From Dioscorea cayenensis subsp. rotundata (Eukaryota > Streptophyta > Magnoliopsida > Dioscoreales > Dioscoreaceae), in contig NC_052474.1 in assembly GCF_009730915.1 (NCBI RefSeq), positions 2,949,501-3,013,500 of the forward strand: a stretch of 64,000 nucleotides of DNA, in the 5' to 3' direction. The notes beneath the pieces were generated by a model. That model was given only the letters and a program-made list of their open reading frames with translations. It had not been told where the DNA came from and made no database searches. Shown here in pieces: positions 1-64,000 of the stretch. Within the stretch, counting starts at the first letter, position 1. Each line of letters starts with the position of its first letter. Both the position numbers and the translations under genes were made by a program.

Positions 1-4
1 CACA

Positions 5-126
5 AGTTGACACTCAAATAAGTTTGTCTGTTTAAAAAATTTAAACATTTACAATGGAGAATCTGATTAAATATCAGAAGTTCACACTCAAATAAGCTTG
101 TTTCATTTAAAATAAAACATTTACAA
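5..126. repeat. Short direct repeat, two copies
   Basis: A segment of about 48 bases (5-54) that reads ACACTCAAATAAG then an A/T stretch and CATTTACAA recurs at 79-126 with a few changes, a period of about 74 bases. No protein is seen. It lies at the window edge, so more copies may lie to the left. It could belong to a degenerate transposon; no terminal structure is visible. Confidence 0.6.
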
Positions 127-444
127 CATTTACAACGTCTTCTCGGACCTTGGACACTCGCGAGTCGACCCTCGTTCGTTTATTAAGATTTCGGTTTGAC
201 TCACCAAGCATCTGTACATTCGAATGCTTACGGCGGTTGCATAACATGCGCATCAACTTAAACCTGCACAACGTAGAACTCAACACATCAAAAAAGGTTA
301 AGCAAACACATTCATAAAAACGTCTATTAATCAATGTGTCATGGTCTGACTTAAGCGAAGATCCTGAGAGTTAAACACATAAAGTAATATTTGTACACTA
401 ACGAAAGGTTCTTAAACGGTAAGAACAATTCTCAAGTGATAAAT

Positions 445-721
445 ATCAACTCCGTCTTAAAGGATGTTTCATGATCTTCCTCCTCTAGAGAATCCTCCGT
501 AATCACGCAATAAGTGAAAAACTTTCTTTTTCTTACCCAAGTCGAAATGCCCGGCTTAATTGCTTGCCCGTCGTCCATCTACTGGAGAATCCTCCGTATT
601 CGAGGCGATTATGCGGGAATTTCACTGGGCAAGAAAGAATAGTTTAACTTATGGCGTGATTACTGGCGATGATTCTCAAGATGAGGAGGATCATGAGACA
701 TCACTTTAAGATAGAGTTGAT
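445..721. repeat. Long imperfect inverted repeat (foldback)
   Basis: The left arm (445-566) and the reverse complement of the right arm (601-721) align almost end to end with scattered mismatches and small gaps. Shared blocks include ATCAACTC, TCTTAAAG, TCATGATC, GAGAATC, TAATCACGC and ATAAGT. The loop (567-600) repeats a piece of the left arm (GAGAATCCTCCGTA). A transcript would fold into a stem of about 120 pairs. It may be a foldback transposon remnant or a hairpin small-RNA source. No coding region is evident. Confidence 0.75.
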
Positions 722-2220
722 CTTGAATTTTCGATCCGACTTCGATGAATATCATACACAAGAAGCGAGATGAGGAGGAGGAGGATGAGGGACGGCGAGG
801 GAGTGGTTGTCCATGGGAAGGGTTCTTCCTTGTCATTTATGGTGTAAAAGTCCATCAGCGGGTTGACGCTTCAGTATCCGAGAAAAAGTGAAACGCATAA
901 AGTGGACCGAGATTGATCGATCACAACGAGCGGGTATTCGGATATTTATATTCTTGCTGCATAAGAATTAATGTCAGCTCGTTAATTCTTGACTGCACGG
1001 ATACTATAACTTCTGCCATCTTCCACCTTGCCAACACTTGATTCAGACGAAAAGATCGATATTTTTACTGTGAGACTTTGAGAATTTTCACGTTAATATG
1101 AATAGCTAAACATGTAAAGATAAATTTAAACGGAGACGACAATTATTAAACAAATTTGTAATATATTTAAACAGATAATAGCAAAGAGTTAAACAGTATT
1201 TAAAATATACAACTAGATAACCTTAAACGAGAAGAACTACCATAAGCGAGGAAGAACTTTACAACGAAATGAACTCGCTTTTCGGTGAGGATTCGACAAT
1301 GGCACATCGTCTGTCTCGACAACAAGATCGACTACGACTCATTTTGAAGATGGAGTGCACTTGACCAATCCGATGGAAATCAACTTCATTTTCTGTTGGA
1401 GAAATCGATTTATATATTTCGGGTATGACAAACTTCACCCAGACTCGTTTCCTGAAACAGATTTACATCTATCATTACCACAAAAACCCTTCATAATAAA
1501 CACCCGCACAATGGTCAAAATGATAGCAACGAAGAGATTCTCACCGTATTACGAAACCGGCAGAAACTGAAGTCGAACAAACCAAATGAGGAGAAATGAG
1601 GAGAAGAACAAGATGTAATGCAACTTCTATGCATTGTCTATCAGAAACCAAGCAAAAAGCCCTTGAAAAGGTTGGACATGATGTGATTTGATGCTTTTTT
1701 TCCCACCATTTTCAAGGGCAAAAATGGGATTTCACAACATGGACCCATTTGAAGTGAATGGTAGTGGGTAAAAGGGAAGTTAAACACAAACGGAAGGGTT
1801 GTCCAGGGTGTGTAAAAGTAAGAGGGAGTTTTTGGGAAATTTTGAAAATTACGATTGGTGAACAGTAATTTTCCCTTTAATTTATTATGTCCTTATATAT
1901 ATATATATATATATATGGTTTTTCTTGCATATGATTTGGTCTAGAGCTGCAATTAATTCATAATGACAAGTATTGATAGTCAACCTCATAAATCATTAGT
2001 GCCAACCCATTAATTTTGTTTTGAAAAGCTCTTTTGCTACCCTTAAATTTAAAGCACGTCCTTCGTCAAATATACGAGTGCACGTATTCCAATTATTATT
2101 ATTTCCAACTTCCATCTAATTCATATTTATTTCTATTCCTTCAAGTTAATTAATAAATTGAACGAAAAATATTAATTTTGAAACCTATAATATTCTATAG
2201 TATGTATGAATAACATAAGT
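722..2220. other. Intergenic, no gene recognised
   Basis: Mixed-composition sequence to about 1800, then AT-rich with a (TA)n run near 1895-1916. Short open frames such as 1355-1570 show no recognisable domain. A GAAAATTAC / GTAATTTTC palindrome lies near 1845-1880. The moderately GC-rich part around 750-900 and 1230-1640 could be decayed transposon sequence, but no hallmark supports a class. Confidence 0.5.
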
Positions 2221-2225
2221 CCAAA

Positions 2226-2400
2226 CCAGCGGGTGAGGAGCCCAGCGGTATTTTGGGTCCCCTCGTGTTGGGGAGGCGCGAGTTCGATTCCCATGAACCG
2301 CGCTCCCCGTTTTCCAGAAAGTGAGGACGTGGTGGCGATACTCCTGCCCCTTGTACGCCCCTGAAGGTTGGCGCTTATCGCCCTACCTCAAAAAAAAATT
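2226..2400 (+). mobile_element. tRNA-derived SINE with A and B boxes
   Basis: The element begins with a tRNA-like head. GGAGCCCAGCGG near 2237-2249 fits a Pol III A box, and AGTTCGATTCC at 2281-2291 fits the B box (consensus GGTTCGANTCC). A GC-rich body follows and the element ends in a run of A at about 2390-2398. It is about 175 bases long in AT-rich flanks, so the composition break also marks it. Target duplications were not resolved. This is the usual layout of plant SINEs; the family name cannot be given. Confidence 0.75.
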
Positions 2401-4707
2401 AAATAAATCATGCATGTTAACTTAGGCAATTTAGGGACCACTTGTATACCAACTGTGTGAGTTCAATTGTATTCTAGCTGGTGTATGATAAATATCTAAT
2501 ACCTCTATATATAAATAGTCATGTTGCTAGCAGGGGTTAGAGTCAGAAAATTTTATTAAATTTGTTTTTTTAGAGTAATTAAATTTGTTTTTTAAAAGAC
2601 AACTAAAAAAACAAAGGAGGCAAATTAATAATAGAGTTTCATAAATATTTTTCTAATATATATATTAATAATATACATACTAATTTATAGAAAATCAAGT
2701 TGCTGAACAATAAATTTTACAATTTTTTTTAATTATTATATAGTCAATATATTAAAAATAAAAAGGTTAAAAAAATAAAATTTTACAAATATGGTTTTAT
2801 AAGAATATAATTTTTTAGATTATATATATTAATTTGTAAAAAAGCCCACTGACCAAACAATAGACTTTTGCCCAAAAAAATTTTTATATAAATCAATTCG
2901 CAAATTATTAAAGAACAAACAAAAAATTTCACAGATTTTTTTTTCTAAATATATATATTATATGCATTAATATTATATATATATATAATTATTAATTAAT
3001 TTAATTTAATAATTAAAAAAAAAGGACCCTCTCCTAGCTCGCTCCCTGGCGTCAAGGATTCTTTTAATTAAATAGTTCTGCAACTTGCCAAGGTGCCAAC
3101 AACATTATCACCTCATCAATATGATTGTTTTATTTTTCTTATTTATTTATTTATTTATTTTGGTATATTTAATTGATCAACGTAACATTAAAATTGGGAC
3201 TTTAAGGACCCTCTACCACAATTGATGCTCACCAATGCCTGCTTCTGTGTTTTGTTTCCTATTAACTCTTATTTATTTATTTTAAAGTCATTTGAGATGC
3301 TATTGTAGGAGATAAACATCTCTGAGGGAAAAAAACAGGTAAATTCTCAGGAGAAGAACACCTCTGAGGATAGCCTAGTTTGAGGATGATGATAATATAT
3401 AAAAACGGAAGAAGAGTAGTAGGATATATATATATATATAAAAGTTCAAAGATTGTTTCAACTCAGGGTAGTAAACAAGCACTTTTAATTTGGGAATAAA
3501 ATTCTATTGGGTTTTGGTTCATTAATTTGGAGAAGAAAAAAAAACCATTTAAAATTTCAAAACATATAAAAAAAAAATTCATTTTTGATCAAATTCAGTT
3601 AAACTATCATTAAAGAGTTTAAGTGAGTATACATAATTATAATTTTATTGTTCAGAAATAAAATTCAGTATATGTGTTTCTAGTATTTTTGTTTTTTAAA
3701 AAAAATTAATGATCAAAATGAAGGTGTGAGTGATCAATAATATGAACATCCACTTATAGTTGGGAGCTGAGCTAAAATGTGAGAGCAGCATACTTACTGA
3801 TTGTTTCAGTTTTTATATAAAGGTAGATTAGATTAATTGATTGAGTGATTAATGTTTAAGGACTAGTGAGTAGTGAGTCAATTTTTGAAGGTACATCAAA
3901 TCAAAGACATGCTGGCAAGCATTACATGCTTTGAGAAAGAAAGTCAAAAGGTTTCACAATTTCATGAGTAGTTGTCCGTTAAGAGTTGACAGAAAAGCAT
4001 TATGTGTGTGTGTGTATATATATATAGAGAGAGAGAGAGAAAGAAACTGGGAAACTCTAAACAGCTAACAGAAAACCAAATGGATAGTGACTTAAGCTTG
4101 TTGATAATGAAGTACGGCTGTGTGTGGATATCATGATATTATTGGTTTAGCAACAACGCATGTGAGCATTTATTGTTTTAAGACCTTTTACTTAGTTTGA
4201 TAAAATGATAATGAGATTAAACTACAAACAATAGCCAACAATTTCCTACCCAGAAGGAGACTGGATATGTTGCAAATTAAATGGAAGATAACTTGCGTGG
4301 TTATAGTGATGCCATTTGTTCTATGCCTGTGAGTTATACTGTTAGCCAATTCAATGCAAATTCAGAATCAATTCAACAATAGCAGGCTTGAATGAGCTCT
4401 TTTTCAAACTTAAGGGTCCATGTCATTTATTCATCAAATATTGGATAAATTGGATAAATCATCAATTTATTAAAAAAAGTTTTTCCATATATATACATAA
4501 AAGCAAAGAGTTTTTACACTGTCTACAACCAAAATGGGGCATAACTAATAGACAATATACATTAATACATATGATAAAAACACATCATCTTTTTTCAATC
4601 ACAAGTTAACTTATATATCCTAAGCCACAACCAATTTTCACCAGTTGGCTAGTGGTTTGATCAACATTGCTACCATGTCTGCACTGTTTAACGTGCATTA
4701 GGGCTCG
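2401..4707. other. AT-rich intergenic, 3' flank of the SHH gene
   Basis: Very AT-rich with several (TA)n runs (for example 2978-2992 and 3425-3441) and a short TG/TA/GA microsatellite at about 4003-4041. No coding pattern is visible on either strand. The part just above 4600 probably holds the 3' untranslated region of the minus-strand SHH gene. Confidence 0.5.
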
Positions 4708-7700
4708 CTAACTCCGGGGCTGACATGCTTTTAAATCAGGATCATTCGGAAAAGCAGCGAGAGTAGAATCCATTGCCATTGCATGCTGGTCAACATGTCC
4801 TAACGTTCTCCCTCGCAGACGATAATCAGTCCCAGGACGTCGACAGACTTTTCTCAGTGGCACTATTTCCTACCAATAAATGGAGTGTCAGTTTTTAAGA
4901 CCAGTTACATTAACACATGCAGTCAATCGGAGGGTGACGTCTATGGGAAACTCCCAACCATGCTATCAGAAGGTAAAAAGAAGTACATGGATAGCAAGAA
5001 TACAACTAAGGAACATAACTTTCCTAGTTCAGCACGCTGCGTTCTTGCATATTCATCCAGCAACAACAACAATGGCACATCTAACAGAACATAAACAATG
5101 CGTTCTTATATTAATTATTATATGACATTGAACATAACTTTCTTAGTTCAGCACGCTGTGTTCTTGCATATTCATCCAGCAACAACAACAATGGCGCATC
5201 TAACTTTCCTAGTACTATTAATAAGATAAATTATATCCATATCTTACTGAAATCCCTTAAAATAGACAAAACTCATACTGGTATTGCTATGGAAACACAA
5301 TCTGTAATATCTGTATCATATTACCGACATCAAGATAACCACCAAAAACAATCACAACTAAAAAGGTACCTCAGATTGATCATGATCATATCGGACCAAG
5401 AACCTACAACGGCATCCACGAACATCATGTCTTCGTCTTTGTGCATCAAGCACATGAGCATCAAAATAGAGGGCCTGTTCTTTACCTTCCTGATTGATTT
5501 CACATAATAATAATCATAACCAGAAAATGAAACAATTAAGAAAATAATAATATTTCAGATACTTAAACAATAATGTAAGATCTTCAAAATTTCTCCTCAG
5601 ACAGTAAACTGTGTGATATGCCCCACTATCATTTTATTTTTCACTATAGTACTAGGCTACTAGCCATGAAATATATTCTAAAACCAAATAAAAACAATAT
5701 TTTTAAAAACTATTTAATAGAGGCATCCGAATCCATATACATCTAAATACAAAAATTATCAGGAAAAAAAAGTCCTTTCATGCGCTCAATGCTAGTCTTT
5801 GCCTTTACCATACTCATATGTATTTATAAGAAATAGGTACATTGAAATTAAAAATCAATTTACGCCCATCATACCAACTCTCCATATGTTCCTTTCAGGG
5901 CTGACTATAATGTTACAGGGGAAATCATGAATGGTACTAATACTAAAGACCATGCTCTGATATTAGATTATCACATACTTGAAGCTGCCCAAACACTAGC
6001 TCAGAGAGAATCATCATAAAAGGCAGCACCTTCTTTTGCCAAGATAGAGGTCAAAAAACTTTTTTGCCCTCCACAAAAGGTTTTTTACCATGGAATATAA
6101 GAATTAATATATCCTATTAGACTACCAGCAACAAAAACACCCATAAGGATGCTAACAGAAAACAAACAATATGTGCTTCACAGGAGGCAAACTGGGTTAT
6201 TCTCCTGCTTCAACATCTGGGCTTTTGCCGGAAAGCCAAAGAAAAAACCTAGAGGCGACAATTAAGTACAGTTTCTGACCATTCAGTCTAGGAAATGTGA
6301 ATTGTGAGGATATGTAAGGGGTGCAGGTCGCAGAGCTAGTAGCTTATAAATATGCAAATGTTAAAGCAATACTTACATTGGCATATAACAGCAAGGATGT
6401 ATCCAACCTAACTACAATGGAATAAAGGCTCAGCTTCAGTTGCCAATTTCACTCAAATCAAATTCTATAAAGTTTGACAAATGATAATCAAGCAGAGATG
6501 CACAATTAATTAATGAAAATATTGTCACATTGTCTTCCTGAAGACAAGGTTTTAGGTGTTGATGTAAGTAAACAGTGTTCAACAACATGATTTTGGATTG
6601 CAAAGGACAAAGAAAAATTAGGATGCATATGAGCACCAGCACTGAAAACATAGTACGAGATCTCCAGGAAGCACTACAACACATTCTGATGCTTCACAAG
6701 GAAGAGACCGCTGTCTCACACACTTGTGCACATTGACCCACTCATCTTCTTCGATACTAAAGCCCGAAAAATTAACTCGAACTTCCTGAAAACAAAGACC
6801 AATTTTTTTAAGGCAAAATCACACTTAACAGCTTCTATGATGGTGTAATTTTCCCTCTATACAGCTTTTAAAAAACAACCTAGAGAGAGAAATTATAACA
6901 GCAGATGCCAGAGAAGCCAGTGAAGCAAAGGCATTTATTACTTTTGCACCTGACAGAACATACTGTGAATACAAGAAAATTATGCACTCAAATGTGTATG
7001 GACTAACATGTACTGCATATCATAAATTGCAAACCAAGGACTCCATCAAGATCATTACCAGATCACCTGTTTCACCCACCCTAAGGCCAATAAATGCTGA
7101 AACATCATACCTGCAATATATATATATATATATATGTATGTATATTAATCTTCAGGTAAGAACAGAAAAATACCTGCAGCCCAATAATTGTCAAAGAAAA
7201 ATCAGCATGTTTAATTAACAATCTAACCCCTAAAATTAAAACAATCTTGAGGTTAAAAAGTAGTGTAAGATATATGCCAAAATAAGACTAACATAAATGC
7301 CAATCTACAAATTGCAAATGGCAACAATTGCCACTTGTATCATCATAGCAAGTAATATAGACCAGGCACATGCTACCCATAAATGTTAGGGACTCCACCC
7401 TGGCTATGGTTGAACTCCAGGAACCAGCAACCCAATAGAATTTCATAGACAGAGACCCCATAAGTTGAATGGGCATAAGTTCATTGACGTCCCACAAACA
7501 TAACACAACACATGACACATACAACTTGCACACACGGACAGACTGCTGCACCTTCTACAACAAAGAACAAACATGCATAACTACACCAAGAAACGACAAG
7601 TTACCTGCTCAAAAGATGAATTTAGCATAGGGGTGAAGAATCCAAGCATAAAGAGATTGGTGTTAAATTGTTCACTCAATAAAGCATGAGTCATGAATAA

Positions 7701-9745
7701 GGATATTTGTGTTAGTTCAACAAGATATATAAATCCTTCGAGTTATTTTGAATGTCAGTCTTAAACTGTATATGCTTAACCTTGAGAAATTGGTGGAAGA
7801 AAAAGATTACCCAGGACTTCAATTTCATGCAATATTGTATAGAACTTACGGACCTGATGTGCAAATCTTAACAAGAAGACTTGTAGATTAGAACTAAAAT
7901 TGATTGTTACCATGCATTATCTCTGGCAGATTTTGCTTCAAACTCCATCTGCATGGTATCTGGAGAAATAAACCCTGCATTTCCACAATAGAAACGACAC
8001 TGAGGATACTTAATGGACAGTCCCAAAACAATGCATTGTAAAATGACTTCAAGGACAAGAAACAAGAAAACATGCAAGAGGAAAGTGCCACAAGCAACTC
8101 AATCAAATTATATCTTGAAGTGAGAAAGGTGTGAACTATTTTAAGAAAAACAGAAAGAAATATGACTGTAATGTAATTTTGCATTTTAAGGATATAATGA
8201 AGCTAAAATTCTAAGGAATGATTTTAACAGGCACAAAAATCAAAATGCAATTTGAACGACCAAATTAATAATACATTGAAACCATTTCAAACAGAACCTG
8301 CATCAATAACCATAATATCCATCACATAGAATAATAATAAACAACTTCAGTATCTGATCAGTGATTACAAAAACAAATAAAAGACATAACAAATAAATGT
8401 TTAACTAAGCCTCAAAACTCGTGCTTGTTTTTACTAGGTCTACGACAACCATACAAACTAATAATTCAGAGTACACGGAGGATGCATGTCCGAAAAACAA
8501 AAAACCAAAATAAAACTACAAATAAATTACTGCACCAACCAAACATACATACAAGTGAGGAAATAAATAATGAAATCTACAAGCTGTGATAAGACAATAA
8601 AAAGTTACCTGATGGAAAAGAAAAGAAGTCAACTAAATTTGTAGAAGAAACTATATCATCCTGGGGAACAGGAGTGGTGCTTGATTTTTCAGGTGGCTTA
8701 ATCAATTTGGTTCTTTGAGCATATCTCCTATTCTGAAACCAGTTCCACACCTAGAAAAATCAGAGTGTAAATAACTAGAATTGCAAATCTCATGATGCTG
8801 CAACTAACCAGAAAGTCAGTAACCTGTTTTGGCTGCACGACGTTCTTTCCAACTCGGTCCGCAGAAGCACTTCAAGTAAGAAAAAAAGAAAAAAGCATCA
8901 TATAAGTACAAAAATATATTACTACCATTATAAATTCCACTCTACCTGAACTTTGCTGCAAGGGCGCATATAGCCTCTCGACTAGGAATTACATAGTTTA
9001 AGTCTTGCAACATGATTTCCATCTCAACAACCTTCAAGTGGAAAAATATTGAGTCGTATATTCTAAAAAAATCTAAAATACTAATATTGAGTTGAAGTGC
9101 ATCAGAACCGAAGACATCATCTATGTAATGCAATTTAACCACAACAGATTACAAACTCTTGTTCTGATATAGAAATTGCATAGCAGTATTGTTTTTATTT
9201 AGAAGTTGAACATCTTGGTCACCGAGCAGTGCAATGACACTAATTTTCACTTGTTCAAACATTCCAAGATATGTTACTACAGAATTAACCAATAATTCTT
9301 AAAGGTGAGCCTTAGTGGAACAGTCTCATGACTCTCATCATCCATGTGTTTCATACCAAAAGAGAGTAAAAGTTGGTGCCATGGTCCTAGCATGGGTATT
9401 AAATTGGTAAAAAATATACAAAAACCAAAATCAATCATCTAAGGAGAAATCAAACAAAGAGAAGAGAAGAACTACGCGAACTAATTTCCAGTAAAAAGGA
9501 CAAGAAATCAACAAAAATTGTGCCTTTATGCTTCTCAAGATTAGCATCGAGGTCGTGAGACAATACATGAAGTATAAATGATAAGTCCGAATCAAAGCTG
9601 ATTTCTTTGTTAGAAAAATCATGCATAACACCAAATATGTGAATTCTATGATAATGCATGAAAACCCTAAAAAATTGGATGGTTGGTTTACCTCGCCGGA
9701 GGTGAAGCGGAAGACAGGACCTCCGCCATGCGGAAGCCGACCCAT
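4708..9745 (-). CDS. SHH: SAWADEE homeodomain homolog (SHH1/SHH2 type)
   Basis: Nine coding exons read leftwards: 9745-9692, 9031-8946, 8869-8824, 8750-8609, 7974-7911, 7110-7059, 6785-6642, 5489-5370 and 4869-4708, giving about 289 residues. The start [14 protein letters not shown] matches the family N terminus, so the ATG at 9745 was chosen over upstream in-frame codons. Exons 1-4 form a divergent homeodomain ending [15 protein letters not shown]. Exons 5-9 form the SAWADEE domain (about residues 119-256), with [24 protein letters not shown], the zinc-binding segment RHDVRGCRC, and [18 protein letters not shown]. In Arabidopsis, SHH1 reads H3K9 methylation with unmethylated H3K4 and recruits Pol IV to make siRNA precursors for RNA-directed DNA methylation. 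Every junction is GT-AG and in phase except exon 7 to 8, where CAG is followed by TG; a missing G in the donor would explain it. Exon positions were worked out by eye. Confidence 0.9.
5012..5204. repeat. 74-bp direct repeat in SHH intron 8
   Basis: Bases 5012-5085 recur at 5131-5204 with about three substitutions (period 119). Both copies run from AACATAACTTTC through GCACGCTG and the CAACAACAACAATGGC stretch. The pair lies in the intron between SHH exons 8 and 9 and suggests a recent local duplication. Short open frames here are not supported as genes. Confidence 0.85.
7111..7138. repeat. (TA)n microsatellite abutting an SHH splice acceptor
   Basis: On the minus strand the TA run sits a few bases upstream of the TTGCAG acceptor of SHH exon 6, where a polypyrimidine tract would be expected. 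It is still U-rich but alternates with A. Confidence 0.8.
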
Positions 9746-11470
9746 TGGAGTTCCAATCCTCAATGCCTGGCGAGAGAAAAAGAAAGACACAAAGATTAGG
9801 GTTTCTTTTGCTTTGAATTGGGGGAAGACGGAGAACACGAGGAGGAAAAACAAAAAGAAAAAAAAAAAGAGGGAAATTCATTTCTTTCCTTTATTTGAAT
9901 TAAATAAAATAGAAATTGGAAAATAATGATCCTTTCTCTCCGAAAATATTACGAATAAAATAAATTATTATTTTTTATTTAGATGAGTAATTAAAATATA
10001 ATGGATAAAAAATTGATAAAATTCTTCCTTTATCCTCTGATATCTTTCATTTAATCTGTTTTCTATTATTAATTATTTATTAATTTTTTTTAAAAGAGCT
10101 GTTTGTAATATCTTAGAAAAGGCTCATACTGGTATAAATTTTTATTAATAAATAAATAAATAACGAACATTACTAGGAAATAACTTTTAAAAATAATAAA
10201 AGTAATGATGTATTTTGCAACTTTAATTAAAAATTTATTATTATTATTTATAATATATTGTATATACACATAGTTTTTATGAAATGAATAATTCACAATT
10301 TATTAAATAAAATAATACAGAGAAATAATTATCTAGAAAAACAGAATAAAACAAAGGAAACAGACCAAAAACAAATTAATAGAAACTATATATCTAAGGA
10401 GTAAGAGGGGGACAAAATAAGTATCCGACAAATTGAAAACTAAGAGTCCATCCCAAACAGTAAGACACTCCAGAGCTTAAAAAAAACAATTGAACATTGT
10501 TAACTGTGCAATAACAAGGTCTGACTCATGTTGCTGAAAGGAGTAACTCAATCCACAAGAGATGTGTATGTTTGATGTGCCAAAGTTATTTTCAGATTTA
10601 GTATTCAAAAAATCTAGTGTTGGATCTAATCACTTGGGTAGCACTGTTTCAGTTTTTGAGTCACAAAAATTCATGAGAGTGCAAGGGTTTGAATCCTTCT
10701 CCATGTAGTATTGTTCATATAATATATACTCAGTCAATGTTGTTTAGTACTGTTTTACGACATCGGTACATGGATCATATATAGAAAAAATAATGATTTC
10801 ACCCTTCTAAAATTGTATAGCAAGAGAATTTTCTTAAGAAGTCAGTAAGTTACTGTAACTTATATACCTTCGTAGCTGTCTATCCTATTTTGACATTTTT
10901 TTTTAAAAATTTGGCGTTTGTCACATATTAAAAAAAAAAATTCACCAGATGAGCACGTGAAAAATTTTGAAGATGATTGACAAAAATGCGTTTAAATAAT
11001 AAATTTCAAATTTTCAGCCAATTGAAAACTTGAATTACATAGTGTATTAATTATATAATCTAATAATTTCTTTTATCGTTTTCTGTGCTTGAAAGATATT
11101 AATAGTTCATATTCCATTTTTTTATGGGTGTTTTGATTAATTATCAAAAAAAATTATTTTAATCAATTTATGATTTATTCACATTTAAATAAAAAAAAAT
11201 TATCAAGAAAATTATAGTCATTTTAATTACCACGTAATTGAGAATTCATGACAGAATGAATACACATGCAACTATGCAAGAAATGATCAACATCGATCAT
11301 GCATACATGAAGGCTTGCACAAGGACTTGAAGACCATACACAAGTTTGGTATTTCATGTCTCCTACTAAGCTTTCCATTAGAGCAAAGAAGATACCAAAC
11401 CCTGACCATTTGATAAAGCTCACAATTCTCTACAAAGAGATCCCCTCGTCAAAAGGAACGAAGCAACTAA
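9746..11470. other. Intergenic: SHH 5' region and NHL upstream
   Basis: Bases 9746-9900 hold the purine/pyrimidine-rich 5' untranslated region of SHH. From 9930 to 11200 the DNA is AT-rich without coding signal. At about 10610-10745 a weak tRNA-like stretch contains GGGTTTGAATCC at about 10685-10696 (one change from a B box) but no convincing A box. The last 250 bases before the NHL gene are less AT-rich and probably contain its promoter and leader. Confidence 0.45.
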
Positions 11471-11476
11471 CCACCT

Positions 11477-11506
11477 TAACCCCAACCCAACCCAACCCAA
11501 CCCAAC
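11477..11506. repeat. (CCCAA)n pentanucleotide run in the NHL leader
   Basis: About five units of CCCAA lie 20-50 bases upstream of the NHL start codon, in the probable 5' untranslated region. Confidence 0.8.
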
Positions 11507-11526
11507 AACACTAACCATTACCCACC

Positions 11527-12132
11527 ATGGCCAAGAATACCAAGCTCCCGCGCGGCGTAAGAACCACCAAACCATACATCTGGATCCTCGCCATCATCTG
11601 CGCATTGCTCGCCGTGGCCGTCATCCTCACCGGCATGGTCGTCTTCATCATCTACATCATCTACCAACCCAGACTCCCTTACCTCAAAGTCCCATACGCT
11701 CACCTCGACAAGCTCATATACGACCAGTCAGGCTCCCTTGACACTGAGCTAGCTATCACCATCGTCGCCGAGAACGGCAACGCGCGCGCTCACGCGAGCT
11801 TCTCTGACCTTGACTTCTTCATCAAGTTCCACGGGATCGAGATCGCCGAGCTCGTTGCTGACCCGTTTGAAGTTCAGAAAAACAGCTCGCTCGTACTCAA
11901 CTACATGGTCCCGTCGGCGATGGTGCCGCTAGACGAGGGAGCCATGACGGCCATGGACGCTGCCCTGCGCAGCGACCGTATCCCCTTCGATCTTGTTGGC
12001 TCGGCCAAGATGCGCTGGCGCGTCGGCATTTTCCTTTCGGTTAAGTTCTGGAGTCATCTCTCCTGCCGCATCGTCTTCTCCTACGCCAACATGTCCAGTC
12101 TCGGTCTAGATTGCAGTTCCAAATCTCATTAA
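11527..12132 (+). CDS. NDR1/HIN1-like (NHL), LEA_2 membrane protein
   Basis: An intronless frame of 201 residues. After a basic N terminus (MAKNTKLPRGVRTTKP), one strongly hydrophobic segment at about residues 17-45 anchors the protein. It is followed by YQPRLPYLKV, the R-P-x-F/Y-x-V element common to NHL proteins, and a LEA_2-type beta-rich domain to about residue 185. The context SAKMRWRVGIF and the closing cysteines (Cys185, Cys196) fit the family. Family members sit in the plasma membrane or ER, and some take part in defence signalling (NDR1) or abiotic stress; the role of this one cannot be read from sequence. The ATG lies in a good plant context (CCACCATGGCC). Codons are GC-rich at the third position, unlike the AT-rich flanks. 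It sits 265 bases upstream of the next gene on the same strand. Confidence 0.85.
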   Translation: MAKNTKLPRGVRTTKPYIWILAIICALLAVAVILTGMVVFIIYIIYQPRLPYLKVPYAHLDKLIYDQSGSLDTELAITIVAENGNARAHASFSDLDFFIKFHGIEIAELVADPFEVQKNSSLVLNYMVPSAMVPLDEGAMTAMDAALRSDRIPFDLVGSAKMRWRVGIFLSVKFWSHLSCRIVFSYANMSSLGLDCSSKSH

Positions 12133-12396
12133 TCCTGTATATATATATATATATATATGTACATATATATACACACCCTACAAAAGAAAAACTTTGCTAG
12201 ATATTATGTTTTTCAATGTTTCATTTATTGTTATTCATTTTTAGAATAGTTCATCAATTTGAACTCCACGTGTCTTGTTGTTCTCTTCTCACGGTGCCAC
12301 GTGCATGGACGGTTATAGCTCTTAGCTGTTTGCCTTTCAAGTGTCATACAAGTATACAAGAAAGGAAGAGAGAGAGAGAGAGAGAGAGAGGTGGAG
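12133..12396 (+). promoter_or_regulatory. Short intergenic promoter with two G-boxes and GA tract
   Basis: Between two same-strand genes. A (TA)n run at 12138-12157 follows the NHL stop. CCACGTGTC at 12266-12274 and GCCACGTGC at 12296-12304 are G-box/ABRE-type motifs about 95-130 bases before the next ATG. A (GA)n tract at 12367-12390 directly precedes that ATG and probably lies in the leader. Confidence 0.55.
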
Positions 12397-13684
12397 ATGG
12401 GGACTGGGTTTGATTTTTTGACGAGCACAATGGTGTTCTTAACGACGCCGTGCTCTCTAGCGAAACTTTTGGTCATCGTTGGAGTGCGCATCATGGCGGT
12501 GGTGGCGCTCACGTGGTTGCAGCTTCTGGGATCGGTTATCAACTTCCATGTTGATCTTTGTTGCCGTGTTATTGCTTTGGGTGTTGCTGTGGTGACGCTT
12601 CCTTTCCGGATCTTGACTACTTTGCAACGTGAGAGGGAAGTACGTGTTTGAATGGTGAGCTTTCTTCTGTTTCTTTTTGCTTTGTGATTTCTCTTTGATT
12701 GCATTGTGGGTTTCGTTTTGTTTTTACAGTTGGAGGTGCAAGTGAATGACATGAGAGTTCAGTTGGAGTGCCATGTATGGGAGAACAGGGGACTTGAAGA
12801 GAGATTAGAGAGGGCTATCAGAGAAAGAGAGCTTATTGAGACCTTGTTTGAGGAGATTGAAGAGGCTTATGAGAAAGCTATGGATAGAATTGATGTTCTA
12901 GAGAATCAGGTATGGGGAATTTTTGTTGAAGTACGTATAAGTTCATTTGTATTTGATAGTCTCTGTTGGAACTAGAACATTGTACCACTAATTAATTACC
13001 ATGTATTTGTTACTGAATCATTTAAGGTCAAAAACATTAGCCTGAATTTAGAATAAATCTCTGAATTTTCTTTTCTAACAGTTGCAAAGCTTGAAACAAG
13101 AGAACCTTCGTCTTTGTGAACTACATGGAAAAGTTCTTTCAACTAAAAAAACAGAAGCTGATAGTGATGACAGTTTAAATACATGGAGCACTGGACTCAA
13201 TCAGAAGCAAATGATGCCCAAAGTACATGGTGATCCATTGGGGAATTTAAGTGCCAAAATCAAACACAAAGAAGATGACTTAAATGTAGCTAATCTATGC
13301 CAATTTCCTTCCCAACTAGTTTCAAGAAATACAACCATTGACCATGTCCTGGAGCAGAGGAGGGTTGTGGCAATTCATCGAAGCCTCTTCAGCTCATTGT
13401 TATCACTTATGGTTGGAATAATCATATGGAAAGCTGAAAATCCATGCATGCCACTAGTGGCAGCACTCTTCACTGTGGTTGCTATGTCTCTAAAAAGTGT
13501 GGTTCAGTTCTTCTCAACCATAAGGAACAAGCCTGCTTCTGATGCTGTTGCATTACTAAGTATCAACTTGTTCATACTTGGCATCCTCACCTCACCATCA
13601 CTACCTACTGTTGCTAAAGTTCTGACACCAAAGGCTATCAAGCTTGTTGATATTATGCTCATCTGGTTTGGTTTTTCCTCTTAA
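12397..13684 (+). CDS. Coiled-coil protein with membrane segments, function unknown
   Basis: Three exons, 12397-12639, 12730-12909 and 13082-13684, with GT-AG junctions in phase 0, give about 341 residues. The start MGTGFDF at 12397 follows the GA tract. Exon 1 is hydrophobic (about residues 14-75, two likely membrane passes). Exon 2 is a charged heptad-rich coiled coil rich in E, R and L, extended into the start of exon 3. A polar linker follows, then a C-terminal hydrophobic region (about residues 240-341) with two or three possible passes. I recognise this as a plant-wide family of unknown function but cannot give a reliable name. The G-boxes upstream suggest light or ABA-type regulation, which is inference only. 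Confidence 0.75.
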
Positions 13685-14353
13685 TCCCTGTCATCAGTTT
13701 ATTAACTGTATCATAATCAAACATTAGATCAGCGAGGTTGATGTCCAAAGTCTATATATGTGTATGGATCTAGTTGTGAGTTTGGATTTTCTAGTTAATG
13801 CAAAAGCTTTACTATTTACATCTTTAAATATCTTCCCTGTTTAATTACCCAACTTGCTGAAAACTGAAAAGAAAAAAAGCTCTGTATCAACTTTTACAGA
13901 ATAGAAAGAATCCAACTAGTTCAATGGCTCATTATGAATGTTTGTGGAGGTGCTCATTGAGTTGCTTTTTTTTCTCCACTTGCTGTCCTCAATGTCTCTG
14001 TTTAGACTGTCATTGTCACATTAGTGGCTGGTAAAGTTTCCTAGATATCCTCAAACTTATCCTCAAACTACATTTCTTTCAATAGGCTAAATTTAGCAGC
14101 ATCATGGGACTTACATTATTAACACTAGTTTTGATTAATTAACATAGGGACAACTCCTATGGCTTCTCCATTAATTACATAAGCTTTAGTAAAGAGCCAT
14201 GAAAATAAAGAAGGGGTCCTTCATTGCAGTAGTAGAGGGCAATTGCATTAATGTTGATAATGAGAGCTCATCCAATACTCCCCCACTATCACATCTTAGT
14301 TATACAATCAAGAAAGGTTAACCATGTAAGAAAGTGAGCCATTCCTTTTCTTG
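13685..14353. other. Intergenic, 3' flank
   Basis: Holds the probable 3' untranslated region and terminator of the coiled-coil gene (AT-rich, about 13685-13900). No further coding or repeat signal was recognised before the duplicated LINE tail. Confidence 0.5.
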
Positions 14354-14634
14354 TTTGGATTTTGCCGGATTAGATAAAGGGATTCCATTTGACTCATTAT
14401 TTCCTTTGTTCTTTTAGTTTTAATGCGACTCCCAATAGCATCCCCCCCCGGTTTAAAAAAAATAATAATAGACCACATTCATTAAGATTTGGATTTTGCC
14501 GGATTAGATAAAGGGATTCCATTTGACTCATTATTTCCTTTGTTCTTTTAGTTTTTATGCGACTCCCTAATAGCATTCCCCGAGTTCCCCCGAGTTTAAA
14601 AAAATAATAATAATAATAGACCACATTCATTAAG
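14354..14634. repeat. Tandem duplication of LINE tail plus flank
   Basis: Copy 1 (14354-14487) and copy 2 (14488-14634) both run from TTTGGATTTTGCCGG through GATTCCATTTGACTC and GCGACTCCC to the (TAA)n run and ATAGACCACATTCATTAAG. The TAA run and the sequence after it are the 3' end of the minus-strand LINE, so tail and adjoining flank were duplicated together. The copies differ by small changes, including a C-run length difference. Confidence 0.85.
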
Positions 14635-14747
14635 AAAAATAATTAAGAGATACAACGATCCTTCCACTAGCTGTGGAAACAAAAAGCAAAAGGAAACAAA
14701 ACAGGAGGAACAACGGGTCTTCTCATGACCCACATAGAACAGAAGAG

Positions 14748-17700
14748 CTACTCCTCACCACTAGCCTGACCCACCTCAATCGTGGAAGTGGCCTCCATCC
14801 CCGCAGAATGAGGTCCAGCAAACTCTAAACTACGCCTGATAGAGGAGATAGGATCATCCAACTTCACTCTCAAGCCATCTGGAGCTGCAGAGAACCAAGA
14901 TAACATCAAATGAGCAGTCTTCTTCATGACAACAAGGGGTTTATCATATTTATCAGCAAAAATATAATCATTCCGCGTAAGCCAAATAGACCACACAAAA
15001 ACCTTTAACAACCCAATCGCCAAACCCCCGCACTGCCGGGTCAGTAAGGCGCCTCCAAACTACTCCATGAAAGGCCCATCGACGTGGGAAGATCGTAATG
15101 AGAGGGAACCCGCTGATCAGTGACCAAACTTCCCGGGAGAACTGACACTTTAAGAACAGATGGTCAACCGATTCAGCATCCAAATGACACAAAACACAAG
15201 TGTCTGTCGGCAGTCTATTACATATTCGTTTAGCAAGATTTTCCAGAGAAAGAATCTTGTTTTTCCAAGCAATCCAGTCAAGAATGTTAACCTTCCTTGG
15301 GTAGGGGCCTTTCCAAAACGAGTTTGCAAAGGGGCAACGCAGTCCTCCATCATTCAACAGACAGTAGAAGGATTTGACAGAAAAGAACCCATTAGCCGTC
15401 AGACCCCAAACTTTTAAATCAGTATCACTTCCCGTCACCACGTTTAACCTAGAGCAAAACTGCTTCACCCCGGGGTAATTCGCGAACGGTGTTCTCCCAA
15501 GTAACGACGGCAACTCCCGAACCGTCCCGTTAGGCGAAGGAGACGCAAAGAATTCTTTTGGCCAAGTGTACATCGGCGCAACGCCATTTAACCATCTATC
15601 CTTCCAGGAGAGTGCCGTAGAACCGTCTTTGATCTGAACCGATATACATCCCCTAAAAGCAGGGAGACAACGGGAGACCCCAGACCAAAAGAAAGAGACT
15701 CTCCCATTTGGACCCCTGAACAAGTCCCAAGTAGTAACATTATAGTTAAAGCGAAGGATCTTGGTTCCCCCCAGTGTGAATCAGTCAGGATTTTCCATCT
15801 CCATTTCCCCATCAAGGCCAAGTTAAAGGATGATAGCTCCAAGATACCCCACCCTCCTTGCTCCTTTGCTCGACAGATATTACTCCAAGCCATAAGACGA
15901 CAACCAGGGTGTTCAATGTTAGGACCAGACCAAAGAAAATCTCTTCTAATCCTATCAATTTCTTTGATCACCCACTTAGGTAACCGGTATAGAGACATCC
16001 AATATGTCGGCACCGCCAATAACACCGAATTGACAAGGGTGAGCCGTCCTCCAATAGATATATACGAAGAATTCCAGGAGGACAGACGCCCTTTGACTTT
16101 GGCAATCAAGCTTTCCCAGTCCTGGTTACGAGGTTTTCTACCCGAAACAGGTAAACCAAGATAGGTTACAGGGAGAAGACCCACCTCACAGTTGACCGTT
16201 TTAGCTTCGCTCATTTGAGGAAGTTGGTGCATATTCGTAGTATAAAGGCAAGTTTTGGAAAAGTTAGTTTCCAAGCCGGAAAGCCCTTCAAAAACCAGCA
16301 AAATCAACTTGATCACCCTAAGGTCTTCAGCTCCACCCACAGTCAAAACCAAAAGATCGTCCGCATAGTGCAGGTTGCGGACACAGCCCTGCTCACCCAA
16401 AGGCACCCCAATCAAAATTTTTGAGTTCAATGCATTGTTGAACATAGTGCACAACACATCTAAAACAAGCACAAAAAGCAAGGGCGACAGAGGTTCCCCC
16501 TGTCTCAACCCTCTTTGGTACCTAACATAACCACCAGGGGACCCGCTGATTAAGATAGAAGCTTTCGACGAGCTAAGAATAGAGGATATCCAACGTAACC
16601 AATTAGGTCCAAAATCCCTAACCTTCAGAAGCTCCAACAAGAAGTCCCAATCAACCGAGTCAAAAGCTTTCGCAAAGTCCACCTTGAGAATATGACCCTT
16701 CATTCTTCTTTTGTGTATGCTGAAAATTGTCTCCTCCACCATTGCAATATTATTCAGAATACACCTCTCTTTGAGGAAAGCAGATTGGGCGCGATCCACC
16801 AAGGAGTCCATCACCAAACTAAGCCTGGAAGCTAGAAGTTTACTAAGGATTTTCAAAGAGGAGTTAATAAGGCTTATGGGTCGATAATCCCCCGGATTGG
16901 ACGGACTTAAGACCTTAGGAATAAGAGCAATACAGGCCCAATTAATTCGTTCTAAGTTCGCCGTCCCCGTGTAGAAGTCCTGACAAAGTTGCATGATGTC
17001 ACCTTTGACAATCTCCCAATGGGACTTGAAGAAATGCATAGGAAAGCCATCCGGCCCTGGGGCTTTGTCACTTCCTAAGTCAAAAACTACTTTTTTCACT
17101 TCCTCCTAAGTAAAAGGCCATTCAAGGGAGGATAAGTCCACAAAGGATTTGTTCTTCAGAAGGTTACCGAGATCCACCTTGAAGCGAAAATTCCTTCTCT
17201 TACCAAAGAGATCCCTGAAGTGCTGTTCAAAGACACGACCAATGTCCCTGACATCAGTGAGTGGGCCAGAACCAACATTGATCGACAGGATAAAGTTAAT
17301 GTTTTTCAGCCCATTTGCCACTGCATGAAAATACCTCGTATTTTCATCCCCCTCCTTCAGCCATTGTAACCAGGATCTCTGCTTCCAGTAAACTTCCTCT
17401 TGTCTGCAAATTTCCGCTAAATTCTCCGTAATACCACGCTCCTGGATAATTTCCTCAGGAGTAAGACACCTAGATTCTTTGATGACATCAATCGACTCTA
17501 GATCATGTAACAACACCAGTTTCTGCAGTTTAATAGAACCAAAACTCTCTTTCGACCATCTTCAGAGCTGATCCCTAAGCCAAGCCAATTTCTTGGACAA
17601 TACGAAAGCACCACAACCATGGGGATTGGACCCAGCCCACCATCCGGATACCAGATCGGAGAATCTATCCACCGTCATCCAAACTTTCTCAAAACGGAAC

Positions 17701-18425
17701 AATATAGGTTTAGCACAATGCATCCCCACCTCAAGCCTGATAGGAACATGGTCCGATCCAAGCCTCGGAAGACAGTTTTGGATCAACCTTGGGAAACGAT
17801 CAACACAAGCCCTATTAACAATAAACCTATCCAACTTAACCTAAATAGGATTATCTTGCCCATTAGTCCAGGTAAATCTTCTCCTCATCGCCGGGGGTTT
17901 ATAGAGACAAAGATCGTGCATCAAGGTGTTCGCTTCACGAAGATCTGCTAAGTTCGGGTTTCTGCCCCATTTGTCCTCAGGCGAAAATATGGCATTAAAG
18001 TCTCCATAAATCATCCAAGGCACATCCGGATCACCACTACAACTCCTTAACTCATCCCAGAAAGTGCGTTTGAGATGCTGCACATTCGGGTCATAGACTG
18101 AGGTATACTGCCAAGAGAGGTTGTCCTTCTTAGAATAGAACTCGACTGTTAAAGAGAAAGTGCCTCTGCTAACCACCGTAACCAGGAGGACAACGCTATT
18201 CCATCCAACAATGATGCCCCCTGAAGTCTCCACTGAAGGAAGGAAGATAAATTTATTCAGTCTTGGTCCTCCAATCTCTCTCCACTTCATACCCGAAATA
18301 TCATCTAGTTTGGATTCTTGTAAACAACATACATCCGCAAAAAAAATATTCAAGAAATCCTTAACTAGAAAACGTTTCACAGGTTTACCCAGACCCCTAA
18401 CATTTCAAGATATAATATTCATTAA
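14748..18425 (-). pseudogene. LINE ORF2 remnant: endonuclease, reverse transcriptase, zinc-binding
   Basis: The start begins MNIIS, where a stop replaces the tryptophan of the usual NxxSWNVRG endonuclease motif. The endonuclease domain (18380-17562) shows QESK, YGDFNA and LGSDHVPI. Further in-frame stops fall near 17835, 17560 and 17105. The reverse transcriptase (17516-15588) shows GSDKAPGPDGFP, DFAKAFDSVDWDFL, GLRQGEPLSPLLF and the catalytic YADD at about 16356-16367. A frameshift near 15720 leads to the zf-RVT segment (15723-14968; C-x2-C then H and C in DTCVLCHL and VDHLFLKC). A stop near 15000 precedes the last piece (15023-14748). At least five lesions are visible, yet all domains are present in order, which suggests moderate age. 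Confidence 0.9.
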
Positions 18426-18433
18426 GAAACTAA

Positions 18434-21400
18434 CTAGTTACCGCGGACCTCTACCGAGGTCTCCGCCTGCTCCGAATTGGAGCCAACACGTGTCAAGGCA
18501 CAAGTCTTTTCAACACTAGGGATAAAATCAATACAATCATTCAAATGAGAAGTGGAACCATCAAATGAAATACCACATGCATTACAGTAGCTAGCAATTT
18601 GAATATTGGAACAATCAGAAATAAGAAGGGGCTCCGATGGCGTACCTTCAGAGGCATCATCGCGCGTGACTTTCTTCTTGGTCGATCTAGAAGGCTCTGC
18701 CACGTAACCTGCCTCCTCGGTCCATCTGGATGACGGTCTCTTGGTACGTTCACTCTTCCTAATCCCTTTTGGTGCTTCAATAGTTGGTGACAAACTCCCT
18801 TCCTTCATACCTGGCAATAATTCCTTGATATATTTTTTGAATTCATAAACAGAGTCGTCCGAAGCATACTCTTCTTCATTGTCTTCCGTCTCAGAGGCAT
18901 GTGAATCTCCCACCACCCCCCTGGTGAGAATCCTTGGGAGCTATTAGAGGAGCCAAAACCCAAACATTAGCAAGGAATTGCCACTTAAAGCCCATCGGAG
19001 GAACAGTTGAAGGTTTAACATTACCATCCAAAACATCCACACCCTTCAATAATACCCCAGAATCACCCAAAGAGCTTTGGGCCACCATCCCTCCGCTGTT
19101 CGTTCCACACATATAATTAGAAACGGGCAAGACCTCTTCAATCATCAGGCCACCCTTAGGCCCATCCACAGGTGGCACCTCAGTTGACAAAGGGGGCCCA
19201 GAGCCCGGCCCACAGTCCCTTTTCAAAGAGCTCCTGGAAGAGCCAATATGGCCCCAATCCTCATCTAAGCAAGTGGGTCGGCCCAATTTGGAACCCCAAT
19301 CACATTCCAAGACCGGATCCGAACCAGATCCAAATCCTTTGAAGCAAGTATCTGAGCCCACCTCAGCCCTCAGCCCAATATCCTTCTCCAGCGGGTCCAC
19401 GAAGACTAGAACCGATCTTCCACCGAGTCAGCACCTTTCCCCTTCTGCCGCGTGGAAGGGGGAACCTCGGACTTGTCGAGAGACATGCACGTGCGAATAC
19501 CATCGACCTCGGACGCCAATAAATGCGTGCCAGGTCTAGTGCCATCAATCTCTGTCCCTTCGACCTTGCGAGCCACCCATCTTTCGACAGCGAGCCTCCT
19601 TGGTTCTCTCGACGCCGCTCCATGCCTCAGCTCTCCCCTACGTTTCGGCTCCGTACCTTCCGAAGACCGACCAACGGTCCTTCCCCGCAGATCACTTCGG
19701 CTTGACGGTCCTCGAACGAGCAGCCTTGGCAGGTCCAAAGCCGTCAACCACGTGGGAGCTCCGCTTCACCATGTTCCCCCCATCACGACGGGAGCTACAA
19801 GATCTTCCGGCGTGGGAGCCACGCTCAACCAACGCCGGGCGCTTGTCAGCCTCATTCCGACAATAATCCTGCCGATGCATGGAGGAACCAGACTCTTCCA
19901 ATGTGCATGCTGGTGGACGGATCTCCGTTCCAAGAGAATTAAGACCAACATCAACCTCAGGGAGGGAGTTGCGCTCAACCAGCCCCTCCACCTCCTTCAC
20001 GCTCGGTCCCTCAATGATTCGCGGCCTCATGTCTTTTGAAGAAGACACAAGAATGGCCTTCTACACCGGTTGACTTGGTTCGCTATCGCTACTTCAACAT
20101 ACGAGCTCAAAGTGACCAAGGTCCGCCCTATACCTAGACGTGACCATTTTAAACCGGAACCATAGAACCGAACTGGAACCGAACCGTCAAAAACCGAACC
20201 GGAACCGGCAAAACTGTAACTGTCCAAAAACCGAAACCTGAACCTTCATACAAGGTTCGGTTACGATTTTAGAATTTGAAAACCGTAGAACCGCCGGTTC
20301 AACCGAAGGTTTAAAACGGAGGTTCAAACCGGTGGTTCAACAGCCGGTTCAACCTTCGGTTCACGTTAAATCAAAATATCATTTATTTGAAAATAATACC
20401 TTAAATTTTCTTTTAATATATTATTTTGGATATTGTTTATTTTTTATATTTATATTTAATAGAGCATAATATTATTAAAATTAAATTTTGGATTTATATT
20501 ATTATTAAGAACCAAAATTAAATTAAAAAAAAATTAAACATCATAAATCAAATATAAAAAATAATATCATAATAATTTACTAGTGTTAAGCCAGAAAAAG
20601 ATAAACTTATGTTAAAAATAATATTTGCACCGGCATAGATGTGAACTTGTGATTCTTGTGAACTTGTGATGATTCTTATAATATCTTTGAAATTTGAAAC
20701 TTAACCAAGTATATGAGTATATCGTTACTCAAACTTTAAAAAACAACATTAAATCTAAATTTTAAAATTTATTTATAAATTATCTCATTATGATGATTTT
20801 CCCATTATATTTGAAAGTGCATAATATTATCAAAATTAAATTTTGGATTTATATTAAGAATCATAATTAAATTAAAAAAATAAAATATTATAGAACAAAT
20901 ATAAAATATAATCTCATAATAATTTGTTAGTGTTAGATCCGAGATAATCATTTACCCGACAATTTACCTATTATCTATGTTTATGGTGATTATCTAAACA
21001 TAATACTTTAATTGTGATGATTTTGATAATATGTTTGAAAATTGAAACTTAACTAATTATATTATTAGTTTGTTACTCAAATTTTTAAAACAATAATCTA
21101 AATTTTAAAAATTATTTATAAATTCTCTCATTATTATGATAATTCTATCATTATATTTGACACTTGACAGTGCATAATATTATCAAAATAAAATTTTGAA
21201 TTTATATTAAGAATCATAATTAAATTAAAAATTAAATATTATAAAACAAATATAAAAAATATATGTTATTTATTTCATGATAAATATTATTTTTTCAATC
21301 CATTAAACATTTAAAACTCTTGCTCATTAAATAATCTTTATATTATAAAATGGGACTCACAATTATTTCATACAACTTATTAACATTTATATTTATATAT

Positions 21401-22685
21401 TTCATTAAAACATATTTATTTAATAAAATCTTAAATTGTTTTAATAAAATGAACCGTTGAATTGAACCGTTTGAACCGTCAAACCGGAACCGTTGAACTG
21501 AACCACCAGAACCGGAACCAGAACCGGAACCGAACCGTCATGAACCTTGCCTAGGCGGTTCGGTTCCGGTTCAAAGGTTTTTTAAACCGGAACCGGTGGT
21601 TCAGGAACCGTAACCAGCGGTACCTGAATTGTGGCCATGTCTACCTATACCTCGTCTGCTCTCCCCTATCATCCGTTAAAAGCACCACATATTTTCGCAT
21701 CCCCAAACTGAGCTCAATTTCAAGGGGAAGCACCGTCCCCGGGCGCCTACATACCAGAGCCGAGACAAAGCGTTTATTTGTTTTAAACTCCTGCAACAAC
21801 GCCACCATCTCACCCACCATCTTTAGGATCTCCAATATCACGCTCCAGCATCACCTATGCAAAGGTATGTTCCAAATGCGGACCCAAAGTCCTTCTCCAG
21901 ATGCACGGTTCACTGCCCCCGATCTCCGCCGACCAAGGAGCGAACTTCGCCAAACACATCCCATCCTTTATCTCGAATTTCGCCACGTCGAGTTTGCAAA
22001 CTTCTTTCACATCCGCTAGGCTCGACAAGGGGATGAGGTACATGGTATCATTTAGTGGGGTAAGCGGTCCGGCGAGCGCTCGATTGATAACAGAAGGGAG
22101 CACCTCGTTCAGCCCAGCATCCGTCACATAGCTCGATAATATGGTCAAGACCACCACCATAGCTAATTCCTCTCTAACAGCTGCAATCTCCGGAGTCAGT
22201 CGAAGAGAAAGGATCGCGTGTCCGACTAGCGGAAGACGCGATTCTGACAACCGCGGTAACACGGGAGGCTCCACTCGATTTTCATCCTCCAACTCCGCCG
22301 AGCGCTTGGTTCGAACATGCAATCTTTTCCTCTTTGGACTCCTATGCGGCTCCAGTTTACAACGCGCAACTACGTGCCCAACACCCGAGCATCGTAAACA
22401 GACAACTTGATGTCGGCATTTAGAAGTTTTATGCGTCATCCGGAAGCAACGACCACAAGACTGCTCCCCTGGTGATCGAGGTCGCTTAGTTCCCGTTGAT
22501 GGCTTCTCCTTGATAGTCATCTTGCTCCCCTCACTCTTCGAGCTCCCTAACTCCTCCGAAGACGAGCTGACAACCTCGACGAAAGTCTTATCCTTCTTTG
22601 ACGAGCAACCCTCCACACCCTCCATCACCCTCTGCAGTTTCGCCGGTACCGTTCCACCGCCCCACAGCCCCTCCAGAAGACTCAT
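18434..22685 (-). pseudogene. LINE ORF1 (gag-like) remnant, interrupted by hAT
   Basis: The N-terminal part (22685-21855, starting MSLLEGLWGGG) carries CCHC-type zinc knuckles, CGRCFRMTHKTSKCRH then CLRCSGVGHVVARC, as in ORF1 proteins of plant L1 elements. It continues at 21841-21644 in another frame and is then broken by the hAT insertion (20135-21643). Beyond it, low-complexity and acidic stretches (20048-18434) lead to a C-terminal piece with CNACGISFDGSTSHLNDC, a possible further zinc-binding segment, ending a few bases before ORF2. Several frame changes make it non-functional. Confidence 0.75.
20127..21651. mobile_element. Non-autonomous hAT element with 8-bp TSD, nested in the LINE
   Basis: The element spans 20135-21643 (1,509 bases). 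The flanking 8-mers CCTATACC at 20127-20134 and 21644-21651 are identical, the duplication size of hAT transposons. The ends read TAGACGTGACCA and, inverted, TAGACATGGCCA (10 of 12 match). Both subterminal regions (about 20150-20360 and 21450-21620) are dense in AACCGGAACC/GGTTCAACCG motifs, like the transposase-binding repeats of Ac. The interior is AT-rich and non-coding, with a segment of about 350 bases present three times (starting near 20461, 20816 and 21168). No transposase is encoded. Confidence 0.92.
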
Positions 22686-22716
22686 CGCCCTTGTAGTGAG
22701 TTCCCCAATGACATAA

Positions 22717-23984
22717 GCTATTCTTCACCACTAGTTGTGAGTGTGGGTTTATTGCCCAAATTTCTTATATCCGGCTAAGAGTGTATGAGTTGGATGATTA
22801 ATTCTCGTTCATGTATATCATATCCCATGTATATAATGTTTGTCATTTTTGTAAAAAAAAAATCAAATGCCATGTCTAGAAAAAGACACAAAAATCAAGA
22901 ACAAAAAATAAAAAAATGATAGATAAAACCAATAGAAAACCAATAGAATAGCAGTATGCAATATAAATTAGATTAAACACATTGTTGGCATGGTACCTTT
23001 AAATATTTCCAGATTTGATTGCCATGCCTGCAACACAGCTAGATTTGGCCAGTACAACAAGTTTCAGTATGAAAATAAAATTTAATATTAATGAATGGTT
23101 GTGATATGGGTGCTATTTATTCCTCCTCCATTTGGCACATTATTGAATATGAAATTATGAATCATTGGTATTTTGGTTTACTGATATATAGTTCAACAAC
23201 TTCAATATTGATTCTTTTATGATGGCCAACTCTTTATTAATTTTCTTTTCAAAAAATAAAAATGGGAATGGACCACTGCATTAGATTAGATATTCGTGTG
23301 AGTCGGACCAATGTTTGATGGATGACATCCGTGGAGATAAAGATACAAGCAATAGGATTTCAGGAACACATCTCACTTTGAATTTGGTACTCAAACTTCA
23401 ATTCTCATAATTTCTTCTGCACATACGGAATCAAAATTTGTCCCTTTTTTTCCCAAAAGGGATATTGTATTATTACATACAAATTCAAAATTTATGAAAC
23501 ATAAATCCACTTTTATTACCAAGAGAATTATACAAATATTTACTACACAAATTTCAGGAGTAAATCGACATCTACTGACAGCTTGAGAAGACCTCAGATG
23601 CTAGGAGGTGAATCTCTCCTTTTTAGCTGTCTTTGCTGTGTCATTATTTTTTTATTTTTTTACTATTGTGATTGTTTGCTGATGTTGTATTTTTATTTTA
23701 CTTTTTAGTGATTTTTCTGTTTGTATGTTTTGCTTTTGCTTTCTTTTATATTTATTTATCTGCCTTTTTAATAAATCGATGGTTTATTCACTTTTTTAAA
23801 AAAATTATATGTGTTTTTTTTTTCTAAATTTGTATAAATTTTTTTATACTTTAATATATTTGTACTTTTATTTCATTTTATTTGATAAATATATAAATAT
23901 TATGTACGGAATTTGGTAGCAATAAATCAAAAGTAGTTGGAGTTTTGGGTTGTTGAGGTGTAATTTTGGGTTATATATAAAGGG
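22717..23984. other. Intergenic AT-rich
   Basis: AT-rich with no coding signal. At 22725-22860 the DNA ends in a long A run (about 22850-22861) preceded by non-AT-biased sequence, which could be a truncated retroposon tail, but no domain or target duplication confirms this. Confidence 0.4.
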
Positions 23985-24401
23985 AGTTTGTGACACGTGT
24001 CACAATCGAGCGGGCTGAATGTTAACGGTTGAGATGTAATCAAGATTTGAGGCTCTACGTGTCAATATCTGAACCGTGCGAATGTTTTTCACGAAACAAA
24101 CGGTGGAGATACAATTTTAAGAGTTTATTTATTTATTTTCGTGAGGATGAAGGTGCAATTTTGGACATTTGATGCAGGTTGAAATTCTTAAGCTGGAGGA
24201 CACGTGTTGCGATCTAACAGTCCAAATTTATTATGAAAAGCAGTTGAGTTGTAATTAGTGAAGTGTTTATTTGGTAATTTCCAGGCTCTAGAAGGGTGAT
24301 GTGACACGTGTCTCAATCTTATCCGTCCAAATGTAATATAAATCACCGGCCTCCGGCCACCGCTGCTCAGTCCCAGAGAAATAGTTTAGTGTGTGTGTGT
24401 C

Positions 24402-24443
<42 letters not shown>

Positions 24444-24470
24444 CGAGAGCGTGAGCAATGGAGGAATGGG
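23985..24470 (+). promoter_or_regulatory. MIR168 promoter: four ACGTG modules and a leader microsatellite
   Basis: Four ACGTG-core motifs occur upstream of the hairpin: GACACGTGTC at 23992-24001 and 24303-24312, TACGTGTC at 24056-24063 and ACACGTGT at 24200-24207. Each is followed by a similar tail (a CAATC/GATC block, then GTCCAAAT/GCGAATGT), so a module of about 30 bases is repeated. A TATA-like AATATAAATC lies near 24336-24345. A TG then GA microsatellite (about 24390-24437) probably marks the start of the primary transcript. G-box/ABRE motifs fit the ABA responsiveness reported for Arabidopsis MIR168a. Confidence 0.65.
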
Positions 24471-24527
24471 GATTAGGGTTTCGTTTTGGTAGGCTGATGT
24501 GGTGTTTTAGGGTTTCCGGTGTCGCAG

Positions 24528-24625
24528 CTTGCTCGGATTCGCTTGGTGCAGCTCGGGAACGGCGTTGATCTGAGTTTGGTCGGCCGGATCCCGTCTTGCA
24601 TCAATTGAATCGGAACCAGTTTGTG
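24528..24625 (+). ncRNA. MIR168: MIR168 precursor hairpin
   Basis: The mature strand lies at 24539-24559: TCGCTTGGTGCAG, then C, then TCGGGAA. It differs from Arabidopsis miR168a only at position 14 (C for G). The star strand is at 24590-24610 (CCCGTCTTGCATCAATTGAA plus T). Pairing 24540 with 24607 through to 24557 with 24590 leaves two-base 3' overhangs at both ends, as DCL1 products have. Mismatches fall at mature positions 4, 14 and 15, with G-U wobbles at 3, 8 and 13. The loop is 24560-24589. miR168 guides cleavage of AGO1 mRNA and so limits the slicer of the miRNA pathway. A 35-codon frame from ATG 24458 runs through the mature strand; it may or may not be translated. Confidence 0.93.
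24539..24559 (+). ncRNA. miR168: Mature miR168 (position-14 variant)
   Basis: A 21-mer with 5' T, the first nucleotide preferred by AGO1. Positions 1-13 and 15-21 equal the common miR168; position 14 is C. Its star is at 24590-24610. Confidence 0.9.
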
Positions 24626-25160
24626 ACGATCTCTCTGAGTTTTATCATGGTTAATTTCATTGTGTTATTCAGTCCAAAGTTATGGCCTTTCCTCATGTTT
24701 TGTTTTGGTCTGATAAACGAGGTTCTTGTGTAGTTCTTGACAGGAATTTGGAGGATCATGTGCAGTTCGTGTCAGGAATTTGGAGGTTCTTGCGCGGTTC
24801 CTGAGAGGAATTTGAATTGCCGGAACTTGAATGCAGATTGGTGCTCTTGGTTCATTTCTTCTTTAGATCTTTTGCACCTTTAAATAATTGCTTCTGTCTT
24901 CTTCATTGTGCCGCAAGGTTGAACAGGGTTGCTTGGATGAATTAGGTTGATAGTATGAGAAAAAAAAGAAGCATTTTTTATCCCGCCCCTTGTGCGGGTT
25001 TACTCTTTTTTTTTTTTTAAGTTGCTTCCCTGGTTGAAGTTTTTTGTTTTTTAGTTGCTTCCCTGGTTGAAGCAGTTTGATTTGGTGTTGTGCAGATTAT
25101 CTGCGCTGGAAGTTGTGGTTCTTCAGCCTATTAATCCCTTGAATTTTAATTAAAAAACAG

Positions 25161-25815
25161 ACCTTGATTTCAAGTTTGTGAGGTTGAACTGAAATATTTG
25201 ATCTATATTTGGAAAGGGACGGTTGATTCTCAAATGCTTCTGTCTCAATTGATTTATGAGTTCCATCGATTTGGAATTACATTCTTTGCAGAAAGAAATG
25301 GTTTTTTTGGATGATTTTGCTGGATTTTAGAGATGGCATTCCTATTTTCTCTTGGTATTACTGTACTACAGGTCGTTTGGGATGTTTGTTGTATCCTCTA
25401 CCGTAAAAAGATGACTGTGCTCATGCATCTATTGCATAATGTCACTCCTTTCTCTTTGTTGTTTTCTTGCCACACTACTATGCTTCTTTACATATTCACA
25501 AATTTCCAAAAAAGAATGTATGGGAGGAATTTGTCAAATTTGAGAGATGGCATTCCTATTTTCTCTTTGTATTGCTCTACCACAACTCATTCCAGCTGGT
25601 TTTTGTGTTCTCTACTTAACAAAATGACTGTGCACATGCATCTATTATATTATGACAAGCCCTTTCTCTTTGTTGTTTGTTCCCTACTACTATGCCTTGT
25701 TTTCAAGTTTGTTTAGTTGAATTTAAATAGTTGGTCTACATTTGGAAAGGGACACTTGATTTTCTAATGCATTCATCTCAATTGGTTTATCAATTTCATT
25801 CTATTTGGAATTCAT
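25161..25815. repeat. Local duplications of two segments
   Basis: A segment at about 25161-25290 (CAAGTTTGTGAGGTTGAA, TTTGGAAAGGGAC, CTCAATTGATTTAT) recurs at about 25699-25815. Another at about 25331-25490 (AGATGGCATTCCTATTTTC, AATGACTGTGC-type, TTTCTCTTTGTTGTTT) recurs at about 25543-25690. The order is X, Y, Y', X', so this is not a simple tandem array. Divergence is roughly 20-25 percent by eye. Confidence 0.7.
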
Positions 25816-25865
25816 GCGCTCTTACTCTGCCATGGCTTTTCTATGCTGTCTATTGTATCCTCAAC

Positions 25866-26012
25866 TTTGCTCTATTGAATCACTCTCAAGCCTGAGCTGG
25901 AGCTCATCTTGATCAAATATCTCTCAAGCTCGAGCTCAGCTCAACCTTGGCACTTTCCATATTACCCTTGAAAAAATCATATAATTACATATATAATATA
26001 CGATATATTAAA
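25866..26012. repeat. MITE-like copy A with GAGCTC motifs
   Basis: Shares its body with copy B (26770-27020): CTCTATTGAATCA, CTCAACCTTGGCACTTT, CATATTACCCTTGAAAA, then an AT-rich stretch ending ATATTAAACAAGTTG. Motifs such as AGCTCGAGCTCAGCTC give it a palindromic subterminal look. Confidence 0.6.
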
Positions 26013-26769
26013 CAAGTTGTATCCTCTACTGTAACATGTGCATACATACACATGTTTATGTGTATATATTGTATCGTTGCATGCCTTTTTCTGTGTCATG
26101 TCCTCTTTACTGTAGTACTACTTTACATTAATAAGGGAGTTCAGATGAGATCCTACCTCTTTGAGTTCGTTTCTTACAGGCTAGTGACTAACGGAACCAT
26201 TAAGTTCACATTGAACTGAAATGAGATCCCTCGAGTGATAGTAGCATCTCAAGTGCATTTTGTGTTAAGCTGAATGACTTGGTCACCATCATATAAGGTA
26301 TTTCCTTATCTGTTACTTAGCTAGGTATTTGCGATTGTCTTCCATCACAGTGTGCATATTGTACCTTTTACACCTGTCCTATTTTAAACTTTTGACATTT
26401 TACAACTTTTGCTAATCCTTAGGTATGTATATTGTTCAAAGTGCATGGCAGAGACATGGCTGCAGCTCTGCTGTGATTTACCATTAGGTGGCGTGGCAAC
26501 TATGCGAATTTGTAAAAGACATAATCTTTATAGTGACTGGTCCCTCTAGTGAATGCTAAATTACCAAAGTAGCCTGGCAGTATGTCATGGTACTTACGCG
26601 TATCTGATGGTCTTGTTCTTTTCTGATAGTAGCAGAAAAGCTCACCTTGATTTGTTCTAAGGTGTTAAATTTGTGTTTGGATTAGGTACAACATTTCAAT
26701 AAGTTCTAGCGGTTATGAGTATATGGATCAGGGCAATACTGAAAGGATGAATTAAGCCAATATTCCCAT

Positions 26770-27020
26770 ATGGGGGTGTTCACAAACCAAGCCAAGCTCA
26801 AACATCCCCTTGTTTGAGCTTGGCTCTATTGAATCATTCTCTGGTTCGAGCTCAACTCAACCTTGGCACTTTACATATTACCCTTGAAAATTCATATAAT
26901 TACATATGTAATATATAATATATTAAACAAGTTGGGTACCAAAGCTCTTTTAATACAAAAGTCCCTTTTAAGCCCGGCCTCAAGCTTTAAAGTTCAATCA
27001 GCCGAACATGAACTGTTTTG
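26770..27020. mobile_element. MITE-like copy B, hAT-type start
   Basis: The left end GGGGGTGTTCACAAACC followed by AAGCCAAGCTCAAAC resembles the ends of plant hAT MITEs with GAGCTCGAGC-type subterminal repeats. Its body is shared with copy A. The right end is not clear (AGCCGAACATGAACTG near 27000), and no 8-bp duplication could be set, so the class is tentative. Confidence 0.45.
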
Positions 27021-27232
27021 CAAACAGTTCTGTTCATTAGTGCACTTTGATTCCATACATTCATATATAACAATTTATCACAACAATAGCTAGGATCTCT
27101 GATCTAACTATGGTGAGGGAATTACTGGGACAACATGGTATTGCATCAGCACCAATGTTTTTGCCTCATTAATGTCCGGTAGATTTTTCGCCAAGGTGAG
27201 TGGCTAGACCGCTAAAAAAGATAGGGGCGTGC

Positions 27233-27375
27233 TACGTGCATAAGTCTCGGCGGAGCAAGTGGGGCCGAGGCCTGCGCTCACGTGGGCGTTGGGACCATCT
27301 GCACACAATCATTACTTAAACACTCGTAAATATGATCACACCCGTAATTTGAACTCTCGCCACTTGTGAAGGGTT
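27233..27375 (-). mobile_element. SINE-like element, copy 1
   Basis: ACGTGCATAAGTCTCGG through AAGTGGGGCCGAGGC here aligns with 48021-48060, and TTTGAACTCTCGCCACT aligns with 48137-48152. On the minus strand the second block reads GGCGAGAGTTCAAATT, a B-box-like Pol III motif. Two copies about 21 kb apart in the same orientation support a dispersed family. Confidence 0.5.
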
Positions 27376-28997
27376 TTAAGTGAACTTAATTTCTTTGCCT
27401 AGATGATATCATTGACCGGAGAATATATTGCTGCCACAATTATTATAGGTTGTTATCTGGCTTGTATAGTCTGGCTCATTTTCTACCCTCAGTTTGATGC
27501 TGAGTGCTGGCTCAGGTGTTGTTTAACAATAAAAGTTCCATGGTTGTTGCTATGGGTGTTGAGGAAATCTACTTTGCATAGAGCTTGAACACTTTAGATG
27601 ACAGCATACAACCGCCAGAGTTTATACTTTATAGGCATCCTCCACCTTCTTTCCTTGCCAAAGCAAAGTTGACATCTTAAGCCTTGCTGCTAGTCGTTTT
27701 GAAATATTATAATGGCCAAATTGCTCCAGGTTTGAGTATAATGATCTAATTGCTATTTTGCTGTGCTTATGGCTTAGAAAGTGCAGATATTGAAGTGTCT
27801 TCTGAGATTGTATGTTTTGCAGGTTTTTGACTGAGTGATTTAGAGATGTGCCGTTCTCATCTGAAACAATTTTTGAGGTCACAGACTTATAGATGTGACA
27901 TGATCAATTAACAAGCTGGTGAATTGACTAAATCTGGATTGGTTAGAGCTGGTATTTAAATCTTTTATTCACTTTATTTTATTGTAATCAAATGGTTGAA
28001 AAGAAGTGAATGTGACTGATAAAAACCAATATCTTTTTTTTTATCTAATATATGCCCATTGTAGTATTTAAAGTGCGCCCATTAGGAGTGCAGTGGGCCC
28101 ACATTTTTGACTTCCGAATTGTGTAGTGAAACACCTGAAAGCCTCATTTTTAATGCTCTGTTTTAACAATGTTTTAAGTAGACTGTAGCGTGATATTTTC
28201 CAATACTTTCACATCTAGGTTGAAGGCTTGGTGTAAGGAACTCAAGTGAGTTTAACATGTGAGCCAGAGGCCATTTTCAAATACTGGTAATGCCATTTTC
28301 ATATACTCTCTTACCCTTTTATCAATCTCTCACCCGGGCGTTTAGGTCAGGTTGCTTGTGTTGGACTGGAATCTCTTGTTGTTGGTGTGACTGTGTGAGC
28401 TTCTTGCCAGTGGACTCTGAACCCCCGCAATTTTGGCCACCAGGTAACCACTTAGGTATTTACTTATATTGTGGAAACAATTCCTGTTCTTTTCCTAGTA
28501 TGTAGTGTACCTGCTGATCTCTGAGCACATAGTTTAGCAGTGAATTGTGATGAAGTCCTAAATTAGAGCAACACTGGTAGATCACAGTTTACTCCTGGAT
28601 GGTAAAGGCCTGATGTGTATTTTAGCGTTGGTTTATTGTTGGAACTCTGATGTGATTAGAGGCATCTGCATTTTGTGCATCGCACAAACTAGTCACAAAT
28701 AAATTGTAATCTTATACTGCCACCAATTATTTTAATTAGTGGGGGAAGGGACTAACACTTTCTGTCCTTTCAGATACTGATGGAAACCAAGCATGGCATG
28801 ATTCAAATTCTCAGTTTATTATGATCATCATACCACACATGCAGTCTAGTTTACAGTAAACATTAATTTCCAAACACAACACGAGAATTATACTTGCTCT
28901 TAATGCGCATCACCTTTTGAAAATGTCTCTTAATAATAAATGCTTCTGTCCCGTTACTCTATTTCTAACAGGTTGTGCGTCAGTTTGAGGAGTGAGG

Positions 28998-29791
28998 ATA
29001 GGCGAGAAGGTGTTGCAGTCTCTCAATCTCCTTCACAAATCTTTCCACGGCGGGCCTTGGCAAGCAAACAGGCACATGGACCTTTTACCAGACCTCCATA
29101 CATTGTGTTCCCCCACCAAAAGTCCATGTTCATCAACTTTTTGTTGCATCCCGACACAGTACGTTTGTTCTTGGTTATGAAGGGAGGCCTCCATATGCAT
29201 TCGTCGACTCCAACACATATTTCAGAGGATTGTCGCAAAACATCTTCGCATTTGCTACTGCTGGCAGGTATCCAAATGGCAAATGAACTGCCATAGAACC
29301 CCACTGCCGTTCAAATGATTATCCAGACAGGCTCCTGAATCAAGATCAATGAGAATTAAGGGATTCCCCTAGAACCCATCAACATTGAAGATGAGCTGCT
29401 CCACATGTATGGGAATGGTGGCTGCAGGCGGTCACCAAGATCTTTGAGCCGGATATCAGCATTGGCCGCAATGAACAACACCCCCTCCCCATTGCAACCC
29501 AAAGCAAGCTTCCTTACTGTCTTCTCCAGAAGCCAGCCGGGCTAATGGAAGGTAGACACGAGAGCTTTGGCCATGGCCTCCGTTGATCACCTTTGCAGGA
29601 TCCCGACCACTCATGGATGCATGGTTCGGCCATCTAGAAATAGAAACCAGGAATATATGTGGAACCTTTGGGACTCATGCTCGCCAATGTCTGAGACGCT
29701 TGAGCCCATGGGCGTGGGATCTGGCCATTCTGTGGGGGTCACCAGCACTGGCCTCCTCCTGCACTGTGAAAACCCGAGGGGATGCTGCCAT
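28998..29791 (-). pseudogene. BAHD acyltransferase pseudogene
   Basis: This is a degraded relative of the intact gene at 30396-31858. The start MAASPRVFTV at 29791 matches [10 protein letters not shown]. Exon 1 homology (including PVLVTP, SDI, ESQRF and the PPFP-region counterpart) continues to about 29330 with several frameshifts. Exon 2 is reduced to its 3' end (about 29300-28998), where DFWWG stands for the DFGWG motif and the LAKARRGK region matches the intact C terminus. The HxxxD region and the middle of exon 2 are missing. It has the same strand and spacing order as its parent, so it arose by tandem duplication followed by deletion. Confidence 0.85.
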
Positions 29792-29799
29792 GATATATA

Positions 29800-30390
29800 T
29801 ATGATTAGAGGGTAAAAGTGGGAGGGCATGCATGGTTACACCGGAAAATAGCGTAGGCGATGTGGGCAATTGTGACTTTGTGAAAGTACTTGTCCGGACT
29901 GTATTTTCTTGCGCATCACACACTAAACGTTTTTTAATCAGTCTTGTGAGGAACGACTTATTGTTGAATTGATTATTTTTTAAAAACTATTTTTACTCTA
30001 ATATATGTGCTTGAAAGGATGTGTTTATAATTATTCCTGCAAGAAAAGAGTAGTGATTCATTTGTCTCCAACTCAAAAGGTAAAATATTTAAATTTTACT
30101 TGTGGATCCATCGTATATATTTTAAAAAAAAAAAGCTTGAAAACTCTGGCCTTGATTTGAGACAAATAAGATACAAAGCTGCTGGTGGAGACAGACAAAA
30201 CAAATAAGTTTTAACTGCCATAGAAATTGCGCTGAGAGTGACGAAGAAGAAGACCATAAATACCCAAACTATAAAGGCCAATACTTTTTGAACACATCTT
30301 TACGTACTTACAAATGGAATAACATGATCCCATGGGCTAACGAGAGTCGCCGGTGTCCCTTTATTCTATATTTCCAACAGTTTCCACATC
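29800..30390. other. Spacer between BAHD pseudogene and gene
   Basis: AT-rich DNA. The part just below 30396 is the probable 3' untranslated region of the intact BAHD gene. No other coding signal. Confidence 0.5.
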
Positions 30391-30395
30391 AGAGT

Positions 30396-31858
30396 TCAGA
30401 GTACAGATAGCAGACGAGAAGGTGGTGGTGGTGGTGCAGTAATCTGATCACTGGTCATGTTCTCAATCTCCTTCACAAACCTATCCATTGCAGCGCTTGG
30501 CAAGCAAACAGGCACCACAATGCCATTCCTGAAAGGTACATAAAAGCTCACCAGTGGGATATCCCCAATCCCACCTTTCGCCACACTTCCATACACCGCC
30601 TTCCCCCACCCGAAGTCCACATTCTCAAGCCCAGCTCTTGTCAGGTCCGACACAAGATACGATTTCGCAATTGTGAAGTGAGGCCTCCCTCTCAGGACCA
30701 TCAAGTCCGCCACAGATTGCAGGTACTCACGTGTCATCCCCTGCGACTTGGCCTTCTTCACCAACTCCAACGCATATTCCACAGGTTCATTGCATAAGTG
30801 CTTCACCTTTGACACCGCCGTCGGGTATGTGAATGCGTTTCCATAGTACCCAATCGGCAGAAAATCCCCTTCCTTCTTTCCTCGAGCATTGACAATGCCC
30901 ATCATGCGCACCTCTTCCTCTGGCTCCAGCTGCAGCGCCATGGTTCGGCATCTCCACAAGCACGCTGTCAGTATCTCAAACGTCGAGCTCTTGCGTAGGT
31001 GTTCCGGCAAACGCATTCTCAGAGCTGAAATCTCCCTGGGACCGAAGTAGAAGGAACGGTGCGTTATGTCATCGGGTGGTGTGTTGATGGTGTTGTGGGA
31101 GTCATGAGGCATGTCTTCATCGTACTCACGGTGCTCGAACGTCACTCGTGGCGGATTGCGCGCCCTAAGCAGCTCTCTTGACCAGACTGGCAGCACTGAT
31201 GGCGCGGTTGCTCCCCGTGCCATCTCGGCCACTGCGTTCATGAACAGAGCCATTCCTGGTCCGTCCGCCATGGTGTGGTTAACCCGGAGTGCAAAGATGA
31301 ATCCTCCACACAACAATCGTGTCACCTGAATGCCCATATGCATGTACGTAAGTCTTTAAAACTAGCTAGTTTGGATCTTAATTATTTAAAATGATAGATT
31401 ATCCAGACAAACTGCACCTGAATCAAGAGCAATGGACAGTTAAGAACACCAGCAGAACCCTCAACGTCGAAGAGGAGCTCCTCCATGCATGGGAACGGTG
31501 GCTGCAGGTTGTCACCGAAATCCTGCAGGCGGACATTTGCATCAGCTTCAATGAACAACACCCCTTCACCGGTGCAGTTCACAACAAGCTTTCTTCCAGA
31601 CTCTTCCCGAAGACGGCCGGCAAAGGGATAGTAGAACACCAGAGCTCTCGCCAAGGCCTCTCTTATCACCTTTGCAGGATCAACGCCACTCATACATGGC
31701 TCGTTTCTGTAAAAGTGGATTAGAGGGATCTGGAACCTCAGGCTCTCCTGGTCATCGATGTCTGAGAGATACTTGAATTCGTGTGGTGTAGGCTTTGCCG
31801 GTGTTACTAGAACCGGCATCTGCCTCTGCACTGTGAAAACCAGAGGGGATGGTGCCAT
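30396..31858 (-). CDS. BAHD acyltransferase, benzyl alcohol O-benzoyltransferase-like
   Basis: Two exons, 31858-31418 and 31325-30396, joined in phase 0 by a GT-AG intron, encode about 456 residues, the normal BAHD length. The HTMAD motif (His164, Asp168) gives the catalytic base, and DFGWG is at about 384-388. [42 protein letters not shown] and [13 protein letters not shown] are typical of the clade V alcohol acyltransferases, such as benzyl alcohol benzoyltransferase and (Z)-3-hexenol acetyltransferase. These cytosolic enzymes transfer an acyl group from CoA to an alcohol to form volatile or defensive esters; the substrate cannot be read from sequence. The ATG at 31858 was preferred over 31870 by comparison with family starts. 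The C terminus has a proline run. A TATA box lies about 75 bases upstream. Confidence 0.92.
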
Positions 31859-31930
31859 TATTGATGACAAGTAGAATATTTTCTTAGTTTGTGGTTTGAG
31901 GTTTGAGGTTTAAGGTAGGAGAGCATGCGC

Positions 31931-31940
31931 TTATATAGTA
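31931..31940 (-). promoter_or_regulatory. TATA box of the BAHD gene
   Basis: On the minus strand TACTATATAA lies 73 bases upstream of the ATG at 31858, a position that fits a plant core promoter with a leader of about 40 bases. Confidence 0.65.
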
Positions 31941-32925
31941 CAATAGAGGAGAGGAAGTGACCATTTGATTTTTCTTCGTTCTATTAATGCATCAATTCTC
32001 GATCACATGTTTTACCTCACGGGGATCACGCAATCATCGTTTTTATCGAAGAACATATTTTGCGTGGTGGAGGCAAAATATATATTCTGGCTCTGGTATT
32101 GGGTGCTTAAAAAAACAGAAGTTGTGTATCTTTAAAACTTTGACTAATGTTGTGTGAAAAGAAATCAAATCGAAAAATATTTATATGGTCTATTATTTTA
32201 AAAAAAAATGTGACAAAATAGGGATGTGACAAAAAAATATCCAACAAGACAACCATAACAAATGATGTAAGGCAAAATATGTCAAAAATATGTTATTTTT
32301 GTGATAACTTTAATTTTTCAATCAAAAGTTTTTTTGTTTTTTTACAAGAACAACAAGCGCTGTTATATTAATTAAGGGGTTGTCAAGGGATAAACATGTA
32401 TAATAATATACCAGTTACATTGGTTTATTGACCACTTAAAAATTTATTAATTTGACTAGTCATAGGAGGTGATGAAAGTCATGCTAAATGTACGCCCAGA
32501 AGATTTTCAACAATCAAATTAAGCTAATAATTAAATTATTCTTTCTATTCAATTTTGGAGGAATAGATGCAACACCTCTCATAGGAGACACGCTAAATCC
32601 ATTTCAAATAGTACTATAATAGTATTTGGTGGGGATAGTATGTGAAGATAGAAAAATTTTTAATAATGTGATGTTAGCCATTATAAAAATATAAATAAAT
32701 TAAAAAAAATCAATAACAAAAAGACGATGGGATGGGAGCCCCTTCAAGCGTTATTTTGAGTTATTGTTGTTTTTTGTTTTTTACAAATGAGTTATTTTGA
32801 GTTATTAACATGTCTAGCCCTGAACCACTACTATAGATCCCCACGTGTTTTTTTTTATTAAATTGTGCATGGTAGTTACGGAAAAAAAAACCACTCTTTT
32901 TTGTTTTTATTTATCTTTGTATATT
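31941..32925. other. Intergenic AT-rich
   Basis: BAHD upstream region, then AT-rich DNA. No genes, tRNAs or clear repeats were seen. Confidence 0.5.
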
Positions 32926-33106
32926 ATTTAGGTTTTCAAAACCCTAGCTATCATCTCTTCATTACTTCCGTAGTAGATCCCCGTTTGGATTAAGAACGAG
33001 GGAGAGAGATCTAGCCTCTTCCCTCTTTTTTTTTGTGTGTGTGGTACCGGCGACGAGGACGGAGATAAGTCTTTTCGTCAAGGGTTTTGTATCGTTTTCA
33101 TTGTGA
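32926..33106 (+). other. Possible 5' leader exon with telo-box motifs
   Basis: AAACCCTAGC-type sequence (telo-box, about 32937-32947), a CT/T-rich stretch, and a moderately GC-rich block (ACCGGCGACGAGGACGG) end at GTGAG followed by GTAAGC, a good splice donor at about 33107. This looks like the non-coding first exon of a housekeeping-type plant gene. No coding exon could be recognised downstream before the assembly gap, so the gene may continue into or across it. Confidence 0.35.
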
Positions 33107-35460
33107 GGTAAGCTTCCACTTCATCGGATCTTTTTGCCAAGTGTAGAATCGGCTTAATTTGATATTGTTTTTGTTTAGATTAATGAGTTGTTTGTTTAGA
33201 GATTGAGTTTTTTTTTTTTCTAGCTGTCTAGGTTGGTACTTGTACATAATTTTCTTTAATGGAATATATCTTGTTCTTTGTGATTCTTATGCAAACCATC
33301 TGATTTATAACCTAAGCATGAATTGGTCTTTTAGTCAATTATGGTGAATTATTTTCTGATAATCGGTTATAGTGTTATGCTGTTGCTTTTTTTATAGAAA
33401 GGTTGGCAAACATCATGGGATACCTTACCAGCTTTTGTACAAAATTTAATTATTAATTATTTAATTTTAAAGATACTGATATTAAAATAAATGAACAATT
33501 CATTAATTCGAAAGCAAATTTTTAATATTGAACTCTTTATTGTGATTTGTATTAGTTTTGTCAAAATTTGGTTAGATCCATTCAATAGCGGTTTGGCAAA
33601 AAGACTTCAATTTAGGCTTTAAACCACTTTCCTAATCCCACACCCATACATCACCTGCCTTTCCCAACCTTAATCTTCACAATACTAGTATCTTGATGAG
33701 ACATCTATCCCATCAATGTCCAACACATTCTTGTGTATATTTAAATTTTTTAGTCATGGATGATGATCGGTAGGGGTCAGTAATCAGGTGGCATTATATT
33801 TATTTGCTTAATGACAATCTTGCGTTATGATTATGTTGTTGTGTCTGAAATTGTGTCCCTTTATCAATGGCGTTAGTTATCCAAGACACCAGAAATTTGA
33901 TTATAATGTCATCCTCATGTTAAAGGTTTTGCCAGAGTGTGAAGTCTGGCAGTTTGGAAAGGCATCACTGTTTTTTCCCCCTCTTATATTTGAAGACCAT
34001 CACTCTTTTGTGTTTGTTATATATTTGTTTATTTATCTTTGACTAATTAGGGTCTAAGTGCATGGTGTGTGTTTGATTTAGTAACTAAGTAGCCAGCTTG
34101 GGTTGATCAATGGTTATTGTTTTAATTTAACTTTGGAATCTAAGCCAAAGTGTAATGTTTATGTTTAGGGTCTTCTCTCAAATTCTGAATTTAGTGTTCA
34201 AGTGGATTATATAGCTTAGGGATTTTTCCAGGTAAATAAACCATATATAAACCTATATATATGTATATATAAAATTTTGGATTATCGAAATGATTTACAT
34301 AACTATTTAATTACTTTGGGTTTTATTGATACAATCATTCATGATGTTAAGTTTAAATGTTTTGGGTTTTAAGATACTGTATTTACCATTATCTTCAGAA
34401 TTTATAGATTTTTATTTATATATTTATTTGTTTATTTAATTTATCCTCATACCCAATTTAATTACGGAATCAGGTTTAACTTGACAACCACTGTTCTGTT
34501 AATATATATTATATATTCCTATTTTATTTTACTTTGAACTTCTAAAAACAATGTTTATTTAAAGATTGAAGTGGTTGCATAAAATATGATTTATAATTTT
34601 AATTATGCATTATGTTATGTAATACTTATATTTTAAATATTGTGGTTACCTGCTTTATTAAATTTTACTTATTCTTATCATATTGGCATCAACTCATATT
34701 GAATTAATTAGAATTATTTTCATTAGAAAAATGGGATCACTAAATTTTATTGTTGTGTTGACGATAATTTTGGACCCGACATATTTTTATTATAGAAACT
34801 CATAGCCCCCAATTAACTGTGCAATAACCCTATCACTAGAGGTTAAACACTAACCGTGTCTACACGTATTTCTGACATAGAAACTATAGTTTCGCACTGT
34901 TCTGTCTGTGAAGAATAACATCCTCTGATATTCTGGCTCGGGTCATCGAGGGTAAACATATGAGCTCTGAAATCTGACTCGGGTCACCGAGTTTAAATAA
35001 ATGAATTCTGATGTTTTGTTTTGCCATTAATTGTTTGGGGACTTATATGCTAGTTATTTTGGTAAATTAAATTTGTTTGAATTATTTTTGGTTTATGGGT
35101 TTCTTTTTGATATTATTTCATTATGCTACACTTTGTATATTTTTGAAAATTATTGAACTTTTTGTGATCCCGATATTTTTAGTGGTTGCTTACTGGGCTC
35201 CCAAGCTCATTAAGTTGTTCTCATTTTCTTTTAGATCATGAGTAGGGTTGAGTGGTGGACAGCTTAGCGAGGTCGTTAAGCAATTCGCCGCCTAGTTATT
35301 GCCGAGTTAATAAATTCCTTTTTTGTTGTGGACTTAACTTTTCTTGCTTTATTAATGGTTATGTCAAGACTGTGTTATGTGTTTTCGTTATATTTTGAAC
35401 ATTGTAGTTTCCTTTGCTTTTGAAATTTATTGTCCTTGTTAGGTGTTGTTCTTCCTAGTG
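33107..35460. other. AT-rich stretch left of the gap
   Basis: Mostly AT-rich, possibly intronic. At 34916-35010 two diverged copies of about 45 bases share CTGATATTCTGGCTCGGGTCA / CTGAAATCTGACTCGGGTCA, then CGAG and TAAA. The 34800-35340 block has transposon-like composition, with TTACTGGGCTCCCAAGCTC and a purine-rich tail, but no domain was found. Confidence 0.4.
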
Positions 35461-36460
35461 NNNNNNNNNNNNNNNNNNNNNNNNNNNNNNNNNNNNNNNN
35501 NNNNNNNNNNNNNNNNNNNNNNNNNNNNNNNNNNNNNNNNNNNNNNNNNNNNNNNNNNNNNNNNNNNNNNNNNNNNNNNNNNNNNNNNNNNNNNNNNNNN
35601 NNNNNNNNNNNNNNNNNNNNNNNNNNNNNNNNNNNNNNNNNNNNNNNNNNNNNNNNNNNNNNNNNNNNNNNNNNNNNNNNNNNNNNNNNNNNNNNNNNNN
35701 NNNNNNNNNNNNNNNNNNNNNNNNNNNNNNNNNNNNNNNNNNNNNNNNNNNNNNNNNNNNNNNNNNNNNNNNNNNNNNNNNNNNNNNNNNNNNNNNNNNN
35801 NNNNNNNNNNNNNNNNNNNNNNNNNNNNNNNNNNNNNNNNNNNNNNNNNNNNNNNNNNNNNNNNNNNNNNNNNNNNNNNNNNNNNNNNNNNNNNNNNNNN
35901 NNNNNNNNNNNNNNNNNNNNNNNNNNNNNNNNNNNNNNNNNNNNNNNNNNNNNNNNNNNNNNNNNNNNNNNNNNNNNNNNNNNNNNNNNNNNNNNNNNNN
36001 NNNNNNNNNNNNNNNNNNNNNNNNNNNNNNNNNNNNNNNNNNNNNNNNNNNNNNNNNNNNNNNNNNNNNNNNNNNNNNNNNNNNNNNNNNNNNNNNNNNN
36101 NNNNNNNNNNNNNNNNNNNNNNNNNNNNNNNNNNNNNNNNNNNNNNNNNNNNNNNNNNNNNNNNNNNNNNNNNNNNNNNNNNNNNNNNNNNNNNNNNNNN
36201 NNNNNNNNNNNNNNNNNNNNNNNNNNNNNNNNNNNNNNNNNNNNNNNNNNNNNNNNNNNNNNNNNNNNNNNNNNNNNNNNNNNNNNNNNNNNNNNNNNNN
36301 NNNNNNNNNNNNNNNNNNNNNNNNNNNNNNNNNNNNNNNNNNNNNNNNNNNNNNNNNNNNNNNNNNNNNNNNNNNNNNNNNNNNNNNNNNNNNNNNNNNN
36401 NNNNNNNNNNNNNNNNNNNNNNNNNNNNNNNNNNNNNNNNNNNNNNNNNNNNNNNNNNNN
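35461..36460. other. Assembly gap, 1,000 N
   Basis: Exactly 1,000 undefined bases, which suggests a placeholder of arbitrary size. Any open frame drawn through it is an artefact. Confidence 1.
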
Positions 36461-37475
36461 CTTACAAGCTAAGATTTGAATTTATTTTTTTCCCAGTAAA
36501 GATATAAACTCCTTATTTAAATTGGCTCGGAATTAACAGCTCATGTGGTCATTTCCTTTTTGTCCTATGTCACTCTCTTTTTATTTTCCTTTAATTCTCT
36601 TTCATGCTTGTAATAAATAAAAAAGAAAAGGTCCATTCTAGCTTTTCTCATCTCTAATTTGAGATATGAATGGTTTGAAAACAATTACAATAATACTATT
36701 TTATTAAACAAATTAAATATAGGTTTGATCAGGTTAATTTATCCACTTTTAGTCCATATATGGAAATTATTTTTTATTCCAAATCCAACATGTAACTGTC
36801 TAACAGTGCTCAATAAATTACTCATGCTTGATCCAACAATAAACTTTTAAATTCTCTATAAATTATATATTCAAATCTGATAACATAGAGCAATTTTTAT
36901 GAAATTATATATTTAATTAATGAACGCGAGACCACCATTATTTACTCTAATAACATAGAGTAAGATATTTTTGTTTGCTGTATTGGTTACAAATTCAGGT
37001 TGAATTAAAACTTTAAATCATATGTTCATATCAATATTTATTTAATTTTATTTGAAAATTTATTATTTTTAGTTACTAAAATTTTTTTAAAATTTATTTT
37101 TTTATAAAGTGAATAAATCATTAATTTATTAAAAAAATTACCCAAAAAAATAGACAAAACAAAATGAACGGCAAGACAAAGAAGAGAAAAACAATCATCA
37201 GAAAACAAATCCACTATAGACAAAAAAATAACAAAAAAAAAAGAATAAATAGTTGAGTAAATGAAGTCCACTTTTTAACATCCAAGGCCTCTCTAAAGCT
37301 AGAAGAGTCAGTGGATTGATTGGGTAGCATTAGACTTTAGAAATAAGTGAAGGTGAAAGGCAAGACCATGCAAATTAAAAATACAATTATTTTGTTTTAA
37401 TTCTTCTTGTTATTTTTTTATTATAAATTGATTGAGATTATAAAAAGAAAAAAAGAAAAAAAAGGGGTTTTGTGA
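36461..37475. other. Intergenic AT-rich, right of the gap
   Basis: AT-rich without coding signal. It merges into the pyrimidine-rich stretch at 37476 that looks like the start of a transcript. Confidence 0.5.
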
Positions 37476-37664
37476 AAAATTCATTCCTCGTCTTCCTCTC
37501 TTGTAAGCCCTATCGTTGTCTTTAAGCTGTGGCTTTGTAGGCTATCCCGGCATCTCCGAGGATCTCCCAAATTCATAGCTTTCCTCGTGCCTCGCTTCTC
37601 TTCTTATTCTCATCTTCTCCGGCGAGTAGCACAAATTTTGCTCCAGTTTTGGCTCCTGAAAGGT
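37476..37664 (+). other. Possible non-coding first exon
   Basis: A pyrimidine-rich, GC-raised stretch (CTCGTCTTCCTCTC, CATCTTCTCCGGCGAGTAG) ends at GAAAG followed by GTCAGT, a plausible donor at 37665. It has no long frame. It may be the leader of the small ORF at 39186-39569. Confidence 0.35.
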
Positions 37665-39185
37665 CAGTGATATCATTTCTCAATGTTTATTTCCTGTTTC
37701 AATGTCTGAACTGCATAATGATTGAAGAATCCGATTGATTTCGGATATAAAATTTAAGTATTGAATCAATGGATTGTGCCATTGAAGACATGCATATGAG
37801 TTTCAAGTGTTGCTTTATAACCCAGATCAGATTGCTGGGATGATAATGAGGATAAAAAAACTTGACCAAATATTTTTTGTTATTAGTTTTTTAATTCAAC
37901 TGTAGCGGTATTGTTAAAGAACTCGAGTTGTCTACTGTTACTACCTTAGTTCTTATCATTTGTAACTTCAAAATTCAATCTTACCACTAGAGTGATGCTT
38001 AGCATCAATCAAGTTGAATGAACAAATGCTTAGGATTTCAGTAGAAAGTTCACAAAGTCTATTTGATTATAACTGCATTATGGGATCAGTTTTTGCGTAA
38101 CTTCTCACATTAGTTCATAGAACAACTGAAAAGATTATATTTTTGCCTAGCAACAGATGAACATGTGTTATTTCTGGTGAAAATGAATACTATGAGCAAC
38201 GCAAACAAAAGATTGGAATTTTCCTTACAAAATACATCTTCAGAATTTGGAACTTGATTTCAATTGGCTGTTCTTGTTCACATTATGTATATGCATGTAG
38301 TCATGAGACTCATGGCTTGGACTGTTGACTAGTCGAATAAGTTTGGCACTTCATTCATATATATATATATATATATATGTATAGATTCCTCATACAATGC
38401 CAACAAATTTATACTTATCTGGTAGTGCTGTATGAGGTGATAAACCTCAAACAACTCCTGCTTCCTGATTTTCAAAAATGAGGACGCTAATAAAAAGTAA
38501 CTATTGGAAATCCCTTATCCATCCTGCTTATTGAATAGCCTGAAATAGATTTTTTCCTGGATTCAATGGGAAGAAAATATCAAATAAGTTTAGATTTTGA
38601 GTAAGGATACATGAAAACACAATGCTTTATGAGTCATTTTTATCCCACTACCTCCTTGTGTTCTTTTCATCTTATTTAGTTTTATACAATGTTATCAAAA
38701 ACCACAAGCATCTTCCCTTGTCTAAAATAAAATGGTCATTGTTCCAATTACTATGGCCTAAGGATTGCTCTACCAAATTTGGGAAAAATATGTCAAATTC
38801 AATATTGTTAACTATCTTATCTCAACTGTCACATAAGAAAATGTAAGTGTCTGCAGTTACATCCATCTGTTCTACTTCTGAATCTTTAGACTTTTGTTAA
38901 AGGTTATGTTGACATGCTGTGCCATCGTATGCTTGAAATGGAGCCTTTTCCCACTCTTTTCAATGTTTGTAACTTCGCTAATCAAGTGGCATGACAAAAT
39001 CCTTGTTGATATTGCTGCAACATTATCATTACTGAATTTCAATTCTGTATTTAATGATTTACTGATTTATTGTATGTTTTATCAGGTGGCTTGACATAAA
39101 TTTTGGGAAATTTGGCTCCATGTACAATAGTTCGGGACATGGAAACTATAAAGTATTCAATATGTGCTCTCTTTGAGGAGGATCG

Positions 39186-39569
39186 ATGCCAATTTCACAT
39201 CTGTTGAGTGATTGCTTTGTAGCAAGTCATGTAACTCAACCAATCGCAGCAAAAAGAGGAACATTTTTTTCTTCTGGTGATGAGGCAATCAATCGCTACC
39301 TTTTCAGTCTTAATATTGGACCAAACACCTGGTAAGTTTATCATACTCACAGCCTCTTCCTGGAAGATGAGGAAATCTCAACTCTGAAGTTTGATTGGAA
39401 GTTTAAGCTTTTTCTTGTGAAATCAAGTGATGATTTCTCATAATGTAATCTTGTAGTTTGGAAAGTTTAGTGATGTTCTTATATATGGTGAAATTAGAAA
39501 ATTTTGTATTTTGCAAACAGGACTTGGTCTCAGTGCTCTGGAAGGATGGCTAACTATGACTTAACGTAG
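39186..39569 (+). CDS. Candidate two-exon small protein, 64 residues
   Basis: Exon 39186-39331 starts MPISHLLSDCFVASH and ends in a split TGG codon at CCTG followed by GTAAGT. The next exon 39521-39569 begins after TTTGCAAACAG and continues TWSQCSGRMANYDLT to a stop. The reading frame is kept across consensus splice sites. An acceptor at 39085 (ATCAG) and a preceding short frame ending at 39176 suggest a longer transcript with an upstream ORF. I do not recognise a family. It could equally be a non-coding RNA or a decayed gene; support is splice-frame consistency only. Confidence 0.3.
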
Positions 39570-41945
39570 CAATAGGTTTGCACCATCATTGGCCAGACAT
39601 GTACATTTCCACCTCACATGCTTGATTGTGCTGTTTTAAGCATATAAAAGCAAAGCATTTTTATATCTGGTTGGTTTCTCCTTTTTACACCACACATTTA
39701 TTTTTTAGTATCGCCTTTCTCTTAAGCCATCACATCGATGGTTTCATGATTGTTTGTTATCATACATTATGCACAACCGGAAGAACCTGATTTACCAAAA
39801 ATATGAAAAGTGCTGAACAAGATCTCCGTTGAAAGGAACTTGTTACCCTTCAAAGATTGGCATCCATTAAAGTCATAGGCTGCTTTTTTTTAATGTTTTA
39901 CACAAGTTTATTCCATTTTTTCCAGGTGTTTCTCATATTCTCCAGGTGAAACTCATGGAACATTGTTGCATCAGCAGCGGTCATTGTATGCAATACCCCT
40001 TTTGGTTTGGCTTTCATTATTATATATTTCTGCATGTTATATTCAACCTGAAATGGTGATGATGAAGTTATACTGATGCAGTTCTATTTCAGCAACAACC
40101 ACCATTTTCTTTACTTATCACTATGATTGATCGAACTCCATGAGAAACTGATCAATGTTTATACACATCAAAATCCTCATGCTCTCTACTTTGATGAGTT
40201 TTATTTGCGGACCAGGGAGTAGCTGGTTGATGTTGAACTTGATAAATGCCTGTGGTTCATGAAGCAAACTACAACTAAAGGCATACGAAAAGTGCAAAGT
40301 TGGTTCCACGCCAAACAGGAGGATGCCTCCCACCAGCATATCATACACCAATAACAATGTTGACACCATCAATTTTTTGTTTGTTTTCCCCCCTTTTTCT
40401 TTTTTGAAAAAAAAAAACTTGTGAGCTTTTCATGATGTTGATTCTTTTATCAGGCAGCAAAGGTGGTTTTTGGCCCACCAGGAGAAATACATTTGGTAGG
40501 TCTACATCTCAAACGAAGCGCATGTGCCTATACACCAAGTCACCGCGGTCCACGATCAAAGAATTAGCAGGCTCTACCTTTCTTTCACTCTCAATCAAGG
40601 TAAAAGCTTGCACATCCTTTTTTACATTTGCAATTAAAGCTGATCCCATTGATGCTACTGCAATTCACTCTGCAGAAATGGCATCATTTTTTTCTTTTTT
40701 TTTTTTTTATTGTGCTTCAAGATCGAAAAACCTGAAATTGTATTTTCTTAATGCTTGCTTGGTTTAGAGTTTACACATGCAAGTGATCATTCTCTTATTC
40801 CTGCTGCTACTGCCTGCTTCTCTTTAACAAGGACTGCATCAAAGATAAATCAAGTGCCATGATTCATGCATTGCATTATTTGTCCAGCAAAATATCAGAG
40901 TTTAGACTGACTCTCGATACGTGCCGAACTTTTGATCAAGAATGCTGCATTTGTGGTCCCTTGTACTGCATTTGATTTGCAGGTCATCATCAAAATCATG
41001 AAACTTATACTGAGCGTACATGTACACACACACATATATATATATACATACATTCTGTCTCTTTATAGCTTTTTGATTGAAAGGATACATAGCCAAACAA
41101 AGAACTCCTTTCCTTCCTTTTCCACTACACACTTGCACTGTTTCACCACTTCATTGGGTTTAGTTATTGTAGTCTATACTGTAAAAGCTCTTAACCAACT
41201 ATTTTAGTAAGCTTTTGATGGCATTGGGATGAGAAATTCATGTGCCAAGTCCTATATGAGGACAAGGCTTTGGATTAATTACAATTGTGGTTTAAATGGA
41301 ATTGGGAAAGGTGATAGACATTTAGAAAAAGGTTAAGTGTGGGGCAGGTGTGTGACCACTCCATTAAAAAAAAAATGAATACTATGAAAAATGGTTGGAT
41401 ATCTTTTTTATATTTATATGCAAACATGACGCATTATTAACTTAGGTTTTTGGTTTGAAATTTGAATTGAATGCATTTAACATGATATTAAAAAATAATA
41501 ATAATAGAAAATAATTAAAGGCAGGCAATACTAAATACTAAGCTAAGGCAAGGCAATTAGGCAAAAGCACATAGACCCACAACCACTACTACACCTAACG
41601 CTGGTTATGACCTAATACTCCCAATTTTTCTCCATCACTTTAAGTGAGAAAAAGATACGTGATGTTATAATCACATAAATTAAGATATAATGGAAAATCA
41701 TGCTGATGAATAAGGCAATGAGAAAAGAAGATTAATAAAAAAGTAGTTGTGGATGGATTTGGACATCTTGAGGAATGAAAACATTTAAAAGTATCATTTA
41801 ACACGTTCAATTCTTCTTCCTGAATGTAGTATTCTTTGTACAGATGCTTTCTAAAGAAGAGAGGCTGAGAAAGTTATAGTCTACATACACTGCATGTGTC
41901 TAATTGTCTTTCAATATTTGTCCAAGTATGACTATCTAGCCCCTC
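39570..41945. other. Unassigned region with possible further exons
   Basis: Several acceptor/donor-like sites flank slightly GC-raised stretches (for example 39927-39988 and 40453-40565). In the latter, a frame AAKVVFGPPGEIHL continues open for about 37 codons. None matches a family I know. A (TA)n run lies at about 41034-41046. From 41200 the DNA is AT-rich upstream sequence of the hAT-like gene. Confidence 0.3.
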
Positions 41946-41957
41946 TGTTTTTGACCC

Positions 41958-41967
41958 TATATATAAG
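41958..41967 (+). promoter_or_regulatory. Likely TATA box of the hAT-like gene
   Basis: CTATATATAA precedes a CT-rich leader (42120-42230) and a GA tract (42408-42432). The distance to the ATG at 42771 implies a long leader of about 780 bases, or a leader intron. Confidence 0.5.
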
Positions 41968-42608
41968 CTCTTAGCTGGTTTTAAGTTTTAACCCAAAAAA
42001 CAAAAATTTAGATTTTAAAATATTAATTTTTATTTACATAAATAAATATGAAACCTCCAGTCAAAGCTGGGTAAAGACCAGAGAGGGGAGAAATGATGAG
42101 TAGTGATTCTTAAAATTACAGGTTTGCCCTCTTCTCTTCTTTTTTCCTTTATATTCTATCTACTTCATTTCTCCTCTTCTCCGCCTCCTCTTCTACACTA
42201 CTACCACTGCTACTCTTCTTAAGAATAATATTAAGAAAGAGGCACATGAGCAGCTAGAGCCAAAAAGTAGGAATTATTTTAGCCTTCAAACCCCTCCTCT
42301 CTCTCTCCAACACCTAAATCCCACAACAAACAAAGCCCTTTGTTAAAAAGAAGCAAGTGTGAGCCAGAGAGCCAGGAAGAAGACAGACATACAGAGAGGA
42401 AAACACAGAGAGAGAGAGAGAGAGAGAGAGAAAAAAAAAACAAAAGAGAGACTAGTATATAGACTTTGTAAGACTATAGAATAGAAGATTAACAAGTCTC
42501 TTGTGAAAAAACCAAGGAAAAAGAAAGAGAAAGAGAGGTGAGAAAAATTCATATACTATTTCTTATTGGAAACTCAAACAACCCTCCCTCTTCTTTTTTC
42601 TAGTTTTC

Positions 42609-42656
42609 ATGGGTGGTCGCCATCAATGGCCGCCGCCGGCGGCCATCTCCGGTTGA
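42609..42656 (+). other. Upstream ORF 1, 15 codons
   Basis: ATG at 42609 in a purine-poor context opens a frame MGGRHQWPPPAAISG that stops before the main start. It may reduce translation of the downstream protein. Confidence 0.5.
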
Positions 42657-42850
42657 ATGCGCCGCCGTCGGCGAATCAAACGCAAGGAGTGGAGCAGCTC
42701 CTTCCCACTCCACCACCAGCTACACTAAAGAGAAAAAAAAGAATTTTTCTTTTCTTCGGGTTTTGCTTTCATGGCGACTGCCAACAACGCATCGTCCTCG
42801 ACTGCGACGGTGGAAGACGCGGCGGTGAGAGCGGCGAGCAAGAGATATGA
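42626..42850 (+). other. Upstream ORF 2, overlapping the main start
   Basis: ATG at 42626 (context CATCAATGGC) opens a 74-codon frame, out of frame with the main protein. It stops at 42850, 80 bases inside the main coding region. Ribosomes that use it would bypass the main ATG. This is seen in the sequence; its effect is inference. Confidence 0.5.
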
Positions 42851-44987
42851 AGGGTTGATGATGGTGCGAACGAAGGCGATCAAAGGGAAGGGTGCGTGGT
42901 ACTGGGCACACCTCGAACCCATCCTCGTTCGCAACACCGACACCGGCCTCGCCAAGGCCGTCAAGCTACGGTGTTTGCTCTGCGACGCTTTGTTCTCGGC
43001 GTCCAACCCATCACGCACCGCCTCCGAGCATCTCAAGCGTGGGACGTGCCCCAACTTCTCCTCTTCGCCTTCGCCTCACCCTCGTCCAATCTCTTCTATC
43101 GCCCCGCCTCCCAACTCTCGCAAGCGCTCCCCTCCTTTCCATGTCTCCCCGCTCGCTCTCGTCGATCCTTCTTCGTATTCCTCCACTCCCCCACCGCCAC
43201 CACCACCACCTCCGCCGCCGCAACAACAACTTGTGCTTTCCGGCGGGAAGGAGGATCTCAGCGCTCTGGAGATGTTTGAAGCCAGCGTGAAGAGGCTTAA
43301 GAGTCCGAAGGCTTCTCCTGGTCCTGCGCTTTCGAAGCCTCAGATTGATACGGCGATGGCGTTGCTCGCCGATTGGGTGCACGAGTCTTGTGGAGCTGTG
43401 TCTCTCTCCGCTCTCTCCCACCCAAAGTTCCGATCTTTTCTACACCAGGTCGGCCTTCCTCCCATCTCTCCCCGCGACCTCACCGGCCCTCTCTTGGACT
43501 CCCGCTTCGACGAGGCCCGCCTCGACTCCGATGCTCGTCTCCGCGACGCGCTCTTCTTCCAGCTCGCCTCTCATGGCTGGAAACCACCTTTCCCCGCCGC
43601 CGACCCCGTCGTCAGCCTCACCGCCAACCTCCCCAACGGCACTACCCTCTTTTGCAACACAGTCTTCGTCCACAACCCTCGTGTGCCCTCCAAGTACGCG
43701 GAGGAGATCCTCTGGGACGCCGTCACTGGGCTTTGCGCCGGCGGGCTGGAGCAACGTTGTGTGGGGATCATCGCCGACCGGTTCAAGAACAAGGCCTTGC
43801 GTGAGCTTGAGAACCGGAAACAGTGGATGATCAACATCCCTTGCCAGCTTCAGGCTCTCCGCAGCCTTCTCAAGGACTTCGCCCGCGAGCTCCCTCTCTT
43901 CCACTCCGCCGCCGCCAACTGCTCCAAGCTCGCATCTTTCTTCAACTCTGAGTCTCAGGTTCGCGTCCTCTTCCACAAGTACCAACTCCAAGAACTCGAC
44001 CACTCCGGCCTCCTCCGCGTGCCACCTCGCCAATCCGAATCCTCGCACGACTTCGACCCTATCTTCGCTATGTTCGAGGACGTAATGGGCAACGCCCGGC
44101 CCCTACAATCGGTGGTTCACGATGAGAACTACAAGCTAGCGTGCGCCGAAGACTCCACCGCTCGAGAGCTCTCCGAGATGATCCGAGACGTTAGACTCTG
44201 GAATGAATTAGAAGCCGTGCTTTCCCTCGTCAAGGTAGTGAAGTCCATGGCTGCGGAGTTGGAAACCGAGCGGCCATTGCTCGGACAATGTCTACCATTA
44301 TGGGATGACTTACGGTCAAAAGTGAAGCAATGGTGCTCAAAGTTCAGCATTGATCATGGGGTTGCCGACAAGGTGATAGAGAAAAGGTTCAAGAAGAACT
44401 ACCACCCGGCATGGTCAGCAGCCTTCATCCTTGACCCGTTGTACTTGATCAAGGACGCCAGCGGGAAGTACCTGCCGCCGTTCAAGTGCTTGACGTCGGA
44501 GCAGGAGAAGGATGTGGACAAGTTGATAACTCGGTTAGTTTCACCTGAGGAGGCTCACATTGCTCTCATGGAGCTGATGAAGTGGAGATCAGAGGGATTG
44601 GATCCTCTCTATGCTCAAGCTGTGCAGATGAAGCAACCTGATCCGATGACCGGAAAGATGAGAATCGCCAACCCGACGAGCAGCCGGTTGGTGTGGGAGA
44701 CATGCCTAAGCGAGTTCAAATCACTAGGGAAGGTGGCTGTCAGACTTATCTTCCTCCATTGCACTTCATGCAGCTTCAAGAGTAATCCTTCACTTCTCCG
44801 GTTAGCCACCACGCATGCACCGCCGGCATCCCGGACCGCCATTGATCGAATACAAAAGATGATCTTTGTAGCAGCACACTCAAAGCTGGAAAGGCGGGAT
44901 TTTTCCAGTGAGGAAGATAAAGACGCTGAGCTCTTTGCCAGTGAAAGAGAGGATGATGTACTCAATGAGGCTTTCATGGATGTCTAG
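42771..44987 (+). CDS. hAT-transposase-like BED-type zinc-finger protein
   Basis: One uninterrupted frame of 738 residues. Near the N terminus the stretch KRYEGLMMVRTKAIKGKGAW is followed by a zinc-binding segment C68-x2-C71-x15-H87-x5-C93 (ASEHLKRGTC), a BED-like arrangement. A run of 11 prolines (140-150) ends the low-complexity linker. The remaining body (about 190-700) resembles the RNase H-fold/DUF659 body of hAT-derived plant proteins, and the C terminus is acidic (EEDKDAELF, EREDDVLNE). From memory it matches Arabidopsis At1g12380/At1g62870, conserved single-copy-type genes of unknown role. Intactness, lack of terminal repeats and high GC3 argue for a domesticated gene rather than a transposon. 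A DNA-binding nuclear role is likely but not shown. Confidence 0.85.
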   Translation: MATANNASSSTATVEDAAVRAASKRYEGLMMVRTKAIKGKGAWYWAHLEPILVRNTDTGLAKAVKLRCLLCDALFSASNPSRTASEHLKRGTCPNFSSSPSPHPRPISSIAPPPNSRKRSPPFHVSPLALVDPSSYSSTPPPPPPPPPPPQQQLVLSGGKEDLSALEMFEASVKRLKSPKASPGPALSKPQIDTAMALLADWVHESCGAVSLSALSHPKFRSFLHQVGLPPISPRDLTGPLLDSRFDEARLDSDARLRDALFFQLASHGWKPPFPAADPVVSLTANLPNGTTLFCNTVFVHNPRVPSKYAEEILWDAVTGLCAGGLEQRCVGIIADRFKNKALRELENRKQWMINIPCQLQALRSLLKDFARELPLFHSAAANCSKLASFFNSESQVRVLFHKYQLQELDHSGLLRVPPRQSESSHDFDPIFAMFEDVMGNARPLQSVVHDENYKLACAEDSTARELSEMIRDVRLWNELEAVLSLVKVVKSMAAELETERPLLGQCLPLWDDLRSKVKQWCSKFSIDHGVADKVIEKRFKKNYHPAWSAAFILDPLYLIKDASGKYLPPFKCLTSEQEKDVDKLITRLVSPEEAHIALMELMKWRSEGLDPLYAQAVQMKQPDPMTGKMRIANPTSSRLVWETCLSEFKSLGKVAVRLIFLHCTSCSFKSNPSLLRLATTHAPPASRTAIDRIQKMIFVAAHSKLERRDFSSEEDKDAELFASEREDDVLNEAFMDV

Positions 44988-45499
44988 CTAGCTCCTGATC
45001 AGTGTAACATTTTTTTCCCAAAAAAAAAAAACTTTTGATTTATTCATCATCTTCTTCTTATTGCCTGTTTTTTTTTTTTTAAGAATTGCATTTGTAGTAT
45101 TGTCATAATTCTTTCCAAACGAGTTTTTCTCTGGTTTAAGTGTGTTGTTAGCATTTTGGTTCTAAATTCATACTCCACACGAAGAAGATGATGATGATGA
45201 ATGATGAAGAACAAAAAACCGAAGTTTTTTCAATTCAGTTTGGTAGCAGCCAACAACGGTCAACCTCGGAAATATATTGAAAACAAATACAAGCAAAGAT
45301 CTTTGTAGCACATCATCATCTCTCACTCTTTCTCTCACTTGCTCTGCAATACTCTTTCTCTCACTAACTTTTGTTGTGATATCTGAAGAAAGGCCCACCA
45401 AGAAAGCAGTGGACGTCAACCTCCATTGTGGTCCTTCAAACCTTTCTTTCCCATCAACTCTGGGAGACCTAGAGAGCAAAACCCTCAGCAATGGCGCCT

Positions 45500-45536
<37 letters not shown>
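45500..45536. repeat. (CT)n microsatellite
   Basis: An almost pure CT run of about 16 units inside a pyrimidine-rich stretch. Confidence 0.9.
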
Positions 45537-45538
<2 letters not shown>

Positions 45539-46564
45539 CATGATTGTTTACCAAGCTCTTTCTTTGAAGGACCTCTGCTTTGTGAACTTGTCGGCTAAGA
45601 TGCTCAGACAGCGTTACTCCAACAGCTTCAAACCATTGCTTTCTCTGCACTGACTCCTGCTTCCTTCTCTCTCATTGATTTAACATATGTTATATATATA
45701 TACACTCTAATCTAATTATACTCTATATATCTATACTCTACAGTTGTATGTATTACTAATGTATGCAATTCAAGAGATAGGATGGCCAAAGATTCAATTC
45801 AAATACTACCTAATCAAATCTTTGCCAACAAGTATAACTTTTAAGACATGCATGCGTGGAAGCCTAGTATCCATTCAAATATAAAACATGGTGATATATA
45901 TATATATATATAAATATGTTATAGAGAAAGAGAGAAAGAGATACATGAAGAAAGTGGAATCTTTTCAAAGAGAGGAGACATTTGATGTGGAGAGGGGTGT
46001 TAAAAAGTCCAACACCACCACAGCCATCATATGAGATGGAATGCGTCTGGGTCCATCCTTCTTTTTTGTTACAAACTTCGCTTACTTATTGGGGCAAAGA
46101 TAACCAAAACCAAACCTTCTTAATTAAATAGCTACTCTCTTTCTCTCTTTATCTATCTAGATATATATATATATATATATATATAAATATATACATATAC
46201 GCACACAGTGCACACACTATAAATCCTGCCTTTCAATGTGTGGATTGAATAGACAGTAGTGGTAGCAGTTAGTAGGTGACTTTCTGTTCAAATTAGGGTC
46301 TAGTCACATGTCTTTATGTATGCACAGTATTCTTGATATTGGTCATCAGTATTTGACAAACAACCCACAATTAAAATTAAATATGAATATATCTAGGTGT
46401 AGGAATAACCAAATACTCAACTACTTCATGTGTTATTTGGGTTGTTCCTTCCCTTCCAATTCATGTTATACATGCAATAATTTATTTATTTATTTTATAA
46501 ATATGAATAAATTACATGTTACAAGTGGACACAAGCGAGAAATTCAAATAAAAGCTCTACAAAA

Positions 46565-46705
46565 AAACCATGGTTAATCCATTGTTAGTTACCCTATATT
46601 TGTGATTGAGAAGTTTCGAATTCGAGTCTCTTAGATTATAATTTAATTTTTGAGTCTATCTTTATACTTATTTGTCATTTGTGTTATTGCTTAAAAAAAA
46701 AATTA
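46565..46705 (+). mobile_element. Possible SINE with A-rich tail
   Basis: TTCGAATTCGAGTCTC near 46615-46630 resembles a Pol III B box, and about 60 bases further the stretch ends GCTTAAAAAAAAAA. No clear A box or target duplication is visible. Confidence 0.35.
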
Positions 46706-48019
46706 CAACATTTATATCTTCACTTTAAACTTTAAAGCAGGTTGAGGTTTAAATTAGTGTACTCAATGAGCCATTTGCACTCGTACACAAAAGACTTGAT
46801 CTGACGATGAATAAACCAAATATTAGTTGGTTTATACATACAATTTTTTTATTTTTTTGTTTAATAAAAAAATTATTGAATAAAAAATATATATACTTAT
46901 ATTGCTATATTATTTTACATATTTCTCATATAGTTTAGCATTTTTTATATTAAAAAAAATTATTTGGTTTCACTACAGTTTCCATAAAGTAAATATCTTC
47001 TTCTTAAACAGAACTCTATTATAAATAGGGAGAGAATCTTATTTTCATATAATATATAGTGTAAGAAATTCTCCCACGAAGATGATTAGGGAGAATTGGA
47101 ATGACCAAAATGCCCTTGGGAGAGGGTGGGGAAGGACATTGGCTGCTGTCGGCAAGGGGATGCTAAACAAATACTGACCTCTCACCAAACGAGGATTACT
47201 TTCTCTTTTCTTTTTTCTCAGTGTATGTGTTTGTTTGTGTGGTGTGCTTAAAGAGAGAGAGAGAGAAAACTAGAGAGAAAAGTGAGCTACAAGAGGAGTA
47301 GGAGAGATCTTTCCTCCACTTAATCATTTTATTAGTCAAAAAACCATATTTAGAGAGAGATATAGACATATACTTTATATGTATATAATAATAATAATTA
47401 ATTATGATTATTAGCAAAAGAAGACATGCATATATAGAGAATGCTTTTCACCAGAACCTAAACTTCTCTTGTGGCCCCTTCTCTTTGCCTTTTCCAGCCA
47501 ACTCTTGGAGGCCTTTGTGTTTTATTTCATCTTCCTCCTCTTTGGACTTTCTCTGGAAATCATCTACACCAAATGTGGTTGGGGTTCTCTCTTTCTCTTA
47601 TCCTCTGTCTTCTTCTACTCTCTCTCTCTCACACACACACACAAACACTGTAGCTTTCATCTTTTTACTGTTGTTTTGCCTTGTGGTACTTGTGCAGTGT
47701 TATTATACATGTATGTTGTCATGCATGGGCCCAAACAGTGCCTGTGTTTTATTCTCTCAGGTTTTCAAACAGTCAATGCTATGTTGGATTGAGGAAAAAC
47801 ACTGATCAGGAAAAAAGAATGAAAGAGAATTAAGATAACTTTTTTTTTGTTCTCTTCTGTTTGGATAAATTATTTCATTAGAGACCAACTCTTCCTTCTT
47901 TGTCTATATATATATATATATAAATAAATATATATATATATATATTTATTTATTCCAGTATATAATTACCTGTTAAAAATAAAATAAAATTTTGAGAGCA
48001 CAATCCCTGTGAGACCCAG

Positions 48020-48200
48020 AGACGTGCATAAGGTTCGGTGGAATAAGTGAGGGACGAGGCACTTGTTCAGCGTGGTAGAGCAATTCAGAATGCTAGCTAC
48101 TATTCATGACTCACGAAATGCGCTCAATCAGGGAGATCGAACTCTCACCACTCGGTGAGAACTCTATCGGCGACCCGTGTACCAATAGATCCGTGGCAAC
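48020..48200 (-). mobile_element. SINE-like element, copy 2
   Basis: Homologous to 27233-27375. On the minus strand GGTGAGAGTTCGATCTCC at about 48133-48150 is a good B-box match (GAGTTCGATCTCC). Upstream on that strand GGTACACGGGTCGCC may hold the A box. GC content is well above the flanks. Confidence 0.55.
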
Positions 48201-48869
48201 AACCATATGATTGTTGAAATGGTATTATATATTATATATACAAGTAGCTATTCATGTATGTATATATTAACATCCATCAATGTTGCTCACTGATCATACA
48301 TACTGCAATATAAATATTGTTTTACTTAATATTTATTTACATATAAAATATTTTACTTTACATGTTACTAGCAACATAAACAAATTAAATTAAATGTATT
48401 GAATTTGATCAAATTAGGCATTTTTGAATCTGCTCATGAGATTCTTTAATCTATCAATAAAGGAAATGCATATGCATGCATGAGGTGAGGTGAATAATTA
48501 AAGCTTAGCTCCATCCATGCAAAGTCATCGATTACTAGCAACATTACTCATTTAAATTGATTATTTATCAAATGAGGAGATTGTGATGTTAAATATAACC
48601 AACTAAATCATGTGAAAAGTTGTCGGCATTAATTATTTATTTGTTTGAAAACCCATCATCATCTTTTCCATTCGAAAACATTTCACATATACTCAATTAT
48701 TTTTATTTATTGAAATTTTATTTAAATGTATTATATAATTATCATTGTCTACGTTTGATGCAAGCTTTATTTTAATTACTTATATAAACAATATCCTACT
48801 ATTTTGAATTTTCTATTGAAGTCCAAGCGTCTCTCTCGCCGTAGATTCTAATTCCCTTGTTTTCTCTAA

Positions 48870-48901
<32 letters not shown>

Positions 48902-49230
48902 GACCGGTTAGGAATTTTGAATATTAACATATCGTCTTTCATTTCTAATCAAATGGTTGTCATATGTGATGCACAAAACCCTATAAACAGTTAAATTGTG
49001 ATACACAATTGATAGTGAACCGTGATCCTTATAAACAATGTGTGAAGGAATTTAAATCATAAAATCGTTAATCAAAAAATTACTCATGTAATCCAAACCG
49101 TTCAAGCTCATCTGCACCACCCCTCAAAATTTATAAAAATACCAACACAGTTTCTTCTTTTTTTATATTTTTCTAATGGCATACGTTTTATGTTTCACCA
49201 TATATATAATAAAAATTATGTATTTATAAT

Positions 49231-49261
<31 letters not shown>

Positions 49262-49373
49262 ATGTGCGTGTGATTGCTAAATACCACTCAAGATGAGGAT
49301 GTAAATCCTTGTTAAATTTATAATTATAATTTATGTATATCTTTGACTTTCCTAGAATGAGGGTTGTTGTCAC

Positions 49374-49375
49374 CA

Positions 49376-49420
<45 letters not shown>
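49374..49420. repeat. Compound (TA)n(GA)n microsatellite
   Basis: About 8 TA units pass directly into about 14 AG units. A similar compound run is seen at about 4015-4041. Confidence 0.9.
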
Positions 49421-49423
<3 letters not shown>

Positions 49424-51361
49424 AGGATGTGTGGACTGTGGAGCCCGCACCACAATGAGACCGCTAGTCAACATATCCGTTTATGTGGCTGCTACCCAAA
49501 TATAATTCATCTTTCAATTTAAGATTGCATGGGCAGCTATTAAAATTTTATAATATATTTTATATTTTATTAATTTATTTAATTTATTATTAAAACAGTT
49601 TTATTTTTGGCTTGTGGTGCGTGGGGACCGCCAAAACTTTCCCGATTCTTTTCCGTACTATCTAATCCCTGGCCGTTTGCTAGAGAGCGGATTCTTTTTT
49701 TTTTTTTACTCAATTAATTTATATTTTATATTTTATATTAAAGATTGTTTTAAGATGAATAATTTATCAGAATATCAAGCTTGGACTTGATTTTTCAATC
49801 AAAATATGCTACATGTTGAGAAATAAACATCTTCTCGTGAAATTCATCATGCCAATTGATCTTATTATTTAATTTTGTAATTTATTTATTTATTTATAAA
49901 TATCGATAAATCATTTTTCACTGAAGATAAATACAAAATAGACAAAAGCCACACAGACTAATATAAAAAATAAAGCATGAAACAGAGATGGAGGCTCAAA
50001 ACACAACAAAAAACCTGAAAACAAGGAAAAATATAAACATGAATACATCATCAAAAATTGACTATAGGAGTAGCACTCGAAAGGATCATTGGGTGAGCTA
50101 CTTGGTCCTGCATAAATGGTGAGTATGAGTTACACGAAATCAAAATTTCTTTTGATTGTTGGGAGTGACTTCTCGAATGCTGTTTTGTGAGTATTCAACG
50201 CTACATTTACATTTATCCAATTAAAATCAAATAGCATGTGATCAATTTTATATTAAATCAAAAAGATAAGAAATGATATCCGTTGTTCAATCTAGATGCT
50301 TTTATTTTTTTTATTTAACCATCACCAATTAAAAACATGATAATTCTATTCTTCAAATATTTCTAATAATTATATACAATATATTAATATATTATTAGGC
50401 ATCTGTTTGGATAAATTACCAATTTAGACTAACTTACGATTGAAGTAATTTCATTTTATTAGATTATAAATACAATACGGATATGAACATTTTGGTTTTT
50501 AATTCATAAATAATATACAGTGTCTTAATTTCGCACCGAAATCGATAAAATTTACAAATTGTTTTCAAATAACAATCATTAGATTATTTGTCAAAGGACA
50601 CATAATAATACAACTTTTCACCGACCAAGTATCTTTTATTAGCTCAATAGTATAGGAAAAGAGAAAAGTATCAATTTTTTAAGAATTTAAAAATATGAAA
50701 TATAGCTCCTTTGATAATATTTCATCAATAATTCAATTCCATAATATTTCATAATAGAGAATAACAAAAAAGATGTAGCCAGACCCATCAATCAATCTTT
50801 GCTTGTTCTGGCCGAGTGCTCACCAAACCCATGATTTAATTTCATAATAATAATATTTTTTATTTATCATATCTTATAATTTAAGTTAATTGGCTAAACT
50901 AACATAAATAATCCCCTATTTTTTTTAAGATATCGATTACTTAGTTTTAAATAAATTATAATTTTATTTCTTATATTTAATTTTTTTATTACAATAAAAA
51001 CAGTAATTATATGTGGTTTTTTATATTATAAACCTCGTAAATTTTGACAAGTGAATTTATAGTAAAGCATGTAATTAAATATAAAACCTGGCTGATCGGA
51101 TTGTAATAAAAACTAAATGCATATAATTAAATCTTAATTTTTTTTACGTTTAGACAAATAAATCGTAATTTTTTGAGGCAGAGTTACCGAAACAGAAACA
51201 AATAAAAAAATATATATATTCGAGTTTATTTACCTAAAAATTAAAGATATATTAAAATCCACATGGCAGAGAGATGACACAGCTAGGTCTGATTGACAAC
51301 AGAGGGCCCACATGGACTGCAGATCACTTGGACTTTGGGACCCACCAATCTAAAAGAAAAG

Positions 51362-52118
51362 CTGGTAGATAGGGATGGCAACGGGTAGGGTATGGGTAGG
51401 GTATGTCAAAACCCTACCCGTCTGCACCCCTCACTCCCATACCCGTACCCTTACCCGTACCCTTCAGGGTAGAAAAAATCATACCCTTACCCTTACCGCG
51501 CAGATCGGGTATACCGCCAGTCCCACTTTACTCGATTGTTCAAATTATCGAATTAAATTTAAATAATAATAAAAAATTAATTATACATCATATTACAATC
51601 TTTAAACACATCCATAAATTCAAAAATTACTGAGTTGATATATATTTCATTTATCTTAAATTATATAATCACATAAAAATGACGTCTATTTAGGACTCAA
51701 TGGTAACTCTACCTTTTGTTTTGTTCATGTTTAACCATCTTGGTTTTTGTTTAAAATTTTTTCATATATCTACTATTTATATTTTATATAGCTTCAAATT
51801 TTATAAATATCTAGTAATATTTTGAATATAAAAAACATTATAAGTAATTCTCATAAGTTATATCCAATTGATTTTTTATTAGTATCTTATTTTTCATGAT
51901 GTTCTTATAATTTTTATATTTGTTTATTTTTTAATTTAATTATGATTCTTAATATATATCTAAAATTCAATTTTGATAATATTATCAAATATAAATATAG
52001 AAATTAAATAAAAATTTAAAAATAATATATTAAGAGAAAAATTTGAAAGTATTATTTTAAATTAATCACTATGAAAAATAGATATTGAGTAAATTGTGAG
52101 TAAATGTTTAGTTTTATA

Positions 52119-52155
<37 letters not shown>

Positions 52156-52382
52156 GGTAAGAATGCAGATGCGGGTTTTACCCGCATCCCTCTTCAACAG
52201 GTAAGGGGTAAGAGTGCAGGGTGAGGGTAGGGGCATACCCTCATCCCGACCCGTACTCAGCTCAAAAACTAACGTGCATCGTACCGTCATTTGCGGTCCA
52301 AAGAGGGTAATACCCTCTTTTGACCGAGTGCAGTCTGGCTCTGTCCGAGTAGGAGTACAAAGTCGCCATCTCTACTGGTAGA
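51362..52382. mobile_element. Second non-autonomous hAT element with 8-bp TSD
   Basis: The element spans 51370-52374 (1,005 bases), flanked by identical 8-mers CTGGTAGA at 51362-51369 and 52375-52382. The ends read TAGGGATGGCAAC and, inverted, TAGAGATGGCGAC (11 of 13 match). Subterminal regions carry GGGTA/TACCC arrays (51384-51500 and 52150-52260). The AT-rich interior (about 51880-52060), read in reverse, aligns with the interior of the 20135-21643 element, for example ATTATGATTCTTAATAT and TTTTGATAATATTAT. No transposase. Confidence 0.9.
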
Positions 52383-52720
52383 TGATCCTGAGACGCGCCA
52401 ACTGGGTCCTACGTGTCAGTGGTCCCGTGAACCAGTACTTAAAATCACAGCCATTGGATGAGTTGTGAACGATGATGGTTGAGGGTATGGACAAGGCGAG
52501 GTGAAGTGAACCGTTAGATGGGGGTGATGAGAGTGGGCCCAGGGTTGGGAAGTGGACGACTGAAGTTGTGTACACGTGGCAAGGTAGGACGCATGACTCG
52601 TCACGTGATGTGTCAGGCACGGGAGCAGGTGGGATCTCCCGCGACAAAACCGGGTGGTGGGATTACGGATTCCGCCGACGGAAAAGAATTTTAGTACAAC
52701 TCCGCCGAGTGACCCACCTT
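52383..52720. promoter_or_regulatory. GC-rich promoter-like island
   Basis: An island of raised GC in AT-rich surroundings with CCTACGTGTCAG (about 52411), TACACGTGGC (about 52570) and TCACGTGATG (about 52599), plus AGCCATTGGATGAG and AACCGTTAGATGGG. These phrases are common in plant promoters. No gene was recognised on either side; the second hAT element abuts its left edge. Confidence 0.45.
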
Positions 52721-53676
52721 TTTTATTTATTTACTATTTATTTTTTTTTAAATGAAGAAAAATAGAAATGATAATTTCCAAAATTAATGCAGAAATAAAT
52801 ACATATTGATGTGAAAATTAATTGAGATTTTAAAGTATTGGCTGGGGATATGAATTGTAAACCGTCGGCATGCAATGGGTGTTAATGATTATAATTTATG
52901 ATTTATGAATGAAGGAGTTTTTCAAAATTTTATCTGAAATGTATGAGTAAAGGGGGTTAGCGTATATTAAATGTTGATTTAGAAACTAAGTTGACAACCA
53001 TATCTGATATGTGTATATGCTGCTATTTTCAACTATTAAAACCCTTGACCTACTCTCTTAAAAACCATTGGAGAAGAGAGCACCCAAGTCATGGATTGGG
53101 TGTAAAAATTCAAATTTGAGCCATTATCAAACTTCCATTTAGACCACCGAAAGAAGATTTTTGGTAATTTTAAATAGCCATTTATTTCTTTTGTCACGTT
53201 CATTTTTATCTTAAAATTATTATAAATTTATAATATATTTTTTAAATTTTATCTTTTTAAACTGTAGTTATGTGTATTTTGATTATATATAAATTCAACT
53301 TTATTATTTCTTGAATTAGTATTATATGAGATTATATACATACAGATCTATGAAACAAGAGTAAAATCATTACTAATGTATTTTTAAATTTTAATTAAAT
53401 TATGATTTAGAAATGTGATATGGTGCAAAAGATGATTAGATGTTTGACCAAAAAAAAACAGATGGTAGTAACTGATTTCAACATAAATTACATCATGCAA
53501 TTGATTAAATCAAAGCTTGGGAGACAAGAGGCAAATTATGAAAAAGATAATGGGTTTAAATAGTTCAATTCACCATCTATTCGGCTCTATTAATATCTTG
53601 GTGAGCCTCTTTTAAAAAGATGAGATTGAATGTGATTTTTGGGTCACTTTAACAAAAAAAAAAAAGAAAAAGAAAC

Positions 53677-53715
53677 TAGGGTTAGGGTTAGGGTTAGAGT
53701 TAGGGTCTAGGTTAG
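53677..53715. repeat. Short interstitial TTAGGG run
   Basis: Three exact and two or three changed copies of GGGTTA/TTAGGG. This is the six-base telomere type, not the TTTAGGG type usual in plants, but the run is too short to say anything about the telomere. Confidence 0.8.
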
Positions 53716-55212
53716 CAGTTATGGCTTTAACTTGGACAAACAACAACGAACCCAATGATGGTACCCATTGCTTTTTCTATAAAACCCCACTTGTCATATC
53801 AACCATCTTATCTTAATCACCACAATTAGTACAAAATTAATCAATTATATCCCATGGTGGTTGTCCCTCTTTTCCCCCATGATTAACAAAACCCCTAAAC
53901 AAGCATGCCTTGTTTTCTTGCTCCCTTTTCTTTTATTTCATTTTATTTTATTCCTTGTTTCATGTACGACCATTCATCTATAATTCCAAATCTGTTTTCT
54001 CAATATAATGGTCCACTCTTAACTGTTTACTAATCAATTATGTTTCTTTAATAATTATATATATATATATATATCTGTATATATATATATATTTTCTGTT
54101 CACTTGGCTATTTATTAAAAAGAAAAGGAGATTGAATTGATGAAAAAACATAGTTTGGTATGGTGTGTCTAATAACTGTTTGATCAAAGGATTTGATTGA
54201 TAGATTCCTTTCCAAATTCTAAAGCTTGGAATCAATTTGATTGTTCATATAACTTGATCATGTGTTCTAGTGCTTGGAATCAATTTGATTGAGAATTTGT
54301 ACCAAAGTAAAGCAAGATTTTGAAGCCAAAATTGGGCCCATTTCTTGCCAGTTTGAATTTCTCATCAGAATTGAAAATGATTGTGTCTTGCTTTGACATG
54401 GTCTCTTTGTCTACAATCTATCAATCATATTTCAAAATCTCCACCACTGAATTTTATTACTAACTTTTTTTTTAATGCAATATAAAGTAATTTAATATTC
54501 TAGGTGAAAAAAAAAACAGATTCTGAAAAACTGTTTTAAACCTCTTGTGGTCCTGTCTGTTGATGAAAACACTAATAATTTCAGTAGTAACAAAAGTGTC
54601 AGAAAACACAGAGAGGCTCTCTCTCAATGACCAAACCTTTTCTTTGCTTCATATGTTGCCAAGATGGTGATAGATTTCAGTCAACAATGAAGAGTTAAGT
54701 TGGACCTGAATACTGATAAGAATGGAGATGCCCATTGGATATAACTCTGCTTATCAAGAAGATGACAACTCAATGCCATGCATCCTCTCTCTTTCATTGA
54801 AATCTCCATCTATCACAATAATACATCCTTAACTTTATACACACATATATATATAATTTTAAAAATTGAGAGGAAAAATATATATATGATGAGAAACAAC
54901 TGTTGGTGATGTCTCTGTGCATGAGATCTTATGAGTGAATGAATGTAGATGAGGAGCAGGGAATGGTGTCACATTTGTCTAGCAATGGAGTGACAGGGAT
55001 GGAGTAAGGTCACTGTTAAGACTTAGTGCTGAAAAGAGGGGACCAATTCCAAGTTGGTACTCTTTGTATCATTCTTCAAAACTCCAATTTATGACCCTCA
55101 TTTCATTGCAAATAATAATTCTCACATGCTACTCCGGTTTTTTAGTTTGTTCTTTCTTTTTGTAGTAGTTGTGGACTTGTAGTAAGTATTGTAGTAGTAC
55201 TAGTACTAGTAA

Positions 55213-55236
55213 AGTAGTAGTAGTAGTAGTAGTAGC
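55213..55236. repeat. (GTA)n microsatellite
   Basis: About seven units of AGT/GTA, preceded by more scattered GTA units from 55155. Confidence 0.9.
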
Positions 55237-56632
55237 AGCATCAATTATTTGAGTTTATCTCTCTCTAATAATTCATTGTTTTTAATTAAGTTGAAATTAA
55301 AGAGTTGTTAACTAACCCACATGAGAATACTATTTACTAGTACACTCCTTTAATATTTTTCTATTGTTCACTTAATATGGAGTGTACTCCAAGGGTTATT
55401 CAATTGATTTCCTATGCTAGTCTTCAAATTGTCTGCTGATTAAATATTAAATAATGATAAATCAAGATAGTTATTTTTAATCCTTGAAAATCAGAGATTA
55501 AAAAAATAAATAAATATTCTTTGATTTTTTTTGAAGATACATTAATTATTGAAAATAAGCACTTACAATCCAGCCCATCTTTTGGACAACAATTAGGATT
55601 GATCTGGTCCAAACCCAACATTTTCTTTCCATGAGTTTTTGGGCCTGTGAGGCCCAACAACAAGACAACTAGAATATTTTGGTAGTGAATGTTGGAATAT
55701 TTACTTTTATGTGATTTAAATTAATTATTTTGACAAGTCTGATTAATTAGAGATTATGCAACAAGTTTAAGGTTGAGATTTCATTAAATAATTTTATTAT
55801 ACAATTCACGATAATTTTAAACAATTAAACAAAGTTAATAATAAGAACATAAGTTTCTTTCGGTATTAAAAACGCCAATAAATTAAATTTATTCCAATTA
55901 TAAAATAAAAAAGCATCTAGCAAAAGTTGTTCAATAATACCAATAGATGGTGCAAACTGTTCTCCAATCCAAGAATAAAGCAATGTAGAATAATCCCTTT
56001 TTCCATGAAATATTTTATTTTATTCAATATTTAGGTAATAAGAATGGAACAAATACTAATGGTGGACATTCAGCAAAACACACATCTCATGAAGCACATT
56101 CAAATGACCAATAATTCACACTTTTTATAATAACATGGTTTACTTATTTTCATTTTATTAATCTAGCACTTTTCTTTAAATAATCAATTAGGACTTGACT
56201 AAAAACATAAATAATGTTCATCAAGAACAAGACTATTTGTTCCAATCAATTTCTTTTTTTAAAAAAACTATGATTTTTTTAAGAAAAAAACAAAAAACAA
56301 GCCTAATATTTTAGAATATTTATATTTTAATATATTAATCTAACAATGTATACCATTCTTTATGCTAAAAAATTTTGAATTAAAAATTAATTTTAAAATA
56401 AAAAAATAAATTTAGGTCGGCTTTGACGGTTGGTTACCACCAATCAAAACGTGGCCGTACCTGCAACGGAAGTCAACATCAATGGCACATTTGTAGTTAA
56501 CCTCAACTTCCTGCCCAATTCCAACACATGAAGAGCATGATAATAAGGTCCGAAACCCCGCGTGAAAGCAAACGAAGCACCCGCATTCGCAAGCAAACCC
56601 TCTACTCTTCTACTCTTCTCTTCTTCTCCCCG

Positions 56633-58926
56633 ATGCCCGAGCGACACACCAAGCGCCGCCGAGCTCCGGCGATCTCCATCGGCCGCCGGTCTCGCCCCCC
56701 CAAGTTCTCACACCGCCGCTCCAAGCCACCGAAGACCTCCAAACTCATCCGCCGAACTTCGTCGGAACCCATCCTCTGGACCTTCCGACTTTATCCCGGA
56801 CGAAGGAGACCTTGGAATCGGGGAGCCGGTGTTCCTCCCCCGACCCCATACATGCGCTGACATCTTTGGTCCCTTGCCCCTCCGATCTCCGTCCCCTTCC
56901 CCGCGCCTTTCCATGGAGGTGAGATTCCGATTGATGGTTTGTTGTTCGGTTTTTGAATCCGATTGTTAAGGATTCGGATAGGAGGAGTGCAGGGAGAGGA
57001 GGTGAAGGTGGTGGTGAACGTCACGGTGGATGGCAGTCCTGGGCCGGTTCGGGCGATGGTGCGGCTTGGGGCCAGCGTAGAGGAGGCCATCGGCGTCGTT
57101 CTTGATAGATATGGCCGCGAGGGACGCACCCCCAAGCTCGATTCCTCCGCCGCCTCGTCCTTCCAACTCCATCACTCCCATTTCAGCCTTCACAGTAAGA
57201 TTCCCTTTTCCTATTGTCTATCTTCAATAATTGAATGAATTATATCATTTTGGGTGTCTGGTTCCATTCATTCGCTTTAATGTATGCAGTCATGATTCCT
57301 TTGGAAACGCCGATTATAATAAGCCTGGGAAACCATTTCCCACTAGATTTCTGCTGTTTCTGAAGCAACAAGTTTTTTTTTTCTTTTCATGTAATGTATA
57401 TATATATATACCTGCAATTTATAGCTTGAATTGCTCACAGATACTACTCTTTTAATCTCAAACTATTGAATTACATATTATCTTCTGAAATGATCTGGGA
57501 TAATATAGGCGCTTAATTCTAACTAATTACTTCTAGCTTGCTACATTCTCTCTTTTACATCTTTGGCTGACCTTTTTCATATGAGGGGAAGTACTGCCGT
57601 ATGTTTCTTTTGTTTGCCATGTACTTTAGAGTTTAGACTTCCAATCTATAATGTTTTTTTATTATCTCAATGGAAATAGAATATACAAAATAGGAAGTAG
57701 CAAGATTGTCATGGCTTTCTGGTTATAAATACTTATGCTTTGTTTGAGAGCTGTTTTTCAAATAGTTTGGTGGGGTGGGAAGGTAGCTTTACTTGTTTGG
57801 ACAGAATTTCATGGAGGTACAACTTTTATGAGGAACTAAAAGCAGAATTGAAAGGAAAAATGGGTTTAAATATCAATAATCTTTTTTGAGAATTATAGAT
57901 GACTTTTTAAAGCATCAACAGTTTTCTTTGTTGTTGAGAAATAGCACCAAACACACCCTATTTTTACATGTTCAAAAGCTGTGTGCACATGGGTGGACAC
58001 TGAACTCCCACTTGGAAGGGTTGGTGTTCCTGTTGGTTTTTGGATGAGGTACTTGAGTTCAAAATTTATTGGTGATTAATACCAATGTGAGGATATTATA
58101 TTGATAATAAATACCAATAGAAATGGGGTTTCCCTTATTCATTCTTTATACATCTTTACCCATATAGGATAGCCAATGTTCTGCGCTTACGTTAGCGCTT
58201 TGATTTAAATAATTGAATTGAAGAGTGACCTTCCTGTCACCATCTGATTGTGAATGGAAGGTGTGAGGGGTGCCGTTTCTGGTCAAATGCTCCCCATACA
58301 AGTTCTAGCCCCACCTCTCCTGTTATCTTCCTTTCAACGTATCCTCAGAAATAGACATAGGAAGCTTCCAATGTCAAGCAATACTTTGGGGGAAAGGATG
58401 AGCAGGCAACTTAAGATGTGAAATATGTTGGATTTTACTCATTAGAAGAGAACAGTTGATACAACCACTCCATTGGCCGGAAAGTACTAGGTCTTATTCT
58501 GGAAGAGTCAATAAGATACTCTTCATTATTCATTAGTTTAACAAAAATAAATGGTACTCTTGTTATTGTCAATATTTTGGAAATTTGCCTTGTACTTGGC
58601 TCTTTCCTCCCTGTCATATTTGTGGGTTGATGAAGAGGTTGTTTGACTAAAACCCGAAATGTTTTTTTCTTGTAGGTTTGAATAAAAGTGAGAAAATTGG
58701 AGATGTTGGAAGCAGGAGCTTCTACTTGAGGACGAACTCTAACAACAGTTATGCAAGTGAAGAAAGCAATGACATCACCCCAGCATCAGCAAGAGGTAGT
58801 GAGATTGCGCTTGTAAGGACTGATCTTACTCAACTCTTCTTTTCCTTCATAACCCAAAGGCTACACAAGCTTGGCAGAAGAACAAGGAGGCTTTGGAAGG
58901 TGGTTGTTTGCATGACTTGTGATTAA
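56633..58926 (+). CDS. At4g22758-like protein (DUF7054), with an apparent frameshift
   Basis: Exons 56633-56918, 56993-57194 and 58676-58926. The N-terminal frame [10 protein letters not shown] runs to [10 protein letters not shown]. The family motif RPHTCADIF then follows one base out of frame, so exon 1 contains one extra base (or lacks two) near 56779. Exon 2 encodes [20 protein letters not shown] and the ubiquitin-like core [12 protein letters not shown]; exon 3 encodes [12 protein letters not shown], the family C-terminal motif, then a basic tail. Junctions are GT-AG and in phase. Length would be about 245 residues. The family is plant-specific, ubiquitin-like in fold and without a settled function. 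If the shift is real the gene is broken; an assembly error is as likely. Confidence 0.8.
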
Positions 58927-60052
58927 TAAAACCTTTTATTATTAATCATTGTTCATGTGTTTTTGACTTTGCACCTGCTTAACATGGCTCATGCCCTTAT
59001 ATTTTAATTGGGCCCATGTTATTTGCTAATAATTGTCTTCTTAAATTGAAAATCCACTGCAACTGCGCTCGTGGTGTATTCAATATAATTAGTTACATGT
59101 ATATTAATAGAAGCAACAATCTATGATGTGGTTACTAACCGCTCTTGTTACATTATTGTATTTGACTAAATGAATCCATATTGAGTATGTCAATACATTT
59201 GTACTTGAATTGTGAAACTAATTTATAAAAAGAAATAAGTTGATAAAACTCTGACTGTATGAGGCAAGTGATTTGAGTAAACATTAATAAATAAGGACCT
59301 GTTTGATTGATAGGATATGAAATTTGAGAACTGGATAAAAGTAGAAAAGAAAAAGAGCATGATAAGCTCATATCATAAGTTTGGTGGGCACCGACATTAG
59401 ATAGAATTTTGTTATCTTATCTTATGTTTGAAGTATACCAGATAATAATATGATATGATATAAATGGTATGTAAATATATAAAATTATTCTTATATAATT
59501 TTTAAAAAAATATATATATAAATTTTTTTTGGATTTTTATCTTAATGATTTTTTACTTATCATTCAATTAATTTTTTAAAAAATAAATAATTTATAAATA
59601 ATGTTCACGAATATATTTACCGTCTATCATATCCTATCGTTTTGTCATCTCCACTAAGCCGCCCTAAATGAAAAAAAATTAATATTAATTTTTTTTAAAA
59701 AATAAAATTTAAAAATCTAAAAAAATAATAATAATTAAAAAAAGTAAATAAAAAAGAGTTTTATCATGCTTGACGCTTGATGAAGAAAAGGTGTCGCATT
59801 GATAGGAAGAGGGCCAGGAGAGGGCAGACCTGCCTCGATCGTCGCGCTGTGCGCCCGAGACGCGCGCGCACGCCGCCAACCAGGCGCTCCCAAGATAGGC
59901 GCATTCGAGATCCCTACCTTGTTCTTTGATCCATCTTCCCCATTCCCCGTGGAATCTCGGCAAGGAATCGAAGGGAACTGGAGAGAGTTATACAAGGATA
60001 GAGAAAGCGAGATAGGGGAGAAGCGGGATTAGGACTCCTGGGAGGGACGAGG
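58927..60052. other. Intergenic with possible MITE and cornichon leader
   Basis: 3' flank of the DUF7054 gene, then an AT-rich stretch. The block 59750-60052 is GC-rich and is probably the promoter and 5' untranslated region of the cornichon gene. Confidence 0.5.
59290..59670. mobile_element. Possible MITE
   Basis: GATAGGATATGA at 59309-59320 is mirrored by TCATATCCTATC at about 59626-59638, and the left end GGACCTGTTTGATTG resembles Tourist-type ends. The outer right end does not match well, and no target duplication was fixed. Confidence 0.35.
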
Positions 60053-62916
60053 ATGGTGGGGGGCCTACTCGTCTGGCTCATCGCCTTTTTCCTCCTCGTC
60101 GCCCTCCTTGTTGTCGTCGCCTACCAGGTATCTCTTCTGCTGCTCTTTCTCCTAGTTAAAAATATCCTAACTTGCTTTCAAAGATTGCATTTTTCTGTGA
60201 AAATGTTGGGAAGATAGAAAAACATTCTTCCTCGTTGTGTGAATATATGAGAGAAAGCCAGCAAATTGGGGTTTTTGAATTATCTTAGTTTTTCTTGTTT
60301 GATTGGGCTCTATGAACATAGAGGTAGACCTAATTTTGTTGATGATTTTTTTTTTTTTAGCTTAGTGACCTGAGTATCTCATTTTAAGGCTTCCACTGTG
60401 ATTTCGTGGTATTTTTGGGATATTAGATCTATTTTCCAAGGAAACGGTGGTGTAGGTTACCCAAAGGCAGTAGTATTTTCCTTAAAGCTCGAATTTGGCA
60501 AATTTTAAGTCTCCAGCATGCTTTGCTTTGTAAAAAGGCTGTGGATTGGTAAAAGCTCTTTCTTTGACTATGTCATGTTACAAGCCAATATGAGAATGAC
60601 TTGATTGTCATGGTTGCTCATGAGTTGCCTGAATCATGTAAATATGCTCATGAGTAGAAACAGGAATTGAATCCTTTTTGCATTTTTATTTATCTGATGT
60701 TATTGCATGAATTAAGAATTTTAGAAGGAAAAGGGTCCCAATTAGCTGCTGAAATTTGAACTAACTTGAGGATCACTGATACTTAAAGCCTGAAACTATT
60801 CATGATCAACAATGGAAATGGAATGAAATAGTATTTTATATGGCTGTGTCTTATGTTTTCCAATTAACAATACTGGTGTTTGTACCGGTTTCATTTCTGT
60901 TTATGATTTGAACAACACATGACGAGAGTCCCAGTTAGATGCACTTGTTAAGTAATTTAAGGATCAAATATGGGAGAATGGTTTATGAGGGACTCTTGAG
61001 GACTCACATTAAGAAAGCATACAACAATCATGGCTCTGTTAATGTAGCACATGATCTCAACTACATGGGCCATTGGTTTGAACCACTTGGTAATAATGGC
61101 AATTGGTTTTGGTGATGGTTCTATTCAGCATCTAACCTGTGCATCATGAACTCTGGTGGTGATTCTCTTCTTGTTCATACGAGAGTCATCTGTTTCTTGC
61201 TTTTTTTCCCTGTTTGTTGTATTTATTTGGCATGCAACATTCATGATTCCTTTTGTGTCTTGCGAATTGTTGAGTTCCTTTGCTGTCTTGTGGATTGCTG
61301 AGTGCCTAGTAAGCATACTAGTTGTGTGATCTAGATTTAACTGAAGTTTTATGTAATATTGCATATCTTGCTTAGGTTATGTATTTGTATTTTCATGCAT
61401 TGTGTAATTTTGACTCTGGAAGTACTTTGCAGCTCATGTGTTTGGCAGACCTTGAGTTTGACTATATCAATCCATACGATTCAGCCTCAAGGATAAACTA
61501 CGTGGTACTGCCAGAATTTGTTCTGCAAGGAGTCTTAAGCCTACTTTTTCCTCCTTTCTGGGCACTGGTTCATGTTTCTGTTTTCTACTCCGGTCCTTTA
61601 TTACAATGTGAAACTGTAAGTTCCCCCATATTCTTGCCTTGACATCCACATTTACGTTGTAATTTATAGTTTGTGACTGTAATACATCTCAAAGTATTTC
61701 TTGATGAGTCATACTTCATAGTGTTATAATTAGACCATTATGTATATTCTATTATAACAATTGGATAAATATTTCACACACTACAAGTCTTCACTGCAAT
61801 GAGGATATCCAGAGTTCTATGAGACTAACCAATATTTATTCCTTCTTTAATTTTGGCAATCGATACAAGTAATGTACCTTGTTAGCTTTGGAATGTGAAC
61901 TGGTTGGATGGTATAGACTAGATTTCTATTGATATTTTGTGCAAGATATTGCATTGCATTATAGCTGTAAGAACCATCAAAATTCAAGCATAGTGTGTTG
62001 TGTATTCTTCTTTGATACCCATTCATATCTAAGATTCATACTTGTTTTGAAACAGATGTCATATGTATTGCACAATTGATTAGAAGTTTCAATTGTTTGA
62101 TCATTTCCACTAGAATGCTATGGCCAAGAACTGACGGGTGTGTGTGTATCATTCTGTTTAATTCACTGCATATATGCATCATTGAGTACCTTTGGATCAT
62201 GTAAAATTTGTATTGCCTTTAAGATTTTACCAATTCTTCTTAAGACGTGGTTGTCACTGATATATAATACAACTGCTTTTATGCTCCTTGAACTAGCATA
62301 GGATTCATTGTCCTGAGAACTTCTTAAAAATGCAACAAAATGATTTGATTTTGGCTAAAAGAATAGTGACTTACGTAGGATTAGTGATGGATTTCATGAT
62401 CTTTAATTCTACTTATTTATTTAATTTTGTTGATAATGAACTAATCCACATAGAACTTGATAATTTACAAGAGTAGTGAAAACATAACTAGCGACTGCCT
62501 ATAGCTAAAATACAGAGTGATCAAACGTAGTGTTCTACATGAGGGTGACAAATTAGTCATTAAAAAATTTATTTTCTTGGCAACCTGCCAAACTATTTTT
62601 TTCTTCTCTCATCTTGTGGAGACTAACAAGCAGTACATGATGTGTCATTTTCAGGTACCAGAGCGGGCACCACCTCGTTGATGTAACAGAGATATTTAAT
62701 TTGCTCAACAGGGAAAAGAAACGGCGCCTCTTCAAGCTCATTTACTTCGTTTCTCTCCTCTTTCTATCCTTGTTTTGGTAAAACCTCAGCTCATTTTACT
62801 ACTAATACTGAAAAGGGTCACCTGTCATCATATATATATATATATATATAACTGCAAGTCATGTATTCTTTTCTTGTTACAGGATGATATGGAGCGTTAT
62901 GGAAGATGATGATTAA
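60053..62916 (+). CDS. CNIH: Cornichon family ER cargo receptor, with one-base frameshift
   Basis: Exons 60053-60127, 61433-61615, 62655-62777 and 62883-62916. Exon 1 is a membrane segment ([19 protein letters not shown]). Exon 2 starts [20 protein letters not shown] and LPEFVLQG, then continues one base out of frame with [20 protein letters not shown]. Exons 3-4 carry [24 protein letters not shown] and a last membrane segment ending [10 protein letters not shown]. Length is about 138 residues, as in other plant cornichons. These proteins select membrane cargo for COPII vesicles at the ER; the acidic C terminus is typical. The extra A near 61538 (GTCTTAAGCC) would bring a stop early in exon 3. 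All splice phases fit only the corrected frame, which favours a sequence error over long decay. Confidence 0.88.
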
Positions 62917-63463
62917 ATGGCAAATACCCAAATCATACTTGCAGTTGAGGAGTTTATAATGGGCACCAGAAAGAGCTCAGGCCTGCATGCTGATTTGATA
63001 GGTGTTTTTATCCTTCCAGGTTCCTTCTTCCAAATTAATGTAAGGTTACCACCCACCTGTTAAATTTGTGTTGATAACCAAGAAACTTTTTCCTGGTTTT
63101 GTCCTTCAAACAATACTGAAAGGATCCTTGCCTGTATCTTGTAACACAAACCATTTAATGCATGAACTAATTATTCTCTGCATGCAATCTGGTTTCCAAT
63201 AGTTCAGGGTATCTCAACGAAGAATAATTGATTAGGATATCAAAAACCGAAGACATTAGATTGTTCGACTCTAAAAGGGCTGATCTGGTTGATACAACCA
63301 ACACACTGCTAAGATTAAAACAAACAAAAAGAGGGTTTTGCATCATTTTAGTTTGAACCACATATGGCAACATTATTTTTAGTAGTCAACCCCAGAACAC
63401 TAGGATAATGCCACAAAACTAAAAATCATGCAGCTTCTGGTGAGATGAACTGCTACTGATCAT
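62917..63463. other. Convergent 3' ends of cornichon and enolase
   Basis: The two genes end facing each other about 550 bases apart. The stretch holds both 3' untranslated regions; no other gene was seen. Confidence 0.6.
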
Positions 63464-64000
63464 CTAGTATGGCTCAACAGGTGATCTGAACTTGGCTCCA
63501 GCATAAATGGCTGCAGCTCCCAGCTCCTCCTCAATCCTAAGGAGCTGTTCTCCGATCATAATTTAATAATTAGTTGATTGTTTATAGGTGATTTAAGCTG
63601 TTAGATTTCATTATAATGTGTTCCATGTAAAACCAAACGCTAGAATGATAACATTAGAAATCCGATTACTTGCCTGGTTGTACTTGGCAAGGCGTTCTGA
63701 ACGGCATGGGGCTCCAGTCTTGATCTGGCCCTGTATCAATACAAGAAGAAAAGAATAAATGTCTTTAATATAACTGTACTGGTAAAGCCTAATACCATGA
63801 AAACAAGTTAGTAAATCACATCTAGAGAGGAAACAGCATGATGTGTACTTATCAGTTCATGGCCTGAGAGCCTGATAATGACTTAAGTGCATAGGTTCAA
63901 GAATAAAAATAAGAAAATGGCATCTCCATAAAGTGTATGCCTGAGTATATCACTTATTTTTTTTTAGGTAGGATGTAATGCCGCCTGGATTGGCAGAAGC
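63464..64000 (-). CDS. ENO: Enolase, C-terminal part (cut by window edge)
   Basis: The last exon 63544-63464 encodes [20 protein letters not shown] and SPVEPY with stop, the enolase C terminus. The exon before it, 63730-63674, encodes [19 protein letters not shown], the conserved segment next to the active site. Both join in phase. The intron between them starts CAG followed by GCAAGT, a GC-AG intron. Upstream exons lie beyond the right edge, or at least none was found to 64000. Enolase converts 2-phosphoglycerate to phosphoenolpyruvate in glycolysis, in the cytosol or plastid; the part seen cannot tell which isoform. Confidence 0.93.

Follow-up and report, generated by a model that had tools for sequence, protein, structure and literature searches.

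A MIR168 locus of Dioscorea cayenensis subsp. rotundata whose predicted mature sequence carries C at position 14, the base that pairs with all three AGO1 sites found in the same genome

INTRODUCTION

The abundance of AGO1, the central slicer of microRNA pathways in plants, depends on miR168, which pairs imperfectly with AGO1 in the published sites compared. In Arabidopsis, either MIR168 locus can regulate AGO1, with MIR168a as the main supplier of miR168 (PMC2714465), and numerous abscisic acid-responsive-type elements (ABREs) have been reported in the MIR168a promoter (PMC4299684). A compensatory construct made for the second locus, 4m-MIR168b, retained the original mismatches (PMC2714465), and a repair of position 14 is tested in none of the available passages of the literature matches listed. 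In rice, miR168b has been printed as GCUUGGUGCAGCUCGGGA, with C at position 14 (C14), in a study whose known miRNAs were named via miRBase homology (PMC9138629). C14 thus has a precedent and is not new in the genome considered here.

Here, we describe a MIR168 locus with C14 in a stretch of 64,000 nucleotides (C4:2949501-3013500, hereafter the window), compare it with the other MIR168 loci of the genome, and score its predicted mature form against the AGO1 genes that the genome itself encodes. Contigs are abbreviated C1, C4, C5, C16 and C19, and C14 always denotes the base; the fourteenth contig is written in full.

RESULTS

A MIR168 hairpin with C at position 14

Scanning the window with the miR168 pattern, with any base accepted at position 14 and up to three mismatches allowed, yielded a single match (Table 1), against 0 in 100 shuffled windows, and the pattern had 0 matches in viral contigs. 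The C that the earlier note had read at position 14 is real, as base 24552 reads C. The mature sequence lies on the 5' arm and is nearly identical to miR168, agreeing with the Rfam consensus at 20 of 21 bases and departing from it at position 14. Under the Rfam covariance model for MIR168 (RF00677), the precursor scores 67.4 bits with a cut-off of 66, so that the locus clears the threshold only just. Folded as a 112-base hairpin it reaches -52.2 kcal/mol (z = -4.71; 0 of 200 shuffles equally stable), and the wider 201-base stretch gives a z of -2.51 (3 of 200).

The predicted miRNA/star duplex has 2-nt 3' overhangs and few mismatches, with the star ends (24590 and 24610) placed by analogy with ath-miR168a*. 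Mature positions 4, 14 and 15 have no partner in the hairpin, nor has position 21, which falls within the overhang. Two of these mismatches, C14.C24595 and U15.U24594, stand side by side and form a 2x2 internal loop, and the fold thus bears out the C-C mismatch next to a T-T mismatch that the earlier note had proposed. When G is placed at position 14 in the same fold, the energy becomes -56.3 kcal/mol, which means that C14 costs the hairpin 4.1 kcal/mol; processing of this weaker hairpin could be lower.

The 5' arm, mature miRNA included, is crossed by a predicted 36-aa open reading frame, in which C14 gives an Ala codon (GCT) where G14 would give Gly (GGT). A 32-base unit (GAGGTTCTTGTGCAGTTCCTGACAGGAATTTG) occurs three times in tandem at 24719-24814, approximately 90 bases past the downstream end of the hairpin. 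Further features of the window are pieces of a LINE-type retroelement with reverse transcriptase and endonuclease-type domains (15591-18404, minus strand) and a BAHD acyltransferase-type gene in two open frames (30396-31909, minus strand; Pfam PF02458).

TABLE 1 Features of the C14 MIR168 locus and its upstream region, in window coordinates
Feature	Positions	Strand	Remarks
ACACGTGT element	23993..24000	.	
ACACGTGT element	24200..24207	.	
ACACGTGT G-box/ABRE-type element	24304..24311	.	33 bases upstream of the TATA box; spacing equal at C16
TATAAAT, candidate TATA box	24337..24343	+	202 bases upstream of mature start; also at C16
Predicted 36-aa ORF (MEEWGLGFRFGRLMWCFRVSGVAACSDSLGAARERR) through 5' arm and mature miRNA	24458..24568	+	
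MIR168 precursor hairpin	24521..24628	+	Rfam RF00677; fold z -4.71
Mature miR168, C14 form (TCGCTTGGTGCAGCTCGGGAA)	24539..24559	+	20/21 bases equal to Rfam consensus and C16 paralogue
Position 14, C in place of G	24552..24552	+	opposite C24595 in the hairpin
Predicted miR168* (CCCGTCTTGCATCAATTGAAT)	24590..24610	+	from pair table and likeness to ath-miR168a*
Star-side half of 2x2 internal loop	24594..24595	+	opposite U15 and C14

Three MIR168-like loci in the genome

Across the 584,211,761 bases of the genome, the mature pattern with position 14 free and at most two mismatches occurs at 7 places, and the reversed control pattern at 0. The 7 places comprise three MIR168 loci, three AGO1 sites matched in antisense (on C1, contig 14 and C19) and C1:124634. 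The listing of all MIR168 loci that the earlier note had called for hence holds three MIR168-like loci, the window locus with C14 and two others with G14 (C16:23925290 and C5:24761700). An Rfam search of the genome at E <= 0.001 scored the C16 locus at 79.3 bits, the window locus at 67.4 and the C5 locus at 45.6, the last being below the cut-off; with 42 of 11073 first-look candidates scored, a diverged fourth MIR168 locus is possible. Two extra rows of this search are the reverse strands of the C16 and window loci.

The C5 locus, a MIR168-like hairpin at C5:24761601-24761737, has a long loop and a C21 ending, and TATAAAT lies 70 bases upstream of its mature start. The sequence at C1:124634-124653 (TCGCTTGGTACAGTTCAGGA) is 2 mismatches away from the miR168 pattern; Rfam detects no MIR168 hairpin there, and it is not spanned by any open frame of 50 aa or longer.

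The window and C16 hairpins are 81.6% identical across 87 bases. Conservation is higher in the duplex, where 39 of 42 mature and star bases are kept, compared with 32 of 45 in the remaining hairpin (one-sided Fisher P 0.008). The three duplex differences are C14 and two star bases. Both changed star bases oppose mature bases that are unpaired in the C16 hairpin fold, and C14 is the only one of the three differences that breaks a hairpin pair. Since C16 keeps G14 and the window star keeps the C that would pair with G14, the simplest reading is that G14 came first.

Upstream of both hairpins we observe GACACGTGTCTC-ATCT followed by TATAAAT, at the same 33-base offset. Relative to the mature start, the G-box and TATA box are located at -235 and -202 in the window, and at -213 and -180 in C16. 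The window contains ACACGTGT four times, and three of these sites fall in the 546 bases that precede the mature start; a 3-kb stretch of the C5 locus contains none. In the region 23989-24336, three copies of ACACGTGT are each followed by an ATC-like stretch, and in two cases GTCCAAAT comes after; the copy nearest to the hairpin is, with the TATA box, common to the C16 paralogue. No gene-level synteny was seen between the 64-kb window and 100 kb at C16 or 80 kb at C5 (blastn, frames of at least 50 aa), the hairpin being flanked by 24.5 kb of the window to one side and 39.5 kb to the other. In this search the hairpin matched C16, and what else matched appeared to be pieces of retroelements and stretches that were short or repeat-like. 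At the same thresholds, the hairpin had no match in the C5 region.

AGO1 genes and their miR168 sites

Three AGO1 genes, on C1, contig 14 and C19, bear an in-frame miR168 site, as found by a search with N at position 14 that misses sites with more than two other mismatches. The frames across the sites read SVPELHQAT, PAPELHQAM and SAPELHQAT, and the sites are 1, 3 and 3 bases off a perfect complement of the C14 form. All three site-bearing exons pass the Pfam Gly-rich_Ago1 cut-off of 25 bits, scoring 67.9, 31.5 and 76.7. A search with PF12764 recovered two of the three known AGO1 genes and no others (5 of 5 candidates scored); the contig 14 copy was found via its miR168 site, and it is its own exon that passes the Gly-rich_Ago1 cut-off. 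Downstream pieces of the three genes align with one another, the C19 stretch compared stopping inside the gene, and the last downstream exon piece is one that we take, from its motifs, to be Piwi-type.

Position 14 faces a G at each of the three sites, namely the last base of a GAG (Glu) codon; C14 pairs with this G, and G14 and A14 do not. The earlier note had expected this pairing, and the G14 mismatch, from the Arabidopsis AGO1 site, and had named an AGO1 site unsuited to C14 as the finding that would speak against it; all three sites of this genome suit C14. The 19 bases of AGO1 site given in the note match the site of Brassica napus AGO1 in PMC9916703. The G-U pair that was to be left over at position 8 is absent, the base opposite being C in all three sites.

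Pairing of the C14 and G14 forms

By RNAduplex, the C14 form binds the three AGO1 sites with -40.9, -39.4 and -39.1 kcal/mol, and the G14 form ending in A21 with -36.8, -35.3 and -35.0, so that the scoring of both variants suggested in the earlier note comes out 4.1 kcal/mol in favor of C14. Against the C1 gene, position 2 is the sole unpaired base of the C14 form (20 of 21 paired), and against the genes on contig 14 and C19 the unpaired positions are 2, 20 and 21. When each of the 63 possible single-base changes is made in the canonical 21-mer and the energy is averaged over the AGO1 sites, G14 to C brings the greatest gain (-4.1 kcal/mol), with G14 to U as runner-up (-1.7); this rank represents a single event and not strong statistics. 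G14 to C also comes first by an unweighted mismatch penalty, and second, behind C2 to U, when the penalty is doubled at positions 2-13. It is to this region 2-13 that target-prediction programs give most weight, and position 14 falls outside it (setting quoted in PMC6901925). These energies suggest that C14 would hold AGO1 mRNA somewhat more strongly than the G14 copies do. The stronger AGO1 control proposed in the earlier note would be a further step, against which stand the location of position 14 outside 2-13 and the 4.1 kcal/mol that the same change takes from the hairpin.

With up to three mismatches, the complement of the C14 form occurs at 11 places in the genome, and the reversed control at 0. 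The 11 places are the three MIR168 loci, the three AGO1 genes, C1:124634 and four more. Outside the MIR168 loci, only one place has at most two mismatches, and it is an AGO1 gene. C1:124634 and the four others, each with 3 mismatches, are in frames no longer than 85 aa and gave no Rfam matches.

G stands opposite position 14 in 7 of 7 distinct AGO1 sites (Brassica napus, two rice entries, maize and the three of this genome), a count that is not unbiased, as the four published sites were retrieved with patterns that mostly had GAG at the position-14 codon, one GAA form matching 0. At position 2, a G, which would pair, is found opposite in 0 of the 7. A C or U at the third base of GAG turns Glu into Asp, and therefore the G14 mismatch is not silently removable in AGO1; the same is true of the A14 mismatch, since its partner U likewise turns Glu into Asp. 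A C in the microRNA would mend the position-14 mismatch, where the AGO1 side would have to change its protein.

DISCUSSION

We consider the window locus to be a working MIR168 gene, paralogous to the G14 copy on C16, whose C14 form acts on AGO1 mRNAs, and give this reading a probability of about 0.6. We infer that the locus is transcribed, processed and loaded as follows: RNA polymerase II would transcribe the locus from the TATA box at 24337, a DCL1-type enzyme would cut the hairpin and release a 21-nt miR168 with C14, this miRNA, with its 5' U, would be loaded into AGO1, and AGO1 mRNAs would be sliced at the (V/A)PELHQA-coding site. A working gene is indicated by the Rfam score above the cut-off together with a stable hairpin with 2-nt overhangs, by a duplex that is kept better than the remaining hairpin in the comparison with C16, and by the promoter core common to C16, with three of the four ACACGTGT sites upstream. 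Action on AGO1 is further favored by the pairing of C14 at all three sites, by the first place of G14 to C among the 63 changes by energy, and by an AGO1 gene being the sole match to the C14 complement with at most two mismatches outside the MIR168 loci. Against this reading count the hairpin pair broken by C14, the narrow Rfam margin (67.4 versus 66, with C16 at 79.3), the position-2 change that beats C14 under the position-weighted penalty, and the two G14 loci, which may supply most of the miR168.

The 2x2 loop that C14 opens, at a cost of 4.1 kcal/mol, and an Rfam score 12 bits under that of the C16 copy would also suit a weakly expressed, relaxing paralogue, in which C14 is neutral and fits AGO1 by chance, with C16 and C5 doing the work. 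One of the two Arabidopsis MIR168 loci indeed yields most miR168 (PMC2714465). We hold this to be possible but doubtful, as the duplex bases are kept at 39 of 42 versus 32 of 45, the promoter core is retained, and the two star changes oppose mature bases unpaired in the C16 fold. An origin of C14 in an old monocot MIR168 lineage, by common descent with rice miR168b, would be compatible with a working C14 gene. The rice miRNA shares C14, its miRBase entry ends in A21 like the window copy, and four coding stretches of the window have a third-position GC of 0.54-0.76, which fits a monocot; the first three bases of rice miR168b are AGG, versus UCG at the window locus. This descent nevertheless appears unlikely to us, given that C16, a paralogue sharing the promoter core, has G14 and that the window star retains the C for G14, which places C14 most simply after the duplication. 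An error of sequencing or assembly behind the C at 24552 is highly improbable: a single assembly was examined and the window has 1000 N elsewhere, but an error would need to fall among the one or two of 63 changes that are best for AGO1 pairing, and to produce the very base known from rice miR168b (PMC9138629).

If the window locus is a working C14 gene, AGO1 feedback might, as a tentative extension, come in two grades, with the mismatched G14 form from C16 and C5 as one and the C14 form as the strong setting, as in rice miR168b. Because AGO1 cannot remove the mismatch without a protein change, the strength of the loop would then be settable on the microRNA side. The presence of matched and mismatched forms in one genome provides a natural test of whether the mismatch is kept for soft feedback.

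Comparison with known miR168 systems

The earlier note held that most annotated miR168 sequences have G or A at position 14. A G14 or A14 form is indeed found in each of the literature matches listed; a C14 form exists in rice miR168b. In the main texts of open-licence papers, neither the exact 21-mer TCGCTTGGTGCAGCTCGGGAA nor the star CCCGTCTTGCATCAATTGAAT was found, and the C14 core appears only in the rice study (PMC9138629); the U14 form and the rice form that starts with AGG are not among the matches listed from these texts. Rice miR168b shares C14 with the window locus, and is tied to OsDET1 and OsCP1 in that study, the main text of which contains no word beginning with AGO1 or argonaute (PMC9138629).

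Within the same genome, the C16 locus has a hairpin 81.6% identical to that of the window and an equal G-box-TATA spacing, and differs in having G14, a canonical star and an Rfam score of 79.3 bits. Arabidopsis MIR168a and MIR168b belong to the same family as the window locus, with 20 of 21 mature bases equal. The window star has T at its fifth base, like ath-miR168b*, and equals ath-miR168a* as printed in PMC2714465 at 19 of 21 bases. In its ABRE-type promoter elements, the window locus resembles Arabidopsis MIR168a (PMC4299684). However, both Arabidopsis loci give G14 (PMC2714465), which in the AGO1 site of the related Brassica napus is opposed by a G, whereas the window locus gives C14, which pairs with the G in the AGO1 sites of this genome.
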